Origin: Sutcliffiella sp. FSL R7-0096
Lineage (GTDB): Bacteria > Bacillota > Bacilli > Bacillales > Bacillaceae_I
DNA: 64,000 nt
Assembly: GCF_038595065.1 (NCBI RefSeq)
Contig: NZ_CP152003.1
Span: 4,196,001-4,260,000 of the forward strand
Direction of reading: 5' to 3'
Shown: positions 1 to 64,000 of the stretch, one piece after another
Layout of the letters: each line of letters starts with the position of its first letter
How positions within the stretch are numbered: the stretch's first letter is position 1
The notes under the pieces: model-generated
The model's input: only the letters and a program-made list of their open reading frames with translations
The model's database searches: none
What the model was told of the DNA's origin: nothing
Program-made: the position numbers and the translations under genes

Positions 1-1808
1 ACCACAAACTCATGGGCATTGGCGATTTTAGCTGCGCGCATGATTTCCTCCGGTGTCGCATCCTCCTTGGAATAAGCGATATTTTCCGATATTGTGCCAT
101 CAAATAGAAAAGTCTCCTGCAATACTACCCCGATACTCTGATGAAGTTGCTCCTGTTTTAAATTCTTTAAATCGACCCCATCCAGTAAGATCCTTCCCTC
201 ATTCGGATCATAAAAACGGGTGATCAAGTTGATCAGAGTGGATTTACCTGCTCCGGAGTGCCCAACAAGCCCGATCATTTCCCCCGGTTTCACGTCCAGG
301 TCTATATTTTTGATGACAGGTTGGTGCTTTTCATATCCAAAGGTCACTCCTTCCACTTGAACATGACCTTTAATATTATCCAAAACGATAGGATCCTTAT
401 TATCAGGGACTTCTGAAGGCGCATCAATAATTTCAAATATGCGATTAGCCGAAGAAATCGCTCTGGTAACCCAGCTGATCATCTGATTGAACCACTGCAA
501 TGGACCAAAGAACATACCAAGATAAGCAACAAATGCAAGCAAAGTACCTAGCGTTATATCATCACTTATGACGGACAAACCTCCAAAATACCAAACCAAC
601 AGCATCCCCGAACCGGTAATGAAGGAGAATAGCGGGAATACGCCTTGCCAGAGTCCATCCGTCCTCATGGTCTGACTTACAACTGCCTGATTACCATCCA
701 TATAGCGACTTTGTTCCTGCCCTTCCTGACCAAATGCCTTCACCACCCGTATCCCCTGAAGCGTATCTCCGACAATCATGTTCAACTTATTGATTGATTG
801 CCATTGCTTATACCAAAGGTGCTGCACGCGCGGCCAAATAACGATTGAGAAAATCAACACAATTGGTGACGGTAAGAGGGCGAACAAAGCAAGTTTCCAG
901 TCCAAGCTGAACATCATCACAATAATGGCAAGTAAGAGCATCACTTGCCCGATTATATATAAGACTCCATCTGTTAAAAACTGTCTGATGGATTCCGCAT
1001 CACTATTTACCCTTCCGATGAATTGTGATGTTTGCCTTCTATCGAAATAGCTCACAGAAAGGCGCATGAGAGATTGATAGATTTCTTTTCTCATATCCCC
1101 CATTATCTTGCTTCCAATCCACACACCCAATATTCCTTTTAAGAATTGCATCAGCGCAAGAACCATACCAGTGACACCTAAAAGGAGCACAAGGATGAAG
1201 AGGGAACTTCCCAGTTCTTTTGGCTCTAACACATCATCCACGATAATTTTCGTCAAGTAAGGCGGTGCCAGTTCCAAAAGCGTTGCAATCAACAAGAACA
1301 CCACAGCAAGCGTAATCTTTCCTCGATACGGATTTGTAAAATCCAATATCCTTCCTATTACCTTTTTCTTATCCACACATACAGAACAAACCTCTGTCCC
1401 CTCTTCAAAGGGGCGCTGGCACTTTTGACAAAGCTTCGGCAGATCTGCTTTGGATATCTGCGGAACTTCCTCACTTTTAGCTAGACAATTGATGAACTTT
1501 TCCGCGATTGAAAACTTTTGCATATAAGAAGAGGAACACCGCACGAGAACCTCATTTACTTCTTCATCCCCACGAGTTATGGTGAACGCCCCGGCCCCGA
1601 TAAATTGTTCCAGCTTGGCTGAACTAACGCTTTCTAACTCTACTGTCTTGAACAACTCTCCATTGTTCGAATAGAGTTGAATCACCTTATCAGAAATTGC
1701 TAGCCAGTTGTCTCCAAACTGGCCATCCACATCCATATCTGTCTTTGCTAAATATAGTAACCTTCCATCTATATGTACCTGAAAGTGACACGATTCAATA
1801 AATGACAT
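1..1808 (-). CDS. ABC transporter, fused permease/ATPase with N-terminal zinc ribbon (3' part missing)
   Basis: Type IV ABC exporter half-transporter, probably in the cytoplasmic membrane. The reading frame starts at ATG 1808 behind AAAAGGGGGAC and stays open to the window edge; about 602 residues are visible. Order of parts: an N-terminal soluble region of about 120 residues resembling the DUF1854 type that accompanies such exporters; a CxxC...CxxC zinc-ribbon-like segment near residues 126-143; a six-helix permease; then the nucleotide-binding domain with Walker A GHSGAGKST near residue 515 and Q-loop QETFLFDG. The signature and Walker B lie beyond the edge. The esterase gene ends 12 bp upstream, so the two are probably co-transcribed. 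The substrate cannot be read from sequence. Confidence 0.85.
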   Translation of the reverse strand, partial: MSFIESCHFQVHIDGRLLYLAKTDMDVDGQFGDNWLAISDKVIQLYSNNGELFKTVELESVSSAKLEQFIGAGAFTITRGDEEVNEVLVRCSSSYMQKFSIAEKFINCLAKSEEVPQISKADLPKLCQKCQRPFEEGTEVCSVCVDKKKVIGRILDFTNPYRGKITLAVVFLLIATLLELAPPYLTKIIVDDVLEPKELGSSLFILVLLLGVTGMVLALMQFLKGILGVWIGSKIMGDMRKEIYQSLMRLSVSYFDRRQTSQFIGRVNSDAESIRQFLTDGVLYIIGQVMLLLAIIVMMFSLDWKLALFALLPSPIVLIFSIVIWPRVQHLWYKQWQSINKLNMIVGDTLQGIRVVKAFGQEGQEQSRYMDGNQAVVSQTMRTDGLWQGVFPLFSFITGSGMLLVWYFGGLSVISDDITLGTLLAFVAYLGMFFGPLQWFNQMISWVTRAISSANRIFEIIDAPSEVPDNKDPIVLDNIKGHVQVEGVTFGYEKHQPVIKNIDLDVKPGEMIGLVGHSGAGKSTLINLITRFYDPNEGRILLDGVDLKNLKQEQLHQSIGVVLQETFLFDGTISENIAYSKEDATPEEIMRAAKIANAHEFV

Positions 1809-1820
1809 ATAGTCCCCCTT

Positions 1821-2576
1821 TTAGAGCTGTTGTTCAAAAAATGCCAATACCTCCTGGATATGCTTATCCCAATATCCCCAATCATGGCCACCAGGTCCAT
1901 CTGAAAAGGTTAAATCTAATCCAGCTTGGATGGCATGATCCCTGAAACGAATATTTGCTTCATAGTTATGATCTTCCGTGCCACAGCACTGATATAGCTT
2001 TGGAGTGCTTTTGCCCATACTTGAGGCAAGATGATAAAGATCATCCTTACTTCCCAATATTGGACGGTCGCCGAATATATACTTGAAATCTCTCGGGAAT
2101 GCCGGCAATCGCTCATTGATGTCCACTGAGCCTGACATGCTAGCCGCGGCTGCAAATTTATCCGGATTCCTCAATGCCACCTTAAATGCGCCATAACCAC
2201 CCATGGAAAGCCCTGCTATAAAGTTTTCCTCTCTCTTATCTGATAGGGGAAAAAAGCTTTGGGCAAGGGTGGGAACTTCCTCGCTAACAAATTTGTAAAA
2301 ATCGTACCCATGTTCCATATCTGTGTAAAAACTCCTCCCCGCAGCAGGCATCACAATCGCCCATCCCATCGCAGAGGCATAACGTTCAATGGACGTAAAT
2401 CTTGTCCAGATCGTATGGTCATCTGAAAGGCCATGCAGTAAATAGACGGTAGGGTGTTTCTTTTGTTTGACCTTTGTTGATACCCCTATTTGTGAATTTG
2501 GCTGTGGCAAGAGAACAGTCATGGAGGTGGAACATTGCAATGCCTCCGAGAAAAAATCACATGTGATCCTAGCCAT
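1821..2576 (-). CDS. Alpha/beta-hydrolase esterase (tributyrin esterase / EstA family)
   Basis: Serine esterase of the family containing lactococcal tributyrin esterase and S-formylglutathione-hydrolase-like enzymes; 251 residues, no signal peptide, so probably cytosolic. Visible motifs are the oxyanion segment LLHGLSDDHTIW, the nucleophile elbow GLSMGG, and a C-terminal GGHDW supplying the catalytic His. I chose ATG 2576 because AAAAGGATGTGA lies just upstream; the longer TTG start at 2597 would use that ribosome binding site as coding sequence. It is followed after 12 bp by the ABC exporter gene. Physiological substrate unknown. Confidence 0.85.
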   Translation of the reverse strand: MARITCDFFSEALQCSTSMTVLLPQPNSQIGVSTKVKQKKHPTVYLLHGLSDDHTIWTRFTSIERYASAMGWAIVMPAAGRSFYTDMEHGYDFYKFVSEEVPTLAQSFFPLSDKREENFIAGLSMGGYGAFKVALRNPDKFAAAASMSGSVDINERLPAFPRDFKYIFGDRPILGSKDDLYHLASSMGKSTPKLYQCCGTEDHNYEANIRFRDHAIQAGLDLTFSDGPGGHDWGYWDKHIQEVLAFFEQQL

Positions 2577-2698
2577 GATTCTCACATCCTTTTCCAATTG
2601 ATTGAAACGTTTCGACTTTAACCATTATACGAGGTGGTGAATCCGCTTTCAATATATTTTATATAGATACTATTAGTTTCTCAAATTCTATTAGTTGG

Positions 2699-2823
2699 TG
2701 ATTGGAGCGAAAGGTGGAGACTCCGGCGGGAGGTAGCGGTTGGTGGAGACCCCGCAAGCTTGCCGAGGAGGCTCCACCAGCGCCCCGCGGAAAGCGAAAC
2801 CGTTCGCGGAAATCAACAACGGT
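2699..2823 (+). repeat. Dispersed intergenic repeat, copy 1
   Basis: One of nine copies of a GC-rich repeat. It runs from TGATTGGAGCGAAAGG through GGAGACCCCGCAAGC and GAGGAGGCTCC to GGAAATCAACAACGG. The ends carry an imperfect inverted repeat (TTGATT/AATCAA) and the middle can pair GGTGGAG with CTCCACC. It lies between the divergently transcribed esterase and VOC genes. Short open frames across it are accidental. Confidence 0.85.
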
Positions 2824-2930
2824 ATAAAAGAGGTATAACCGCATTTGTCGAACGTATGTTCTTTACTTTTCAATTATTGCAAAATATAATGAAAGAGTAA
2901 GTACATACCCAATCAAAAGGAGTGTTGATA

Positions 2931-3344
2931 ATGAAGCATCAAGCTGTACCTTATCTATCATTTAACGGCAATGCAAGACAGGCACTTGAGTTTTATAAAG
3001 AAGTTTTTGAAGGTGAAATCACTGGGATCCAGACCTTTGGTGAAGCCGATTTCCCTACTCCACCGGAAGCAGACTATCTAGTCATGCACGCACGTTTTGA
3101 AAAAGGAAACCTGACACTGATGGCATCCGACTCATTCCCAGGCCAAACAGTAGAGATTGGTGGCAATGTCTCCCTTATGCTGGAGATGGAAAGCGAAGAA
3201 CAGGTTGACACCCTTTATGCACGTCTTAGTGAAAACGGGAAAGTACTGATGGAGCTTCAAGATACCTTCTGGGGAGCGCGTTACGGAAGTGTTCAAGATT
3301 TCTTTGGTGTGAAGTGGGATTTGAATTATACGAAACCGCAATAA
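2931..3344 (+). CDS. VOC family protein, PhnB-like
   Basis: Glyoxalase/bleomycin-resistance fold protein of the PhnB subgroup, 137 residues. It opens with HQAVPYLSFNGNARQALEFY, the usual first beta-alpha unit, followed by FEGEI and a closing WGARYGSVQDFFGVKWDL segment diagnostic for PhnB-like VOC proteins. These are often annotated as putative 3-demethylubiquinone methyltransferases, but a dioxygenase, isomerase or binding role is equally possible. ATG 2931 was chosen because AAAGGAG lies 8 bp upstream; the longer TTG start at 2922 overlaps that site. Repeat copies flank it on both sides. Confidence 0.85.
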   Translation: MKHQAVPYLSFNGNARQALEFYKEVFEGEITGIQTFGEADFPTPPEADYLVMHARFEKGNLTLMASDSFPGQTVEIGGNVSLMLEMESEEQVDTLYARLSENGKVLMELQDTFWGARYGSVQDFFGVKWDLNYTKPQ

Positions 3345-3394
3345 TAGGTGGCTTTGTTTAAACATACTGTTAATTTTTGCAGCAACCTAGCTTT

Positions 3395-3521
3395 TGATTG
3401 GAGCAATAGGCGAAGACTCCTGAGGGAGATAGCGTATAGGGGAGACCCCGCAGGCACAAGCCAAGGAGGCTCCCCAAACGCCTCTAGGAAAGCGAAGCCT
3501 AGTGCGGAGATCAACAGCGGT
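3395..3521 (+). repeat. Dispersed intergenic repeat, copy 2
   Basis: Same family as copy 1, running TGATTGGAGCAATAGGCGAAGA to GCGGAGATCAACAGCGG. It lies between the end of the VOC gene and the convergent Mpo1-like gene. It matches the copy at 61719-61849 most closely; both carry AGGCGAAGAC and GGGAGATAGCG. Confidence 0.85.
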
Positions 3522-3537
3522 GGTGTTTACCAGATCC

Positions 3538-3577
3538 CAAAAAAAGCTTCGAGGAACATGGAGGTTCTCGAAGCTTC
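3538..3577 (-). terminator. Rho-independent terminator of the Mpo1-like gene
   Basis: Read on the minus strand, AAGCTTCGAGAACC pairs with GGTTCCTCGAAGCTT around a short CTCCAT-containing loop, followed by a run of T. It sits just past the stop codon at 3583. Confidence 0.8.
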
Positions 3578-3582
3578 TAGGT

Positions 3583-3891
3583 TCATTTGGGCAGAATTTT
3601 TTTGCCTGATATTAGCTCAAACGTTTTTAAGAAAAACCAACTGAAACCGGCATAAAAGCCAATGAGTGGATACCTAAAGGATGCCGGCTTATTCTTTTCA
3701 AAGTAAAAGTGGCCAATCCATGAAAATATATAATGTAACAAAGCAAGCGCAAGGGTTACCCACCAATTAATAAAAAGAAAAATCCAGGCTAAGAAAGCAA
3801 AGAGAAAAGCGAAGTAGTGCAGAAGCTGATTCCATTTGTTCTCATGTGCTTTTTGGTATAATAGCAAATCATTCTTAACTTTTTCTCTCAT
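3583..3891 (-). CDS. Mpo1-like (DUF962) membrane protein
   Basis: Small membrane protein of 102 residues, in family length. The sequence shows LLLYQKAHENKWNQLLHYF near the N-terminus and HYIFSWIGHFYFEKNKPASF in the middle, with about three hydrophobic segments. This matches the Mpo1/YGL010w family, in which conserved His residues bind iron in the yeast dioxygenase of 2-hydroxy fatty acid oxidation. Activity in this organism is inferred from family only. It lies 6 bp downstream of the SDR gene on the same strand, so the two are probably co-transcribed, and it ends at a clear terminator. Confidence 0.75.
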   Translation of the reverse strand: MREKVKNDLLLYQKAHENKWNQLLHYFAFLFAFLAWIFLFINWWVTLALALLHYIFSWIGHFYFEKNKPASFRYPLIGFYAGFSWFFLKTFELISGKKILPK

Positions 3892-3897
3892 ACCTAG

Positions 3898-4629
3898 CTA
3901 TCCCTCGTAAATCATCTTTCTTGTCATGCCGCCATCCACCGTAATGTTTTCTCCATTGACAAAATTGTTTTCGGAGTCCGTTAGATACAAGCAAGCCTTT
4001 GCAATATCTTCTGGTTTCCCGACTCGATTGGAAAGATGTTGTGCATGGTCCTTATCCCTTAGCTCTTCATAATTTTCATTCTGGATCCATCCAGGTGAAA
4101 TAGCATTCACCGTAATATCCCGTTCACTTAAGGAAGCTGCCAGCGCATGCGTCAGCGCCACAATTCCGCCCTTAGTTGCAGCATATGCTTCTGAGTTCGC
4201 TTCGGACATGGACGCCCTAGTGGAGGCGATGTTAACAATAGAGCCACCATTTTTCATAAACTTAGATGCTTCTTTGGAGGCGATGAACACACTGCGCAAA
4301 TTCGTGTTGATCACGTCGTCCCAAGCGTCCACAGTAAGATCATGTAGTGGAGTAAATCGGGATACTCCTGCATTATTGATAAGGATATCAATCTGGCGGA
4401 AGTTTTTCATGGTTTTAGTCATCAAGTGTTGAATGTCCTCTTCTTTTCTGACATCCGTTTTAACGAAAAGCGCTTTGTCTCCCAGCTCCTGTTGTAGAAC
4501 CTGTCCTGCTTTTTCATCCTTGTCAGCAAGCACCACGCGTGCTCCTGCATTTACGTAGGACGTTGCGATTCCTTTGCCGATTCCATTTGCCGCACCAGTT
4601 ATGATGACCGTTTTGTTTTGGAAATCCAT
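3898..4629 (-). CDS. SDR family oxidoreductase
   Basis: Classical short-chain dehydrogenase/reductase, 243 residues. NAD(P) binding is shown by TGAANGIGKG near residue 10 and the NNAG motif; the catalytic Ser-Tyr-Lys is in IASTRAS...EAYAATKGG; the C-terminal VDGGM is typical of the FabG/glucose dehydrogenase subgroup. Substrate is not predictable. ATG 4629 has AAAGGAGG 8 bp upstream, so the longer frame to 4665 was rejected; with this start it does not overlap the upstream kinase gene, which ends at 4658. The Mpo1-like gene follows after 6 bp. Confidence 0.85.
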   Translation of the reverse strand: MDFQNKTVIITGAANGIGKGIATSYVNAGARVVLADKDEKAGQVLQQELGDKALFVKTDVRKEEDIQHLMTKTMKNFRQIDILINNAGVSRFTPLHDLTVDAWDDVINTNLRSVFIASKEASKFMKNGGSIVNIASTRASMSEANSEAYAATKGGIVALTHALAASLSERDITVNAISPGWIQNENYEELRDKDHAQHLSNRVGKPEDIAKACLYLTDSENNFVNGENITVDGGMTRKMIYEG

Positions 4630-4657
4630 AGAGATTGCCTCCTTTGAGTAGGTATTG

Positions 4658-6211
4658 CTAGCCATTACAAGGCAGAATTATTTCGACTACCGCCCCACCA
4701 TTGAGATTATTTTGGATATAAAGTTTACCATCATGAATCTCTTCTACCACGCGTTTACAGATCATTAACCCCAGGCCATTGCCGTCTTTTTTGGTTGTAA
4801 GAAATGGTTGGCCCATTCTGTGCAAAATATGGTCAGGAAAACCATTTCCGTCATCTTTAAAGCTTATCAAAACCTGATCATCACCCTGTAGTCTTACATT
4901 GATGGTGAGTTTTCCATTCTGTGCCACCGACTCCACACTATTTTTCACCAGATTGATAAATACCTGCTTCATTTGGTTACCATCACTATAGATAGGCTTA
5001 ACATCCTGAAAATCATATAGAATTTCGACATTTTTAATAATGGCGAAGCTCGATAATAATACTTCTATTTCATTGATAAGATCACGAACATCATGCCAGT
5101 CCTTTTTCTGAACGGTCGGTCTGGAGAGAACAAGGAACTCGTTGGTAATTTGATCAATCCTTTCAATTTCTTTCAACATGATTTCCGGGAAGGCACTACT
5201 TGGTCCACCTTCTTCACACAGCTGTATAAAGCCTTTTAAAGTAGTAAGGGGATTCTTTATTTCATGGGCGACTCCTGCTGCCATCTGCCCTACAATTGCA
5301 AGCTTTTCGGCATTTTGAATATAGGATTCGGTTTTCATATATTCTGTAATATCATGGAGCTGAATCAATGTCCCTTCTTGGAACGGGAAAAAATCTACCA
5401 AACATGTTCTTGTTTCGTGTTTATTTTGAAAGATAATTTTGTAATCCTGGATAACTTCCCCTTTTACATATAGGTCATGAACACGGCTCAACAACTTTAG
5501 TTCATCAATGGTGTAGAGTTCATTTTCATGAGGTAAACCTAAAATATCCCTGGCTTTAGGGTTAATCCTTACAATTTCCTTGTTTTTCTCTACCACAATA
5601 TAGCCGGTATTCGATTGTTCAAGCACCATATGGTTCATTAGATTCAAGTAGCGGTTTTTTTCCAAAAGGTCGAGTTCCCTCTGAATAGAATCTACCACTG
5701 TTTCCAAAGAAGCCATGATAAGCGGATTCGCGACCTGTATAAACGTCATCATGGAGATCGTACCAACCACTTGATTTTTATGAAATAAAGGGGCACTGTA
5801 GCATGCAGTCTGATGGAGAAAGTAATAGTAGTGTTCCTCTCCAATTATCTGAACGGGAATCCCAAGATCAAGTGCCGCTAAAACAGAGTTAACCCCTGCT
5901 TGCGCTTCACTGAATTGCACGCCTTTTTTCAGACCGACCTGATTAACAACCGTATCCTCCATGCTCGGATCGCCAAGATATTCAATAATATTACCCTTTT
6001 CGTCCGTAACCGCCACAAGTATAGGTATACCTTTGCTCTTTTCTAAAAATGTATTCATAAACAACCTGATAATATCCAATGTATCCTTGTATCCACTTTG
6101 AATCTCGGATAACTCTTCATCCGATAAGCTATTAAAAGTGGGGATGACATGTGGATCTAATTTATTGATATGGCAACGTTCGCGCATCTTTGTAATATAT
6201 TCTTCTAGCAT
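4658..6211 (-). CDS. Sensor histidine kinase with GAF-like and PAS domains
   Basis: Cytosolic histidine kinase of 517 residues with no membrane segment. Residues about 50-190 resemble the GAF-like sensor of AcoR-type regulators; about 195-300 form a PAS domain; the H-box AHEIKNPLTTLKGF places the phosphorylated His near residue 317; the ATPase domain shows NLVKNSVES, DDGNGF and TTKKDGNGLGL. The H-box and lack of a neighbouring response regulator resemble Bacillus KinA/KinE-type phosphorelay kinases, but the partner is unknown. ATG 6211 follows AAAGGATG. The SDR gene starts 28 bp downstream on the same strand. Confidence 0.85.
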   Translation of the reverse strand: MLEEYITKMRERCHINKLDPHVIPTFNSLSDEELSEIQSGYKDTLDIIRLFMNTFLEKSKGIPILVAVTDEKGNIIEYLGDPSMEDTVVNQVGLKKGVQFSEAQAGVNSVLAALDLGIPVQIIGEEHYYYFLHQTACYSAPLFHKNQVVGTISMMTFIQVANPLIMASLETVVDSIQRELDLLEKNRYLNLMNHMVLEQSNTGYIVVEKNKEIVRINPKARDILGLPHENELYTIDELKLLSRVHDLYVKGEVIQDYKIIFQNKHETRTCLVDFFPFQEGTLIQLHDITEYMKTESYIQNAEKLAIVGQMAAGVAHEIKNPLTTLKGFIQLCEEGGPSSAFPEIMLKEIERIDQITNEFLVLSRPTVQKKDWHDVRDLINEIEVLLSSFAIIKNVEILYDFQDVKPIYSDGNQMKQVFINLVKNSVESVAQNGKLTINVRLQGDDQVLISFKDDGNGFPDHILHRMGQPFLTTKKDGNGLGLMICKRVVEEIHDGKLYIQNNLNGGAVVEIILPCNG

Positions 6212-6333
6212 GCTATCATCCTTTGAGACTTGTCATTTGCTCATACTAAAAAGTATATACTACTGAGAGAGGAGTTGAAACGATGAAAGATTGGGAGTCG
6301 GGAATTTAGGTGGTTTATGGAGTTTTTTATGGC

Positions 6334-6370
6334 AAAACAAAAGACCACACTGGTAAATAGTGTGGTCTTC
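6334..6370 (-). terminator. Rho-independent terminator of ssrA
   Basis: On the minus strand AAGACCACAC and GTGTGGTCTT form a perfect stem around TATTTACCA, followed by TTGTTTTG. It begins about a dozen bases after the mature tmRNA 3' end. Confidence 0.85.
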
Positions 6371-6381
6371 TTACATTTAAA

Positions 6382-6744
6382 TGGAGACGGAGGGAGTCGA
6401 ACCCTCGTCCAGAAACATCGCCACTTGAGCATCTACGAGTGTAGTCAATATATTAGTAATTCGCTGACCGTTCCGCCTATTGACTGGCATCCTGGCAGCT
6501 AGCCTGATTGTTCTCTTCCTTTGACCTCAGACGGCGATCTCCGGCGTAGCCCACTAAGAGTGAGTCCCTGATCCTACCACATGGGCGATGGAGGGAGGAA
6601 CCGCATCAGACTGTTATTAGGCAGCTAATGCGAAGTTGTTGTTTTCTTTGCCAGTTATTATTGGCGTTGACGTTGATGACGAGGACGATCCCCCCGACTC
6701 GCAACCCAAGCTCGAACTATCCCTGTCGAATCCGTAACGTCCCC
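6382..6744 (-). ncRNA. ssrA: Transfer-messenger RNA (tmRNA)
   Basis: Trans-translation RNA that rescues stalled ribosomes with SmpB, encoded just upstream. The 5' end GGGGACGTTACGGATTCGACAGGG pairs with 3' CGTCTCC to give a 7-bp acceptor stem including the G3-U wobble read by alanyl-tRNA synthetase; the T arm shows GGTTCGACTCC. The tag reading frame lies at 6617-6652. After CGTCTCC-A the DNA continues TTTA, so the terminal CCA is not encoded and must be added after transcription. Length is 363 nt, normal for Bacillus. Confidence 0.95.
6617..6652 (-). other. ssrA: tmRNA tag reading frame
   Basis: Within tmRNA the frame reads GGC AAA GAA AAC AAC AAC TTC GCA TTA GCT GCC TAA. With the Ala carried by the tRNA-like part, the tag is A-GKENNNFALAA. 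The ALAA end is the ClpXP-type degradation signal. Confidence 0.9.
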
Positions 6745-6877
6745 TCGATTAAAATGTCCCTGTTGAAGTTTAAATCAACAAAGAGCAAAACACGAGGTTT
6801 CTACGGGAGAGATAATCAAGCCAACAAGTTGGCTATTCAATTATCAAAGCATCGCTCTGTGTATCAGCGACAACTAT

Positions 6878-6905
6878 ATTATAGCACATACAGATAACTT
6901 TGCAA
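6878..6905 (-). promoter_or_regulatory. SigA-type promoter of ssrA
   Basis: TTGCAA (6905-6900), a 16-bp spacer and TATAAT (6883-6878) on the minus strand, between smpB and ssrA. It would give a precursor with a leader of about 125 nt before the mature tmRNA 5' end. Confidence 0.75.
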
Positions 6906-6932
6906 TTGTAAGTTACTGTAAATTCCACTACT

Positions 6933-7400
6933 CTATTCCTTTTGACGTTCACGGAACGCTCTCTCAATATCACGTTTCGCTTCTTTCTTTTTCAAGTCTT
7001 CACGCTTATCATACTTTTTCTTACCTTTACCGAGTCCTATTAAAAGCTTGGCATAGCCATTCTTAAGATAGATTTTTAAAGGTACTAAAGCATATCCTTC
7101 TTCTTTTGTAAGACCGATAAGCTGATTGATTTGTTTACGATGAAGAAGCAACTTGCGTGTACGTAGCGGATCATGGTTATAACGGTTACCTTGCTCATAA
7201 GGACTGATGTGCAGATTGTGCAAGAATACTTCGCCGTTTTGCACTCTTGCAAAGGAGTCTTTCAAGTTAACTCGGCCAGCTCGCATGGATTTGATTTCTG
7301 TACCTTGCAGGACCATACCTGTTTCATAAGTCTGTTCAATGAAGTAATCGTGATTCGCTTTTTTATTGGTGCTGATGACCTTACCTTCCCCTTTTGGCAC
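6933..7400 (-). CDS. smpB: SsrA-binding protein SmpB
   Basis: Binds tmRNA and places it in the ribosomal A site. At 155 residues it is the normal length. It shows [42 protein letters not shown] and ends in the basic [22 protein letters not shown] tail typical of SmpB. The start is GTG at 7400 behind AAAGGGGGGAG. It lies between rnr and ssrA in the B. subtilis order. Confidence 0.95.
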
Positions 7401-7465
7401 GTAGGTCTCCCCCCTTTCTTTCTAACATGGCGTAGTGAATATTTTACCAAATCCACCACCCCTCT

Positions 7466-7501
7466 ACAAGAAAGAAGAGCCTCATCTTGTAAAAAGGCTC
7501 T
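7466..7501 (-). terminator. Probable terminator between rnr and smpB
   Basis: On the minus strand AGAGCC and GGCTCT pair around TTTTTACAAGATGA, followed by the pyrimidine-rich tail TCTTTCTTGT. The tail is imperfect, so partial read-through into smpB is plausible. Confidence 0.55.
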
Positions 7502-7518
7502 CCACATCTCGAAGTTTA

Positions 7519-9879
7519 TCACTTCTTCTTTTTGCGTTTCTGTTTTGGTACATTTTCAAAGAACTTTTTATTCTTCTTTTTCTTTTTAGCTGGACCTTGT
7601 GTCGTCCAGCCAATCTCAAATGTGTAATCATCGATGTCGCTTTCTGCTTTACGCTTCTGACTGCGACCTTTTGCAGGCTTTTTACGCTCACTTTGAATGA
7701 CACGTGGTGCGCTCTTCGTGTCAGGACGGCGAGTGCCTTTCATCCCTACTACTTCAAAATCAATGGAACGTTCATCTTTATTAACATTGATGACACGGAC
7801 TGTGATTTCGTCCCCGATTCTATAAACCTTGCCTGTACGTTCCCCGATCATCGCATAATTGCGTTCATCATAACGGTAATAGTCATCTGTCAGGTAGCTC
7901 ACATGGACAAGCCCTTCAATGGTGTTCGGCAACTCAACGAACATCCCGAAGTTGGTCACAGAGCTGATGATGCCATCGTACTCTTCGCCAATTTTATCAA
8001 GCATGTATTCGGATTTCTTCAGTTCATCCGTTTCACGCTCGGCATCAACTGCGCGGCGCTCCATATTGGAGGAATGCTCCGCTATCTCCGGCAACTTGTC
8101 GCTCCATTTTTCCTGTGTTTTCTCATCCAGTTTCTTCTGAATAAGATACGTGCGGATCAAGCGATGGACAATTAAATCCGGATAACGACGGATCGGTGAG
8201 GTGAAGTGTGTATAGAACTCCGTGGATAGACCAAAGTGGCCTAAGCTTTCCTCATCATATTTTGCCTGCTTCATGGAACGAAGCATGACAGTGGATACCA
8301 CCATCTCTTCCGGCTTCCCTTGTACCGCCTCAATAACTTCTTGAAGTGCCCGCGGGTGAATTTCGTTACCTTTTCCTTTCACCACATAACCGAAGTTTGT
8401 GATGAATTCAAAGAAACGTTGCAGTTTTTCCTCTTTTGGATCCTCATGGACACGGTAGATGAACGGCACATTCATCCAGTGGAAATGCTCGGCCACCGTT
8501 TCATTTGCAACAAGCATGAACTCCTCAATCAAACGCTCGGCAACAGAACGCTCACGAAGCACAACATCCTTAGGTGCACCCTCTTCATCCACAATTACTT
8601 TGGATTCCTTGAAATCAAAATCGATGGCACCACGTGTCATACGTTTTTTACGAAGGACAGCAGCTAACTCCTCCATGAGCTGGAACATTGGAACCAAGGA
8701 TTCATAACGGGACGTTACTTCCTCGTCCTTATCCACTAGAATTTTGTTCACGTCGGTATACGTCATCCGCTCCGTCGTCTTAATGACACTGTGGAAGATT
8801 TCGTGCTTCACGACTTCCCCAGCATTATTCAACTCCATCTCACAAGAAATGGTGAGTCGGTTTACTTTTGGGTTCAACGAGCAAATTCCGTTGGACAGGC
8901 GATGAGGAATCATCGGGATAACACGGTCCACGAGATAAATACTTGTTCCTCGTTCCTGTGCCTCCAAGTCTATCGCTGAACCTTCAGTGACATAGTGAGT
9001 AACGTCGGCGATATGGACTCCAAGCTTATAATTACCATTATCAAGCTTAGTCACGGTTACGGCGTCATCCAAGTCCTTAGCGTCCGCTCCATCAATCGTC
9101 ACGATTACCTGATCGCGAAGGTCACGGCGGTCCCCCAGGTCCTTTTCATCGATTTCATCCGGCGTCGCATTTGCCTGGTCGAGGACCTCTCTTGGGAACT
9201 CCTGCGGCAGGCCGTGCTTATGAATGACAGATAGGATATCCACACCCGGATCATTTTTATGTCCAAGAATACGGATGACTTCCCCTTCTGCACTTAAGCG
9301 ACCTTCCGGATACGTCACTAATTTTACAACGACTTTATGCCCTTCAACGGCCCCGTTGCTGGCACTTTTCGGAATAAAAATATCATTTGCGATTTTCTTG
9401 TCATCAGCAATGACAAAACCAAAGCTTTTGCTTTCAGTATATGTACCCACAATCTCCTTGACGCCACGCTCCACAATACGGATAACGGTACCTTCCTGCC
9501 TTGAGTCGCCAGCAGCTTTCCTGCTTACACGCACAAGTACAATGTCTCCGTGCATCGCATTATTCAACTCATTTGGAGGAATGAATACATCGTCCATATC
9601 CGCTTCTTCCGGCATCACAAATGCAAAGCCTTTGGAGTGGCCAATCACTTTTCCTTTGATAAGGTTCATTTTCTCTGGCAGGCCGTAGCGGTTGCTGCGG
9701 GTGCGTACGATGAGGCCTTGATCTTCCATATAGACCAACGCTTTAACGAAGTCTTTGAATTCTTCTGAGTCTTTTATGCCAAAAGCCTGTTCCAGTTCTT
9801 GTGTGGTCAGTGGCTTATAGGCTTCTTCTTTCATGTAGGAAAGAAGTTTATCTACGTGTTGCTGAATAATTTCTTCCAT
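7519..9879 (-). CDS. rnr: Ribonuclease R
   Basis: Processive 3'-5' exoribonuclease of the RNB family, 786 residues. Order: N-terminal winged helix, cold-shock-like domains, the RNB catalytic core with [14 protein letters not shown] (catalytic aspartates) and [15 protein letters not shown], a C-terminal S1 domain ([17 protein letters not shown]) and a Lys/Arg-rich tail ending KRKKKK. ATG 9879 follows GGGGAGG. It works with tmRNA/SmpB in degrading defective mRNA, in keeping with its position beside smpB. Confidence 0.95.
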
Positions 9880-9923
9880 TATATATCCCTCCCCTTTTTT
9901 CGGGTTTTGAATGTCTGTAGTTC

Positions 9924-10047
9924 ACCGCTGTTGATTTACACGCTAGGCTTCGCTTTCCAGTGGGCGGTCCGGAAGCCTCCTCACAACGCTTGAGGATCTT
10001 CCCTGTCCCTTCCTCCCACAGGAGTCTACGCCTATCGTTCCAATCAC
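9924..10047 (-). repeat. Dispersed intergenic repeat, copy 3
   Basis: Minus-strand copy between est and rnr, bounded on the plus strand by CCGCTGTTGATTTACACG and CGTTCCAATCACC. It reads in the same direction as both genes and would be part of their mRNA. Confidence 0.8.
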
Positions 10048-10081
10048 CAGCTAGGGAACTTCATTTGCTATAGTATTAGTA

Positions 10082-10822
10082 TTACCAATCTAACGACTCT
10101 AAAAACTCATATACATCTTCATGTAGTTGCTCGCGCTCTTTGTCGAGGGTTATGACATGTCCGGATTCCTCGTACCATTTGATTTTCTTATCGTCAGACT
10201 CGACCTCGTTGTAAATGATGTTGGCACTGTCCGTGTTGATCATATTGTCATGGCGGGCCTGTACCACAAATGTCGGCGAGTAGATCATGTCTACATTATT
10301 CCGCACGTCTGCGATCAATTCCTGCAGTGACTTCAGTGTATTCATTGGAGTTTGTTCAAATTCTTTCATTTCCTGTTCGATCTGGTCAGCAGTTTTTCCT
10401 TCACGGCGCTTGAACTCCCTAGCATATTCGAGTACTCCCTGATACATGATTTCCTCACTCTTGATATACATCGGGGCACACATAGGCACAATACCCTTCA
10501 CAGGCATCGTATAACCTAATTTCAATGAGAAAACACCGCCTAATGACAGTCCGACTACTGCAATGCTTTCAAACCCCTTATCCTTCAAGAATTGATAGGC
10601 CTCCATCACGTCCTCCCACCAATCCTCAGGACCAGTGTGAACCAATTCCTCCGGCGGCACCCCATGACCCTTATATTGTGGGGCATGACAGGTGTACCCT
10701 CTCTTCTCTAGAAAACGGCCCATCATCCGCACATCTGCCGAATTCCCAGTAAAACCGTGTAACATCAATACCGCACGATCACCGCCTTCAAACGTAAAAG
10801 GCTTTGGCAACTTCACTTTCAT
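10082..10822 (-). CDS. est: Carboxylesterase (Est30/YvaK family)
   Basis: Alpha/beta-hydrolase of 246 residues, close to the length of Geobacillus Est30 and B. subtilis Yva[10 protein letters not shown] provides the oxyanion region, GLSLGG the nucleophile Ser, ARHDNMI the Asp and ESGHVITLD the His. ATG 10822 was preferred to 10843 because AAAGGATG precedes it. In B. subtilis this gene lies between secG and rnr; here rnr follows but secG is about 35 kb away on the other side of the accessory region. Confidence 0.9.
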
Positions 10823-11288
10823 CACGTCAGAACATCCTTTCATTCACATGTATTTATAGTATGCAACTTTTAGTTAAATATCAGATATGATTAGTCCGAA
10901 AAGAACATTTTACCATAATGGAGTGGGAATAGCTTTTATTACGGTTAGGTTGACTTTTATTCGCAAAGCCGTAGACGTTTACGGGGGTACAAAAGGAAGA
11001 TGTATGTAAAATGAATGTTAAGTAGTAGAAAATCGACAAAAATAATGTTTTTCTTTTTTTGAAAAAACCCTCACAAATAGTGCTTTTTACTATTCAAATA
11101 CAGCTAATCAATTCCTTAAATTCGTATTTAAACAACATTCTTTTCTAAAATCATTTTTTTAAAATAATATAAGCCGTTCGACATTTATCTGCAACATTCC
11201 ATATTTAGTTAATTTATAATAAATTCAGGGTATAGCAAGGACAAAGGTAGTAATACAAAAGTTGTATATCGAATGATTCGAAACAACA
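10823..11288 (+). other. AT-rich intergenic region before the riboswitch
   Basis: About 465 bp without a convincing gene. It contains A/T tracts and TATAAT at 11215-11220, which lies at a suitable distance to start the riboswitch transcript, but no good -35 precedes it, so another sigma factor or an activator is possible. One AAAGAAC half site near 10899 is unpaired. Confidence 0.5.
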
Positions 11289-11405
11289 GTAAAAGGCAAA
11301 CTTGCTGAAAGGCAAGGACGCAAAGTCAACAGATCTAAGATTGTGTAAAAGAGAAACATCCTTTTACGAATTAAGATGGCTGGGCTGCCTGAAATACCAA
11401 AGTAT
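11289..11405 (+). ncRNA. Cyclic-di-GMP-I (GEMM-I) riboswitch
   Basis: The conserved blocks of the class are present in order: AAAGGCAAAC, a hairpin CTTGC-TGAAA-GGCAAG, GGACGCAAAG, ATCTAAGATT, a variable hairpin (GTAAAAG/CTTTTAC), and GATGGCTGGGCTGCC, whose GGGCTGCC end re-pairs with the initial GGCA. About 20 nt later comes AGGAGGG, the ribosome binding site of the SinI-like gene, with a small hairpin AAATAC-CAAA-GTATTT between. This suggests control of translation, though ON or OFF sense cannot be read. Specificity for c-di-GMP rather than cGAMP is assumed from the class. Confidence 0.88.
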
Positions 11406-11424
11406 TTTAGGAGGGAAAAGGATA

Positions 11425-11571
11425 ATGGAAAACATAACAATTAAAATGACGGAAAATTTAGATAAGGAGTGGGTGGATCTAATTACAAACGCATTGAACA
11501 TGGGTATTTCCTCCGCAGAAATTAGAGATTTCTTACATAATTATCGCAATCATACTTCATTTAAGCTCTAA
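11425..11571 (+). CDS. SinI-like antirepressor
   Basis: Small protein of 48 residues. Its core LDKEWVDLITNALNMGISSAEIRDFL matches the SinR-binding helix-turn-helix hook of SinI (LDxEWVxLxxxAxxxxISxxEIRxFL). SinI proteins bind SinR and break its DNA-bound form, derepressing biofilm genes. ATG 11425 follows GGAGGGAAAAGG. It directly follows a c-di-GMP-I riboswitch and precedes a SinR-like gene by 88 bp, the sinI-sinR order of B. subtilis. The riboswitch suggests that c-di-GMP sets the amount of this antirepressor; that is inference. Confidence 0.85.
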   Translation: MENITIKMTENLDKEWVDLITNALNMGISSAEIRDFLHNYRNHTSFKL

Positions 11572-11659
11572 TTTTGTGAATATTTACGTATTTTCGTTCT
11601 AAATATCTAACAATCCCTTCGTTATATGCTATAATAAGCATGATAGGAAGGTGAAAGCC

Positions 11660-11998
11660 ATGATTGGTGAACGAATTAAAAAATTTAGGGAACAACGAAA
11701 AATGTCCATGTCAGAATTAGCAGAACGTGCCGGCGTGGCCAAATCATACCTAAGCTCGATAGAACGGAATTTGCAATCCAACCCATCCGTTCAATTTCTT
11801 GAAAAAGTCTCATCTGTACTTGGAGTCAGCGTTAATTCCCTCCTCCACGATGAAGACGAAACCCATGCAAAAGAAAACCTTGACCGGGAATGGGCCACCC
11901 TTGTAAGAGAGGCAATGGACTCCGGTGTGACGAAAGAACAATTCAAAGATTTTTTGGAATTCAATAAATGGAAAATAAATCAGGATACAAAGAAGTAA
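11660..11998 (+). CDS. SinR-like transcriptional repressor
   Basis: Protein of 112 residues, as in SinR (111). Residues about 1-65 are an XRE/Cro-type helix-turn-helix (IGERIKKFREQRKMSMSELAERAGVAKSYLSSIERN), with the SinR signature KSYLSSIERN...NPSVQFLEKVS. Residues about 75-105 are the SinI/SinR dimerisation hook (LDREWATLVREAMDSGVTKEQFKDFLEF). ATG 11660 was chosen over GTG 11651 because GGAAGGTGAA fits as ribosome binding site. A TATAAT at 11630-11635 suggests its own promoter. Predicted targets are the GTTCTTTATAAAGAAC sites in this window. It ends in a strong terminator. Confidence 0.88.
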   Translation: MIGERIKKFREQRKMSMSELAERAGVAKSYLSSIERNLQSNPSVQFLEKVSSVLGVSVNSLLHDEDETHAKENLDREWATLVREAMDSGVTKEQFKDFLEFNKWKINQDTKK

Positions 11999-12027
11999 GT
12001 GCCTTCCAACTTGGCACTTACTTTTTT
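11994..12027 (+). terminator. Terminator after the SinR-like gene
   Basis: AAGTAAGTGCC pairs with GGCACTTACTT around TTCCAACTT, followed by TTTTTT. It overlaps the stop of the convergent metallophosphoesterase gene and can work in both directions. Confidence 0.85.
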
Positions 12028-12989
12028 GATGTAAATGTAATAACGTTTATTTCCGGTGTATTAAACAAGCGAAACTTCATAAAAGGTATAGTATCACTAC
12101 TGCCTAGACCTGTGCTAACATATTGTTTAATTTCTTTGTATTCCCAGAGACCTTTTACTCTGTCCTGGGGTGGGAAGAGACCGTTTCTTTCATAATAGGA
12201 TTCTGGAATAAATAGTGCTCCATAAAATGGTATTCTATATTGTCCACCATGATAATGCCCAGCTAATATCAAATCGAACTTTCTGATATTGTAAAAATCA
12301 TCACTGAATAAAACATCCATGCGAGAATCAGGAATTGGATAGTGATTTAAAGCAATTAATAAATCAGATGATTCTTCATTTAATATCTTATTTTCTTCAT
12401 TTTTATCCATTTGAAGCTTAACATAAGGCGAAAAATTTCCATTTGCTGATGAAGCTTTATACGCCTCGATTCTCTTATTACTAATAATGGAGCTCTCAAA
12501 ATCGACTACCCTAACTAATGAATTACCTAGTCTAATTGTATATGTAGAATCTAAGAAAACGACTCCCCTTTCTTCCATCCCAACAATAAAATCATTTACT
12601 TCAATCCCAGACTTTGTAAACAAATATGGACGAGGATCCGCATTACCAGGCACAAAAAGTGCATGCTCTTTATTTTCAATTCCTTCAATTAAGTTGTAAA
12701 ATGGACTGTAATTTTGGCTGTTACTATTGTTCAGCATATCTCCAGTAAAAACAATTACATCATATTCAATATCATTAATTTCTTTAATTAACCTTTTTTG
12801 CTTTTCCCCAAACTCCTTTTCATGGAGATCGGTTATTTGTAGAATGGTAAAACCGTCTTGAGCTTCAGGAAGATTTTCTATAATGACTGTATGTTCCACT
12901 ACTTTTATTCGGTTGTTGTCAAATACAGGATAGATTAGTAACAAAAGTATTAACACGAACACAATTTTAAAAATTTGACCAAAATTCAT
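12018..12989 (-). CDS. Membrane-anchored metallophosphoesterase
   Basis: Calcineurin-like phosphoesterase of 323 residues with one N-terminal membrane segment (FKIVFVLILLLLIYPVF), like YkuE. Metal-binding motifs in order: TDLHEKEF, TGDM, GNAD, NHYP and GHYHGG. The third motif is GNAD where most family members have GNH(D/E), so the usual acid His is Ala; a few subgroups also vary here. ATG 12989 is my choice, but a TTG at 12998 fits GGAGAGGTG at least as well. It is 72 bp downstream of the lasso exporter on the same strand and may be the last gene of that operon. A role in trimming phosphate from the lasso peptide is speculation. Confidence 0.75.
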   Translation of the reverse strand: MNFGQIFKIVFVLILLLLIYPVFDNNRIKVVEHTVIIENLPEAQDGFTILQITDLHEKEFGEKQKRLIKEINDIEYDVIVFTGDMLNNSNSQNYSPFYNLIEGIENKEHALFVPGNADPRPYLFTKSGIEVNDFIVGMEERGVVFLDSTYTIRLGNSLVRVVDFESSIISNKRIEAYKASSANGNFSPYVKLQMDKNEENKILNEESSDLLIALNHYPIPDSRMDVLFSDDFYNIRKFDLILAGHYHGGQYRIPFYGALFIPESYYERNGLFPPQDRVKGLWEYKEIKQYVSTGLGSSDTIPFMKFRLFNTPEINVITFTSKK

Positions 12990-13061
12990 TACTTCCAAAT
13001 TACACCTCTCCAATCCCCTTGCTTAAAGCGTGGAAAAAAGAAAACACCCACATCGTGAGCG

Positions 13062-14852
13062 TTAAGACATTGCTTCTAGTTGGTTCTTTACCAAATTACT
13101 AAATACACTTTTTTTCTCTTCTGCTAGTTGGACAAAGCCACCTTTTTGAATAATGGTTCCTTCATCAAGAACCACCACTTGGTCTGCTTTTCGAATGGTC
13201 GATAGCCTATGAGCAATAACAATAATCGTCATTTTGCCTTTTAAGTTTTCTATGGCTTGCTGTATTTTCGCTTCATTTTCAGAATCAAGTGCACTAGTTG
13301 CTTCATCTAATACAAGAATTGATGGCTTCCTTAATATAGCTCTTGCAATAACCAGACGTTGGCGTTCCCCTCCAGATAGCTTTATTCCTCTATCCCCAAT
13401 CACGGAGTCCAATCCATCAGGCAGTTTTTTGACGAACTCTGCTGCTGAAGAGAAGTAAAGCGCTTCCCAAAGTTCTTCTTCAGTAGCATTTGGATTAACT
13501 AACATCAAATTTTCCCTCACAGTTGTGTTAAAAAGGAAAGGATCCTGGGGTACATAACTAACTGCTTTTCTTAATGATATTAGGTTATCTTTTGTGAGAG
13601 ACTTCCCATCAACCAACACCTCACCACACTCTGGTTGGTTCAGCCCCATAAGTAAATCTATAAGAGTACTCTTTCCAGCACCAGACCTGCCAACTACAGC
13701 AGTCATTTGATTAGACGGTATGTGCAAATTAATATTCTTTAATGCAAAATCAGGTTGGTCAGTATTATACCGAAAAAAAACATCCTTCACTTCAATACTT
13801 TTCTTCACTAATAGCGGCTTACTATTTTCCACAGCTGTAAACTCTCTTGCCTTTCTAGATTCTGATTGAATGGCAATCACTGCTTGGAATGCAGGGATGG
13901 TAGTCGCCAACTGCTCTAACGAACCTTGAATTCCCGCTACCCTTGGCCACAGCCTTGAGAAAATGATAATAATTAACATAAGCTGCGTGACCTGAGCATT
14001 AAAAAGATTCACAGCGATGTAGATAAAGGTTGCTATTAAGATGGCAGAAGCTATTTTATAGTACATTTGTGATTTTGTTTTCAACTTGGTGTACTCAATT
14101 TGTTCATTTTTCATTCGATCTGTAATGGTTTGGTACCAATCCATCCGTGTATCTTCCAATGTATTACTCTTGATATCCTTGATTCCATTAATTTGATCTG
14201 TAATTCCCGCTAAATAGCTTCTACCTAAATCATAATTTCTCTTGCCAAGCTCCATGGACCATTTTAGAAACTTCCGATTTAAAAGTACAAGCAGTATACC
14301 GCTTAATAGAACAAAGCCCGTTATACTTGGCGACAACCATAAAGCCAAGCCGATTTGAATACCTGTAAAAATTAAAGAAGAAAGAAATTGTAAGAATGAA
14401 TTGGTTCCAGCACTCGCCCTAGCAATTTCTGCTGTCATATAGTTGATTAAATCTGACTTTCTATTCTTAATAAAAAAATTCCAGTTCGCATGCAAAAACG
14501 CATCATAAGTTTTCACCCGTAAATGTCTAAAAAACCCGTGCTGGATAATAGCATTTCGTATCGTTATTTGACGGTGCACCAAATTATGCGCAATTACAAT
14601 CAATACATAAATAGAGAGAATACCCGGTAGTCCTATGAGATCCGGAATCCTCTGCAAGATTTCATAAACTCCAGCAAAAGGTGTACCACTGACCTCAAAA
14701 TTAACGAATCCTGTCATTGTAATCATCGGAATCAATAACAACAATCCAATCCCATCAAGTAGACCGATGATTATCATAGATGCCATATTAATGTAGAGAA
14801 CTTTCCCTGCATAAGCTTGGATCTGCTTAAAAAAATAGAGCACAGCGCTCAC
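13062..14852 (-). CDS. Lasso peptide ABC exporter (LanT/McjD-like, D protein)
   Basis: Half-transporter of 596 residues with six membrane helices in residues about 1-310 and an ATPase domain: Walker A GRSGAGKST near residue 387, signature LSGGERQR near 490, Walker B ILVLDEATSALDS and H-loop IAHRLST. There is no peptidase C39 domain, as expected for lasso exporters of the McjD type, where leader removal is done by B2. It lies downstream of the nucleotidyltransferase gene in the order known for paeninodin-like clusters. Expected role: export of, and immunity to, the mature peptides. Confidence 0.85.
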   Translation of the reverse strand: MSAVLYFFKQIQAYAGKVLYINMASMIIIGLLDGIGLLLLIPMITMTGFVNFEVSGTPFAGVYEILQRIPDLIGLPGILSIYVLIVIAHNLVHRQITIRNAIIQHGFFRHLRVKTYDAFLHANWNFFIKNRKSDLINYMTAEIARASAGTNSFLQFLSSLIFTGIQIGLALWLSPSITGFVLLSGILLVLLNRKFLKWSMELGKRNYDLGRSYLAGITDQINGIKDIKSNTLEDTRMDWYQTITDRMKNEQIEYTKLKTKSQMYYKIASAILIATFIYIAVNLFNAQVTQLMLIIIIFSRLWPRVAGIQGSLEQLATTIPAFQAVIAIQSESRKAREFTAVENSKPLLVKKSIEVKDVFFRYNTDQPDFALKNINLHIPSNQMTAVVGRSGAGKSTLIDLLMGLNQPECGEVLVDGKSLTKDNLISLRKAVSYVPQDPFLFNTTVRENLMLVNPNATEEELWEALYFSSAAEFVKKLPDGLDSVIGDRGIKLSGGERQRLVIARAILRKPSILVLDEATSALDSENEAKIQQAIENLKGKMTIIVIAHRLSTIRKADQVVVLDEGTIIQKGGFVQLAEEKKSVFSNLVKNQLEAMS

Positions 14853-14945
14853 AATAAAACCTCCTTGGTCCTTACATGGGTTAATAACTCCATAATGTAC
14901 TTTCTATATATGTAACCACTACAAACAATCCATTTTTCAACTTCA

Positions 14946-16016
14946 TTAAGAAACTATCTGCCTTCGAGATTTCCTCCAAGCCCACAACATCGGCCTTAAT
15001 GGAAAATAAAGAAAGTGTAATAACTTTGGTAATGGTAGAGTTTCCGCGTCTTCAGGATAAGGGAACAACCAACATATCATCGACAAAAACTTCTGCTGTG
15101 GAGACATTAATGCAAATTGGTGTCTTCCGTGGAACTTTGAAACATATTTTGGAACTGGATCTGTATGAAGGTTCACCATATTTTCTAAATAAAAGATGGC
15201 TTCTTGTGCTAGCTTCATAGACTTCTTATCAATAATCCTATTTGCATATTTAGGCATTCTGGAGTCTAATAACCCTTCTGCAAGTAGAAAAGCCTGCCCG
15301 CCTACTTTTTCTACGTGGTACTTTCTCATTTTTTTCATGACTTCACGCCAATTCAGGTCAGCTTTTAGCATTTGTTGAATATCACAAAGCCATCTCAAGC
15401 GGGACCACCCATGTCGTGCTCCATGGGTAATAAGGAAGAAAAACAAGTCTTCTTTTCCTAAAATATATAATGGTTCTTTAAGAAGCGAGCTCGTTCTCTT
15501 ATGCTTCCACAAGTGGTCAAAGCTCGGTTCAAAGGCAGGCCCAGGATTTAGGCGCCAATGGATTTCTAATTTCACGCCCTTTTCCTTATGGAAAAACGTT
15601 ATATGATGATGTCTCCATGACCAATCCCCTAGAATCGTTTCGATATAATCATCCTTTATATACCCATGTAGGTTGAGAAGCTCTTCTGCTTTCTCAAGCT
15701 GGGCGATTGGAATAAGGACATCTAAATCGCTACATGTTCTCAAAGATAAATCTCCGTATAAGTCATGTGCTAAGTTTGGGCCTTTTAGAAATATTAACGG
15801 GATATCACTTTCTTTAAACGTTGCGTTTACCCAGTTCATCTCCGCACTAAGCTTGAGCATTTGAAACGTATTACTTTTAAAATAGTTCGTTAGTTGCTTT
15901 TTCACTTCACTTGGAATAAAGTCCATTTCTTTTATTCTTTGATGGATTAGCGGGTAAAGGCGATGATGTAATGCTAAGTCTAAAAAGAGGCTCCAGTCAA
16001 TCATTTCCATATCCAC
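14946..16016 (-). pseudogene. Lasso-cluster nucleotidyltransferase, main 3' part (5' end cut off by IS110)
   Basis: NTP_transf_5-type nucleotidyltransferase, 356 residues remaining. The catalytic DxD is in LRTCSDLDVLIP, followed by the typical KGVKLEIHWRL and the hydrophobic helix DLFFFLITHGARHGWSRLRWL. In paeninodin-type clusters this gene accompanies the lasso kinase and is linked to further modification of the phosphorylated tail. The first visible residues, DMEMIDWSLFLDLALHHRLYPLI, normally follow an N-terminal segment like the one found across the IS at 17802-17885. Translation could still start at GTG 16016 or ATG 16010, but no well-spaced ribosome binding site is seen, so activity is doubtful. 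Confidence 0.75.
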
Positions 16017-16415
16017 TATATGTATAGATGGTTCCTCCCTCTATAAATATTGATATATCAACGGTTTGACCCGTTGGTGGGATGTCAAAAAAATATTTTT
16101 CGACATACTCCCTAACAGATATTAATAAATTTGTGATTCTCTTACATTTGGTGGGTACGCTACGCGGTCACTACTGGGTAATGATGGTAAAGTAGTGATC
16201 ATTGGATATACGATGCACAATGGATCTCTGCGTAGCTTATGATGACGTACCCTCCCATGTCTCTGGGCATCAGTGTGCCTACATTCCTTCGTTCGGTCTA
16301 GTCATAAGGCAGAGGCTAGCGAAGCTCCTTTAGGGACTCGAGGTCGAATGGAAAAAATAGTGCCAGCTTCTCCGTGTCATCCTGTTGTCTAGGTCTTTAA
16401 AGGGGATGCAGGACT

Positions 16416-17693
16416 TTACATAGCCTCTGCGAGACTAGGAATATCCCTCATCATTCGCTTTGCGTCAAACGCTTTGTGCTTCGTGCTGATTCCATGGAGA
16501 ACTTTTAAGAGTTTTCCGCATAGGACCACGATGGATTGCTTCTTGCGTAACGGATTATCCTTACGGTTTGTGTAGTAATCATGGAGCCTTTTAAAAGCTT
16601 CATTATGGCGAATCATCGGCATCATCACTCGGAATAGGAGGGAACGAAGCTTTCTTCTGCCCCTTTTGGAGATTCGCTTTTGTCCTTTGTGCTGGCCGGA
16701 GGAATTTTCCCGTAATGTCAATCCCGCGAGTTTGATTAGTTGGCGTGGATCTTCATAGTGAGAAAAGCTTCCGATTTCAGCTAGTAAATCGACAATCGTG
16801 GTATCTCCAAGTCCAGGAACCGTTGAGAGCCATTCGTATTCTACTGATGTTTGGATAAGTTCAACCAGGTGCTGCGTAATGCTTTCAATCTCTTGTTCTA
16901 ACTGGTGGTAACGGCGAACGAGTGTGGCAATTTCCATACGGGCCATCTCCCGTCCTTCTGTTACCCCGATCGAGTCTGAAGCGAGTTCTATCAGTCGTAT
17001 GGCTTTCGGCCTTTGGGGGGATTTGAGCCCCTCGACCTTACGGTAAAGTGCCAATACTTCATCCGGTTGTTTCTGATGAAGATCGGCCGGAAATGGTGTG
17101 CACTCCAGGACAGCCATTGCCATCTTTCCGAATGTCGGAAAGACCTGGGTGAACTCAGGAAAATAGCGATCCAGCCAGCGAATGACCATGTTTTTGACGG
17201 CACCCAGTTCCTCTGTCAACTTGCTTCTGAACGTTGAACCCACACGGAGTTCAGCCTCCACATCCTTTAGGATACGAGGATAACTGAAGCGTCCATCTTT
17301 AATCAGGCGAGCGATAACTAACGCATCTTTACGGTCATGTTTGGTTGGCAAGTTGTCATCCAATTCTTTTGACCGCTTAACGTGCATAGGATTGGTCATC
17401 ACCAGGGGAATGCCTCGTTCCTCAAGGAAATAGGCTAGATTAAGCCAGTAATGGCCGGTAGGTTCAATCCCGACAATGACCTCCGTCTTTTCGTATTCTT
17501 TCATGGCAGCCAAAATACGCTCGTAAAAACGATCAAAACCGTCGCTAGACTGTAATACCGAAAAAGATTTTTGAAGCACACGCCCACGGTCATCGACAAA
17601 GCAGGCGAAGTGTTTCCGCTTTGCAATATCGATTCCGACTACAAGTGTATTTTCGGTGACTTGATTTATCTTCTGATTTTGTTTAAAATCCAT
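16416..17693 (-). CDS. IS110-family transposase
   Basis: Serine/DEDD recombinase of 425 residues. The N-terminal RuvC-like domain shows VVGIDIAKRKHFACF, IVGIEPTGHYWLNLAYFL and KHDRKDALVIARL; the C-terminal Tnp20 domain shows STVPGLGDTTIVDLLAEIG, LIKLAGL, SSGQHKGQKRISKRG and RRKLRSLLFR with the catalytic Ser region. All parts are intact, so the element may be active. ATG 17693 follows AAGGAGGA. It is oriented the same way as the lasso genes it interrupts. Confidence 0.92.
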   Translation of the reverse strand: MDFKQNQKINQVTENTLVVGIDIAKRKHFACFVDDRGRVLQKSFSVLQSSDGFDRFYERILAAMKEYEKTEVIVGIEPTGHYWLNLAYFLEERGIPLVMTNPMHVKRSKELDDNLPTKHDRKDALVIARLIKDGRFSYPRILKDVEAELRVGSTFRSKLTEELGAVKNMVIRWLDRYFPEFTQVFPTFGKMAMAVLECTPFPADLHQKQPDEVLALYRKVEGLKSPQRPKAIRLIELASDSIGVTEGREMARMEIATLVRRYHQLEQEIESITQHLVELIQTSVEYEWLSTVPGLGDTTIVDLLAEIGSFSHYEDPRQLIKLAGLTLRENSSGQHKGQKRISKRGRRKLRSLLFRVMMPMIRHNEAFKRLHDYYTNRKDNPLRKKQSIVVLCGKLLKVLHGISTKHKAFDAKRMMRDIPSLAEAM

Positions 17694-17755
17694 GTTGGAG
17701 TCCTCCTTGGTTACCTAAGTTAGGGGTCAATTCGGTGCACGATTTGACACCCCGT

Positions 17756-17785
17756 ATCATACCAAGAGGGCTCTTTTTTGTTCAA
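17756..17785 (-). promoter_or_regulatory. Promoter of the IS110 transposase
   Basis: TTGAAC (17785-17780), an 18-bp spacer and TATGAT (17761-17756) on the minus strand. Between it and the start codon is an imperfect hairpin, GGGGTGTCAA...TTGACCCC. It may also drive the downstream nucleotidyltransferase fragment, exporter and phosphoesterase. Confidence 0.6.
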
Positions 17786-17801
17786 GTCCCCGAAAATCCT
17801 T

Positions 17802-17885
17802 CTAACAGGAATGCTCCTTTAACAGCTCTAAAAGGAAGAGCAACTCCTTTGGAACTCTCTCTACATTTAAGTTAGTTTCCTTCAT
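17802..17885 (-). pseudogene. Lasso-cluster nucleotidyltransferase, 5' fragment
   Basis: A 27-codon frame starting at ATG 17885, overlapping the end of B2 by 14 bp, reads MKETNLNVERVPKELLFLLE then LLKEHSC and stops inside the IS. VPKELLFLLELLK is the usual start of NTP_transf_5 proteins. Joined to DMEMIDWSLFL at 16016, it restores a normal-looking N-terminus. This is the evidence that the IS split the gene after about codon 25. Confidence 0.75.
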
Positions 17886-18339
17886 AACGACCTGTTCCCC
17901 CTAAAGTCTTAGCAAATTTCCCAACTACAGTAAACCGTTCCATTCCTTCTGCACCAGTGACATAATAAGGTCCACTTCGTAACCAGGCATGTGCAATCAA
18001 TTTCCCGTTCTCATCCTTTGCCGTGCCAAGATAAAGTGTACTTTCAATTTCCCGTTTTTCTAGCATCCTCATAGCAGCAATTGCTTTTACCAGGCACTGG
18101 CTTTCCCAAAAGGTGTATTTACTCATAATATGGATCGATTGAGAAACATTAGCAAGTACTTTCCTATTGGTCAGTAAAGGATCAAAAGAAGTCTCCTTCA
18201 TTTTCAACCCTAAAGATGGAGCAACTTTAGAAAAAGGAATGCTCTTAAGATATCTGGCCCACGCCATATAAATATAGGATTCTATAAATAGTTTCCTTGA
18301 CTCTTTATCCGTGTTCCATAAAATCTTTAATTTGTTCAT
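17872..18339 (-). CDS. Lasso peptide leader peptidase B2 (transglutaminase-like)
   Basis: Cysteine protease of the Transglut_core3 family, 155 residues, the standalone B2 size. It cleaves the leader from precursors delivered by B1. Likely catalytic Cys82 lies in FWESQCLVKAIAAMRML and His117 in AHAWLRSGPYYVTGA; the third Asp of the triad is not obvious at its usual place after the His. It lies 23 bp downstream of B1. Its stop overlaps the start of the interrupted nucleotidyltransferase gene. One B2 must serve both precursors. Confidence 0.88.
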   Translation of the reverse strand: MNKLKILWNTDKESRKLFIESYIYMAWARYLKSIPFSKVAPSLGLKMKETSFDPLLTNRKVLANVSQSIHIMSKYTFWESQCLVKAIAAMRMLEKREIESTLYLGTAKDENGKLIAHAWLRSGPYYVTGAEGMERFTVVGKFAKTLGGTGRYEGN

Positions 18340-18362
18340 CTTTAAGGTCCCCTTGTAAAAGA

Positions 18363-18659
18363 TTACTTTGTTACTACAGAAATTAACCCTTCTCCATAAA
18401 GCATATCCATAAACGTCATCACTTGATTTTCACACAATTCGTGATCAACATCATACTGTTTCATTAATTCCTGGACTATGCTTTCAAGTGTGCTTTGGTT
18501 CTCTATTAAATCCCAAATGACACCACCTATTTCACCAAGGTTATAATACTTTCCGTTCGTAATACTAAACATCACTTTTTCTCCATCCATATCACTAACA
18601 ATGTTTCCTTCTACTTGAGAAATCACTTGGTTTTGAGAAAGTGTTTCACTTCTACCCAT
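18363..18659 (-). CDS. Lasso peptide leader-binding protein B1 (PqqD-like RRE)
   Basis: PqqD-family RiPP recognition element, 98 residues. The signature DMDGEKVMFSITNGKYYNLGEIGGVIWDLIENQST is visible, followed by the helical half ending LISVVTK. It binds the precursor leader and presents it to B2. The start codon overlaps the kinase stop by 8 bp, suggesting translational coupling. As the only B1 in the cluster it must recognise both leaders, which share a W-K-x-P...E-x-L-D core. Confidence 0.88.
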   Translation of the reverse strand: MGRSETLSQNQVISQVEGNIVSDMDGEKVMFSITNGKYYNLGEIGGVIWDLIENQSTLESIVQELMKQYDVDHELCENQVMTFMDMLYGEGLISVVTK

Positions 18660-19593
18660 TTACCACTTCATCCTTTCTTTCAATAGAATTAATTATAAAA
18701 TCTGTTATTTGATTAGCTGTAAATTCCGAACTGGATCGTTGTATCTTATAGAACGTAATTTTATTTGCCATTTTAGCTGTTGTTTGAAAATGCCATTCCA
18801 TGAGTCCAGCCCGGGAAAGAAAGAAATTTCGATACGTGTGCAAAAACAAAGTGTGGAGTCTATTTAATCCTTGGATAGGAGTAAATGTTGTCGCTTCCTC
18901 CTCTGTTTTTACTAATTCAAATATCCCTGCTAATGGAAGTGTGGCTGTCGTAAACTGAGAAGAAACCGGTATAGCAAACTTTGTCTCTCTATCTATAATA
19001 GGTCGAAGATTGCTTGACTCCATACCAAATTTGTTCAAACTCTCCTGCCATAGTTTCTGTTGAGGATACGCAGGAGTAACGACTGGAATATTGTCTATTG
19101 TAAAAGTAACTGGAATGACATCATCACTTATTAATTCGTAACCCCTTTGCAGCAGTACAGAAGCAGTTGTAGATTTACCAGCACCAGAGTCCCCAACAAT
19201 GGCATATGCTTTTCCATTGATGGCAACGGCACTTCCATGGAGAGGAAGAATCCGCCTTTGCATTAGAATTGCTCCCATACATGTACCAAGCAGGTAAAGT
19301 CGAATATGATCCACTTCCGCTTCTTCCACTGCACTAACAATAATTTCATTACCGTTTTTCACTTGAAAAATCGCCGTACCTGGGATCTCGAACATGCACA
19401 AATTCTCTACAATATGGAAGTAACGGTTAGGTTCAGAAACTTCATCCCACTTTTCTTCTAATCTACCTTTTTTAATAGTAATGTCTGGAAAGTTGGGGTA
19501 TATGGTGAGAGGTTCTAACTCGGGTAGAGGATATTCAGTTGTGATGGTGAAGCCGAATGCTTTGTAGAGTAGCAGATTACTATTTTTTATCAT
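18652..19593 (-). CDS. Lasso peptide kinase (HPr kinase-like)
   Basis: HprK-related protein of 313 residues with P-loop GDSGAGKSTTA near residue 135 and ELISDDVIPV downstream. In paeninodin clusters such kinases phosphorylate the C-terminal Ser of the precursor; both precursors here end in Ser. ATG 19593 follows CGGAGG; a TTG start at 19629 would lie inside a strong hairpin and was rejected. It lies directly after precursor 1, separated by that hairpin, and overlaps B1. A true metabolic HPr kinase is unlikely, given the cluster and a 130-residue N-terminal part unlike HprK. Confidence 0.85.
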   Translation of the reverse strand: MIKNSNLLLYKAFGFTITTEYPLPELEPLTIYPNFPDITIKKGRLEEKWDEVSEPNRYFHIVENLCMFEIPGTAIFQVKNGNEIIVSAVEEAEVDHIRLYLLGTCMGAILMQRRILPLHGSAVAINGKAYAIVGDSGAGKSTTASVLLQRGYELISDDVIPVTFTIDNIPVVTPAYPQQKLWQESLNKFGMESSNLRPIIDRETKFAIPVSSQFTTATLPLAGIFELVKTEEEATTFTPIQGLNRLHTLFLHTYRNFFLSRAGLMEWHFQTTAKMANKITFYKIQRSSSEFTANQITDFIINSIERKDEVVNG

Positions 19594-19610
19594 AAAGCCT
19601 CCGTGATTTA

Positions 19611-19640
19611 GGTATAACCCTTTTAACAAAGGGTTATACC
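19611..19640 (-). promoter_or_regulatory. Strong hairpin between lasso precursor 1 and the kinase
   Basis: GGTATAACCCTT and AAGGGTTATACC form a perfect 12-bp stem with a 6-nt loop. It is followed by TAAATCACGG, not by a T run, so it is not a standard terminator. A likely job is to protect the 3' end of the precursor mRNA or limit read-through, giving more precursor than enzyme, as in many RiPP operons. Confidence 0.7.
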
Positions 19641-19664
19641 ATTATTATTTTAAAATGATTTCAA

Positions 19665-19823
19665 TTAGCTGTTGTTTAAACAGCTTGCATTAGACCTACC
19701 TTCATGAGTTTCACTTTTCCCATCAGAAACATCAAAACAATCCGCATTTGCATTCCCAGGTCCATTCATTGTCATGCTAATATCCAACACTTCAACCATA
19801 GGTGTTTTCCACTCTCTTTTCAT
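19665..19823 (-). CDS. Lasso peptide precursor 1 (atypical core)
   Basis: A 52-residue precursor not found by length-limited gene callers. The leader is MKREWKTPMVEVLDISMTM with the conserved Thr at -2. By alignment with precursor 2 the core begins NGPGNANAD, giving an Asn1-Asp9 ring, and continues for 33 residues in all, with Cys10 and Cys29 and the ending CLNNS. Asn as first residue is unusual; Gly, Ala, Ser or Cys are common. If cleavage came one residue later, Gly1-Asp8 would form an 8-residue ring. The two Cys could form a disulfide. The C-terminal Ser suits the adjacent kinase. ATG 19823 follows AAAGGAGGTGAGAGTA, 20 bp after cyclase 1. Confidence 0.8.
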   Translation of the reverse strand: MKREWKTPMVEVLDISMTMNGPGNANADCFDVSDGKSETHEGRSNASCLNNS

Positions 19824-19843
19824 TACTCTCACCTCCTTTCAAT

Positions 19844-21757
19844 TTATCCTTGTTTCTGTAAGAAACGATACAAAATAAGGCTTCTGGTTAAGATTTTAAA
19901 GTCGTTCTCTATGACCATTTCTTGTCTTGGCATATCGCCTAAGTTTGAAATTGCTTGTTTTATTATTTTAGTATCGATTAATTCAGATAGCATGGAGTCA
20001 TTGCTCATCTTCTTCAACTCTTGCTTGAAACTTCCCCAATCCTTTTTCATACGGTGGATCACATCTGCTCCTTGAAGCCCTCTATGGTCTTGGTTTAAAC
20101 GTACTTTATCAGGCAATTTGTTCTTTGTAGCCCTTCTTAAAAACGAACGCTCAAGCCCGCCTAATACATATTGTTCTTTTGGGAGGGAAAGACAGAACTT
20201 AATCACCCGAAGATCATTGGTAGGATCACGGTCCCAAACACCATAACGTAATGAAAGTTTGGTATTTGCTACACCACTTTTATTCCAAGGATATAACTGT
20301 CGATAATAGTCGTGGCGATATTGATCTAAGTCTTTTACTGACTCCCCCAATCCTTGCATTCCAAACTCTTGCAGTTTTTCATACACTTTAGTGCTCTTCG
20401 CAAGTTCAGGGTTGATAAAACTCGGAAAAGAATAACTTGGTTCCTTTTGTTTTGTTAGAAAAGCACGTAAGGCTGGATAGGTCCTCTTGGCCAAGAAAGG
20501 AAGCATCACTTTTTTTCCTGTTCGAAAACTTGTGCAAAAACTAGTTAACTCTTGATTTAATTGAATCCATTTCCATTGCTTAAGCAGAGTACTATAGTAA
20601 TCGTAATTTAATCTCATCGACCCCCATGAAATAGAATGATTCCCACGTGCTCCATTCAACATCACCGATATTCCTTGTTTCGCAGCTGCTTCGCTAATTC
20701 CTTTTAACCAAAACGTGTTTTCGAAAAACTTATACGGCATTTCCATAATGTCAAGGAACTCATCCACTTCAGACAAGGGGCTTGCCCCAGGGAAACTCAA
20801 ATAATTATCGTTAATATTTCCAACATGATTCACGGTTTCTTTTATAAATAGCCTTTCATCCGGCACATAATAATCAGATGTCCAGTCCTTAAAATCGCCT
20901 TCAGGAATATAACTAAATGTATGTAACGTCTTGTTCTCTTTTTTTAATTCATTAGCAGCAAAACTAACTACTGTTCCCGAATCTAGTCCTCCACTTAAAT
21001 GTGACCCAACCTTTCCGTTAGTTCTCAATCTATCTTTTACAGCCCGGCCAAACACTTCATGAAAAGCTTCTATATACTCTTCATTTGACGATAGCTTGAG
21101 CTCTTGATCAATGTTGATTGTGCAGTATCTCTTCAATTTCACTTCACCATTCGCAGTTACCGTGATACTGTGAGAAGGAGGGACTTGGTGAATAGAGTGA
21201 TAAACGGTGCTTGTCATATCTGCTGCTTCCACTAACGTTGGGATAGCAATAAACTCTGCTAGCCATGAATGGTTTAACTGCTTCTTATAGTTTGGTAGTG
21301 TCAGTAATGGCTTTATTAGAGTGGAAAAAGAAAAAATCTCTTTATCTTGATAATAGTAAAGGGTTCTTGAACCAGAAAAATCCCTTGCTCCAAAGAGTTT
21401 ATTCTTTTTTTCATCCCACAGCATAAATGCATAGTCTCCTATAAGATATTTGGGACAATCTTCTTCCCATTTGTCATAAGCTAATAAAATTAAATGGCTA
21501 TCTGAGATGGTTAATCTTTGTGAACCAGTTATTTCTAGTTGATTACATAATTCTTGTCTATTATCAATAATGGCGTCTGCTGTAATTGCTAGCTGTTTGT
21601 GAGAATCATAATATGGTAGGTTTTTTAGGTTGTAATACGGTGTAATTGGAAGAGGTTTGTAATTCTTCGATACATCGGGTTGAGTATAAGGAACAAAATC
21701 CAGTATGTTTCTTTGATCTTGTCGAAGCACTTTATAAACACCTAATATAATGCTCAT
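19844..21757 (-). CDS. Lasso cyclase 1 (asparagine synthetase-like C protein)
   Basis: AsnB homologue of 637 residues that activates the side-chain carboxylate of the core and closes the macrolactam. The N-terminal GATase-like half lacks the catalytic Cys2 (MSIILGVYKVL), as in lasso cyclases. The synthetase half shows the PP-loop GSHLSGGLDSGTV and late motifs LRYGVWDRDPTNDLRVIKF and PDKVRLNQDHRGLQGAD. ATG 21757 was chosen because GGAGGATAAA precedes it. It is clearly paralogous to cyclase 2. Two SinR-type palindromes lie in its leader. Confidence 0.88.
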   Translation of the reverse strand: MSIILGVYKVLRQDQRNILDFVPYTQPDVSKNYKPLPITPYYNLKNLPYYDSHKQLAITADAIIDNRQELCNQLEITGSQRLTISDSHLILLAYDKWEEDCPKYLIGDYAFMLWDEKKNKLFGARDFSGSRTLYYYQDKEIFSFSTLIKPLLTLPNYKKQLNHSWLAEFIAIPTLVEAADMTSTVYHSIHQVPPSHSITVTANGEVKLKRYCTINIDQELKLSSNEEYIEAFHEVFGRAVKDRLRTNGKVGSHLSGGLDSGTVVSFAANELKKENKTLHTFSYIPEGDFKDWTSDYYVPDERLFIKETVNHVGNINDNYLSFPGASPLSEVDEFLDIMEMPYKFFENTFWLKGISEAAAKQGISVMLNGARGNHSISWGSMRLNYDYYSTLLKQWKWIQLNQELTSFCTSFRTGKKVMLPFLAKRTYPALRAFLTKQKEPSYSFPSFINPELAKSTKVYEKLQEFGMQGLGESVKDLDQYRHDYYRQLYPWNKSGVANTKLSLRYGVWDRDPTNDLRVIKFCLSLPKEQYVLGGLERSFLRRATKNKLPDKVRLNQDHRGLQGADVIHRMKKDWGSFKQELKKMSNDSMLSELIDTKIIKQAISNLGDMPRQEMVIENDFKILTRSLILYRFLQKQG

Positions 21758-21785
21758 TTTATCCTCCATTACTAACAAGAATTTT

Positions 21786-21801
21786 GTTCTTTATAAAGAA
21801 C
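21786..21801. promoter_or_regulatory. SinR-type operator palindrome, lasso unit 1 (proximal)
   Basis: Perfect GTTCTTTATAAAGAAC: two SinR half sites (GTTCTYT) inverted with a 2-bp spacer. It lies 28 bp upstream of the cyclase 1 start codon and 80 bp from an identical site. Confidence 0.75.
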
Positions 21802-21865
21802 AAAAACTTTAAAAATAGAATCAAGCCATAAATAATATTATTTCACCCATATAATAATTAAAACG

Positions 21866-21881
21866 GTTCTTTATAAAGAAC
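21866..21881. promoter_or_regulatory. SinR-type operator palindrome, lasso unit 1 (distal)
   Basis: Second perfect GTTCTTTATAAAGAAC, about 15 bp downstream of the proposed -10, so covering roughly +8 to +23 of the transcript start. Two identical sites 80 bp apart could allow repressor looping. Confidence 0.75.
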
Positions 21882-21895
21882 ATTATTGTAATTCC

Positions 21896-21924
21896 AACTT
21901 ACCACTTCCCAAATTTATAGTCAA
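21896..21924 (-). promoter_or_regulatory. Candidate promoter of lasso unit 1
   Basis: TTGACT (21924-21919), 17 bp and TAAGTT (21901-21896). The -10 is weak but identical to the -10 proposed for lasso unit 2. A TACAAT a few bases downstream is an alternative -10. The rest of 21930-22156 is AT-rich with no gene; an inverted repeat TTTACATTTATAATGTAAA lies near 22075-22093. Confidence 0.5.
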
Positions 21925-22156
21925 GTAAAAACTAGAGTAATATTGTTTGTTCCAGCAAATTCTACATTGAGTTGTAATGCTGAGTTAATTCTTGCTTCCA
22001 TCATTAAAGTGAATTATAAAATAAATATCCCAATAAACTATTATTATTAAGTACTTAAATATGTAATAATTTTTTACATTATAAATGTAAATTTTTAGTA
22101 TTTTCATGATTAATCTTTATTAACTTTTTGTTATTGGCAGCACATTTAAAATAGGG

Positions 22157-22200
22157 AGAGGCCTACAAAAAGTCAACAAACTGACTTTCTGAACAGCCTC
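22157..22200 (-). terminator. Terminator of lasso unit 2
   Basis: On the minus strand AAAGTCA and TGACTTT form a hairpin followed by TTTGT, set within an outer GAGGC/GGCCTC pairing. It follows precursor 2 by about 20 bp and separates the two cyclase-precursor units. Confidence 0.7.
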
Positions 22201-22220
22201 TTCTTTTAGGTTGATGTTCA

Positions 22221-22343
22221 TTAGCTGTAATGTACATCCTCATCCGGATCATGTTGAACAGCATCCGGTATTCTAATCCCAGGTCCTGCAAAAGTCATAT
22301 TTACGTCTAAAATTTCTAATTCTGGCTTCTTCCAGCTTTTCAT
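22221..22343 (-). CDS. Lasso peptide precursor 2 (paeninodin-like)
   Basis: A 40-residue precursor. Leader MKSWKKPELEILDVNMTF with Thr at -2. Core: ring segment AGPGIRIPD (Ala1 to Asp9 macrolactam) and tail AVQHDPDEDVHYS. From memory, paeninodin has AGPGTSTPD followed by a tail with DPDEDVHYDS, so this is a close relative. Differences include Ile5-Arg6-Ile7 in the ring and a tail one residue shorter that still ends in Ser, the kinase target. ATG 22343 follows AAGGGAGGTGATACA. It is the last gene of unit 2, directly after cyclase 2. Confidence 0.92.
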   Translation of the reverse strand: MKSWKKPELEILDVNMTFAGPGIRIPDAVQHDPDEDVHYS

Positions 22344-22405
22344 TGTATCACCTCCCTTAATAAAATTAGAGAAGCTTTTCTTATTTCAATCCCCAAAACA
22401 CCTCT

Positions 22406-24337
22406 TCAAATATATTTCTTCAAGAATCTATAAGTAATTAAACTTCTCATTAATAATACAAAATCTAAATTAAATACATTTTCAGGGCGGGGGTTATCTT
22501 TTAAACTAGCAGTCGTTTTTTCGATAAGGTCTGTGTTTAGATATTCCTTTACTAAAGGGTCTTTAATCAATGTTTCTAATTCGCAGATAAAATTCTTCCA
22601 TAAAGGAATCATTCTAAATAGACTGTCGCTACCTTGTATACCTCGAACACGCTGATTCAATCTTACTTTCTCAGGAAGTATACCCTTTGTCGCTCTTCTA
22701 ATTAATGATCTATCAAAACCATTTTGTACGAATTGGCTTTCTGGGATGGATAAGCAAAATTTAATAACTCTCAGATCATTTGTCGGATCACGATTCCACA
22801 ATTTATATCGCAACGATAATTTAGTATTTACTGTTCCGTTTGAGTTCCAAAATGTTACTTGTTCAAAACACTTTTTCCTAGCTTCATATGCATTTGGTGT
22901 CTTAAATTCAAGGGGCTCAATTCCATTTGAAATTAGTTTATGAAAGACTCCAGTCTGATTAGCAAAATCTTGATTTATTAACATAGGAATCTTGTAAGAA
23001 TCATGATGCTTACTAAATATAGCAGGATAAGCTTTATTCAATATCCTTGAGAAAATTCTAGACTTTTTGACACCAATATTTTTACTGTAAGCATCTAATT
23101 CTTTATAAAATAATAGGAACTTCCTCTGCTTTAATAACAATGTCTGGTAATCAAGGTATGGTCCCCAAGATATACTCCAGTTCCCTCTGGCTCCATTTAA
23201 TAAAGTACCTACACCATCTTGAAAAGCTTTTTCGTATACGCCTCTAATCCAAAATGAGTTATGAAAAAATTTATAGGGCATTTCATATGTTTCCAACCAG
23301 GTATCAATTTCTGTGTAGGGACAACTGTTTTCAAGCGCTAGGTAATTATCTTCTATATTGCCGACATATTGGACGGTTGAATGTATATAAGGTCTCTCAT
23401 CCGCAATTCTATGTTTTGGCGTCCACTGCTGAAAATCACTAGGTGGAATGTAACTATATGTATGCAGTCTTCTTCCTCGCCTTTTTAACTCTCGAGATGC
23501 ATAGCCAACAACAGATCCAGAATCCAACCCTCCACTTAATTGAGCACCTACATTACGATTAGTTCTTACTCTTGAATTTACTGCTGTTTGGAAAATTTCT
23601 ACAAATGCTTCTTCATACTCTTTGTTCGTTTTATATCTGATTCTTTCGTCGATATTGACTCTTGTAAACCTTGATAATTTCACCTGACCTTGTTTAACGA
23701 TTAAGGTATGTGATGGTGGAAGTTGCTTGATTCCTTGATAAATAGTGGTATTTGCTTCCACCGTTTCGAACATTTCAGGAATAGCTAAATATTCAGCCAG
23801 CCATGATTCATTTAATTTCTTTTTTATGTGAGGGAGGGTCAATAGGGGTTTAAGTGTTGTGCAAAAAGAGAAATATTCGGAATTTACATGATAATACAGC
23901 GTACGGGTACCAGAAAAATCACTTGCTCCAAAAATTTGATTTTTTGATTCATCCCAAATGATAAAAGCAAAATCTCCTACCAAATATTTTGGAGAATCTT
24001 CTCCCCATTTTTGGTAAGCCTCTATAATCAATTCGTCATCTGAAATTTCATCTCTTTTAAATAGGGGGATTTGCAATCTATCCAATAATTCCATTCTGTT
24101 GTCAATAATTGCATCTGCAGTTATTACTAATTTCATTTCTCTTTGATGAAAAGGATTCCGCTTACCAACTGATTCCGGTGTTATCCATTGCAAGTGGCAG
24201 CCTAAAAATACATTTTCATTCTTCCAGGTTTGAACATCATCCGCAGGAAAACTGCTGAATCCGCCCATTAGAGCCACACAGTGTTCAGGTGGAATATTAT
24301 TAGAATTGAAACTGAGTAAACCTGCAATCGCGCTCAT
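22406..24337 (-). CDS. Lasso cyclase 2 (asparagine synthetase-like C protein)
   Basis: AsnB-like cyclase of 643 residues paired with the paeninodin-like precursor. It starts MSAIAGLLSFN, lacking the GATase Cys2. PP-loop: GAQLSGGLDSGSV; late motifs LRYKLWNRDPTNDLRVIKF and PEKVRLNQRVRGIQG match cyclase 1. The two cyclases probably arose by duplication with their precursors. ATG 24337 follows GGAGGTACAT. It is transcribed from a promoter overlapped by two SinR-type palindromes and is divergent from the beta-helix gene. Confidence 0.9.
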   Translation of the reverse strand: MSAIAGLLSFNSNNIPPEHCVALMGGFSSFPADDVQTWKNENVFLGCHLQWITPESVGKRNPFHQREMKLVITADAIIDNRMELLDRLQIPLFKRDEISDDELIIEAYQKWGEDSPKYLVGDFAFIIWDESKNQIFGASDFSGTRTLYYHVNSEYFSFCTTLKPLLTLPHIKKKLNESWLAEYLAIPEMFETVEANTTIYQGIKQLPPSHTLIVKQGQVKLSRFTRVNIDERIRYKTNKEYEEAFVEIFQTAVNSRVRTNRNVGAQLSGGLDSGSVVGYASRELKRRGRRLHTYSYIPPSDFQQWTPKHRIADERPYIHSTVQYVGNIEDNYLALENSCPYTEIDTWLETYEMPYKFFHNSFWIRGVYEKAFQDGVGTLLNGARGNWSISWGPYLDYQTLLLKQRKFLLFYKELDAYSKNIGVKKSRIFSRILNKAYPAIFSKHHDSYKIPMLINQDFANQTGVFHKLISNGIEPLEFKTPNAYEARKKCFEQVTFWNSNGTVNTKLSLRYKLWNRDPTNDLRVIKFCLSIPESQFVQNGFDRSLIRRATKGILPEKVRLNQRVRGIQGSDSLFRMIPLWKNFICELETLIKDPLVKEYLNTDLIEKTTASLKDNPRPENVFNLDFVLLMRSLITYRFLKKYI

Positions 24338-24370
24338 ATGTACCTCCAAATTTCTGGCAGCAAATTAAAT

Positions 24371-24386
24371 GTTCTTTATAAAGAAC
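24371..24386. promoter_or_regulatory. SinR-type operator palindrome, lasso unit 2
   Basis: Perfect GTTCTTTATAAAGAAC overlapping the proposed -10 of the cyclase 2 promoter. Being in a divergent intergenic region, it could also affect the beta-helix gene at 24522. Confidence 0.75.
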
Positions 24387-24412
24387 TTATCATTCTTAAA
24401 AAAGAATGTCAA
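24384..24412 (-). promoter_or_regulatory. Candidate promoter of lasso unit 2
   Basis: Consensus TTGACA (24412-24407), 17-bp spacer, TAAGTT (24389-24384). The strong -35 and weak -10 match the unit 1 promoter. Both hexamers are overlapped by SinR-type sites, as expected for repression. Confidence 0.65.
24391..24408. promoter_or_regulatory. Degenerate SinR-type operator, lasso unit 2
   Basis: CATTCTTAAAAAAGAATG, an inverted repeat with ATTCTT/AAGAAT arms. Its centre is 21 bp (two helical turns) from the perfect site beside it, so two dimers could bind the same face of the DNA. Confidence 0.55.
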
Positions 24413-24521
24413 TCATATCAGACGACTTTCCTTAATAAATTTCCCTATTTGTACAAACCATTCTGCTCCCAAAAGAATATATATATTTATATTGACTATT
24501 AGGTTATTGGAGGTTTTTTAA

Positions 24522-26981
24522 ATGGCGAGTAAAATACAAATAAAAAGTTGTTTGAAGAGTGAATTACCCAATCTTGATGTAGGGGAATTCGCAATCTGTA
24601 CAGATTCAAAAGAAGTATTTATAGGTACGGAAAATGGAAACTTACAAATTGCCAATAAGGAAGATGTCGGGGGCCTAGATGACCTTCAAACAACAAGTAA
24701 TATTAGTTTAGTTCATGCAGTAAATGAAATCTTTGATAGGTTAAATACGAATATGGATGAACGAGCTGAATCACTATCGATTGGCGATCTTACAGATGTT
24801 AATCTATCTGACTTTATAGCTGATAATGGAGATGTTTTATCTTTAAATGATGGGGAATGGGTACCTACATCCACATCCACATATGTAATTAATTTAGAAC
24901 TATGGGGAATTTACAATAACGGTTTAGAACCACTTGCAACAACAAATGGAATAAACAATGCCTTGCATTGGGCAAGTGAAAAAGGTTATAGCAGGTGTAA
25001 GTTGCCAAAAGGTCAATATACCATTGACAAGGATAGTTCGGTTAATATGGTAAGTAACATGACGCTAGATTTATATGGTTGTTTATTAAAAAAGGAAAGT
25101 AACGGTAACCAGAAGTATTTTATTATAAATATAGAAAACAAGGAAAACGTCCTAATCTCAGGAGGTATCATTGAGGGTGATAGATATTCACATGACTATA
25201 CAACTACTCCAGGAACTCATGAATGGGGTACAGGAATCAATATAGATTATAGTAAAAACATTCGGATAGAAAATGTTGAAATTCGAGAGACTACTGGATA
25301 TGGCATTTTTATCGGATCAAAATATCAACAAATTTACACGTTGAATAAATCAAACTTGGAACAAGGAACCATTGATAATAGTGGAAATCTCATTAACGAA
25401 AATAATTGGGTTCGGTCAAATATTTCTTTTAATTTATCAAACCAAAATATCCAAACTCGAGGCTATTTTATGATCTGCGGAAATGGTTACGGAACTTATG
25501 GTGCAGGAAATGAAATTTCTAAAGATACAATTAATCTATATTTTTACGATAATGAAGGTAATTATCTCGGCGTTGTTAAGAAACGTACATTTGAAGAAGT
25601 TTACCTTCATTCAATTCCCCATGGATCCAAAAAGTTCAAACTATCTTATAGGAAAGATATAAACGGGATTCAAAATAGTTTAATTACAATCAGAACCGAT
25701 ATACCTTCAAAATGGATAAGCATTAACAATTGTTTTATTCATCATAGTAGAGCTTTAGGTATTGTGGGGGCTGGAGGTCAGTATATTGACATAGAAAGTT
25801 GTGAAATTTCAAATATAGGAGGAACTGCTCCAGCTTGTGGAATTGATATAGAAGATGGTTATAGTTTAAATCAGAATATCACTATAAGGAATAATTTCTT
25901 TCATGATAATATGGTTGCAGATATTATTGTAATAAGTGCTAGGAATGTCTTGATTGAGTTAAATAAATTCAACAATAGTGTTGACTTAGGCGGTCCAAGA
26001 GGTGAAAATTATATTTCTCAATATAATCGTTACAATCTCTCTTCAGCTAGTGGGAAAACTTTAGCCGGAGATAACGGAACCTATGTAATCTTTAGGTATG
26101 ATCATTTTACTGACGCTCAAATATTCTTATCCGGAAATTCAATGTATAATAACTGTATTTTTGATAATATGAATTTCATCTTGCAATCTGACCAATATTT
26201 AACTAGTACCTTTATTTCATGTAAATTCAACTTCAATAAACCGGATGTTGGTTGGTCTTGGATTCTAAGAAAAGGAAGCATAATTTTTCGTTTCTGCGAA
26301 TTTAATATCAAATGCAAATGGTACTATTTTAGGAGTGAAGCACATTTAGGCGAGTGGGAAAAAAACAATCTTGTTTTTGAAAACAATACTTTCAATACTT
26401 CTTCTAGCATAGGAGAATGGATCTTTGAGGTTGGGCAATTAACTATTGTAAATAATGTTTTTAAAGGTAATGCACATGCATCTACTTATTATAGCTTCCG
26501 AGTTAAAGCAAACAAAACCTTCTTTACTGGAAATAAAGTTCGAGATGTTCACTTTATCTTAGAAGGACAAGGATTAAACTCACAAGCTACCATTAAGGAT
26601 AACAGAATATTTATCGATAAAACTTCTCCCGTACAAGGTTCAGACCGCTCCGAATTTCTCCATTTATATTGGATTGATAATTTAAATATCAATAATAATT
26701 TCTTTGAAATACTTCAAGCAAACGTAGTAATAAGGTGTTTTACTATTTATGCTGAAAAACAACTCATATTAACTGACAATTACTATAGCTGTAGTAACGG
26801 AGACAAAGCAAGAATAGATTTATTTGGAGCTTTAAGAAACAGTAATAACCAAGGAACAATACCTCCATTAAAAAGTGTCATCAAAAACAATATTTTGGAT
26901 AATGTTTCACTAAATCAAGCCCCGACTTATATAAACCAAATTGTTTATCAAGTAATGGAGTCAAATGTAGATTTTCCTTAA
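24522..26981 (+). CDS. Phage-tailspike-like right-handed beta-helix protein
   Basis: Protein of 819 residues. The first 60 (MASKIQIKSCLKSELPNLDV, then GEFAICTDSKEVFIGT) match the small N-terminal domain of phage tail fibre and hyaluronidase-like proteins. After a linker (SIGDLTDVNLSDF) there is a long run of short beta-rich repeats with many Asn/Ile (NVLISGGIIEGD, NIRIENVEIRETTGYGIFIG, ITIRNNFFHDN), as in pectate-lyase-like polysaccharide depolymerases. No signal peptide is seen. Its neighbour on one side is the eps operon, suggesting that its target is the host's own or a related polysaccharide. No other phage genes are near. ATG 24522 follows GGAGG by 8 bp. Confidence 0.75.
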   Translation: MASKIQIKSCLKSELPNLDVGEFAICTDSKEVFIGTENGNLQIANKEDVGGLDDLQTTSNISLVHAVNEIFDRLNTNMDERAESLSIGDLTDVNLSDFIADNGDVLSLNDGEWVPTSTSTYVINLELWGIYNNGLEPLATTNGINNALHWASEKGYSRCKLPKGQYTIDKDSSVNMVSNMTLDLYGCLLKKESNGNQKYFIINIENKENVLISGGIIEGDRYSHDYTTTPGTHEWGTGINIDYSKNIRIENVEIRETTGYGIFIGSKYQQIYTLNKSNLEQGTIDNSGNLINENNWVRSNISFNLSNQNIQTRGYFMICGNGYGTYGAGNEISKDTINLYFYDNEGNYLGVVKKRTFEEVYLHSIPHGSKKFKLSYRKDINGIQNSLITIRTDIPSKWISINNCFIHHSRALGIVGAGGQYIDIESCEISNIGGTAPACGIDIEDGYSLNQNITIRNNFFHDNMVADIIVISARNVLIELNKFNNSVDLGGPRGENYISQYNRYNLSSASGKTLAGDNGTYVIFRYDHFTDAQIFLSGNSMYNNCIFDNMNFILQSDQYLTSTFISCKFNFNKPDVGWSWILRKGSIIFRFCEFNIKCKWYYFRSEAHLGEWEKNNLVFENNTFNTSSSIGEWIFEVGQLTIVNNVFKGNAHASTYYSFRVKANKTFFTGNKVRDVHFILEGQGLNSQATIKDNRIFIDKTSPVQGSDRSEFLHLYWIDNLNINNNFFEILQANVVIRCFTIYAEKQLILTDNYYSCSNGDKARIDLFGALRNSNNQGTIPPLKSVIKNNILDNVSLNQAPTYINQIVYQVMESNVDFP

Positions 26982-27023
26982 AAAAATGGAAAGAGCCTGG
27001 GACAAAAGAATATTAGTAAAACA

Positions 27024-27080
27024 AAATCCGAACATTCGTTCAGAATTCTAAAGTAAAATATTGAACAAGTTCGGATTTTT
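27024..27080 (+). terminator. Terminator after the beta-helix gene
   Basis: AAATCCGAAC (27024-27033) pairs with GTTCGGATTT (27069-27078) and is followed by TTT. The loop is long (about 35 nt), so efficiency is uncertain. Confidence 0.55.
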
Positions 27081-27116
27081 CTTCATTAACCTTCTACGAG
27101 TGGCGTTTTTGTTAAA

Positions 27117-27240
27117 CACCGCTGTTGATATCCGCTCAAGTCTCCTTTTTCCGTGGGCGGTCTCGGGAGCCTCCTCGTCGCTACTACCAACCCCGGGGGC
27201 TACTCGCTCCGTTGGGGGACATACACGGGCTTTGGCTACC
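27117..27240 (-). repeat. Dispersed intergenic repeat, copy 4 (divergent)
   Basis: Starts ACACCGCTGTTGATATCCGC on the plus strand and keeps TTTTTCCGTGGGCGGTC and GGGAGCCTCCTCG, but the second half differs from the other copies and the far end is unclear. It lies between the beta-helix gene and the eps flippase, which converge. Confidence 0.65.
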
Positions 27241-27288
27241 AACTTCTCTCATGAGTTTTGGACCAGCCTCTTTTTATTTATTCGATTC

Positions 27289-28830
27289 TCATGATACTTT
27301 TTTGGAATTTTCTGGAATATATTTTTTTAACACGAAAGTCCTAAAAATACTTCTTAAGTAATTAATTTCTTCACTCTTCCGAAATAAAAGATAGAAAATT
27401 AAATTAGGTATTATTAAACAAACTAAAAAGTTAATCATCAGATTGACTAACGGATCCGTAAATGCCGTAACTTCCATTGTTTTTAATAGTACAGATATCC
27501 CTACGACAATACACATAAACTTGGAATAGGTTTGGAAATAAGTTCTAAGTGGCTTGTCAAAAATGTGTTTGTAAAGCAAATAAGGATCAAACCAAAAATA
27601 CACACAAAGCCTACTAATTATAGTACCTAATAATACTCCCACAATCCCCAATGGCTTTACTAGCAAGAGAGTGAGGGCAATATTTATACAGGCAGCTATA
27701 ATCGGCCTGTATTTTCCAATTTTAAACAGACCAGTTGTCTCTCTAAACATCGTACAAGTTCCTTGAATTCCAGCAGTAAAAAAGTTTAAAACGATGGCTA
27801 AAACGATATAATTATTAAATAGGTATTCCTGACCCAACCAATAGGATAAAAAAGGGTTTAATAGAATGATTAAATTTATTGCACAGAATCCAAATATCCA
27901 TAAATGGGTAAAATTAATTACTCGAAAGATAAAATACTTACGCTCAACAGACCCATTGCTAACTAAATTTCCAACACTAGCTGTCAATGAATAAAAAATA
28001 TAACTAAGCAATGTACTAAGTGCGCCTAAGATTAACAAGTAATTGGAGTAAGTTCCTACCGCTACTATCCCTAAATAGACGGAGATGACAACATTATCTA
28101 CTCCGTTTATGACAACCCCACTAACTTTATATAGACTTTGAGCATATAATCCCCTGAAAAATTCTTTTTTTTCAAGCTGGTTTAACTTCGCACTATTTCT
28201 TTTAATAAAAGGATATAGTTTTTCTGCAATGTTCGATACATACAAATTTTCTGATATCCTAACAATTAATTGAATACCCAATACTAATAGATACATATGT
28301 GTAGTAAGTAGTATTACGATTTGTAGAACATTTGAAAATAATAAAAATTTCGTTCGAACTTTTGAAATAATGTGACCTTTTTGATCAGCAATTATTATAG
28401 AATGTTTATAAACTGAGAAATAAGTTAAGGTAGCATTCAATAAAAAAAGCAAGTAAATGATATTTAGATTCGCAACTTTAGGGTCACCATTAATTAGATA
28501 TTGTAAAAAGGGAAATATACATAAACCTATGCCGAAAACTATCAATCCAATTATTTTGTACGCTTTCCTGTATAAATTTAGTAAGGCCTGTATTTTATAC
28601 GTATTCCCCTCTGTTAATGGATGGTATAAACTATATAACATCGCAGTATCAAAACCAAGATTGGCCAAGGAAAGTAATAATAAGATACTCGTGAATAGAC
28701 CTTCAACACCAACATATTCAATACCTAGTGTAAAGATTATTGCTGTTCTTACAAAGAAGCCCATTAATAAGCTTACAATTTGAGATACCAACCCAAAAAT
28801 AATATTCATTAAGGAGTTTTTTATTCTCAT
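27289..28830 (-). CDS. Polysaccharide flippase (Wzx/EpsK-like, MATE superfamily)
   Basis: Membrane protein of 513 residues with about 12-14 hydrophobic segments, in the size range of Wzx flippases. The N-terminus NSLMNIIFGLVSQIVSLLMGFFVRTAIIFTLG is typical of the polysaccharide synthesis family. It should move undecaprenyl-linked repeat units across the membrane for the EpsG-like polymerase. It is the last gene of the eps operon; it lies 9 bp downstream of the PP-loop gene. Confidence 0.88.
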   Translation of the reverse strand: MRIKNSLMNIIFGLVSQIVSLLMGFFVRTAIIFTLGIEYVGVEGLFTSILLLLSLANLGFDTAMLYSLYHPLTEGNTYKIQALLNLYRKAYKIIGLIVFGIGLCIFPFLQYLINGDPKVANLNIIYLLFLLNATLTYFSVYKHSIIIADQKGHIISKVRTKFLLFSNVLQIVILLTTHMYLLVLGIQLIVRISENLYVSNIAEKLYPFIKRNSAKLNQLEKKEFFRGLYAQSLYKVSGVVINGVDNVVISVYLGIVAVGTYSNYLLILGALSTLLSYIFYSLTASVGNLVSNGSVERKYFIFRVINFTHLWIFGFCAINLIILLNPFLSYWLGQEYLFNNYIVLAIVLNFFTAGIQGTCTMFRETTGLFKIGKYRPIIAACINIALTLLLVKPLGIVGVLLGTIISRLCVYFWFDPYLLYKHIFDKPLRTYFQTYSKFMCIVVGISVLLKTMEVTAFTDPLVNLMINFLVCLIIPNLIFYLLFRKSEEINYLRSIFRTFVLKKYIPENSKKVS

Positions 28831-28839
28831 ACTAAAATA

Positions 28840-30120
28840 TCATCTACTTTTTTGGTAATAAAAAGACTCTTTATATAAATTACTGATTTTCCGCCTGATT
28901 ATTGGAAAGAAATACTTCATTCTATATGCCAGTAATTCTTTGAATCTTTCCTTTTTAAAATTATAATCAATCATCCAGGAACCAATTTCTTTGAAGACAA
29001 TGTTTTGATGGTTATCTTCGAATCTACTACGGATTTCGTTCCAGTATATCTTGATAAAATTATCTGTGAAGAACTTACTTTCATTTTTCATTGCATGGCG
29101 TAAAAACTCCGAGAGCTTTACTGAATCATTCGGGAGATTAAAACCAAAATCCCTTGGATCATACCCTTCTGCTATGATCCCCATTATTGTCCTCAGACAT
29201 TTTTCACACTCACAACAATTAATTTCATTTTTAAAGCAAACCCTCAATTGAATATTCTCTACATTCTTACAATTATTTAAAACAATACTTAGTTTTTTCT
29301 GTCTAGTTAAGTCATATCCATCGTGGAAAACATTTCCTGATGCGAATTTTATTTTATTATCCACTGTTGGATCTGATGCACATGTAACTTTGTATGCTGG
29401 AGTATTAGAGCTAGCGATGAATAATGTTTGAACCCTCATGTCATAGGCAATTGGAATTGCAGCTGATATGATTGCTAGTCCATGATGTAATCCGTGCCAC
29501 CATGTATCTCCTAATTTTTTTGAAAAATCTTTATCCACTAATTTGCTTAATAGAAATGTTCCATAATTTGATTCAACAAAAATATTAGTTAAATTATTTG
29601 ATTCGCCAAATAAAAGTGCATTTTTTTTATCTGCTTCCCAAGTATCACTTGGCAATATTTTTTCCTCATGCCAAGCATATTCAGTTATTAATATTGGATT
29701 TGAGTTTTTATTTCTAATATAGGTTGTGAGTGCATCCAGGCCGCCACTAAATAAAGATGCTGATTTTTTATTGATTTCATATTCATTTTTTACTAATTTT
29801 TTTACTTGTATGTTCCCTTTGAATTTTATATTAGGGAACATACTTTGGTAGCCTTTTTTCACTTCATCTAAAGATTTGTAGAAAACTTCATCTAATTCAT
29901 CTAAATATAAATTAGAATCTGTAATCCATACAAGTGGGGCGATATTTGATATAAAGGGTATAGCTAGAATACTTATTGGTACATTTTCCATACATTTGTT
30001 GTATTCATAGAACAATATATTTTCAGGGTGAAAATATCTACTTATTTTCCCTTTAGAATTATAGTTAAAATCAACCCTATTATTTTTCACTATAATATTT
30101 GTTAAAAACACATCACTCAT
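28840..30120 (-). CDS. PP-loop (QueC/AsnB-like) protein in the eps operon
   Basis: Protein of 426 residues of no family I can name. The ATP-binding PP-loop SASLFSGGLDALTTYI lies about residues 120-135. A Cys cluster near residue 305 (CFKNEINCCECEKCLRT) looks like a structural metal site of the kind in QueC. Such enzymes adenylate carboxylates and form amides or related bonds. With a pyruvyltransferase, aminotransferase and ATP-grasp gene in the operon, modification of a sugar or its substituent is a reasonable guess. ATG 30120 follows AAGGAGATAG; the frame start at 30135 is the ribosome binding site itself. Confidence 0.7.
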   Translation of the reverse strand: MSDVFLTNIIVKNNRVDFNYNSKGKISRYFHPENILFYEYNKCMENVPISILAIPFISNIAPLVWITDSNLYLDELDEVFYKSLDEVKKGYQSMFPNIKFKGNIQVKKLVKNEYEINKKSASLFSGGLDALTTYIRNKNSNPILITEYAWHEEKILPSDTWEADKKNALLFGESNNLTNIFVESNYGTFLLSKLVDKDFSKKLGDTWWHGLHHGLAIISAAIPIAYDMRVQTLFIASSNTPAYKVTCASDPTVDNKIKFASGNVFHDGYDLTRQKKLSIVLNNCKNVENIQLRVCFKNEINCCECEKCLRTIMGIIAEGYDPRDFGFNLPNDSVKLSEFLRHAMKNESKFFTDNFIKIYWNEIRSRFEDNHQNIVFKEIGSWMIDYNFKKERFKELLAYRMKYFFPIIRRKISNLYKESFYYQKSR

Positions 30121-30135
30121 AGCTATCTCCTTCAT

Positions 30136-31101
30136 TTAATTAAATTGGTCGAACCACTTATTCACAATTTCAAAATTCACATTAACATTCGTTCTTATCT
30201 TAGAATTAATCAAGCCATCTAATTCTTGTAAATCCTTACGTTCTATGCAGTTCAAATTATAACTTTCCTCCATTCCTTTAGCGCGCTCATCAATTGAAAT
30301 AATTATTGCTCTTTTCTTTTTTCTCATCGCGTATATTCCGCCATGCAAGCGGGTACCTACATAGTCAATATCTAAACTTAAGCATTTCTCGAAATTTTCT
30401 AAATCCGGTGGAACAATTTTAATACTTTCAATGTTTTGCAACTCTTTTAAGTAAGCTAAATCTTGTGCATCTTGAATCCAGAAATAAATATTTTTGTAAT
30501 TTTCTCTTAAGGTGTCAATTAGTAATTGATCATGATCATAATCTTTTGAATGATGAGTTAATGTAAAAATAACGTTTTCTGATTTTGTTAACTTAATTTC
30601 TTTACAATGATCAGGTGTCAAAGACCATAAAGTTGGACATCCGGTATTATAAGCTCGAAAACCCATTCCCTCTACAATTTTCTTTGTTCTTTCATCTCTT
30701 ACACTGTGTATATAATCTTTAGAAAGTACTTTTTTATATAACATTTTTGTGTATACACCCACTTTATCTCCTTTACCAGCTCCTACCCCCAATAAAATGC
30801 TATTTTTCAAGGGAGAATAATTTAACAGATTTATGTTCCATTGAGGAAAATGAGTGAGCATATTCATTGTAAGCAAATTAGTACCACCTACAAATTTATA
30901 TTTAGCGTTAGAATAAATTTTCACCCTGTTTGATCCTCTCATTACTTGAAACCATTGAAAAGGAGAAACATGAGTTGGTAATGTTAAAACAAACGAATCC
31001 ATCGTTAAATCCTTAATTTGATGTTTTACACATTTCATAATAATATCGTCACCTTTATTTAATGACCCTACTGATGTATCTAGTAATAGAATATTATCCA
31101 T
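30136..31101 (-). CDS. Polysaccharide pyruvyl transferase family protein
   Basis: PS_pyruv_trans family, 321 residues, related to EpsI, EpsO and CsaB. Visible features: LLLDTSVGSLNKGDDIIM at the N-terminus (the family's first strand and GxxNxGD turn) and GTRLHGGIYAM near the C-terminus with the conserved Arg and His. It would transfer pyruvate from PEP to a sugar to form a ketal, adding negative charge to the polymer. It lies 15 bp upstream of the PP-loop gene and 18 bp downstream of a GT4 gene. Confidence 0.85.
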   Translation of the reverse strand: MDNILLLDTSVGSLNKGDDIIMKCVKHQIKDLTMDSFVLTLPTHVSPFQWFQVMRGSNRVKIYSNAKYKFVGGTNLLTMNMLTHFPQWNINLLNYSPLKNSILLGVGAGKGDKVGVYTKMLYKKVLSKDYIHSVRDERTKKIVEGMGFRAYNTGCPTLWSLTPDHCKEIKLTKSENVIFTLTHHSKDYDHDQLLIDTLRENYKNIYFWIQDAQDLAYLKELQNIESIKIVPPDLENFEKCLSLDIDYVGTRLHGGIYAMRKKKRAIIISIDERAKGMEESYNLNCIERKDLQELDGLINSKIRTNVNVNFEIVNKWFDQFN

Positions 31102-31119
31102 ATTTTCTCCTCATTCACT

Positions 31120-32307
31120 TTAAAATAATTGATATAATTTTTCTATCTCATCCTCGTTATTGTAATTATTCTTGGAAATGTTGCTTATCAATTCTTTCGT
31201 TTTTTCACCTTTAAGAAGGCTTTCCAGTCCATCTGCAATGCCTATATCACTTTTTTCACAGATTAATCCTTCATAGCCATCTACTATTTGACTATCAGCT
31301 GTATCATAATTTGTTAATAAAATAGGCTTTTCAAGAATTAGTGCTTCAGTGACAGTGACCGCTTTTCCTTCATATCTCGAGGGTTGAACATATATGTCCG
31401 CAGCCTTGATTAATGGATAGGGGTTTATCCTTTTTCCTAATAATATAAAACTGTCCAACAGATTATTTTTATTTATTAATTCTAATAAAGCTCTTTCCTC
31501 ACCGCCGTACCCAACAACATACCAAACTATATTCTTGTAACCCCTCTTCTTTAGGATTCTCATAGCATTAATTGCAATATCCAGTCCCTTAGCATAAGAT
31601 AGTCTGGCGACTGTAACTATTTTAATTTTTTGGTCTATTAACAAGGGGTTTTCTATCTGTTCTAATGACATTTTCCTAATCAATTCAGCAGAATTAATAT
31701 TTTCAATTACTTTTACCTTGTGTTTTAAATTTGGATACTTCTTAACAAAAGAGATTTTACACATCTCTGACACTGCAATGATATGGTTGAAATTACTCCA
31801 AATAATCGAATCTGCTTCAACATCTGTTTCTATGGCTGAAAAATCCGTATGTATCCAAGCTATTTTTACTTTTGCATTTACCTTCTCTGCCACAAAGTTA
31901 TGTGGCCACAGATAGCTTATCGCTACATCATATTCTTTTTTAACTTTTGGTAAAAAAGGCATTGCGTATTTCCACATTAATTGCATTTGATAATAGCCAG
32001 GCTCAGAGAAACGTTTTATTTTCCCAATAAGATCGGCTTGCAGTTTTGCTAGAATCCGTGAAGTTGCAATGACATAGTTTTTTTCTTTCAATAAAGTGCC
32101 AATTGATTTTCGGAAAGTGGCGTACTCTGGAATTTCATTTAACAAATGTACTTTGTTGGAAAGCATGGGCATGAAGTCACCCTGGTGTCGATATAGCATT
32201 AAATCTACATTGTAATTACCATAATCAAAATGCTCTAACATACTTAATAAACTTCTTTCAACCCCTCCTATTTCTAAATCATAGGAGGCAATTAGTATGT
32301 TTTTCAT
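31120..32307 (-). CDS. Glycosyltransferase family 4
   Basis: GT-B glycosyltransferase of 395 residues. The N-terminus SYDLEIGGVERSLLSMLEHF and the C-terminal donor site QPSRYEGKAVTVTEALILEKPIL (E-x7-E) are typical of GT4 enzymes that retain configuration. Donor and acceptor are unknown; it probably adds one sugar of the repeat unit on the cytoplasmic side. It lies 9 bp downstream of the GT32 gene. Confidence 0.88.
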   Translation of the reverse strand: MKNILIASYDLEIGGVERSLLSMLEHFDYGNYNVDLMLYRHQGDFMPMLSNKVHLLNEIPEYATFRKSIGTLLKEKNYVIATSRILAKLQADLIGKIKRFSEPGYYQMQLMWKYAMPFLPKVKKEYDVAISYLWPHNFVAEKVNAKVKIAWIHTDFSAIETDVEADSIIWSNFNHIIAVSEMCKISFVKKYPNLKHKVKVIENINSAELIRKMSLEQIENPLLIDQKIKIVTVARLSYAKGLDIAINAMRILKKRGYKNIVWYVVGYGGEERALLELINKNNLLDSFILLGKRINPYPLIKAADIYVQPSRYEGKAVTVTEALILEKPILLTNYDTADSQIVDGYEGLICEKSDIGIADGLESLLKGEKTKELISNISKNNYNNEDEIEKLYQLF

Positions 32308-32316
32308 TGAAACCTC

Positions 32317-33054
32317 CTATATCTTGGCTAAGGCCTTTCTAATCTTTGCTATATTTTGTCCTCCAATAATAAATGCGGAAGTCGCCTTAATCTTTCCTTT
32401 GATTTTGGCATCCCAAGGCAGCCAGCTTTTGTGGTAATGGTGCATGGCATAGGTCTCATCTGTAGAATAATTAATACAATTAATATAGTCATATGGTGAA
32501 AAAAAGGGTTGAGGATACACCGAACCTACATTTTGGATTGTTTGGTTTTCGCCGTTTCTTACCATTCCTAATTCCTCAAGCATTTTGGTCACCATTGCTA
32601 CATTAGTTAAGTCGTTCAGACTCCCATCTATATTTATGAACGACCTATTCTTATAAAGATCAAGAAATTCCTTAATGAGTCTATTTTTAGGCTCTGATCC
32701 TATCGTACTAGTAGCAATATAGTTTTCTTGTTCAAATCCCCAGAAAGACTCGTTAGTCAATAAGTCATCAAACGGCTTGAATACTTCCACATCTGTATCC
32801 AAGTAAATCCCACCATATTCATACAGGACTTTAACTCGAACATAATCACTTACAAAAGCAAACTTACCTGCTTTATACGCTTCATCGGCATATTTATTTT
32901 CCTTAAAGTCACTATTTGTCTCATTCCACTCGATAAATTGATAGTCATTGAGATGCTTTTTCCAGCTCTCCATACATTTATTTACGATTGCTGGTTTTTC
33001 TTTTTCTCCAAACCAACAGTAGTGAATGATTTTTGGTATTTTTTGCTGTCTCAC
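32317..33054 (-). CDS. Glycosyltransferase family 32 (capsular polysaccharide type)
   Basis: Protein of 245 residues beginning KIPKIIHYCWFG and containing FAFVSDYVRVKVLYEYGGIYLDTDVEVF, the sugar-binding region and DxD metal site of GT32 (Gly_transf_sug) enzymes. WGFEQ and HHYHKSW further on are usual in bacterial members. Six bp separate it from the upstream aminotransferase gene. Confidence 0.88.
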   Translation of the reverse strand: MRQQKIPKIIHYCWFGEKEKPAIVNKCMESWKKHLNDYQFIEWNETNSDFKENKYADEAYKAGKFAFVSDYVRVKVLYEYGGIYLDTDVEVFKPFDDLLTNESFWGFEQENYIATSTIGSEPKNRLIKEFLDLYKNRSFINIDGSLNDLTNVAMVTKMLEELGMVRNGENQTIQNVGSVYPQPFFSPYDYINCINYSTDETYAMHHYHKSWLPWDAKIKGKIKATSAFIIGGQNIAKIRKALAKI

Positions 33055-33060
33055 ATACCT

Positions 33061-34218
33061 TCACCCTTCCTTGAGCAACATTTGGTTTGTGCACTTTTTA
33101 ATACAGCTAATAATTCGATTTTGGTCCTGCGGATTTAGGTTAGAACCTGACGGTAAACAAACACCTTTATCAAAAAGATTCGCAGCAACATCTTCCCTTT
33201 CATCATGACGGAAATACTTGCAACCATGAAATAAAGGCTGTAGATGCAATGGCTTCCATAAGGGTCTTGCTTCAATATTTTCTTTTGCTAATGCTTTAAT
33301 TATTTCGGTGGCATGAATTCCTGCCTCTCTGTCATTTATTATGATTGCCGTCAACCATCTGTTAGATTTTGTCCCTTTTAACTCTGGCATAAATTGTATT
33401 CCATTTACTAAGCTTAAAGCTTTATAATAACGATCGAATATGTCCCTTCTTGCCTGGACTCTATCTTCCAAAACTTCTAATTGTCCCCTTCCGATTCCAG
33501 CAAGAATGTTGCTTAACCGGTAGTTATAGCCTATCTCACTATGCTGGTAATGAATGGCTTGATCTCTTGCTTGAGTTGCTAAAAATCTTGCTTTTTCCGC
33601 AAGTTTCCTATCATTGGTAACGAGCATACCTCCACCCGAGGTAGTGATGATCTTGTTGCCGTTAAATGAGAAAATTCCAAACTGACCAAACGAGCCACTT
33701 TGCTTTCCTTTGTAATAGGATCCTAATGATTCCGCAGCGTCTTCTATTAAAGGGACTCCATATTGATTACACAATTCTAGAATTTCATCCATCTTTGCAC
33801 TTTGTCCGTACAAATTGACCACAATAACCGCTTTCGGTAATTTGCCACCTTTTAAGGCATCAATAAATGCCCTTTTTAATGCGTCAGGAGACATGTTCCA
33901 AGTGTCCGGTTCCGAATCAATAAAAACCGGCTCGGCTCCTTGGTAAAGAATAGGATTGGCACTTGCAACAAATGTGAGGGTGGAGCAAAAAATCGTATCC
34001 CCTTTCCCCACCTCTAATAAAGAAAGAGCCAGATGAATGGCTGCAGTTCCAGAACTTACTGCTACAGCTTCATTGACTCCTACTTTTTGGGCTATTTCTT
34101 TTTCGAAAGCATTGACATTTGGGCCGAGTGGGGCAATCCAATTGGTTTGGAATGCTTCGTCTACATATTTCATTTCGTTCCCACTCATATGAGGTGGGGA
34201 CAAGTATATCTTTCCCAT
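33061..34218 (-). CDS. DegT/DnrJ/EryC1/StrS sugar aminotransferase (EpsN-like)
   Basis: PLP-dependent aminotransferase of 385 residues. It begins KIYLSPPHMSGNEMKYV with IAPLGPNV; the PLP Lys is in FSFNGNKIITTSGGGML; EDAAESLG is the usual Asp contact. Such enzymes aminate 4-keto-6-deoxy UDP-sugars. The 4,6-dehydratase for this is the EpsC-like protein of the same operon, so both may build a diamino-trideoxy sugar such as UDP-bacillosamine precursor. Start ATG 34218. Confidence 0.9.
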   Translation of the reverse strand: MGKIYLSPPHMSGNEMKYVDEAFQTNWIAPLGPNVNAFEKEIAQKVGVNEAVAVSSGTAAIHLALSLLEVGKGDTIFCSTLTFVASANPILYQGAEPVFIDSEPDTWNMSPDALKRAFIDALKGGKLPKAVIVVNLYGQSAKMDEILELCNQYGVPLIEDAAESLGSYYKGKQSGSFGQFGIFSFNGNKIITTSGGGMLVTNDRKLAEKARFLATQARDQAIHYQHSEIGYNYRLSNILAGIGRGQLEVLEDRVQARRDIFDRYYKALSLVNGIQFMPELKGTKSNRWLTAIIINDREAGIHATEIIKALAKENIEARPLWKPLHLQPLFHGCKYFRHDEREDVAANLFDKGVCLPSGSNLNPQDQNRIISCIKKCTNQMLLKEG

Positions 34219-34240
34219 ACCACGATCTCTCCTTAAAAAA

Positions 34241-34933
34241 TTAAGTACAAAAAAGATCTTTTATTTCTTTTATTTCTGCTATTTCTCTCAAATCCTTTAT
34301 TATGTGATGTGCTTTATACTGTTCTTCAACGATTTGATTTTTATAAATGCTTTCTTCTCTTATAACTTGTATGGTTCTCCAACCCAGTCTCTTTGCAGTT
34401 ATAAAATCTTTATTTATGTTATCCCCAACATATATACAATCTTCGTGATTGCACCTAAATTCTTTACAAATTACATCGTAAGGAAGCCTATGTGGTTTCC
34501 AGAATTTTTTTCCGTATTCATCTGTAAAAACTATTGTTTGGAAATATTTTTTTAATCTTAAAGAATTCGCTTTATTTTTTTGAGTTGCTAAATATCCATC
34601 AGTAATGACTCCTAATTTCACCCAAGGGTAAATTTTTTTTTGCAGCGCTATGAATTCTTCTAAGATCGTTATTTCAGGTAAATGATTACGATAAACGTTA
34701 ACCATTTCATCAATCTGCGAAGAACTATATTCTATCCCCAAATAATCTAAAGCTTGATTAAATACAAACTTCTTCTCTCCATTTAAAAATATGTTTATTG
34801 CAATTTTATAAAAGCCTTTTTGATTCCAGTTTTTTATTAACCAGTCATCTACTGCTTTAAAACCACTAAAGACAAATTCTATCTCATTGTAAAGAGTATC
34901 ATCCATATCAAAAATTAATGATTTCACATTCAT
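34241..34933 (-). CDS. HAD-superfamily hydrolase
   Basis: Protein of 230 residues. HAD motifs: I IFDMDDTLYNE, II GVITDG, III Lys in KFWKPH, IV YVGDNINKDFITAKRLGW. It is similar to phosphatases of the YjjG/PyrP type. It lies 3 bp from the ATP-grasp gene upstream; HAD plus ATP-grasp pairs recur in polysaccharide loci, suggesting that they act on one intermediate. Substrate unknown. Confidence 0.82.
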   Translation of the reverse strand: MNVKSLIFDMDDTLYNEIEFVFSGFKAVDDWLIKNWNQKGFYKIAINIFLNGEKKFVFNQALDYLGIEYSSSQIDEMVNVYRNHLPEITILEEFIALQKKIYPWVKLGVITDGYLATQKNKANSLRLKKYFQTIVFTDEYGKKFWKPHRLPYDVICKEFRCNHEDCIYVGDNINKDFITAKRLGWRTIQVIREESIYKNQIVEEQYKAHHIIKDLREIAEIKEIKDLFCT

Positions 34934-34936
34934 ACA

Positions 34937-35890
34937 TCACGTACCAATTAAAATTGCCTTGTCATATCGAAGCATTGTAACATCTTCTTTCCATGAACTA
35001 CTGTATTTAATAGAATTTCCTCTAAGTATCTGAATCGTCCATAATGCAAAATTTGCGCCTGCACCTATAGATAAAGGTATACCCCCACCGAATCTTGGGT
35101 TGATTTCGATAAATACTATGCTGCCATCATCTTTCTTAAAACATTGCAATGTTATACAGCCCATTGCGCCTGGAAGTTTTTCAACCACCTCTTTTGCTGC
35201 ATTAATAATCTCTATATCTTTAACGGTCCTGCCTTTACTTACTTCACCAGCCCTTGTTTCAATTCGCAATCTAGGGACAATGGTAATGATGTTTCCGCTG
35301 AAATCTAACATTACATCAACTGTATATTCTTTACCTACCACATATTCTTGAATCATTGCATTAGGAATATATTCTCTAAAAAAGGATAATTCTCTTACGT
35401 TTTTCACAATTGTGACCCCTTTGCTGGAACTTCCATCAAAAGGCTTAATCACAATAGGATAAGTAATTTCATTTATTTCTTGGACATTATAAACTTTGGG
35501 AGTTAGTATGTTATTTTCAATGAAAAAGTTGTACGTGTCGACTTTATTATTTGCAATGTTATTTAATTCTTCACTGGATACTAATACTTTGACCCCAATC
35601 TCTTCAAAGCAATTTAACGATTTTGATAGTATAGTTAATTCCGGGTCGATGAGTGGTACTACTAAATTGATATTCTCTTCTTTACAGATATTAATGATTT
35701 CAGAAATATAATTTTCGTTCCTAACACTAGAGATAGTGTAATGTTTATCACTAATCATTGCTGTTGGAACAAGATTGTTTCTATCTGCTGTAATAATTTT
35801 TCCAACATCTTCTCTAAGTTCTATGAAGCTATTAATAAGCGATACTCTTCTACCAGAACTTGTAAACAAAATGTTTATCTTCTTATCCAT
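34937..35890 (-). CDS. ATP-grasp protein (CarB-like fold)
   Basis: Protein of 317 residues. An N-terminal Rossmann-like part (NILFTSSGRRVSLINSF) is followed by an ATP-grasp domain with PIVIKPFDGSSSKGVTIV (ATP-lid Lys and Gly-rich loop), MIQEYVVGKEYTVDVM, and FIEINPRFGGGI (Mg-binding Glu and Asn). It should ligate a carboxylate to an amine or thiol, perhaps an amino acid onto an amino sugar. It overlaps the start-side neighbour, the sugar transferase gene, by 8 bp, indicating tight coupling. Confidence 0.85.
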   Translation of the reverse strand: MDKKINILFTSSGRRVSLINSFIELREDVGKIITADRNNLVPTAMISDKHYTISSVRNENYISEIINICKEENINLVVPLIDPELTILSKSLNCFEEIGVKVLVSSEELNNIANNKVDTYNFFIENNILTPKVYNVQEINEITYPIVIKPFDGSSSKGVTIVKNVRELSFFREYIPNAMIQEYVVGKEYTVDVMLDFSGNIITIVPRLRIETRAGEVSKGRTVKDIEIINAAKEVVEKLPGAMGCITLQCFKKDDGSIVFIEINPRFGGGIPLSIGAGANFALWTIQILRGNSIKYSSSWKEDVTMLRYDKAILIGT

Positions 35891-36482
35891 TTTGTCTTTC
35901 TCCTTTAAAAATTGGCATTGTTATTGTTTTTGCATTATTAATATCTTTTGGAAATACCGTTCTGATAAATGTTTTCATTATTATTTTTAGATCTAATAAA
36001 AACGAGTACTTATCTACATACAATACATCCAATTTGAATTTCTCTTCCCAAGAAATAGAATTTCTCCCATTAACTTGGGCTAATCCTGTAATACCTGGCT
36101 TTACAAGGTGTCTTCTATTTTGTTCCTTGGTATACAACGGGAGGTATTCAGGTAGTAAAGGTCTTGGCCCGACAAGACTTAATTCTCCTTTAATTACATT
36201 GAATAATTGGGGAAGTTCATCTAAACTAAACTTTCTGAGTAGTTCACCTATAAATGAAATTCTTTCATTATCAGGTAATAACACCCCATTCTCACCTTTT
36301 TTTTCAGACATTGTTCTAAATTTATAGATTGTAAAAGGTTTTCCATTTAAACCAATTCTAATTTGTCGAAATAATATAGGTGACCCTACATCAAGTTTTA
36401 CACAAATAGATACCCCTACAAATAAAGGGGCTAAGATTACAATTAATATTATTGAAGTAGTTAAATCAAACACTCTTTTCAT
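35883..36482 (-). CDS. Undecaprenyl-phosphate sugar phosphotransferase (EpsL-like)
   Basis: Bacterial sugar transferase of 199 residues with one N-terminal hydrophobic hairpin (TTSIILIVILAPLFVGVSI). Motifs: GSPILFRQIRIGLNGKPFTIYKFRTM, LRKFSLDELPQLFNVIKGELSLVGPRPLLPEYL and KPGITGLAQVNGRN. It starts repeat-unit assembly by moving a sugar-1-phosphate onto undecaprenyl phosphate. This is the short single-domain form (PglC type), which often uses diNAc-bacillosamine, in keeping with the aminotransferase. ATG 36482 follows AGGGAGG and overlaps the upstream small gene. Confidence 0.92.
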   Translation of the reverse strand: MKRVFDLTTSIILIVILAPLFVGVSICVKLDVGSPILFRQIRIGLNGKPFTIYKFRTMSEKKGENGVLLPDNERISFIGELLRKFSLDELPQLFNVIKGELSLVGPRPLLPEYLPLYTKEQNRRHLVKPGITGLAQVNGRNSISWEEKFKLDVLYVDKYSFLLDLKIIMKTFIRTVFPKDINNAKTITMPIFKGERQNG

Positions 36483-36657
36483 ATTTACCTCCCTCTATAT
36501 TTACCTCATCTCCATTGCTATTTATGTTTAAGAACGCAAGCTTAATATCTTCAATCACTTTAATGACACTAATCTCTTTTGATTCCTGCCCCTTTTTGTA
36601 GATAGAAAGTAGAATGTTTCGTAATTTTTCTTGTGTACATTTATCTGCTATAGACAT
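36466..36657 (-). CDS. Small hypothetical protein of the eps operon
   Basis: A 63-residue frame, ATG 36657 (or 36660), behind AAGGAGATTAC, ending 17 bp inside the sugar transferase gene. Sequence is soluble and helical (KCTQEKLRNILLSIYKKG). I recognise no family. The good ribosome binding site and the overlap with the next gene support expression, possibly for translational coupling with the priming transferase. Confidence 0.5.
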   Translation of the reverse strand: MSIADKCTQEKLRNILLSIYKKGQESKEISVIKVIEDIKLAFLNINSNGDEVNIEGGKYEKSV

Positions 36658-36669
36658 CATGTAATCTCC

Positions 36670-37743
36670 TTAAAAGAAATTGCTTTTGTACGAAATAGCC
36701 AATGAGATGACATGTTCATAATAAAAGTAAGCTAAATAGAAAACAAAAATTCCAAAATAGAGGAATTTTTGATCTCTTTCTTTCACTAACTTTACGACCC
36801 AAGCAATTAAGATTAAATTGTATAAACCAAAATAGATAGTAAACCTAGCAAAAATCCAATTCTGGGAAGCAATAATCATGAAGATGAGATTTAAGATACA
36901 GATATTTACAATGTAATCACTATTGGGAAAGATATTTCGAAACTTCTCTCTACCTAAATAAGCAATAAATAAAGGGGCAGCATATACTAATACTCGTAAA
37001 ATACTTGCGCCACCTTCGGAGAAATCACTGTAATGTCCGTACTGTGTATCCTCCAAAGCGATAAATAGTAAGCTTGAAAATTGGTTATAACCGACAACAA
37101 CAATCATGGCAATACCTAATAATGCGAATGTAGACTTAGTCCATGCTTTTCTACGCACTAAAAAATAGATAGGAATAAAAATTAGTGCACTTTGATGAAA
37201 AGTGGCGGCTAAAAAAATTACAATCATGAACTTTTTCCAGTTTCCATCCATAATGTATTTGGTAGCTGCAAATATAATCGACGCAGAAAGGAATTGTCTT
37301 ATTCCATTCATAGAAACTAAAAACAAGCCGCTTGTGATGTAAACAAAAAGGCTCATTTCAATCATTCTAGAATACTTATATAGGACCAGGACGATTAGCA
37401 TATTTGTTATCAATGCTGTTGCCAGTATTAATATTTGCGGGTCTTCAGACAGCTTTTTTAATATCATTTGTAGAATGCCAAACCCTATATCTTTTTGACT
37501 CCATATAAATTCCCATGAAAAATCATGTACTTGGTAAGCGTGCCGATAAAAAAAAGTGTCTCCAATATTAGTGCGTAATCCAGATACTAATATCAGTGCT
37601 ACCATAGCCAATATCGTAAGATATCTATTCGGTTTAATTTTTACAGGGGAATAAATGGTGGTTGCAAATACAGGTGTGGATAAATAGCGAGCTCCAAAGG
37701 CCAATAAGAACACGATTACAAGGTTCAGATAAAGTACAGTCAT
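36670..37743 (-). CDS. EpsG-family polysaccharide polymerase
   Basis: Integral membrane protein of 357 residues with about 10 helices. The EpsG/O-antigen-polymerase pattern is visible: VSGLRTNIGDTFFYRHAY, NGIRQFLSASIIFAATKYI and FHQSALIFIPIYFL. It should join repeat units on the outer face of the membrane (Wzy role). The order polymerase, then priming transferase, is shifted compared with B. subtilis eps but the parts are the same. Confidence 0.88.
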   Translation of the reverse strand: MTVLYLNLVIVFLLAFGARYLSTPVFATTIYSPVKIKPNRYLTILAMVALILVSGLRTNIGDTFFYRHAYQVHDFSWEFIWSQKDIGFGILQMILKKLSEDPQILILATALITNMLIVLVLYKYSRMIEMSLFVYITSGLFLVSMNGIRQFLSASIIFAATKYIMDGNWKKFMIVIFLAATFHQSALIFIPIYFLVRRKAWTKSTFALLGIAMIVVVGYNQFSSLLFIALEDTQYGHYSDFSEGGASILRVLVYAAPLFIAYLGREKFRNIFPNSDYIVNICILNLIFMIIASQNWIFARFTIYFGLYNLILIAWVVKLVKERDQKFLYFGIFVFYLAYFYYEHVISLAISYKSNFF

Positions 37744-37773
37744 TTTTTCGTTATTCCTTTCATGAACAGCACA

Positions 37774-38658
37774 CTAAGCAACCTTTGTTTTCCTAACAAT
37801 GTACAAATATAGTAAATATCCAAGTGGGATGGCCAGGGTTGTTATTCCCTTATTAGGAGCATCAGAAATAAAGTTCCTTTTACTCATGAACAAACTGCTA
37901 GATACATAGTGAACAGCTTGCCTGACCTTGAACGTAAAACTTACAAATGGTAGCTTCATCAATTCTTTTCGATAAAATGCAAAGCCCTCCGGATTATTAC
38001 GATATTGATTTAACATATTTACAGACGAACCATCGGGAAGATATTCAACGATACATAATGGCTCATTCATAATCAAGAGTTCGTATTCTTGGTCAAGCTT
38101 ATAATACTTGTAAGCCAGCCCAACATACTTTTCTCCAGTAAAAATGGGATAAGGATATCTTTTTGTTAATTCGGTTCTGTATACAAGCTTTTTATCACCT
38201 TTTACCCCGTGTTTGTAATACAAATTAAATAGAGTCGATGTTTTGTGTTCTTCCGGTAATGGGGTACCGATAATCTTACCATTTGTAGAAAGATCTAAGC
38301 CCACGATCCCGCTTACTTTTTCGCTACCATGCTTTTTCCAAAAAGTCACTATTTTCTCTACGGCATCTTTAGGCATGTAATCATCTGAATCAATGCAAAC
38401 ATTTAATTCGGTTGTGATATGCTCATAGGCAGTGTTATGGGCACCGTGCATCCCTTGGTTTTCCTGCCAGATATACTCTATTTCAATATTATTTTCACTT
38501 ATCCAGCTATTAACTAAATCTTTTGTTCCATCAGTTGAGCCATCATCGATAATTAACCATGTAAAGTCCATACTTGTTTGATTTTTTAAACTCTCATAAC
38601 ATCTTCCAAGACAATAACCTCTATTATATGTTGGTGTAAATACTGTTAATAACTTCAT
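37774..38658 (-). CDS. Glycosyltransferase family 2
   Basis: GT-A enzyme of 294 residues. LLTVFTPTYNRGYCLGRCYESL opens it; WLIIDDGSTDGT binds the nucleotide; CIDSDDYMPKDAVEK holds the DxD-like metal site. The C-terminal third has one hydrophobic segment near residue 275. It adds a sugar of unknown type to the repeat unit. It lies 13 bp after the GT4 gene at 38672. Confidence 0.88.
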   Translation of the reverse strand: MKLLTVFTPTYNRGYCLGRCYESLKNQTSMDFTWLIIDDGSTDGTKDLVNSWISENNIEIEYIWQENQGMHGAHNTAYEHITTELNVCIDSDDYMPKDAVEKIVTFWKKHGSEKVSGIVGLDLSTNGKIIGTPLPEEHKTSTLFNLYYKHGVKGDKKLVYRTELTKRYPYPIFTGEKYVGLAYKYYKLDQEYELLIMNEPLCIVEYLPDGSSVNMLNQYRNNPEGFAFYRKELMKLPFVSFTFKVRQAVHYVSSSLFMSKRNFISDAPNKGITTLAIPLGYLLYLYIVRKTKVA

Positions 38659-38671
38659 TACTTGACCACCT

Positions 38672-39778
38672 TTATATTGCCGAGTAAAAACCTTCTGTCC
38701 AAGATGCTGTATTTTTTATGTTGTAGCCACTATCATCTAATATCTTCGTACAGTCCATTACCCGGTTGGTTGAAGTGCTCATTTTAGTTGTTATGGCATC
38801 AACCCATTGATCATGTTTTTTTATAGGAAGATACTTTACTAACCCTAATCCCAAATCTACTTCTTCTGTTATGACATCAGATATTAGACATGGAACACTG
38901 GCACTCTGAGCTTCAATTAATGTAACAGGCAAGCCCTCATGCAAAGAAGGAAATGCAAATAAATCCATTCCCTGTAGCAAGAGTGGGATATCACTTCTTA
39001 CACCTGCAAAAATTACTTTCTCTTCTAATTTTAGATTTCTCACCTTTTTCTTCAGTTGTTCCCGAAGAACGCCGTCTCCCACCAGTAAGAGGCAAGCATT
39101 CTTATCCACTTTTGCTATTTTTGCAAAAACATCTATTAGAAAGTTATGATTTTTTTGTTCGTTGAATCTCCCTATATGTCCTATTAAAAAGTCCGAATCC
39201 TTTATTCCGAACTCTCTCCTGATACGTTCTCTATTAAAGGATATAAACCTAAAGTTCTCTGGTTCAATCCCGTTTTTAAGGATTTGTGCATTTTGAAATT
39301 TAGTTTTAAAAAGCCATTCCGCTGCCTTTTCGGAACAAGCCATATAGTGAGTAGCACATCTTAAGATGTCTTTCCCAACGTACCATTTATAAAGTTTGGC
39401 TATTGCATTCCCCTCACTACTAGTATTGTGGCTATGCGCTATTCTGGTAGGTACATTATGTTCCTTAGCCACTTTTAACACCAGACCACTCATTTTATCC
39501 ATGTGGGAGTGGACAATTTTATATTCTAGGTTGGACTTGAAGAATTGTTTGAGCGCTTTGATATATCCCATATGTCCAACATCCGTGATATAAGGGATCC
39601 GATGTACTTTTCCTCCTAGACTTTGAATCTCTTTATCAAAAACTCCCTCTTTACAGGTCAGAAAATCAAACTGTATTTTTGTTCGATCGATATTTCTGTA
39701 GAGATTCATCAGAAGAGTTTCCGCTCCGCCCCGATTCATATTTACTACGGCGTGGAGTACTCTTATCGGGCTTCCCAT
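38672..39778 (-). CDS. Glycosyltransferase family 4 (EpsF-like)
   Basis: GT-B enzyme of 368 residues. N-terminus RVLHAVVNMNRGGAETLLMNLYR is characteristic of EpsF; HSHNTSSEGN follows; donor site FPSLHEGLPVTLIEAQSASVP. It overlaps the upstream GT4 gene by 16 bp. In B. subtilis epsD, epsE and epsF occur together; here two GT4 genes and a GT2 gene have the same arrangement. Confidence 0.9.
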   Translation of the reverse strand: MGSPIRVLHAVVNMNRGGAETLLMNLYRNIDRTKIQFDFLTCKEGVFDKEIQSLGGKVHRIPYITDVGHMGYIKALKQFFKSNLEYKIVHSHMDKMSGLVLKVAKEHNVPTRIAHSHNTSSEGNAIAKLYKWYVGKDILRCATHYMACSEKAAEWLFKTKFQNAQILKNGIEPENFRFISFNRERIRREFGIKDSDFLIGHIGRFNEQKNHNFLIDVFAKIAKVDKNACLLLVGDGVLREQLKKKVRNLKLEEKVIFAGVRSDIPLLLQGMDLFAFPSLHEGLPVTLIEAQSASVPCLISDVITEEVDLGLGLVKYLPIKKHDQWVDAITTKMSTSTNRVMDCTKILDDSGYNIKNTASWTEGFYSAI

Positions 39779-40917
39779 AGAACCCCCTCCTGTTCTAGCA
39801 TATACTTTTTATAAATCTCAGAAAGTTGTAGATGTACTGCTTCTTCGTTAAATTTTGTTAAAATTAGCTTTCTGCCATTCATGCCTAAGAGTTTTCTTTG
39901 TTCTATATTCGAATAGAGTTTCTTCCATGCTTCTGAAAACTGGCTACTGCAATTTTCTTTTAACAAAAACCCATTATACTCCTCAAACACCAGTTCCCGG
40001 TGACCGCGATTGTTGCTTGCAACTACCGGTAGTCCACAGGCCATGGCTTCCATGATATTGACTGGTAGGCCTTCACGAAAACTGGATCCTACTGCGACAT
40101 CACATGCTGGGAGGATTTGGTCGATGTCTTTTCGGAAACCGAGGAAATCCACACGGGAAGAAACTCCAAGTCTTTCGGCGAGCTTCTTGCATTCCTCTAA
40201 TCGTATTCCTTCGCCGGCAAGCAAAAGACGAGCTTTAGGAAGCTCGTCTTTTAGGAGTGCTAAGGCGTTAATGAGTACTTTCTGGTTTTTGTTTTTGTTG
40301 AATTCAGCTGCGTAGAAGAGGATAAAGTCATCTTGTTTGAATCCGTGTTTTAGGCGGAGTTCTTTTTTCTGTTTTTCTGTTGCTGGTTGGAATCGGGTTG
40401 TGTTTACCCCAACCCCATTCACCAGTTCTACATGATTTGTTCTTAATCGGTGATCTACTGCCAATGTGTAGTCTTCACGGTTTATCGTAATCAGGCAGTC
40501 TGTATATGCGGCAAGTTGCTTTTCAATTGGATAGTATAATAACCAGTTTATGTATGGTGCACCTTTGCAGAAGTGAAAACCGTGTGCGGTGTAGATAACT
40601 TTTGTGCCATTTTTTCTGGCTTCTTTGGCCGCAAGACGTGTCAACACGCCACCGAGTGGAGTGTGACAGTGAATGATTTTATACTGGTTTTGATTGATGA
40701 TGGCTTTTAATTCCTGATAGGCTTTCTTGTTGTCCTTACGGAATGGCGAGCGGTGGATGGGAATGACATGTCTTTTATCAGTAAAAGGTAATTCCAAGTT
40801 TCCTGCTGCAGCAACATGCACTTCCCACCCCTGTTCTTTGAACCATTTCATTGTAGGCAAATGGAAGGCTTTAAAATGGTAGTCTACTGTGGCACAAAAG
40901 AGAATTTTTTTTGACAA
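39763..40917 (-). CDS. Glycosyltransferase family 4 (EpsD-like)
   Basis: GT-B enzyme of 384 residues. ILFCATVDYHFKAFHLPTMKWF at the N-terminus, IIHCHTPLGGVLTRLAA and YTAHGFHFCKGAP are the EpsD/CapJ-type signature; donor site GSSFREGLPVNIMEAMACGLPVV. It probably adds the second sugar to the lipid-linked unit made by the priming transferase. Start ATG 40917, 13 bp after the uridylyltransferase gene. Confidence 0.9.
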   Translation of the reverse strand: MSKKILFCATVDYHFKAFHLPTMKWFKEQGWEVHVAAAGNLELPFTDKRHVIPIHRSPFRKDNKKAYQELKAIINQNQYKIIHCHTPLGGVLTRLAAKEARKNGTKVIYTAHGFHFCKGAPYINWLLYYPIEKQLAAYTDCLITINREDYTLAVDHRLRTNHVELVNGVGVNTTRFQPATEKQKKELRLKHGFKQDDFILFYAAEFNKNKNQKVLINALALLKDELPKARLLLAGEGIRLEECKKLAERLGVSSRVDFLGFRKDIDQILPACDVAVGSSFREGLPVNIMEAMACGLPVVASNNRGHRELVFEEYNGFLLKENCSSQFSEAWKKLYSNIEQRKLLGMNGRKLILTKFNEEAVHLQLSEIYKKYMLEQEGVLWEAR

Positions 40918-40930
40918 TGTTATCCTCCTA

Positions 40931-41815
40931 TTATTTAATGGTTTCCCTATTCATCACCTTTGATAGGAAATCCAGTAGCGGATACTTCAATTCTTCATGT
41001 TGTAGGGCAAATTCAATGGTTGTTTCAATGAATCCAAGTTTTTCACCAACGTCATAGCGTTTTCCTTCGAATTCATAAGCATATACTGCTTCGAACTGAT
41101 TAAGAGTGGCGATGGCATCTGTAAGCTGAATTTCCCCACCGGCTCCTGGAGTCTGGTTTTGAAGGATATCGAATATCCTCGGCGTTAAAATATAGCGTCC
41201 CATTATCGCTAAGTTAGAAGGAGCTTCCTCCATTGCCGGCTTTTCAACAAGAGCATTAATGGTATAAAGTTGTTTACTTATTTCTTTACCGTCAACAATT
41301 CCGTATCTGGAAACTTCGTCTGGTTTCACACTCTGCACACCCAACATACTAGAACTGAAACGATCATATTGATCGATCATTTGCTTAAGACATGGTGTAT
41401 TCGATTGAACAATGTCATCACCTAGTAGTACGGCAAAAGGCTCATTCCCAATGAATTTTCTAGCGCACCAGATGGCATGCCCAAGTCCTTTTGGTTCTTT
41501 TTGACGGATATAATGAATATCCACATTGGATGGTTTCTGCACTTCATTCAGCAGTTCCACTTTTCCTTTACTTAGTAAGTTCTGCTCCAATTCAAATGAG
41601 TTATCAAAGTGATCCTCAATTGCGCGTTTTCCTTTCCCGGTCACAATGAGAATATCTTCTATACCTGCATTGATCGCTTCTTCCACAATGTATTGAATGG
41701 TAGGCTTGTCGACAATCGGCAGCATTTCCTTTGGCATGGCTTTTGTAGCCGGGAGAAACCTTGTTCCGAGACCCGCAGCTGGAATAATCGCCTTTCTTAC
41801 TTTCATGTATTTCAC
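40931..41815 (-). CDS. galU: UTP-glucose-1-phosphate uridylyltransferase
   Basis: GalU/GtaB family, 294 residues. [28 protein letters not shown] is the nucleotide-binding start; LGDDIVQ the metal site; [20 protein letters not shown] and [12 protein letters not shown] are diagnostic. It makes UDP-glucose for the polymer. A second chromosomal gtaB would be expected; this copy is dedicated to the eps operon. It lies 3 bp after the dehydratase gene. Confidence 0.93.
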
Positions 41816-41818
41816 TCC

Positions 41819-43669
41819 TTATCCTGTAACCGTGAGCATCACTTTCGGTTTTTCTGTATGCTCTTCTATCGCTTTTCTGTTCGCGAGTTGCAACAAATTC
41901 ACCCTAAGGTCCTCGTTACCATATGTTTCTAGGTTCTGTAGCAATTCTTCTATTTCGCCCATATATAATTGGGATGCCTTTCCAATGTGAATTTTTGGAT
42001 AGATCTGTCTTTCCTGTATTTCGTTATCGTTGAGCAGTTCTTCATACAACTTTTCGCCGGGTCGTATCCCTGAATATTCAATGCCTATGTCTTCTACCGA
42101 ATAACCGGATAATTTTATCAGGTTTTTTGCAAGATCCAGGATTTTAACTGGTTCTCCCATATCGAGCACAAAAATTTCCCCGCCGCGTGCAAGACTTCCT
42201 GCTTGGATTACAAGTCTTGACGCTTCTGGAATAGTCATGAAATATCTGATCATGTCAGGATGGGTTACGGTGACTGGTCCACCCTCCATTATTTGCTTTT
42301 TAAACCTTGGGATGACGCTTCCCCTGCTACCCAATACATTGCCAAAACGAACAGCAATGAATTTAGTGGTGCTCTTTTTATCCAAATCTTGAATGATCAT
42401 TTCCGCTAACCTTTTGGTAGATCCCATTACGCTTGTGGGATTTACTGCTTTGTCAGAGGAGATCATGACAAAGGTATGAACGTTTTTCCAGTTGGCCGCT
42501 AGTGCGACATTCTTTGTGCCGATAATATTGTTTTTTACTGCCTCTTCAGGATTTCGTTCCATCAACGGCACATGTTTGTGGGCAGCTGCATGGTAGACAA
42601 TGTATGGCTGGTGCTTCTCCATGATCGTGCCCATTTTCTTGCCATCCTGGATGTCCGCTATTTCTGTTACAAAATCAATATTGGTGTTTTTGAATGTTTC
42701 CTTTAATTCCATTTCAATGGAATAGATACTATTTTCACCATGTCCAAGTAGCACTAACTTAGAGGGATGAAAGGAGGCTACTTGCCGGCATATTTCCGAC
42801 CCGATGGAACCACCTGCTCCTGTTACCAGAACCACTCTATCTGTGATGGTTTCTGAAATACTATCAATATCCAATTCTACCGGCGCTCTTCCAAGCAAGT
42901 CTTCCACCCTGACGTCTCGGAAATGATTGACGGAAACTTTACCAGTCATTAAATCCTCCAGCATCGGAAGGGTCTGCGTTTTCACCTTTGTTTTCCCGCA
43001 TTCCAGGAATATTTGATTTAATTCCTTTTGGTGTAAGGACGGAATGGCGATGACGATATGCTCAACTTCCAGTTCCTTTACTGCTTTGACGATACTCTCC
43101 CTTCCCCCTACGACGGGTACTCCGAGAATGTCTAATTTATTCTTTTTATTATCATCGTCAATGAAAGCGATCGGGTGCAAATCTGATTTCGGGTTGCTGA
43201 GAAGCTGCCGTGCTACCATTCTCCCGGCTGCACCTGCCCCAATGATAAGTGTCCGTTTGACTTTTCCTTTTTTCAGTAATACATTATCCCTCCACAATCT
43301 CCATCCGAATCTTGATCCCCCTATGCAGACAAGGTAGATGAACCAGGTGGTAAGAAGCATCCGTAGTTGCAGGCCGTTCCCAAGGAAGTACTGAATAGGT
43401 ACTGCAAGGAGTATGCTGATACTTACAATTTTAATGATTATGTATAATTCCCCTACACTCGCATACTCCCAAGCTTTTCGGTATAGTTTGTATCTATGAG
43501 AAACAATGGCATGGATAAGAACCAGGCTCATGATGGTGGATATCAAGATATGCGCATTTTCCCCTTGGAGAGTTCCTTTGGCTAAATAATTACTTAGAAA
43601 CAATGCTACTATCAATAATGAAATGTCTGCTACCAATAAGATGAACAATCTATAAAAACCTGCCAACAT
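41819..43669 (-). CDS. epsC: UDP-sugar 4,6-dehydratase, EpsC/CapD family
   Basis: Protein of 616 residues: four N-terminal membrane segments, a first Rossmann-like domain (RTLIIGAGAAGRMVARQLL) near residues 135-260, then the catalytic SDR domain with VLVTGAGGSIGSEICRQ near 280 and VMGSTKRLAEM with the active Met/Lys form of the CapD/PglF group. It produces UDP-4-keto-6-deoxy-GlcNAc, the likely substrate for the aminotransferase at 33061. ATG 43669 follows AGAGAGGAGGATGA. An EAR-like RNA precedes it. Confidence 0.92.
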   Translation of the reverse strand: MLAGFYRLFILLVADISLLIVALFLSNYLAKGTLQGENAHILISTIMSLVLIHAIVSHRYKLYRKAWEYASVGELYIIIKIVSISILLAVPIQYFLGNGLQLRMLLTTWFIYLVCIGGSRFGWRLWRDNVLLKKGKVKRTLIIGAGAAGRMVARQLLSNPKSDLHPIAFIDDDNKKNKLDILGVPVVGGRESIVKAVKELEVEHIVIAIPSLHQKELNQIFLECGKTKVKTQTLPMLEDLMTGKVSVNHFRDVRVEDLLGRAPVELDIDSISETITDRVVLVTGAGGSIGSEICRQVASFHPSKLVLLGHGENSIYSIEMELKETFKNTNIDFVTEIADIQDGKKMGTIMEKHQPYIVYHAAAHKHVPLMERNPEEAVKNNIIGTKNVALAANWKNVHTFVMISSDKAVNPTSVMGSTKRLAEMIIQDLDKKSTTKFIAVRFGNVLGSRGSVIPRFKKQIMEGGPVTVTHPDMIRYFMTIPEASRLVIQAGSLARGGEIFVLDMGEPVKILDLAKNLIKLSGYSVEDIGIEYSGIRPGEKLYEELLNDNEIQERQIYPKIHIGKASQLYMGEIEELLQNLETYGNEDLRVNLLQLANRKAIEEHTEKPKVMLTVTG

Positions 43670-43753
43670 TCATCCTCCTCTCTTTCATTTTTTGAATTGC
43701 TTAAGGATGGAGTGAGAAGGTGTTCACTTCATTCCTAAATAATTCAAATTTAA

Positions 43754-43868
43754 TCTGGGCATTCAACCCACCCTCACACCACACTACCGACAACTTGTGT
43801 CTAAGGTTTTCACCCACAGCATGATCGAGTGCCTCCATTGATAACGGCAAGGAGACATCGCCGATATA
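43754..43868 (-). ncRNA. EAR-like eps-associated RNA (processive antitermination element)
   Basis: In B. subtilis the EAR element lies between the second and third eps genes and lets RNA polymerase read through terminators in the operon. Here the same position (epsB-epsC gap, 233 bp) has a GC-rich conserved-looking RNA with small hairpins on the minus strand: GGAGGCACTCGATC, GGGTGAAAACC, GACACAAGTTGTC and GGGTTGAATGCCC. Identification is by position, length and these hairpins; I cannot run the Rfam epsC model. Confidence 0.68.
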
Positions 43869-43879
43869 AAGAAAATAAA

Positions 43880-43901
43880 ATTCTTAATAAAGAACATTAT
43901 A
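43880..43901 (-). promoter_or_regulatory. Internal SinR-type operator and -10 before the EAR element
   Basis: Minus strand TATAAT (43901-43896) is directly followed by GTTCTTTATTAAGAAT (43895-43880), one perfect and one near-perfect SinR half site. No good -35 precedes it (CTGTTA at 17 bp). It could give separate, SinR-controlled transcription of epsC onward. Confidence 0.55.
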
Positions 43902-43902
43902 A

Positions 43903-44571
43903 TTAAAAAATTTTGCTTAACAGACCTTTTGGTTTTGCGTTCAAAACCACTCCCAATAAGTTTGCCTTTGCAATTTCCAGTGCTTTCTTTGCCTCTATAG
44001 CCCTGGCATTTTCCGTTTTACCATCTTTCACTACCATGATGACACCGTCACATTTGCTCGCAAATATTCGGGTGTCATTACCTTGTAGGGCAGGAGCAGA
44101 GTCGACCAGAATATAGTCAAAGCTTTTTGAAAGCTTTTCAAGCATTTGATCAAGAGTAGTAGATTTAAAGACTTTCTCTGTACTATATGGTATTGGTCCT
44201 GCAGTTAACACTTTCAATCTACCGATATTCGTCTGATTGATGGTTTCCTCCGACGTCTTTTGACCTGTTAGAACATTGGTCAAGCCGACGGTATTTTTTA
44301 TTTTAAACACTTTATGCAAGGACGGTTTTTTTATGTCAATATCAATTAGAAGTACATTCTGGCCGTTTTCTGCCAATGCTGCTCCCAAATGGGTGACAAT
44401 GGTCGTTTTTCCTTCTTTATAGCTAGGCGAAGTGAAAATGATGACTTTACTATTGTTTTCAAAAGAGGAGAATTCTAAGTTAAGTCTAACCCTTTCAATT
44501 TCTTCAATTAATGATTGAGGTGTCTGCTTGTTCCTTCTAAATATACCTTTATCAGCTAATTTTAGATTCAT
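43903..44571 (-). CDS. epsB: BY-kinase (CpsD/CapB family tyrosine kinase, EpsB-like)
   Basis: Cytosolic tyrosine kinase of 222 residues. Walker A is TSPSYKEGKTT, Walker A' LLIDIDIKKP, Walker B YILVDSAPAL. The usual Tyr-rich C-terminal tail is absent: the protein ends KPKGLLSKIF, so autophosphorylation sites are not obvious. It is activated by its membrane partner EpsA and sets polymer length and timing. It overlaps epsA by 20 bp. Confidence 0.9.
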   Translation of the reverse strand: MNLKLADKGIFRRNKQTPQSLIEEIERVRLNLEFSSFENNSKVIIFTSPSYKEGKTTIVTHLGAALAENGQNVLLIDIDIKKPSLHKVFKIKNTVGLTNVLTGQKTSEETINQTNIGRLKVLTAGPIPYSTEKVFKSTTLDQMLEKLSKSFDYILVDSAPALQGNDTRIFASKCDGVIMVVKDGKTENARAIEAKKALEIAKANLLGVVLNAKPKGLLSKIF

Positions 44572-45274
44572 TTACGTCACCTCTCACATAGGATTCGACC
44601 TTTTTCTCTTTGTTAGCTATCAATGTTTTCTTTTTATATTTTGATATAGTCCCCAGTACAGGTATTTCAAGTAGGTTCTCTATGTCTCTTTCCGATCTAA
44701 TCTTGTTATCCAAACTATCCAGCAAGAAAATAAATCCTATTCCGAGGATGGCACCCAATACCATCCCAATTTTTATCAGCCTATTGGATTCAGGATTTAT
44801 AGGAGCTTGATTTTCCTTGACGACAGCAGGATACAGTATTTCAATAGTGTCGAAATTCAACGTACTTGCTACCTGCTCCTTAAAGACTTTAGCTGTGGTG
44901 TTTGCTATTTCAGCAGATCGGTAAGGATCTGAATCGGTTACGTAGATTTTCACAATTTGAGAGTCTTGCACTGTCTGAACGCTAATTTGGTTGGCCAATC
45001 CCTCCATCGATCTTTGCAGTTCCAACTCCTTTATTACTGCTTCCATCACAGGTGGTTCTTTAACAAACACTTGCAACGTGTTGATTATGCTAGCACTATC
45101 TTGGATGAGTAGACTAGCCGAAGTCTGATATAGCGGCGTAGGCTTGGAAAAATGATTATAGATAGCAGAAGTTCCCGTTGTAATGATAACAAACAAGATA
45201 AGTATCCATGATTTCTTTATTAGAAGTTTTATTATCTTACCGATTTCAATTTCCTTATTACCATTTGAGTCCAT
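44552..45274 (-). CDS. epsA: Wzz/YveK-type polysaccharide co-polymerase (EpsA-like)
   Basis: Membrane adaptor of 240 residues with two transmembrane segments (SWILILFVIITTGTSAI near 35 and IGMVLGAILGIGFIFLLDSL near 170) flanking an extracytoplasmic domain; the C-terminus is cytosolic and activates the EpsB kinase. First gene of the eps operon; ATG 45274 follows AGTAGGGGTAGAC. About 75 bp of leader separates it from the promoter at 45355-45383. Confidence 0.9.
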   Translation of the reverse strand: MDSNGNKEIEIGKIIKLLIKKSWILILFVIITTGTSAIYNHFSKPTPLYQTSASLLIQDSASIINTLQVFVKEPPVMEAVIKELELQRSMEGLANQISVQTVQDSQIVKIYVTDSDPYRSAEIANTTAKVFKEQVASTLNFDTIEILYPAVVKENQAPINPESNRLIKIGMVLGAILGIGFIFLLDSLDNKIRSERDIENLLEIPVLGTISKYKKKTLIANKEKKVESYVRGDVNESKIS

Positions 45275-45354
45275 GTCTACCCCTACTTTCTTAATATGAA
45301 CGGATGTGCTATATTGAGAACATTTTTGTGGATTATTTTGTATTTATATACCAG

Positions 45355-45383
45355 ATTATAGTTCATTATATAGAACGTGTCAA
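45355..45383 (-). promoter_or_regulatory. eps operon promoter with SinR-type operator in the spacer
   Basis: Exact consensus TTGACA (45383-45378), 17 bp and TATAAT (45360-45355). The spacer contains the palindrome GTTCTATATAATGAAC (45376-45361), which keeps the GTTC-N8-GAAC outer arms of the SinR-type sites. A repressor bound here would block RNA polymerase directly. A GTTCTC half site lies downstream near 45317-45322. Confidence 0.82.
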
Positions 45384-45400
45384 CGAACAAGTTTTATTTT

Positions 45401-45607
45401 TTATATCATCGTGTCGTATGAACTTTTTACTATATTCATTTTCAATTTTTTCTTTCCTACCATTTTTAATGGTGAATACATTACTGGTGATGCAAGAAAT
45501 TGTTTCTTATCTATTAAATCCTCCGCACAATTCGGGCATCTCGATTGATCTTGCTCAAAGCTGCTATACGACTTTTTTTTGCATCGGCTGCATAATTTCA
45601 TATACAT
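45401..45607 (-). CDS. Small zinc-ribbon protein upstream of eps
   Basis: A 68-residue protein with two CxxC pairs, LCSRCKKKSYSSFEQDQSRCPNC, followed by a basic tail with KKKLKM. The start may be ATG 45607 or 45601 behind AAAGGGG. It is read in the eps direction, ends 18 bp upstream of the eps -35, and its own upstream region holds SinR-type sites at 45661 and 45694. Function unknown; a small regulator or a co-expressed factor is possible. I recognise no B. subtilis counterpart. Confidence 0.55.
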   Translation of the reverse strand: MYMKLCSRCKKKSYSSFEQDQSRCPNCAEDLIDKKQFLASPVMYSPLKMVGKKKLKMNIVKSSYDTMI

Positions 45608-45660
45608 ATTTAAGGTTTCCCCTTTAATTATGAATTTTGAATAATAGTATATAACAAATC

Positions 45661-45676
45661 GTTCTTTATAGAAAAC
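45661..45676. promoter_or_regulatory. SinR-type operator upstream of the zinc-ribbon gene
   Basis: GTTCTTTATAGAAAAC: one perfect half site and one degenerate arm. It lies about 55 bp upstream of the zinc-ribbon start codon in the divergent control region. Confidence 0.55.
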
Positions 45677-45693
45677 ATCAAAAAAGTTTAAAA

Positions 45694-45709
45694 TTTCTTA
45701 ATAAAGAAC
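45694..45709. promoter_or_regulatory. SinR-type operator in the eps/slrR-like control region
   Basis: TTTCTTAATAAAGAAC, an inverted repeat with one perfect AAAGAAC arm. Distances to the neighbouring sites are 33 bp and 63 bp. Confidence 0.55.
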
Positions 45710-45756
45710 TAATTTCGCCAGTTTTCTTTCTTATCCTCTCGTTTTTTGAATATTAT

Positions 45757-45789
45757 GTTTTTCACAAAGAACAATCAGTACTATATAAT
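45757..45789 (+). promoter_or_regulatory. Promoter of the SinR/SlrR-like gene with overlapping operator
   Basis: TTCACA (45761-45766), 17 bp, TATAAT (45784-45789). The -35 is covered by GTTTTTCACAAAGAAC (45757-45772), a SinR-type site with one perfect arm. This predicts repression by SinR or autoregulation. Confidence 0.7.
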
Positions 45790-45821
45790 GAACAACATAC
45801 ATAAATATAAGGAGACTACTG

Positions 45822-46202
45822 ATGATCGGGAAACGGATTAGGAAGCTAAGGAAGAGCAAAGGTTATTCACTAAGTGAGCTGGCCGAAAAAGCAGGCGTTT
45901 CAAAATCATATTTAAGTTATTTAGAACGTGATTTACAAACGAATCCATCATTACAATTTCTTCAAAAGATATCTGTGAGTTTAGGGACAAACATAGAATA
46001 CTTACTGGACGGTCAATCTACTAGTAAAATATCGGAACAGAGCAGATTTGTTATGGATGAGGAATGGAAGAAACTGATCCAGAAGGCCATTAGAGAAGGT
46101 ATGACAAAAGAGGATTTTATTAATTACCGGAGCTACCTTCAGTTTCAAAAGTGGCAATCATTTAATCGAAAAGATACCAAGGAGGAAGGCACAAGTGGTT
46201 GA
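45822..46202 (+). CDS. SinR/SlrR-like regulator divergent from eps
   Basis: Protein of 126 residues. Residues 1-65 are a SinR-type helix-turn-helix (IGKRIRKLRKSKGYSLSELAEKAGVSKSYLSYLERD, then NPSLQFLQKIS). Residues about 80-112 are a SinR-type hook (MDEEWKKLIQKAIREGMTKEDFINYRSYLQF). In B. subtilis slrR, a SinR paralogue, also lies next to epsA, so this is probably its positional counterpart. ATG 45822 follows AAGGAGACTACTG. It overlaps the SinI-like gene downstream by 8 bp. Confidence 0.85.
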   Translation: MIGKRIRKLRKSKGYSLSELAEKAGVSKSYLSYLERDLQTNPSLQFLQKISVSLGTNIEYLLDGQSTSKISEQSRFVMDEEWKKLIQKAIREGMTKEDFINYRSYLQFQKWQSFNRKDTKEEGTSG

Positions 46203-46329
46203 TACAGTAGATTTGGATTTGGAATGGGTTGAATTGATACTCGAAGCAAAAGATCTAGGAATAACGGATGAAGAAATTCGAAGGTTTTTTGAAGAGGTTA
46301 AGAAAGAAAATGTTATAACAAACAGATGA
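46195..46329 (+). CDS. SinI-like antirepressor translationally coupled to the SinR/SlrR-like gene
   Basis: A 44-residue protein starting at GTG 46195, behind AAGGAGG, and overlapping the regulator gene. It contains LDLEWVELILEAKDLGITDEEIRRFFEEV, the SinI hook. Its order, regulator then antagonist, is the reverse of the pair at 11425-11998 and of sinI-sinR in B. subtilis. The overlap should give matched amounts of both proteins. Confidence 0.8.
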   Translation: MVDTVDLDLEWVELILEAKDLGITDEEIRRFFEEVKKENVITNR

Positions 46330-46357
46330 AGCATGGTATATAAAAAGATAGCTGCAA

Positions 46358-46390
46358 AAAACCACTTTCCAGTTTGGAAAGTGGTTTTAA
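46358..46390. terminator. Bidirectional terminator between the SinI-like gene and secG
   Basis: AACCACTTTCC pairs with GGAAAGTGGTT around AGTTT, with TTTTAATTT on the plus side and TTTTTTGC on the minus side. It serves the convergent SinI-like and secG genes. Confidence 0.85.
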
Positions 46391-46394
46391 TTTA

Positions 46395-46625
46395 TTATGC
46401 GAAGTATGCAATAGACAGTGTCAGGATAAAGAATAATACAGAGAGAACGACTGTCGCACGGTGTAGAACAAGATCTAGGCCGCGTGCTTTTTGTTTTCCG
46501 AAAAGTGTTTCTGCTCCACCGGAGATTGCTCCTGAAAGACCCGCACTTTTACCTGATTGAAGTAGTACTACTGTGATCAAAGAGATTGCTACGATAATAA
46601 GTAAAATAGTAAGAAATAACGTCAT
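46395..46625 (-). CDS. secG: Preprotein translocase subunit SecG
   Basis: Small membrane subunit of SecYEG, 76 residues with two transmembrane helices ([20 protein letters not shown] and [15 protein letters not shown]) and the family loop [25 protein letters not shown]. In B. subtilis it is followed by est-rnr-smpB-ssrA; here a terminator and 35 kb of accessory genes come next. Confidence 0.93.
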
Positions 46626-46730
46626 GTAAACTACACCTCCTGCGGAACGTACATATCTGATTATATTAAATGTACCACATTATGACAAGGTGGACAAGAG
46701 GAAATGAGAGGTAGACTATCCCTTTTACCC

Positions 46731-46860
46731 ACCGCTGTTCCTTTCCGCAAATGGCTTCGCTTTCCGCGGGGCGACCTTGAGCCTCCTCACTTCGTTGCGG
46801 GGTCTCAAGATTGTCGCTACTCCCCCGCTGGAGTCTTCGCCATTTGCTCCAATCCACAGC
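46731..46860 (-). repeat. Dispersed intergenic repeat, copy 5
   Basis: Plus-strand ends are ACCGCTGTTCCTTTCCGC and GCTCCAATCCACAGC, with GAGCCTCCTCACTTCG...GGGGTCTC in the middle. It lies between the eno terminator and secG. Confidence 0.85.
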
Positions 46861-46876
46861 TTAGAAGTCAAATAAA

Positions 46877-46906
46877 CAAAAAAGAACCCAACCTAGGTTG
46901 GGTTCT
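46877..46906 (-). terminator. Terminator of the glycolytic operon after eno
   Basis: On the minus strand AGAACCCAACC and GGTTGGGTTCT form a perfect hairpin with a two-base loop, followed by TTTTTT. It is 13 bp past the eno stop codon. Confidence 0.92.
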
Positions 46907-46918
46907 CGAGTGAAGAAA

Positions 46919-48253
<1,335 letters not shown>

Positions 48254-48265
48254 TTACTGCATTAA

Positions 48266-48400
48266 CACCGCTTTTGATTTGCGTTCCAGGTGTTCGCTTT
48301 CCGCGGGACGGTGCTTGAGCCTCCTCACTTCGTTGCGGGGTCTCAAGCAACCGTTATCCCCCGCAGGAGTCTCACACCTTGCACTCCAATCAAAAGCTAG
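48266..48400 (-). repeat. Dispersed intergenic repeat, copy 6 (inside the glycolytic operon)
   Basis: Plus-strand ends CACCGCTTTTGATTTGCG and GCACTCCAATCAAAAGC; the middle carries GAGCCTCCTCACTTCGTTGCGGGGTCTC as in copy 5. It lies between gpmI and eno and reads in the direction of transcription. Confidence 0.85.
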
Positions 48401-48410
48401 AAATCAGTCA

Positions 48411-50879
<2,469 letters not shown>

Positions 50880-50898
50880 AAACTTTATAATACAAAAA

Positions 50899-52083
50899 TT
50901 ACTTATCGTTCAGCGCAACTACTCCTGGAAGTTCTTTGCCTTCCATGAATTCTAGGGATGCGCCTCCACCAGTTGAGATATGGCTCATTTTGTCTGCGAG
51001 GTTGAATTTTTCAACAGCAGCCGCAGAGTCTCCTCCACCGATGACAGAGTATGTATCGGTAGCTTCTGCCAGGGCTTCACCTACTGCTTTCGTGCCGCCA
51101 GCAAATGCATCTAGTTCGAATACTCCCATTGGTCCATTCCAGATGACTAGCTTGGAGTTCTTGATGACATCCGCGTAGATTTCACGTGATTTAGGTCCGC
51201 AATCAAGGCCTTCCCAGTCGCTTGGAATTTCTTCAACAGGTACGATTTGCGTGTTTGCGTCGTTGGAGAAATCATCTGCTACGACTACATCCACAGGCAT
51301 GTACATGTTCACGCCTTTTTCTTTTGCTTGTTCCATGAAGGATTTAGCAAGATCGATTTTGTCTTCTTCTAGTAAGGATTTCCCTACACCATAGCCTTTT
51401 GCCTTGATGAACGTGTATGCCAGTCCACCACCGATGATTAGGTTGTCCACTTTGTTTAGAAGATTTTCAATCACACCGATTTTATCTTTAACCTTTGCTC
51501 CACCGATGATCGCCGTGAAAGGACGCTCAGGGTTGGATAGGGCTTTTCCTAGTACTTCTAATTCTTTTTCCATTAAGAGGCCTGCAACTGCCGGTAAGTG
51601 CTGGGCAATACCTTCTGTGGAAGCATGTGCACGGTGAGCAGCGCCGAATGCGTCATTCACATACACGTCTGCAAGCTCAGCGAACGCCTTTGCAAGTTCT
51701 GGATCGTTTTTCTCTTCACCAGGGTAGAAACGAACGTTTTCTAATAAAAGAACGTCTCCCTCACTCATCTCGCTTACCAATGCTTGTACGGAATCTCCGT
51801 AAGCTTCATCCGCTTTTTTCACATCTTTTCCAAGAAGCTCTTGTAGACGAGCTGCAACCGCATTTAAGCGAAGCTCTTCGACTACTTGCCCTTTTGGACG
51901 TCCTAAGTGGCTTGCAAGTAAGACTTTCGCGCCGTTATCCACTAGGTGCTTGATTGTTGGCAATGCAGCACGGATACGGGTTTCGTCAGTTACTTGTCCG
52001 TCCTTCATCGGTACGTTAAAGTCCACACGACAAAATACGCGTTTGCCTTTGACGTCGATGTCACGAATACTTTTCTTGTTCAT
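50899..52083 (-). CDS. pgk: Phosphoglycerate kinase
   Basis: Two-domain kinase of 394 residues, family length. [27 protein letters not shown] and [13 protein letters not shown] form the substrate site in the N-domain; [19 protein letters not shown] and GGGDSAAAV the nucleotide site in the C-domain. It makes ATP and 3-phosphoglycerate. It follows gap after about 205 bp that include a hairpin. Confidence 0.97.
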
Positions 52084-52185
52084 TGAAACGGCCTCCCTTT
52101 AAAGGAAATTTGTTTGGTACTGAGTGATTTCAGTAGGAGTCAAGTGACTTCCGCTTCCATCACATCAATAAAGTCTTTATAAACA

Positions 52186-52222
52186 TGAAAAGAGGGAGGG
52201 GTGTGTTCCCCAATCCCCCTCT
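52186..52222 (-). terminator. Hairpin between gap and pgk (partial terminator)
   Basis: On the minus strand AGAGGGGGATTGGGG pairs with CCCCTCCCTCT, followed by TTTTC. In B. subtilis a comparable structure limits read-through so that gap mRNA is most abundant; a similar role is inferred. Confidence 0.6.
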
Positions 52223-52288
52223 ACTTCACATGTCTTATTATAGAATGCTGATAAGGTTTATCCAAGCAATATCTTTTTGCTATGAAAA

Positions 52289-53494
<1,206 letters not shown>

Positions 53495-53509
53495 TTATAG
53501 AAGGGATGT

Positions 53510-54529
53510 TTAGTCCCTAATTAACTCTTTTGCTGCTCCTTCATCCGTGATGAGGATGGTGTGGGGAGCTTTTTTTAGATACGCTTGAATCGCTTTTGCC
53601 TTCGAGGCACCGCCGGCTACTGCAATCACACATTGTATCTTTTCCAAATCTGCGAGCTGCATTCCTACCGTCTGCACTTTGTGTACTACTTCTCCGGCTT
53701 CATTAAAGTAGTAACCGAAAGCTTCTGCCACGGCGCTAGCCTGTTCGATCTTACGCATATTCTCCGGCGCTGTTTTACGGCGCTCTGCCATTGTTTTAGC
53801 GTCTCCAATTCCATGAATAACCATACTAGAATTTTTGATGAGGGAAATCACTTCTTTTATTGAAGGCTCCTCAATCATCGACTGGTAGGATTCATGGCTC
53901 AGTGAATCAGGTATATGCAAGAGCCTGTAGTCGCCCGAAGCCTTCTCCGCCATGGTGGCACAGATGGAGTTCGACTGGTTTTGCACCTTTTCACCAAGAC
54001 CGCCTCGAGCCGGGACAAATAGCAAGTTGCGATTCTTTGTGTCGGGTGTCATCATTTCCGCTACGGAGGAAACAGTCGTTCCGCCAGCTACGGCAATGAT
54101 ATTGTCGTCATGGAATCGTTCTCGCATGGTTGCCACGCTTGCACGGCCGAGTTCCTTCTTCACCCAAGGGGATTGGTCACTGTCACCCGGAACCACGACA
54201 ACTTTTGTAATCCCTAACTTTTCTTCTATTCCCGCTTCCAACAGCTTTAAACCGGAAACCTCTTTCATGATCTCTTCCAGGTCCTTGATAAGGAATTCCC
54301 CTTCACTCGTCAATGTCATGCCGGCAACACTCACAAGAATCAGGTTCTGTGCTTTGAGAAAATCTACCTCGCTTCTCAGCACACGTTCACTCAAACCCAG
54401 ACTACCTGATAAGCTTCTTCTTCCAATCGGCTGCATCAACCTTATGTATCTCAGGATCTCGTATCGTTTCTGCATAATGGAAAGAAGATCAGGCAACAAT
54501 TTCTTTTGTACTTCAATAATCTGCTTCAT
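53510..54529 (-). CDS. cggR: Central glycolytic genes regulator CggR
   Basis: SorC/DeoR-type repressor of 339 residues. An N-terminal winged helix (RYEILRYIRLMQPIGRRSLSGSLGLSERVLRSEVDFL) is followed by a sugar-binding domain (VVVPGDSDQS, IAVAGGTTVSSVAEMM, HGIGDAKTMAERR, VAVAGGASKAKAI). Fructose-1,6-bisphosphate weakens DNA binding in the B. subtilis protein. Its operator and promoter are visible just upstream, so autoregulation is expected. Confidence 0.95.
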   Translation of the reverse strand: MKQIIEVQKKLLPDLLSIMQKRYEILRYIRLMQPIGRRSLSGSLGLSERVLRSEVDFLKAQNLILVSVAGMTLTSEGEFLIKDLEEIMKEVSGLKLLEAGIEEKLGITKVVVVPGDSDQSPWVKKELGRASVATMRERFHDDNIIAVAGGTTVSSVAEMMTPDTKNRNLLFVPARGGLGEKVQNQSNSICATMAEKASGDYRLLHIPDSLSHESYQSMIEEPSIKEVISLIKNSSMVIHGIGDAKTMAERRKTAPENMRKIEQASAVAEAFGYYFNEAGEVVHKVQTVGMQLADLEKIQCVIAVAGGASKAKAIQAYLKKAPHTILITDEGAAKELIRD

Positions 54530-54589
54530 TATAGCTTCCCCTTCAGAGTGTGTATTTTACCTGATGGACAAAATAACGTCCGCTTTCTG

Positions 54590-54625
54590 GACGTTTAACG
54601 TCCCGCTATGACATATTATGTCCCA
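54590..54625 (-). promoter_or_regulatory. CggR operator
   Basis: The minus strand reads GGGAC-N6-TGTC-N4-CGGGAC-N6-CGTC, matching the B. subtilis CggR site CGGGAC-N6-TGTC-N4-CGGGAC-N6-TGTC with small changes. It lies 35-70 bp downstream of the proposed -10, so bound CggR would act as a roadblock. Confidence 0.88.
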
Positions 54626-54660
54626 GTAGCGGTAAAAAAAATCACCCTTGCTACAAGTTG

Positions 54661-54689
54661 ATTGTAACAAAGGTGAAACCCTTATGCAA
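54661..54689 (-). promoter_or_regulatory. Promoter of cggR and the glycolytic operon
   Basis: TTGCAT (54689-54684), 17 bp, TACAAT (54666-54661). It lies just downstream of the glutaredoxin-like gene and upstream of the CggR operator. Confidence 0.78.
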
Positions 54690-54696
54690 CTAGGGT

Positions 54697-54939
54697 TTAG
54701 CGGATTTTTTTAAGTAAACGCTTTCTTACTTCTTCTTTGTTCACTTGCCCATAAGCAAGCATTTCTCCCTCATGCTCCACTACCGGGATCATAAGCTGAT
54801 ATTTTTCCAAAAGAACATCGTCTTTATAGATATCAAATTCTTCTATTGTAAAATTATATTCGGATTGCAGCTCTTTTAGCTTTGTTTTTGCTTTATCACA
54901 AAGTGGGCAATCCACCTTTGTAAAAAATTGAAGGTTCAT
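54697..54939 (-). CDS. Glutaredoxin family protein
   Basis: Thioredoxin-fold protein of 80 residues with the active site DCPLCDKA near residue 10 and the cis-Pro in MIPVVEHEGEML. It has the glutaredoxin-like (NrdH/DUF836) layout. The redox partner is not evident. It lies between rpoN and cggR, a position also seen in other Bacillus genomes. Confidence 0.85.
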   Translation of the reverse strand: MNLQFFTKVDCPLCDKAKTKLKELQSEYNFTIEEFDIYKDDVLLEKYQLMIPVVEHEGEMLAYGQVNKEEVRKRLLKKIR

Positions 54940-54959
54940 TTTTGCATCTGCCTTTCTAT

Positions 54960-56303
54960 CTAGTCATACCTTTTTCTCATGGAGGAACTCGGTATGTTCA
55001 AAAGATCCCTGTATTTTGCCACCGTTCTCCGCGAGATAGTTATATGATACTGCTTTTGCAAGATGTTTGTCAGCTGCTGATCGGACAAAGGCCTCTGTTT
55101 GTTTTCATTTTTCACCAGTTCTTCGACAAGCTGCTGTACCTGCTTTGTCGACGTTTCCTCTTCATACTGCCGTGTAAGCCCTTGGCTGAAAAAATATTTC
55201 AGTTCGAACATCCCGTATGGTGTCTGCACGTATTTTTCCTTTGTCGCACGGCTCACGGTGGACTCATGAATATCAAGCCTTGTCGCAATATCTTTTAATG
55301 TTAGCGGTTTCAAAAAAGAGGGTCCGTTAAAGAAGAAAGATTGCTGAGTTTGGAGGATCTCTTCCATCACTTTTACAAGGGTGTATTTGCGGTGCTCCAT
55401 GCTTTTGACGATCCAATGGCATTGTTGCAGCTTTTCCTGTAGATAGGATTCTAGTTCGTTCTTACTTTTAAGTGCGGCCTCGTTTTGCTTGTTTATTTTT
55501 ATTTGAGGAATGATTTCTTCATTCAATGATACGACGAATTGGTTTTGATGCTTTTGGACGACCAGGTCCGGAATGATGTACTTGGGCCTTTCTGTTGTTT
55601 CATACTTATTTCCTGGACGCGGGTTCAATTGGACAATTTCATCGTGAATTCCCTGTATCTGTTTAAGGCTGATGGCATACTTTTTGGCAAGCGTCTTCCA
55701 CGCTTTTTCAGCAAAAAGAGTGAAGTCGTTCTCAAGTATCGCCTCTGCCATTTCGTTCCGGTTTGACTGCTCCCTGCGTCTTAATTGCAGCAACAAGCAT
55801 TCCTGAAGATTTCTCGCACCCACTCCAGCTGGTTCCAGTTGTTTAATGTGAGTAAGCAGCTTTTCGATTGTTTCTGTTGTTGTCTTTAGCTGCTTCGTAA
55901 TGGACGCTGGATCCTCTTGAATGTAGCCATTCGGATCCATGTACTGGATGACTCGTCTTGCAAGCTTTCTCTCTTCGGGTGAGAGCGGGCTGTCGACTAG
56001 TTGCTGTTCTATATATTGCTGGAGGGTTTCTCCATGCTTGCTGAAGTTTTCGATGGAAAAGGTTTGTAGAGTGGTGGTTCCAATCTTCCTTGGTTTAAGT
56101 CGCTGCACCCTTGAAGAGGCAAGCTCCCTTTGTGTAGCTGGCATTTTCAGCTCCATAAGCGGATTCTCCAGTGACTGCTCCTTCAGGAAATCAACCATCT
56201 CAAGCGTCGAATACTGCAACAACGTAATCGCCTGCTTCAGCTCCTGCGTCATCGCAAGCCTCAACGACTGCTCCTGATACAAACCAACGGACTGCTTCAT
56301 CAT
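54960..56303 (-). CDS. rpoN: RNA polymerase sigma-54 factor
   Basis: SigL/RpoN of about 447 residues. Region I: LYQEQSLRLAMTQELKQAITLLQYSTLEMVDFL; core-binding region in the middle; the C-terminal RpoN box region shows LKDIATRLDIHESTVSRATKEKYVQTPYG and the degenerate RpoN box ISRRTVAKYRDLLNI in place of ARRTVAKYRE. ATG 56303 was chosen for its distance from GGAGGAGG; 56300 and 56312 are possible. It controls catabolic operons with enhancer-binding activators; none is in this window. Confidence 0.94.
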   Translation of the reverse strand: MMKQSVGLYQEQSLRLAMTQELKQAITLLQYSTLEMVDFLKEQSLENPLMELKMPATQRELASSRVQRLKPRKIGTTTLQTFSIENFSKHGETLQQYIEQQLVDSPLSPEERKLARRVIQYMDPNGYIQEDPASITKQLKTTTETIEKLLTHIKQLEPAGVGARNLQECLLLQLRRREQSNRNEMAEAILENDFTLFAEKAWKTLAKKYAISLKQIQGIHDEIVQLNPRPGNKYETTERPKYIIPDLVVQKHQNQFVVSLNEEIIPQIKINKQNEAALKSKNELESYLQEKLQQCHWIVKSMEHRKYTLVKVMEEILQTQQSFFFNGPSFLKPLTLKDIATRLDIHESTVSRATKEKYVQTPYGMFELKYFFSQGLTRQYEEETSTKQVQQLVEELVKNENKQRPLSDQQLTNILQKQYHITISRRTVAKYRDLLNIPSSSMRKRYD

Positions 56304-56589
56304 ACTTACCATTCCTCCTCCGGCCACTCTCCGATCCAGTTTTCGGTCTCTCCCTATATTCTACATGAGTTTGTGGGACTTGTAAGCTTTAAAAATCTTC
56401 CTTTAGGGGTCAGACCCCGGCAGGAATTTCTCCACCTATGTCGAAGGGCGATCTTTTTTGCTAGCGGTGCTTGCTAATTATTCTATTTTATTATGGTGTT
56501 TGGATTGTCATACTTAATTTTCATGGTGAATGGTGAGATTTTGGGGTGAAGTTGGGATTGGGAGTTGCTGGTGGGTGAGGCTACAGGGG

Positions 56590-56675
56590 AGTTATTTTCC
56601 GTTAGGGATGATTTATTTTCCGTTAGTGGAATTTTACTTTCCGTTAAGGGATGTTTATTTTCCGTTAGTCCATTA
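56590..56675. repeat. Four tandem 21-bp repeats
   Basis: TTTTCCGTTAG-type units whose CCGTTA cores begin at 56599, 56620, 56641 and 56662, an exact 21-bp period. On the minus strand an open frame (56692-56483) reads LTENKHP, LTESKIP, LTENKSS, LTENNSP. A ribosome binding site is not evident, so I treat it as a repeat and not a gene. Confidence 0.75.
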
Positions 56676-56737
56676 TTCGATCCAAAACTCATAAAATACT
56701 TTCCCTTTCCCTAAATCTAAATGACTATGGGTAAAAG

Positions 56738-56806
56738 AAAAGGCATTCCACCATATAGCCGGGATGCCTTTAGACAAAATAAAAACCCAGTGTGCCGACA
56801 CTGGGT
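56738..56806 (-). terminator. Two tandem terminators after tRNA-Arg
   Basis: First ACCCAGTG/CACTGGGT (56806-56785) followed by TTTTATTTT; then AAAGGCATCCC/GGAATGCCTTT followed by TCTTTT. Between the tRNA and these there is also a TAACGG/CCGTTA hairpin. No gene is seen from 56328 to 56900; GGGGTCAGACCCC at about 56406 is a short palindrome. Confidence 0.75.
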
Positions 56807-56908
56807 GGATAGATCATATAAGATAACGGCCCTTGTCCGTTACAAGTAATACTATAACACGTTTATCAATTGCGTTTCAAAAGTAAGTTTTTCCAATATA
56901 GAAATCAA

Positions 56909-56986
56909 TGGCGCGCTCGGAGGGATTCGAACCCCCGCATGACGCGGTACCGGAAACCACCGCTCTATCCCCTGAGCTACGAGCGC
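56909..56986 (-). tRNA. tRNA-Arg (anticodon CCG)
   Basis: Acceptor GCGCTCG pairs with CGAGCGC; D arm GCTC-AGGGGATA-GAGC; anticodon arm GTGGT-TTCCGGT-ACCGC gives CCG, reading CGG; T arm GGGGG-TTCGAAT-CCCTC. Discriminator G and the CCA end are encoded. The variable loop is 7 nt. Confidence 0.93.
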
Positions 56987-57180
56987 ACGCTGCAAATGGA
57001 ACTTTATTAATATACCAAATTATACACCAGTTGTCGAGAGGCGGGCAATAGTCTATTCATAGCAACCCTATAAAAAATACATATATCCCCCTCTAGAATA
57101 CGGTTTGAAGTTTAATTCCACCCCAGAGTGGATATGATTATGTACATGGGGAAAAATGGGGGTATTTGCGATGGTTTTTA

Positions 57181-57210
57181 TTTGACCATTCTTGACCTTG
57201 TATGTATGAT
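57181..57210 (+). promoter_or_regulatory. clpP promoter with CtsR operator
   Basis: TTGACC (57182-57187), 17 bp, TATGAT (57205-57210). Overlapping it is TTTGACC-ATT-CTTGACC (57181-57197), which on the other strand is the CtsR heptad repeat GGTCAAG-AAT-GGTCAAA with one mismatch. Heat and stress control by CtsR is expected. The rest of 56990-57331 holds no gene. Confidence 0.85.
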
Positions 57211-57331
57211 AAAAGTACATAAAGTTTTAGTAATACTTACTAATTTGATAGAGGTTCACCATGGTGTTTACCCATTTTTACATATGAACCCTTATCAATT
57301 TAAAACTTAAATTTCAAGGAGGAAAAGTGAG

Positions 57332-57916
57332 ATGAACTTAATTCCTACAGTTATTGAACAAACGAGCCGCGGGGAACGCGCGTATGACATTTACTCCCGT
57401 CTATTAAAAGACCGTATCATCATGCTTGGAAGTGCAATTGATGACAATGTTGCAAACTCCATTGTGTCTCAGCTTCTATTCTTGGCAGCGGAAGATCCTG
57501 ATAAGGATATCTCCCTTTACATCAACAGCCCGGGTGGATCCATCACAGCTGGTATGGCCATCTACGATACAATGAACTTCATTAAGCCAAATGTTAGCAC
57601 AATGTGCGTGGGTATGGCTGCTTCCATGGGGGCATTCCTACTTGCAGCTGGTGCTAAAGGCAAGCGTTTCGCTCTTCCTAACAGTGAAGTCATGATTCAC
57701 CAACCACTTGGTGGAGCACAAGGTCAAGCAACGGAAATTGAGATTGCTGCAAAACGCATCTTGTTCCTACGCGAAAAGCTGAACACGATCCTATCCGAGC
57801 AAACTGGTCAACCAATTGAAGTGATCTCCCGCGACACAGACCGCGACAACTTCATGACAGCTGACCGCGCATTGGAATACGGACTAATCGACAAAGTTAT
57901 CCGTAATAATAACTAA
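57332..57916 (+). CDS. clpP: ATP-dependent Clp protease proteolytic subunit
   Basis: Serine protease of 194 residues, family length. The catalytic Ser is in [17 protein letters not shown], His in [13 protein letters not shown] and Asp in [10 protein letters not shown]. It works with ClpX, ClpC or ClpE, and among other tasks degrades tmRNA-tagged proteins. ATG 57332 follows AAGGAGG. Plus strand, alone, between a CtsR-controlled promoter and a bidirectional terminator. Confidence 0.97.
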
Positions 57917-57924
57917 GAAAAAAT

Positions 57925-57963
57925 AAAACCGGGCTTCCCATCAAGGGGAGACCCGGTTTTTTA
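57925..57963. terminator. Bidirectional terminator of clpP and crh
   Basis: AAAACCGGGCTTCCC pairs with GGGGAGACCCGGTTTT around ATCAA; T runs lie on both sides. The crh stop codon is at its edge. Confidence 0.88.
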
Positions 57964-58218
57964 GTTCTCTTGCTGAACGTATTCTGTTAATGCCGCAATT
58001 GCATCCTCTTCATCGTGACCGTCAGCGATTAGCGTAATCGTTGTTCCGGAGCTGATTGCAAGGCTCATTAGGCCCATGATGCTTTTCGCATTTACTTTCT
58101 TGCCGTCTTTTTCTAGAAAAACCTCGCTTGAGAAGCGGTTTGCTTCTTGTACGAAAAGGGCAGCCGGACGTGCTTGTAAGCCCGTTTTCAAACGTACATC
58201 CACTTGTTTTTGTACCAT
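57961..58218 (-). CDS. crh: HPr-like protein Crh
   Basis: Catabolite repression HPr, 85 residues. In TGLQARPAALFV the catalytic His15 of HPr is Gln, and NAKSIMGLMSL keeps Ser46 for HPr kinase, the combination that defines Crh. It acts as co-regulator of CcpA and not in PTS transport. ATG 58218 follows AGGAGGAATACAC. Last gene of the yvcI-rapZ-yvcK-whiA-crh block. Confidence 0.95.
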   Translation of the reverse strand: MVQKQVDVRLKTGLQARPAALFVQEANRFSSEVFLEKDGKKVNAKSIMGLMSLAISSGTTITLIADGHDEEDAIAALTEYVQQEN

Positions 58219-58294
58219 GTGTATTCCTCCTCTATCCAATTTTATGTTGGCTGATCCGATAGCCGTCCCTCAATCGCGAAGGCCCCTCACAGCT

Positions 58295-59239
58295 TTATTT
58301 AACAGATTCCCCTGCACGTAATTTATCGGCAATTTCATCTATTTTCCGTAGTCGGTGATTAATGCCGGATTTGCTGATGGTCCCACTTGATACCATCTCG
58401 CCAAGCTCCTTCAAGGTCACATCCTGATAGGTGACACGCAGCTCTGCTATTTCGCGAAGCTTGTCAGGTAGAATCCCAAGCCCGACCGTGCTGTCAATAA
58501 AACGGATGTTTTCTACCTGCCGGATGGCTGCACCGATTGTTTTATTAAGATTGGCTGTTTCACAGTTTACCAATCGGTTGACTGAATTCCGCATGTCTCG
58601 CACAATCCTAATATCCTCGAATTTCAGCAACGCCTGATGTGCGCCAATGATACTCAGAAATTCCGCAATCTTCTCCGCCTCTTTCAGGTACGTGATATAC
58701 CCCTTCTTACGCTCCAGCGTTTTACTGTTTAAGTGAAACATATTCATGAGCTCGCACAAAGATTCATTGTGTTCATGATAGAGCGAGAAAATCTCGAGAT
58801 GATAAGAGGACGTCTCCGGATTGTTGACAGAGCCTCCTGCTAAAAAGGCTCCGCGCAAATAGGAGCGTTTGCAACATTTTTTGGCAATCAGTTCCTCTGA
58901 AATATCACGGACAAATGTGAAGCCGTCCTTCAATATTTTCAATTCATCCAAAATATAATGGGCCTGCTCTGCATACCGTACGATGTAGACGTTATTCTTT
59001 TTCAATCTCATTTTCTTACGTACAAGCAATTCGACACGCACATCGTATATCCTTTTTGTCAGCGTATAGATTCTGCGGGCAATCGCAGCATTTTCAGTTT
59101 GGATATCCAAAATCAGTTTCCGATTGGAAAAGGACAGCGATCCGTTCATCCTGATAAGTGCCGCAAGCTCTGCCTTTACGCAACAGTCTTTCGTTTCTAT
59201 GGTGGTCAGTTCTTTTTTTGTTTCAGAAGCGTAGGACAT
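58295..59239 (-). CDS. whiA: WhiA family DNA-binding protein
   Basis: Protein of 314 residues with an N-terminal LAGLIDADG-like fold ([42 protein letters not shown]) and a C-terminal WhiA helix-turn-helix ([34 protein letters not shown]). In B. subtilis it binds DNA and affects cell division and chromosome segregation. It lies between yvcK and crh. Confidence 0.96.
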
Positions 59240-59286
59240 CGTTGATCACCCCCAGTCTAATTTTCCTTGCATCCGGTTGCATCTAT

Positions 59287-60252
59287 CTATTCGTCTTTTT
59301 TGATCATTGAATATAAAAGCGCTGCCACTTTTTGGGTGTCATGACGAATGACCCCGTCCTCGTAGCGAATGATTTTGTCATGCACAATCTCTAGCCCAAG
59401 GTTTGACAAGGCCGCGATATCGTACACGACCGGTGTTGCCGATTCTTTTTTATAACGCATGGCGATCTCCTCAGGAATACCTTCCTCATTTACCAGGATC
59501 GTATCCATGAAGCTGCAGCCAAGGTGGTCATAAAGTGCCTTGACATGGTCGCTTGCCGTGTATTCCAACGTTTCGCCAGCCTGTGTCATGACATTGCAGA
59601 TATACACCTTTTTGGCATGCGCGTTGCACACCGCCTCGCCGATCTTTGGGACAAGGAGGTTTGGCAGGATGCTGGTGTAAAGGCTTCCAGGACCTACAAT
59701 GATGAGATCAGCCTTCTCTATTTCCTCAACCGATTCCTGCAAGGGCTCGACGTTCTCTGGTGTTAGGAATACCCGTTTGATTTTTTGCCCATGAGCGGGG
59801 ATTTTCGATTCTCCTGTAACGATGGAACCATCCACCATCTCCGCATGTAAAACAACGCTTTGATTTGCAGCAGGGAGAACCTTTCCTCTGACATTCAATA
59901 CTTTGCTCATTTCACGAATGGCATGGACAAAGTCGCCTGTAATCGTAGTCATGGCAGCAAGGAGCAGATTACCCAGTGAATGACCGGATAACCCGTTTCC
60001 GGTTGCAAAGCGATGCTGAAACAAATCCTCGATTAGTGGTTCCACATCCGATAACGCCGCCAAGACATTGCGGACATCCCCCGGTGGAGGTATGTGCAGC
60101 TCATCACGCAATCTTCCAGAGCTTCCGCCATCATCGGCGACCGTTACCACTGCTGTGATATCCACATCATAATGCTTTAATCCTCGGAGCAGAACAGGAA
60201 GCCCCGTTCCGCCTCCGATAATGACAATTTTGGGTACCTTTTGACGTTTCAT
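59287..60252 (-). CDS. yvcK: Gluconeogenesis factor YvcK (GlmR)
   Basis: CofD-like UDP-sugar-binding protein of 321 residues. KIVIIGGGTGLPVLLRGLK, VTVADDGGSSGRLRDE and IVGPGSLYTSILPNLLV are diagnostic. In B. subtilis it supports growth on gluconeogenic carbon and stimulates GlmS, feeding peptidoglycan synthesis. Its start touches the rapZ stop by one base (ATGA-type junction). Confidence 0.95.
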   Translation of the reverse strand: MKRQKVPKIVIIGGGTGLPVLLRGLKHYDVDITAVVTVADDGGSSGRLRDELHIPPPGDVRNVLAALSDVEPLIEDLFQHRFATGNGLSGHSLGNLLLAAMTTITGDFVHAIREMSKVLNVRGKVLPAANQSVVLHAEMVDGSIVTGESKIPAHGQKIKRVFLTPENVEPLQESVEEIEKADLIIVGPGSLYTSILPNLLVPKIGEAVCNAHAKKVYICNVMTQAGETLEYTASDHVKALYDHLGCSFMDTILVNEEGIPEEIAMRYKKESATPVVYDIAALSNLGLEIVHDKIIRYEDGVIRHDTQKVAALLYSMIKKDE

Positions 60253-61142
60253 CAGTGTTTACCCTTTCGTTTCTCAATATCACGATGTGTAAGGAGTGTA
60301 TCATATTCATCCTTAAAATGCTTCGCAAAATACTCTGCCAATGTCACGGAACGGTGCTGCCCTCCCGTACATCCAATGGCAAGCACAAGCTGGCTCTTCC
60401 CTTCCCGCTTGTAATATGGAAGCATAAAGCTCAACAAATCTCCCAGCTTTTCAATGAACTTCTGCGTTTCCGTCCATTTCAATACATAGGAGGAAACCTC
60501 TTCGTCAAGTCCTGTCATCGGTCTCATATGATCAATATAATGAGGGTTTGGCAAGAAGCGTACATCAAAAACAAGGTCTGCATCAATAGGAAGTCCGTAC
60601 TTGAACCCGAAGGAAACAACATTCAATTTGAAAGTCTGTTTGGAGTGTGTAGCAAATTGTTTGAGGATTTTCTCTCTGAGTTCACGCGGTTTTAGGTTGG
60701 AAGTATCCAAGATCAGTTGGGCACGGCCCTTCAATTCTTCCAGTAGCTCACGCTCATGCTCGATCCCTTCAAGCGGCAAGCCCGATTTTGCTAATGGATG
60801 TGATCTTCTTGTTTCCTTATAACGGCTAACAAGAACAGAATCCTTCGCATCAAGGAATAGAATCTGCGGTGTTACCCATGATAATTCCGAAATGTCATCC
60901 AGCGCTTCAAACAGGCTGTCGAAAAACTCGCGTCCACGCAGGTCCATTACCAATGCCACTTTATTCATTTTATTGCCCGACTCTTCCATCAGCTCCAAAA
61001 ACTTCGGAAGCAGGGTCGGAGGTAGATTATCGACACAGAAAAAGCCAAGATCCTCCAAGCTTTGGATAGTGACGGTTTTCCCCGCTCCGCTCATCCCAGT
61101 GATAATCACCAATTCCACATCACTGCTCGTACCTGTACTCAT
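60252..61142 (-). CDS. rapZ: RNase adapter RapZ / nucleotide-binding protein YvcJ
   Basis: P-loop protein of 296 residues. Walker A GMSGAGKT near residue 18, [11 protein letters not shown], the second part with [13 protein letters not shown] and [19 protein letters not shown]. It hydrolyses ATP/GTP in B. subtilis; the sRNA adapter role is known from E. coli RapZ and not assured here. Coupled to yvcK. Confidence 0.94.
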
Positions 61143-61188
61143 ATTGTTTTCACTCCTTTAATTCTGGCTTTGGCTTTTCAATCACCAA

Positions 61189-61647
61189 TCAGTTTGGATC
61201 CAGACGGTAGGACAACAATTCGAAATCCGGCGTGTAAGTGAACGTACCGAAAATCATGCCAGAACCTTTAATGAGATAATCGAGTATGTGAAAATCCCCT
61301 GGCGCCATTGGAAGTGTTGCAATATCCTCCTGCTTATGCCATTCGATTTTCCCTTCTTCTGATTCCTTCACATTCTGTCCGTCATACTCCGTCGCAAGGA
61401 AGGTGAACATCATCCATTCGGACACGATGTCCTTTCCCTCTTTTATCACAAATGTAAAAACACCCTTAAGGGCAGGATTTTTTAAGTAGATGCCTGTTTC
61501 TTCACGATACTCACGCACCACGGTATCTTTCACCGATTCTCCGTGCTCCATTTTTCCACCAGGTGCAACCCACCACCCACGACGTGGCTTTTGCAACAGT
61601 AGCACTTGGTCATCTTTCACTAACACACAATTTGTTACTCTTTGCAT
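61189..61647 (-). CDS. yvcI: NUDIX hydrolase YvcI
   Basis: Protein of 152 residues with the Nudix box GGKMEHGESVKDTVVREYREETGI. Annotated in Bacillus as a putative 8-oxo-dGTP diphosphatase; the real substrate is uncertain. First gene of the yvcI-rapZ-yvcK-whiA-crh run; 46 bp to rapZ. Confidence 0.92.
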   Translation of the reverse strand: MQRVTNCVLVKDDQVLLLQKPRRGWWVAPGGKMEHGESVKDTVVREYREETGIYLKNPALKGVFTFVIKEGKDIVSEWMMFTFLATEYDGQNVKESEEGKIEWHKQEDIATLPMAPGDFHILDYLIKGSGMIFGTFTYTPDFELLSYRLDPN

Positions 61648-61718
61648 GGTTACAACCCCTTTTAATCTTAGCTGTCTAATTATAGATTTCCTTTTTCATT
61701 GGCTCTGTTAAAGCATAC

Positions 61719-61849
61719 TGTTGATTGGAGCAATAGGCGAAGACCCCTGAGGGAGATAGCGTTTTAGGGGAGACCCCGCAGGCGCAAGCCGAGGAGGCTC
61801 CCCTAACGCCCCTAGGAAAGCAAAGCCTAGTGCGGAAATCAACAGCGAT
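61719..61849 (+). repeat. Dispersed intergenic repeat, copy 9
   Basis: Ends TGTTGATTGGAGCAATAGG and GCGGAAATCAACAGCG. Unlike copies 3 and 5-8, it reads against the direction of the flanking genes (yvcI and trxB). It is nearly identical in layout to copy 2. Confidence 0.87.
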
Positions 61850-62265
61850 GTTTAACTGAGCCTTTTCATTAAAAATAAAACTAGCCAAGTGTATCATTTT
61901 TTATTTTACAGCAAATGCACCTATTAAGACACAATAAAGTTCTACAAATTAACGAACTCTATGTAAGGATTCCTGACAGGTATCGATTCCAGGTTGGGAA
62001 CAGAGATTTGTAAACGCTTTATTTTTCAAGTATATCATAGCTTAACTATAAACTAAGCATACCCTAAAAAAAGGCATAAAAAAAGGACACGGGAAAAAGG
62101 GAACCCGTGTCATCCACTATATTTATAAAAGGGGGTCAATTACTATTTATATAATAACCGATTATTGTTTCAAAGCTGTTACAGATGCGTTAAGGCGCAG
62201 TTACGTTTTGGTTAAAGGAACATTTCGACAAGTCCCTTTATAGTTCGACATACCTATGCCGAGCT
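61850..62265. other. Intergenic region between yvcI and trxB
   Basis: About 415 bp without a gene. Apart from the trxB terminator at 62077-62111 it is AT-rich with no coding signal I can support. Confidence 0.6.
62077..62111 (-). terminator. Terminator downstream of trxB
   Basis: On the minus strand GACACGGG and CCCGTGTC pair around TTCCCTTTTT, followed by CTTTTTTT. It lies about 155 bp past the trxB stop. Confidence 0.85.
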
Positions 62266-63252
<987 letters not shown>

Positions 63253-63380
63253 TTATGATAACCCTATTTTCATCCGATTTTAGATATATAATTACGGAAC
63301 ACCCTTATAAAGTATTCCCAGTTACTATCCTATATAACAGGTGGGTTGTCCGTCCAACTATTTGCTCATAAGAAATCAGC

Positions 63381-63409
63381 AAAAAAACCGAACCTTTACT
63401 CAGGCCCGG
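63381..63409 (-). terminator. Terminator of the TPR-protein gene
   Basis: CCGGGCCT and AGGTTCGG pair (two G-T wobbles) around GAGTAA on the minus strand, followed by TTTTTTT. It lies 4 bp past the stop codon. Confidence 0.75.
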
Positions 63410-63412
63410 CCT

Positions 63413-64000
63413 TTAAGATAAAGTAGCAACCAATTCCTCTACTCTTTTGATGTATTTCCTTAAAGTACTTTCAGAAACCTCATATGTTTCCACCAACTCT
63501 TTTTGAGTCACTGCATAACCATTCCCTTTGCTCCAGACATAGGCAAAAGCCCCAGCCCAAGCAGGTGCATTCGTGAAAGTAACGGCTTCCTTCGATGCGC
63601 GTGCATAAAGGTCAAACCATTCTTTTACGGTCGAATCGACCTGTTTCTTTTTTAAAAGTTTTGCAATTTCATACCCATTGACCACATTGACCGGTACATC
63701 CTTACGATTCAATAAGGCAAACATGGCAAATTCGCGTACAGAAGATGTGACAAAGGATTGCTCAAGTACATTTTTGACCGTTGTCTTACTTGAGAAGCTC
63801 GATTGGAAGATGTGGAAGAGCTGTTCGGCTTCTTCTTCCTCGACCGTTTTATCTTCTACATGGTTCCATGGCTCCGTGCCGGCCTTTTCAGGGTTCAACT
63901 CAAGCACTTTCGCCCATGCCTGCTCTGCGGTCGTAAATCGTTCCGTCTGATAGGCTGCATTAGCCAGCCAGAAATAAAACGTACCATCTCCTTGAAAACC
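63413..64000 (-). CDS. yvcD: TPR-repeat protein YvcD (5' part missing)
   Basis: The frame is open to the window edge, with 195 codons visible. The first visible part, GDGTFYFWLANAAYQTERFTTAEQAWAKVLELNP, has the tetratricopeptide pattern; the C-terminal QKELVETYEVSESTLRKYIKRVEEL looks like a helix-turn-helix. B. subtilis yvcD, a TPR gene, lies upstream of trxB in the same way. Function unknown. Confidence 0.78.
   Translation of the reverse strand, partial: GFQGDGTFYFWLANAAYQTERFTTAEQAWAKVLELNPEKAGTEPWNHVEDKTVEEEEAEQLFHIFQSSFSSKTTVKNVLEQSFVTSSVREFAMFALLNRKDVPVNVVNGYEIAKLLKKKQVDSTVKEWFDLYARASKEAVTFTNAPAWAGAFAYVWSKGNGYAVTQKELVETYEVSESTLRKYIKRVEELVATLS

Follow-up and report, generated by a model that had tools for sequence, protein, structure and literature searches.

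In Bacillus subtilis, SinI is an antirepressor encoded before SinR, sinR has a separate promoter and Spo0A sites are found at sinI. Biofilm formation is unlocked by SinI, and a direct action of c-di-GMP on SinI/SinR control of the matrix is not known to have been established for B. subtilis. A locus of Sutcliffiella sp. FSL R7-0096 raises the question of whether this second messenger sets SinI production in its relatives and, if so, in which direction, at which level and alongside which other input. The locus resembles that of B. subtilis in gene order, in the separate sinR promoter and in having Spo0A-like sites at sinI. It lies in a stretch of 64,000 nucleotides (contig NZ_CP152003.1, positions 4,196,001 to 4,260,000), the whole of which is called the window and to which the coordinates below refer. 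The elements between aptamer and repressor are as follows.

11285 to 11392, forward strand: c-di-GMP-I (GEMM-I) aptamer, by covariance match to RF01051
11287 to 11289, forward strand: 5' strand of P1, CAG, with its partner CUG at 11389-11391, by alignment and covariation
11388 to 11411, forward strand: hairpin CCUGAAAUAC-CAAA-GUAUUUUAGG hiding the Shine-Dalgarno (SD) sequence, by folding and covariation
11409 to 11415, forward strand: SD AGGAGGG of sinI, by sequence and alignment A1
11425 to 11571 (ATG to stop), forward strand: sinI, 48 aa, PF08671 at 43 bits (cut-off 31.4)
11607 to 11635, forward strand: separate sinR promoter, CTAACA-17-TATAAT, by consensus scan
11660 to 11998, forward strand: sinR, encoding a 112-aa ortholog of SinR from B. 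subtilis, HTH_3 at 61.8 bits and SinI domain at 46.6 bits

A preliminary description had placed a GEMM-I riboswitch before the ribosome binding site of a sinI-like gene followed by a sinR-like gene, and had suggested a covariance search with RF01051. That search bears the arrangement out, as the match covers the full model (1-87) at 66.1 bits, well over the gathering score of 35 (E 1e-10; Rfam release 15), and is one of four Rfam families matched in the window. The aptamer lies directly 5' of the SD of sinI. With only two RF01051 matches in the 4.9 Mb genome, and the pairing with sinI seen in 16/16 genomes of the genus searched (the window's own counted), chance adjacency is very unlikely. In the Vc2 numbering, we take G11295, A11322 and C11388 to be the ligand contacts G20, A47 and C92. 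These were kept in 98, 100 and 100 of 100 rows, respectively, of alignment A2, in which the aptamer helices covary. A2 consists of 100 leaders with SinI behind them, most of which score highly with a model that contains the hairpin. RF03167 (c-di-GMP-I-GGC) is the best-scoring model for some relatives, although A47 is present throughout A2. We rejected it as a sign of an altered ligand, as G47 (consensus GACGCGAAG) occurs in none of the 100 rows (L210, an RF03167 match, lies outside them) and the window has A11322.

The protein behind the aptamer carries PF08671 as its sole Pfam family and has no DNA-binding domain, as expected of a SinI antirepressor. The open reading frame list also held an 89-aa frame from TTG 11302 through the riboswitch, which we discarded since the ATG behind the SD is the start conserved in relatives. 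SinR has the helix-turn-helix (HTH) and SinI-type domains of the repressor and matches B. subtilis SinR (1b0n chain A) end-to-end over residues 1-108 (E 1.9e-40); its nearest named relatives are from Bacillus sp. (92%) and three Sutcliffiella species (86-88%). In the 15 of 16 genus sequences aligned at the sinR promoter, TATAAT is found in 15/15 and CTAACA in 14/15 (CAAACA in L050). Since sinR has its own conserved promoter, the switch can alter the SinI:SinR ratio. The genome encodes five SinI domains altogether.

How binding might reach the gene is suggested by the bases which aptamer and hairpin have in common. The strand CCUGAAAUAC (11388-11397) pairs with GUAUUUUAGG (11402-11411), which buries AGG, the first three bases of the SD, together with the U run 5' of it. 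The base of this hairpin consists of C92 of the ligand pocket and the entire 3' strand of P1, and because bases 11388-11391 are needed by both, the bound aptamer and the SD hairpin are mutually exclusive. In the window, therefore, the expression platform is coupled to the aptamer through pocket and P1 alike. The hairpin is present in the ligand-free fold with a pair probability of 0.998, and its energy of -10.6 kcal/mol was equalled by none of 200 shuffles. In A2, 98.0% of its cells are paired and changes on both sides are seen in 7/10 pairs (16 cells), against a mean of 1.4 cells in shuffled controls (0/500 reach 16) and at most 5 pairs and 7 cells in slid registers. A structure-free alignment gave 7 pairs and 14 cells (maximum of 6 cells in 300 shuffles). 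The register slid by one gave 6 pairs and 12 cells there, and the case for the hairpin in that alignment thus rests on the cells paired, 96.6% compared with no more than 51.5% for slid registers. The first 26 sequences, in which the hairpin is nearly invariant, showed no covariation.

P1 and the aptamer covary in A2 much as the hairpin does. P1 is complete (3/3) in 87/100 rows and incomplete in 13, compared with 10% complete when the 5' segments are shuffled. Individual leaders illustrate the double constraint on the shared strand. In L160 this strand has changed and both partners follow (P1 UUG/CAA; hairpin CCAAU/AUUGG), in L058 and L129 a shared UUG is matched by a P1 strand CAA while the hairpin is kept via G-U, and in L172 the hairpin is rebuilt from other letters (CCUGUCAG/CUGAUAGG). 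In L059, P1 is retained (UCG/CGA) and the hairpin has two mismatches. Modelled openness of the SD rose from 0.35 in the free RNA to 0.69 with aptamer and P1 forced, increasing in 91 of 97 leaders (three of the 100 A2 rows have no SD matching the pattern), and from 0.40 to 0.81 in the window; the forced run presupposes the bound state and so tests geometry, not energy. Left unconstrained, the fold pairs CAGU with GCUG at 11384-11387 in place of P1. A pairing of the P3 loop ATCCTTTT (11358-11365) with the SD-ATG spacer AAAAGGAT (11416-11423) was also considered and set aside, as it is found in part of the genus only and P3 explains the letters.

The mutual exclusion of hairpin and P1, the gain in SD openness and the lack of any terminator-like site found by the scan of the + strand between aptamer and sinI lead us to propose that the riboswitch acts on translation and turns sinI ON. 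We give this a probability of roughly 77%, a figure that applies to the window and to those relatives that share its hairpin and does not extend to every c-di-GMP-I RNA before sinI. Without ligand, CCUGAAAUAC and GUAUUUUAGG would be paired and the first three SD bases hidden. Upon binding of c-di-GMP, C11388 would contact the ligand and C11389-U11390-G11391 would close P1 with C11287-A11288-G11289. Closure of P1 would open the base of the hairpin and free the SD, allowing SinI to be made. SinI would in turn titrate SinR, leading to derepression of matrix genes and probably of lasso-peptide genes. The earlier assignment of riboswitch class and target gene, and the suggestion that c-di-GMP sets SinI, thus find support in the covariance match, in the bases of the ligand pocket and in the covarying platform, and the ON direction is added here.

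Other readings of the same RNA differ in ligand, level or sign. An A at position 20 goes with cGAMP binding in GEMM-Ib RNAs, and L158 and L170, 2 of 100 sinI riboswitches, have A in place of G there. That the RNA of the window senses 3',3'-cGAMP instead of c-di-GMP is nevertheless highly improbable, as its position 20 is a G (G11295), like that of 98/100, and the genome encodes three GGDEF domains. Control of transcription or RNA stability would fit the terminator-like tails which were seen by eye at many of the 30 c-di-GMP-I loci of the first scan. We consider such control very unlikely at sinI given the result of the terminator scan and a hairpin that ends within the SD without a U tract. 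A reversed sign, with c-di-GMP reducing SinI translation, we regard as improbable. Both signs are known in Bacillus, the B. thuringiensis riboswitches being described as “off” before mcpA and “on” before cbpA in the part of that study concerned with them (PMC7793685), and ligand binding can leave the upper part of the hairpin stem in place. The bases that hide the SD are, however, the very ones needed by P1 and the ligand, and informal inspection noticed no second anti-SD formed upon binding.

If translation of sinI is switched ON by c-di-GMP, it may be asked what has become of Spo0A. The preliminary description had opposed the two inputs, with Spo0A-P controlling sinI in B. subtilis and a second messenger doing so here. 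Three elements upstream of the riboswitch bear on this.

11033 to 11041, reverse strand: the distal of two sites resembling the Spo0A box, TCGACAAAA (reverse complement TTTTGTCGA), by consensus and conservation
11177 to 11183, reverse strand: the proximal of the two, TTCGACA (reverse complement TGTCGAA), by consensus, invariant in 16/16 genus sequences
11215 to 11220, forward strand: -10 element TATAAT of the sinI promoter, invariant in 16/16 genus sequences

Both are putative sites, called by their likeness to the Spo0A box consensus. The TCGACA core of the distal site is invariant in 16/16 genus sequences and the AAAA next to it is found in 15 (GAAA in L052). Two conserved 0A-like sites thus lie at the promoter, as expected of one activated by Spo0A~P; no good -35 element is present at the usual distance from TATAAT 11215-11220, and the consensus scan missed this promoter. 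Outside the genus, a perfect TTCGACA/TGTCGAA occurs within 350 bp upstream in 35 of 96 loci, and hence is missing from the majority, compared with a mean of 3.2 (maximum 7) after shuffling and 9/96 in a downstream control. The count covers 96 of 97 SinI-positive loci, L177 having been left out as its upstream sequence was absent. Given the invariance of these sites and of TATAAT, and the excess of TTCGACA outside the genus, Spo0A control of sinI has probably been kept, and the either/or opposition is probably wrong. Transcription of the leader would probably still depend on Spo0A~P, and sinI would then act as an AND gate with Spo0A~P as one input and c-di-GMP as the other.

The arrangement reaches well beyond Sutcliffiella. 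When the window SinI was searched in 61 genomes, all of its 20 best relatives, which include those from the rest of the genus (15 genomes), had a c-di-GMP-I RNA on the same strand, directly before the gene in 19 (L055 has a weak match of 38.7 bits farther upstream). Among 12 further loci, c-di-GMP-I was found in seven (one being the window's own) and not in five. R1, a covariance model that spans aptamer and platform and was built from sinI cases, was run on 397 genomes of the order and matched in 341 at E 1e-5, a count that takes in c-di-GMP-I RNAs of other kinds. Among the matches listed (150; 107 examined, 15 of the genus and 7 others known with SinI, 21 left out), a SinI open reading frame was found just behind R1 in 97 of the 107 examined; two of these 107 belonged to the training set. 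As R1 was built from sinI cases, counting from the SinI side is fairer. There, 33 of 51 genomes of the order have a SinI domain, and of 53 stand-alone SinI domains (open frame of up to 96 aa) in the 51 genomes, 28 are preceded by a c-di-GMP-I RNA no more than 300 nt upstream, unlike the other 25; at least one such case occurs in 24 of the 51 genomes. In these counts the c-di-GMP-I position comes from R1 and not Rfam for G066 and G055:C12, and the SinI of G038 is below the Pfam cut-off.

By taxonomy, a c-di-GMP-sinI case was found in at least one genome of 33/47 families sampled, many of which are represented by one or few genomes. None of 14 control genomes, B. subtilis among them, has a c-di-GMP-I RNA, in which B. 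subtilis differs from the window. On named contigs, R1 matched at 36 of 78 loci with SinR, 27 times on the sinR strand and no more than 400 nt before the gene, in genera such as Sutcliffiella, Peribacillus, Metabacillus, Heyndrickxia, Oceanobacillus, Thalassobacillus and Gottfriedia. No match was seen at SinR loci of Halobacillus (0/9) or Brevibacillus (0/2), and the single one in Paenibacillus (1/16) is located behind sinR.

The platform is less uniform than the pairing of aptamer and gene. Of the 28 cases counted from the SinI side, no more than 15-17 have a strong SD hairpin, with 17 at -5 kcal/mol or better and 15 beating 95% of shuffles; in the remaining 11 to 13 it is weak or absent. In a larger set of 131 sinI leaders (A2 plus 30 further sources), 103 pair the pocket strand into the SD with an energy of -5 kcal/mol or better, and 95 are stronger than 95% of shuffles. 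That CC pairs with the SD was dropped as a general test of the platform, as such pairing is also seen in 90% of leaders with a shuffled middle. The 30 loci of the first scan hold the hairpin motif twice, in L035 (before sinI) and L017 (no SinI behind); L036 sits before sinI and has no motif. The strong SD-hairpin switch is, then, one common form of platform before sinI. Some eleven of the 28 cases have short leaders lacking a distinctive SD hairpin; leaders of this kind before sinI were noted in L197 (two copies), L214, L217, L202 and others, and extra riboswitch copies with a similar SD hairpin and no SinI frame found behind them in L150, L169, L174 and L182 (one genus; f39, g41). We put forward only tentatively, a little short of even odds, that Spo0A~P acting on the transcript together with c-di-GMP acting on SD release is the usual and possibly ancestral control of sinI in the order, with B. 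subtilis as an exception lacking the riboswitch and with the pocket base of a few species turned toward cGAMP. The limited share of strong SD hairpins on the SinI side makes such an order-wide AND gate less likely.

What the switch would govern is a separate matter, as a second SinR-SinI pair is encoded in the window. For the search of outputs, we took GTTCTTTATAAAGAAC as the putative SinR operator from the B. subtilis consensus.

21786 to 21801 and 21866 to 21881, no strand assigned: two perfect GTTCTTTATAAAGAAC palindromes before the asparagine-synthase gene 19844-21778, by pattern search
24371 to 24386, no strand assigned: one further perfect GTTCTTTATAAAGAAC palindrome, preceding the other asparagine-synthase gene (22406-24349), by pattern search
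45361, 45661 and 45694 (45361 to 45709), no strand assigned: three operator-like sites with two mismatches each, between eps and sinR2, by pattern search
45822 to 46202, forward strand: sinR2, 126 aa, without c-di-GMP-I, 46% identical to SinR1
46195 to 46329, forward strand: sinI2, 44 aa, GTG start, without riboswitch, overlapping the end of sinR2

The three perfect palindromes are the only ones in the genome, and the asparagine-synthase genes they precede have neighbors with transglutaminase-like and PqqD-like domains, as in a lasso-peptide cluster. With up to two mismatches, the genome has 14 sites compared with 6 for the pattern read backwards, and seven of the 14 lie inside the window (1.3% of the genome), three being perfect and four in or before eps genes. 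Another candidate operator pattern, AGTTCTTTNNNAGAAC, was not above chance, and TasA/camelysin (PF12389), looked for as a SinR target, had no match in the genome. A circuit from c-di-GMP to EPS and lasso peptide, as suggested in the preliminary description, is thus plausible, with putative SinR-type operators before lasso and eps genes that would link the switch to both. The lasso side has the perfect palindromes and the eps side weaker sites, next to a sinR2-sinI2 pair without a riboswitch.

This pair adjoins eps, and the acting repressor may be SinR1 or SinR2. It is a real possibility, if not a probable one, that the switch operates as proposed while eps and lasso genes are controlled by SinR2-SinI2 and SinR1 has other targets. 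The position of the pair argues for this, as does the identity between the two repressors, which is higher than the overall 46% in the HTH part. On the other hand, SinR1 is closer to B. subtilis SinR (1.9e-40 vs 4.8e-30), and SinI1 might act on both repressors. In sinR2-sinI2 (45822-46329) the gene order is reversed and the genes overlap. An epsC RNA (RF01735, 105.8 bits) lies within the eps genes at 43756-43863.

Parts of this picture have precedents. A “(c-di-GMP)-sinI” arrangement like that of the window is listed for Bacillus methanolicus MGA3 in Table 4 of a 2015 study under “control of biofilm formation” (PMC4342826, 2015). The entry concerns one genome, and its sentence and table line give no mechanism, sign, breadth or Spo0A link. 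Vc2 and, as far as its description goes, Bc1 of the B. cereus group share the aptamer class of the window and have target genes other than sinI (PMC11218506, for Bc1); the platform described for Bc1 consists of two terminators, whereas that of the window is an SD hairpin sharing bases with P1. In Paenibacillus, a c-di-GMP-I RNA antisense to a SinR-like gene has been predicted and proposed, in the section concerned, to affect SinR function (PMC9943018), while that of the window is in sense orientation and on the antirepressor gene. In B. thuringiensis, sinI expression goes up with raised c-di-GMP, and the passage reporting this names no riboswitch for sinI (PMC7793685). Our full-text searches of open-access literature on c-di-GMP together with SinI/SinR or related terms showed no report of the breadth of c-di-GMP-sinI, an ON platform or dual control. 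The aptamer class and target family are thus already known and the arrangement has been tabulated once; the platform and the reach are newly described.

If the ON reading is correct, a second messenger acts on the antirepressor deciding matrix production in many families of the order, and what is seen in B. subtilis may be a poor guide to the role of c-di-GMP in the biofilms of its relatives. The reading also yields a signed and easily tested prediction, namely that c-di-GMP turns on production of SinI. The second c-di-GMP-I RNA of the genome (L002 1501-1594; C1:4509324-4509417 of the genome) precedes a 58-aa open reading frame without known function (L002 1636-1812), and an ACCTCC in this region could pair with the SD GGAGGT of that frame.
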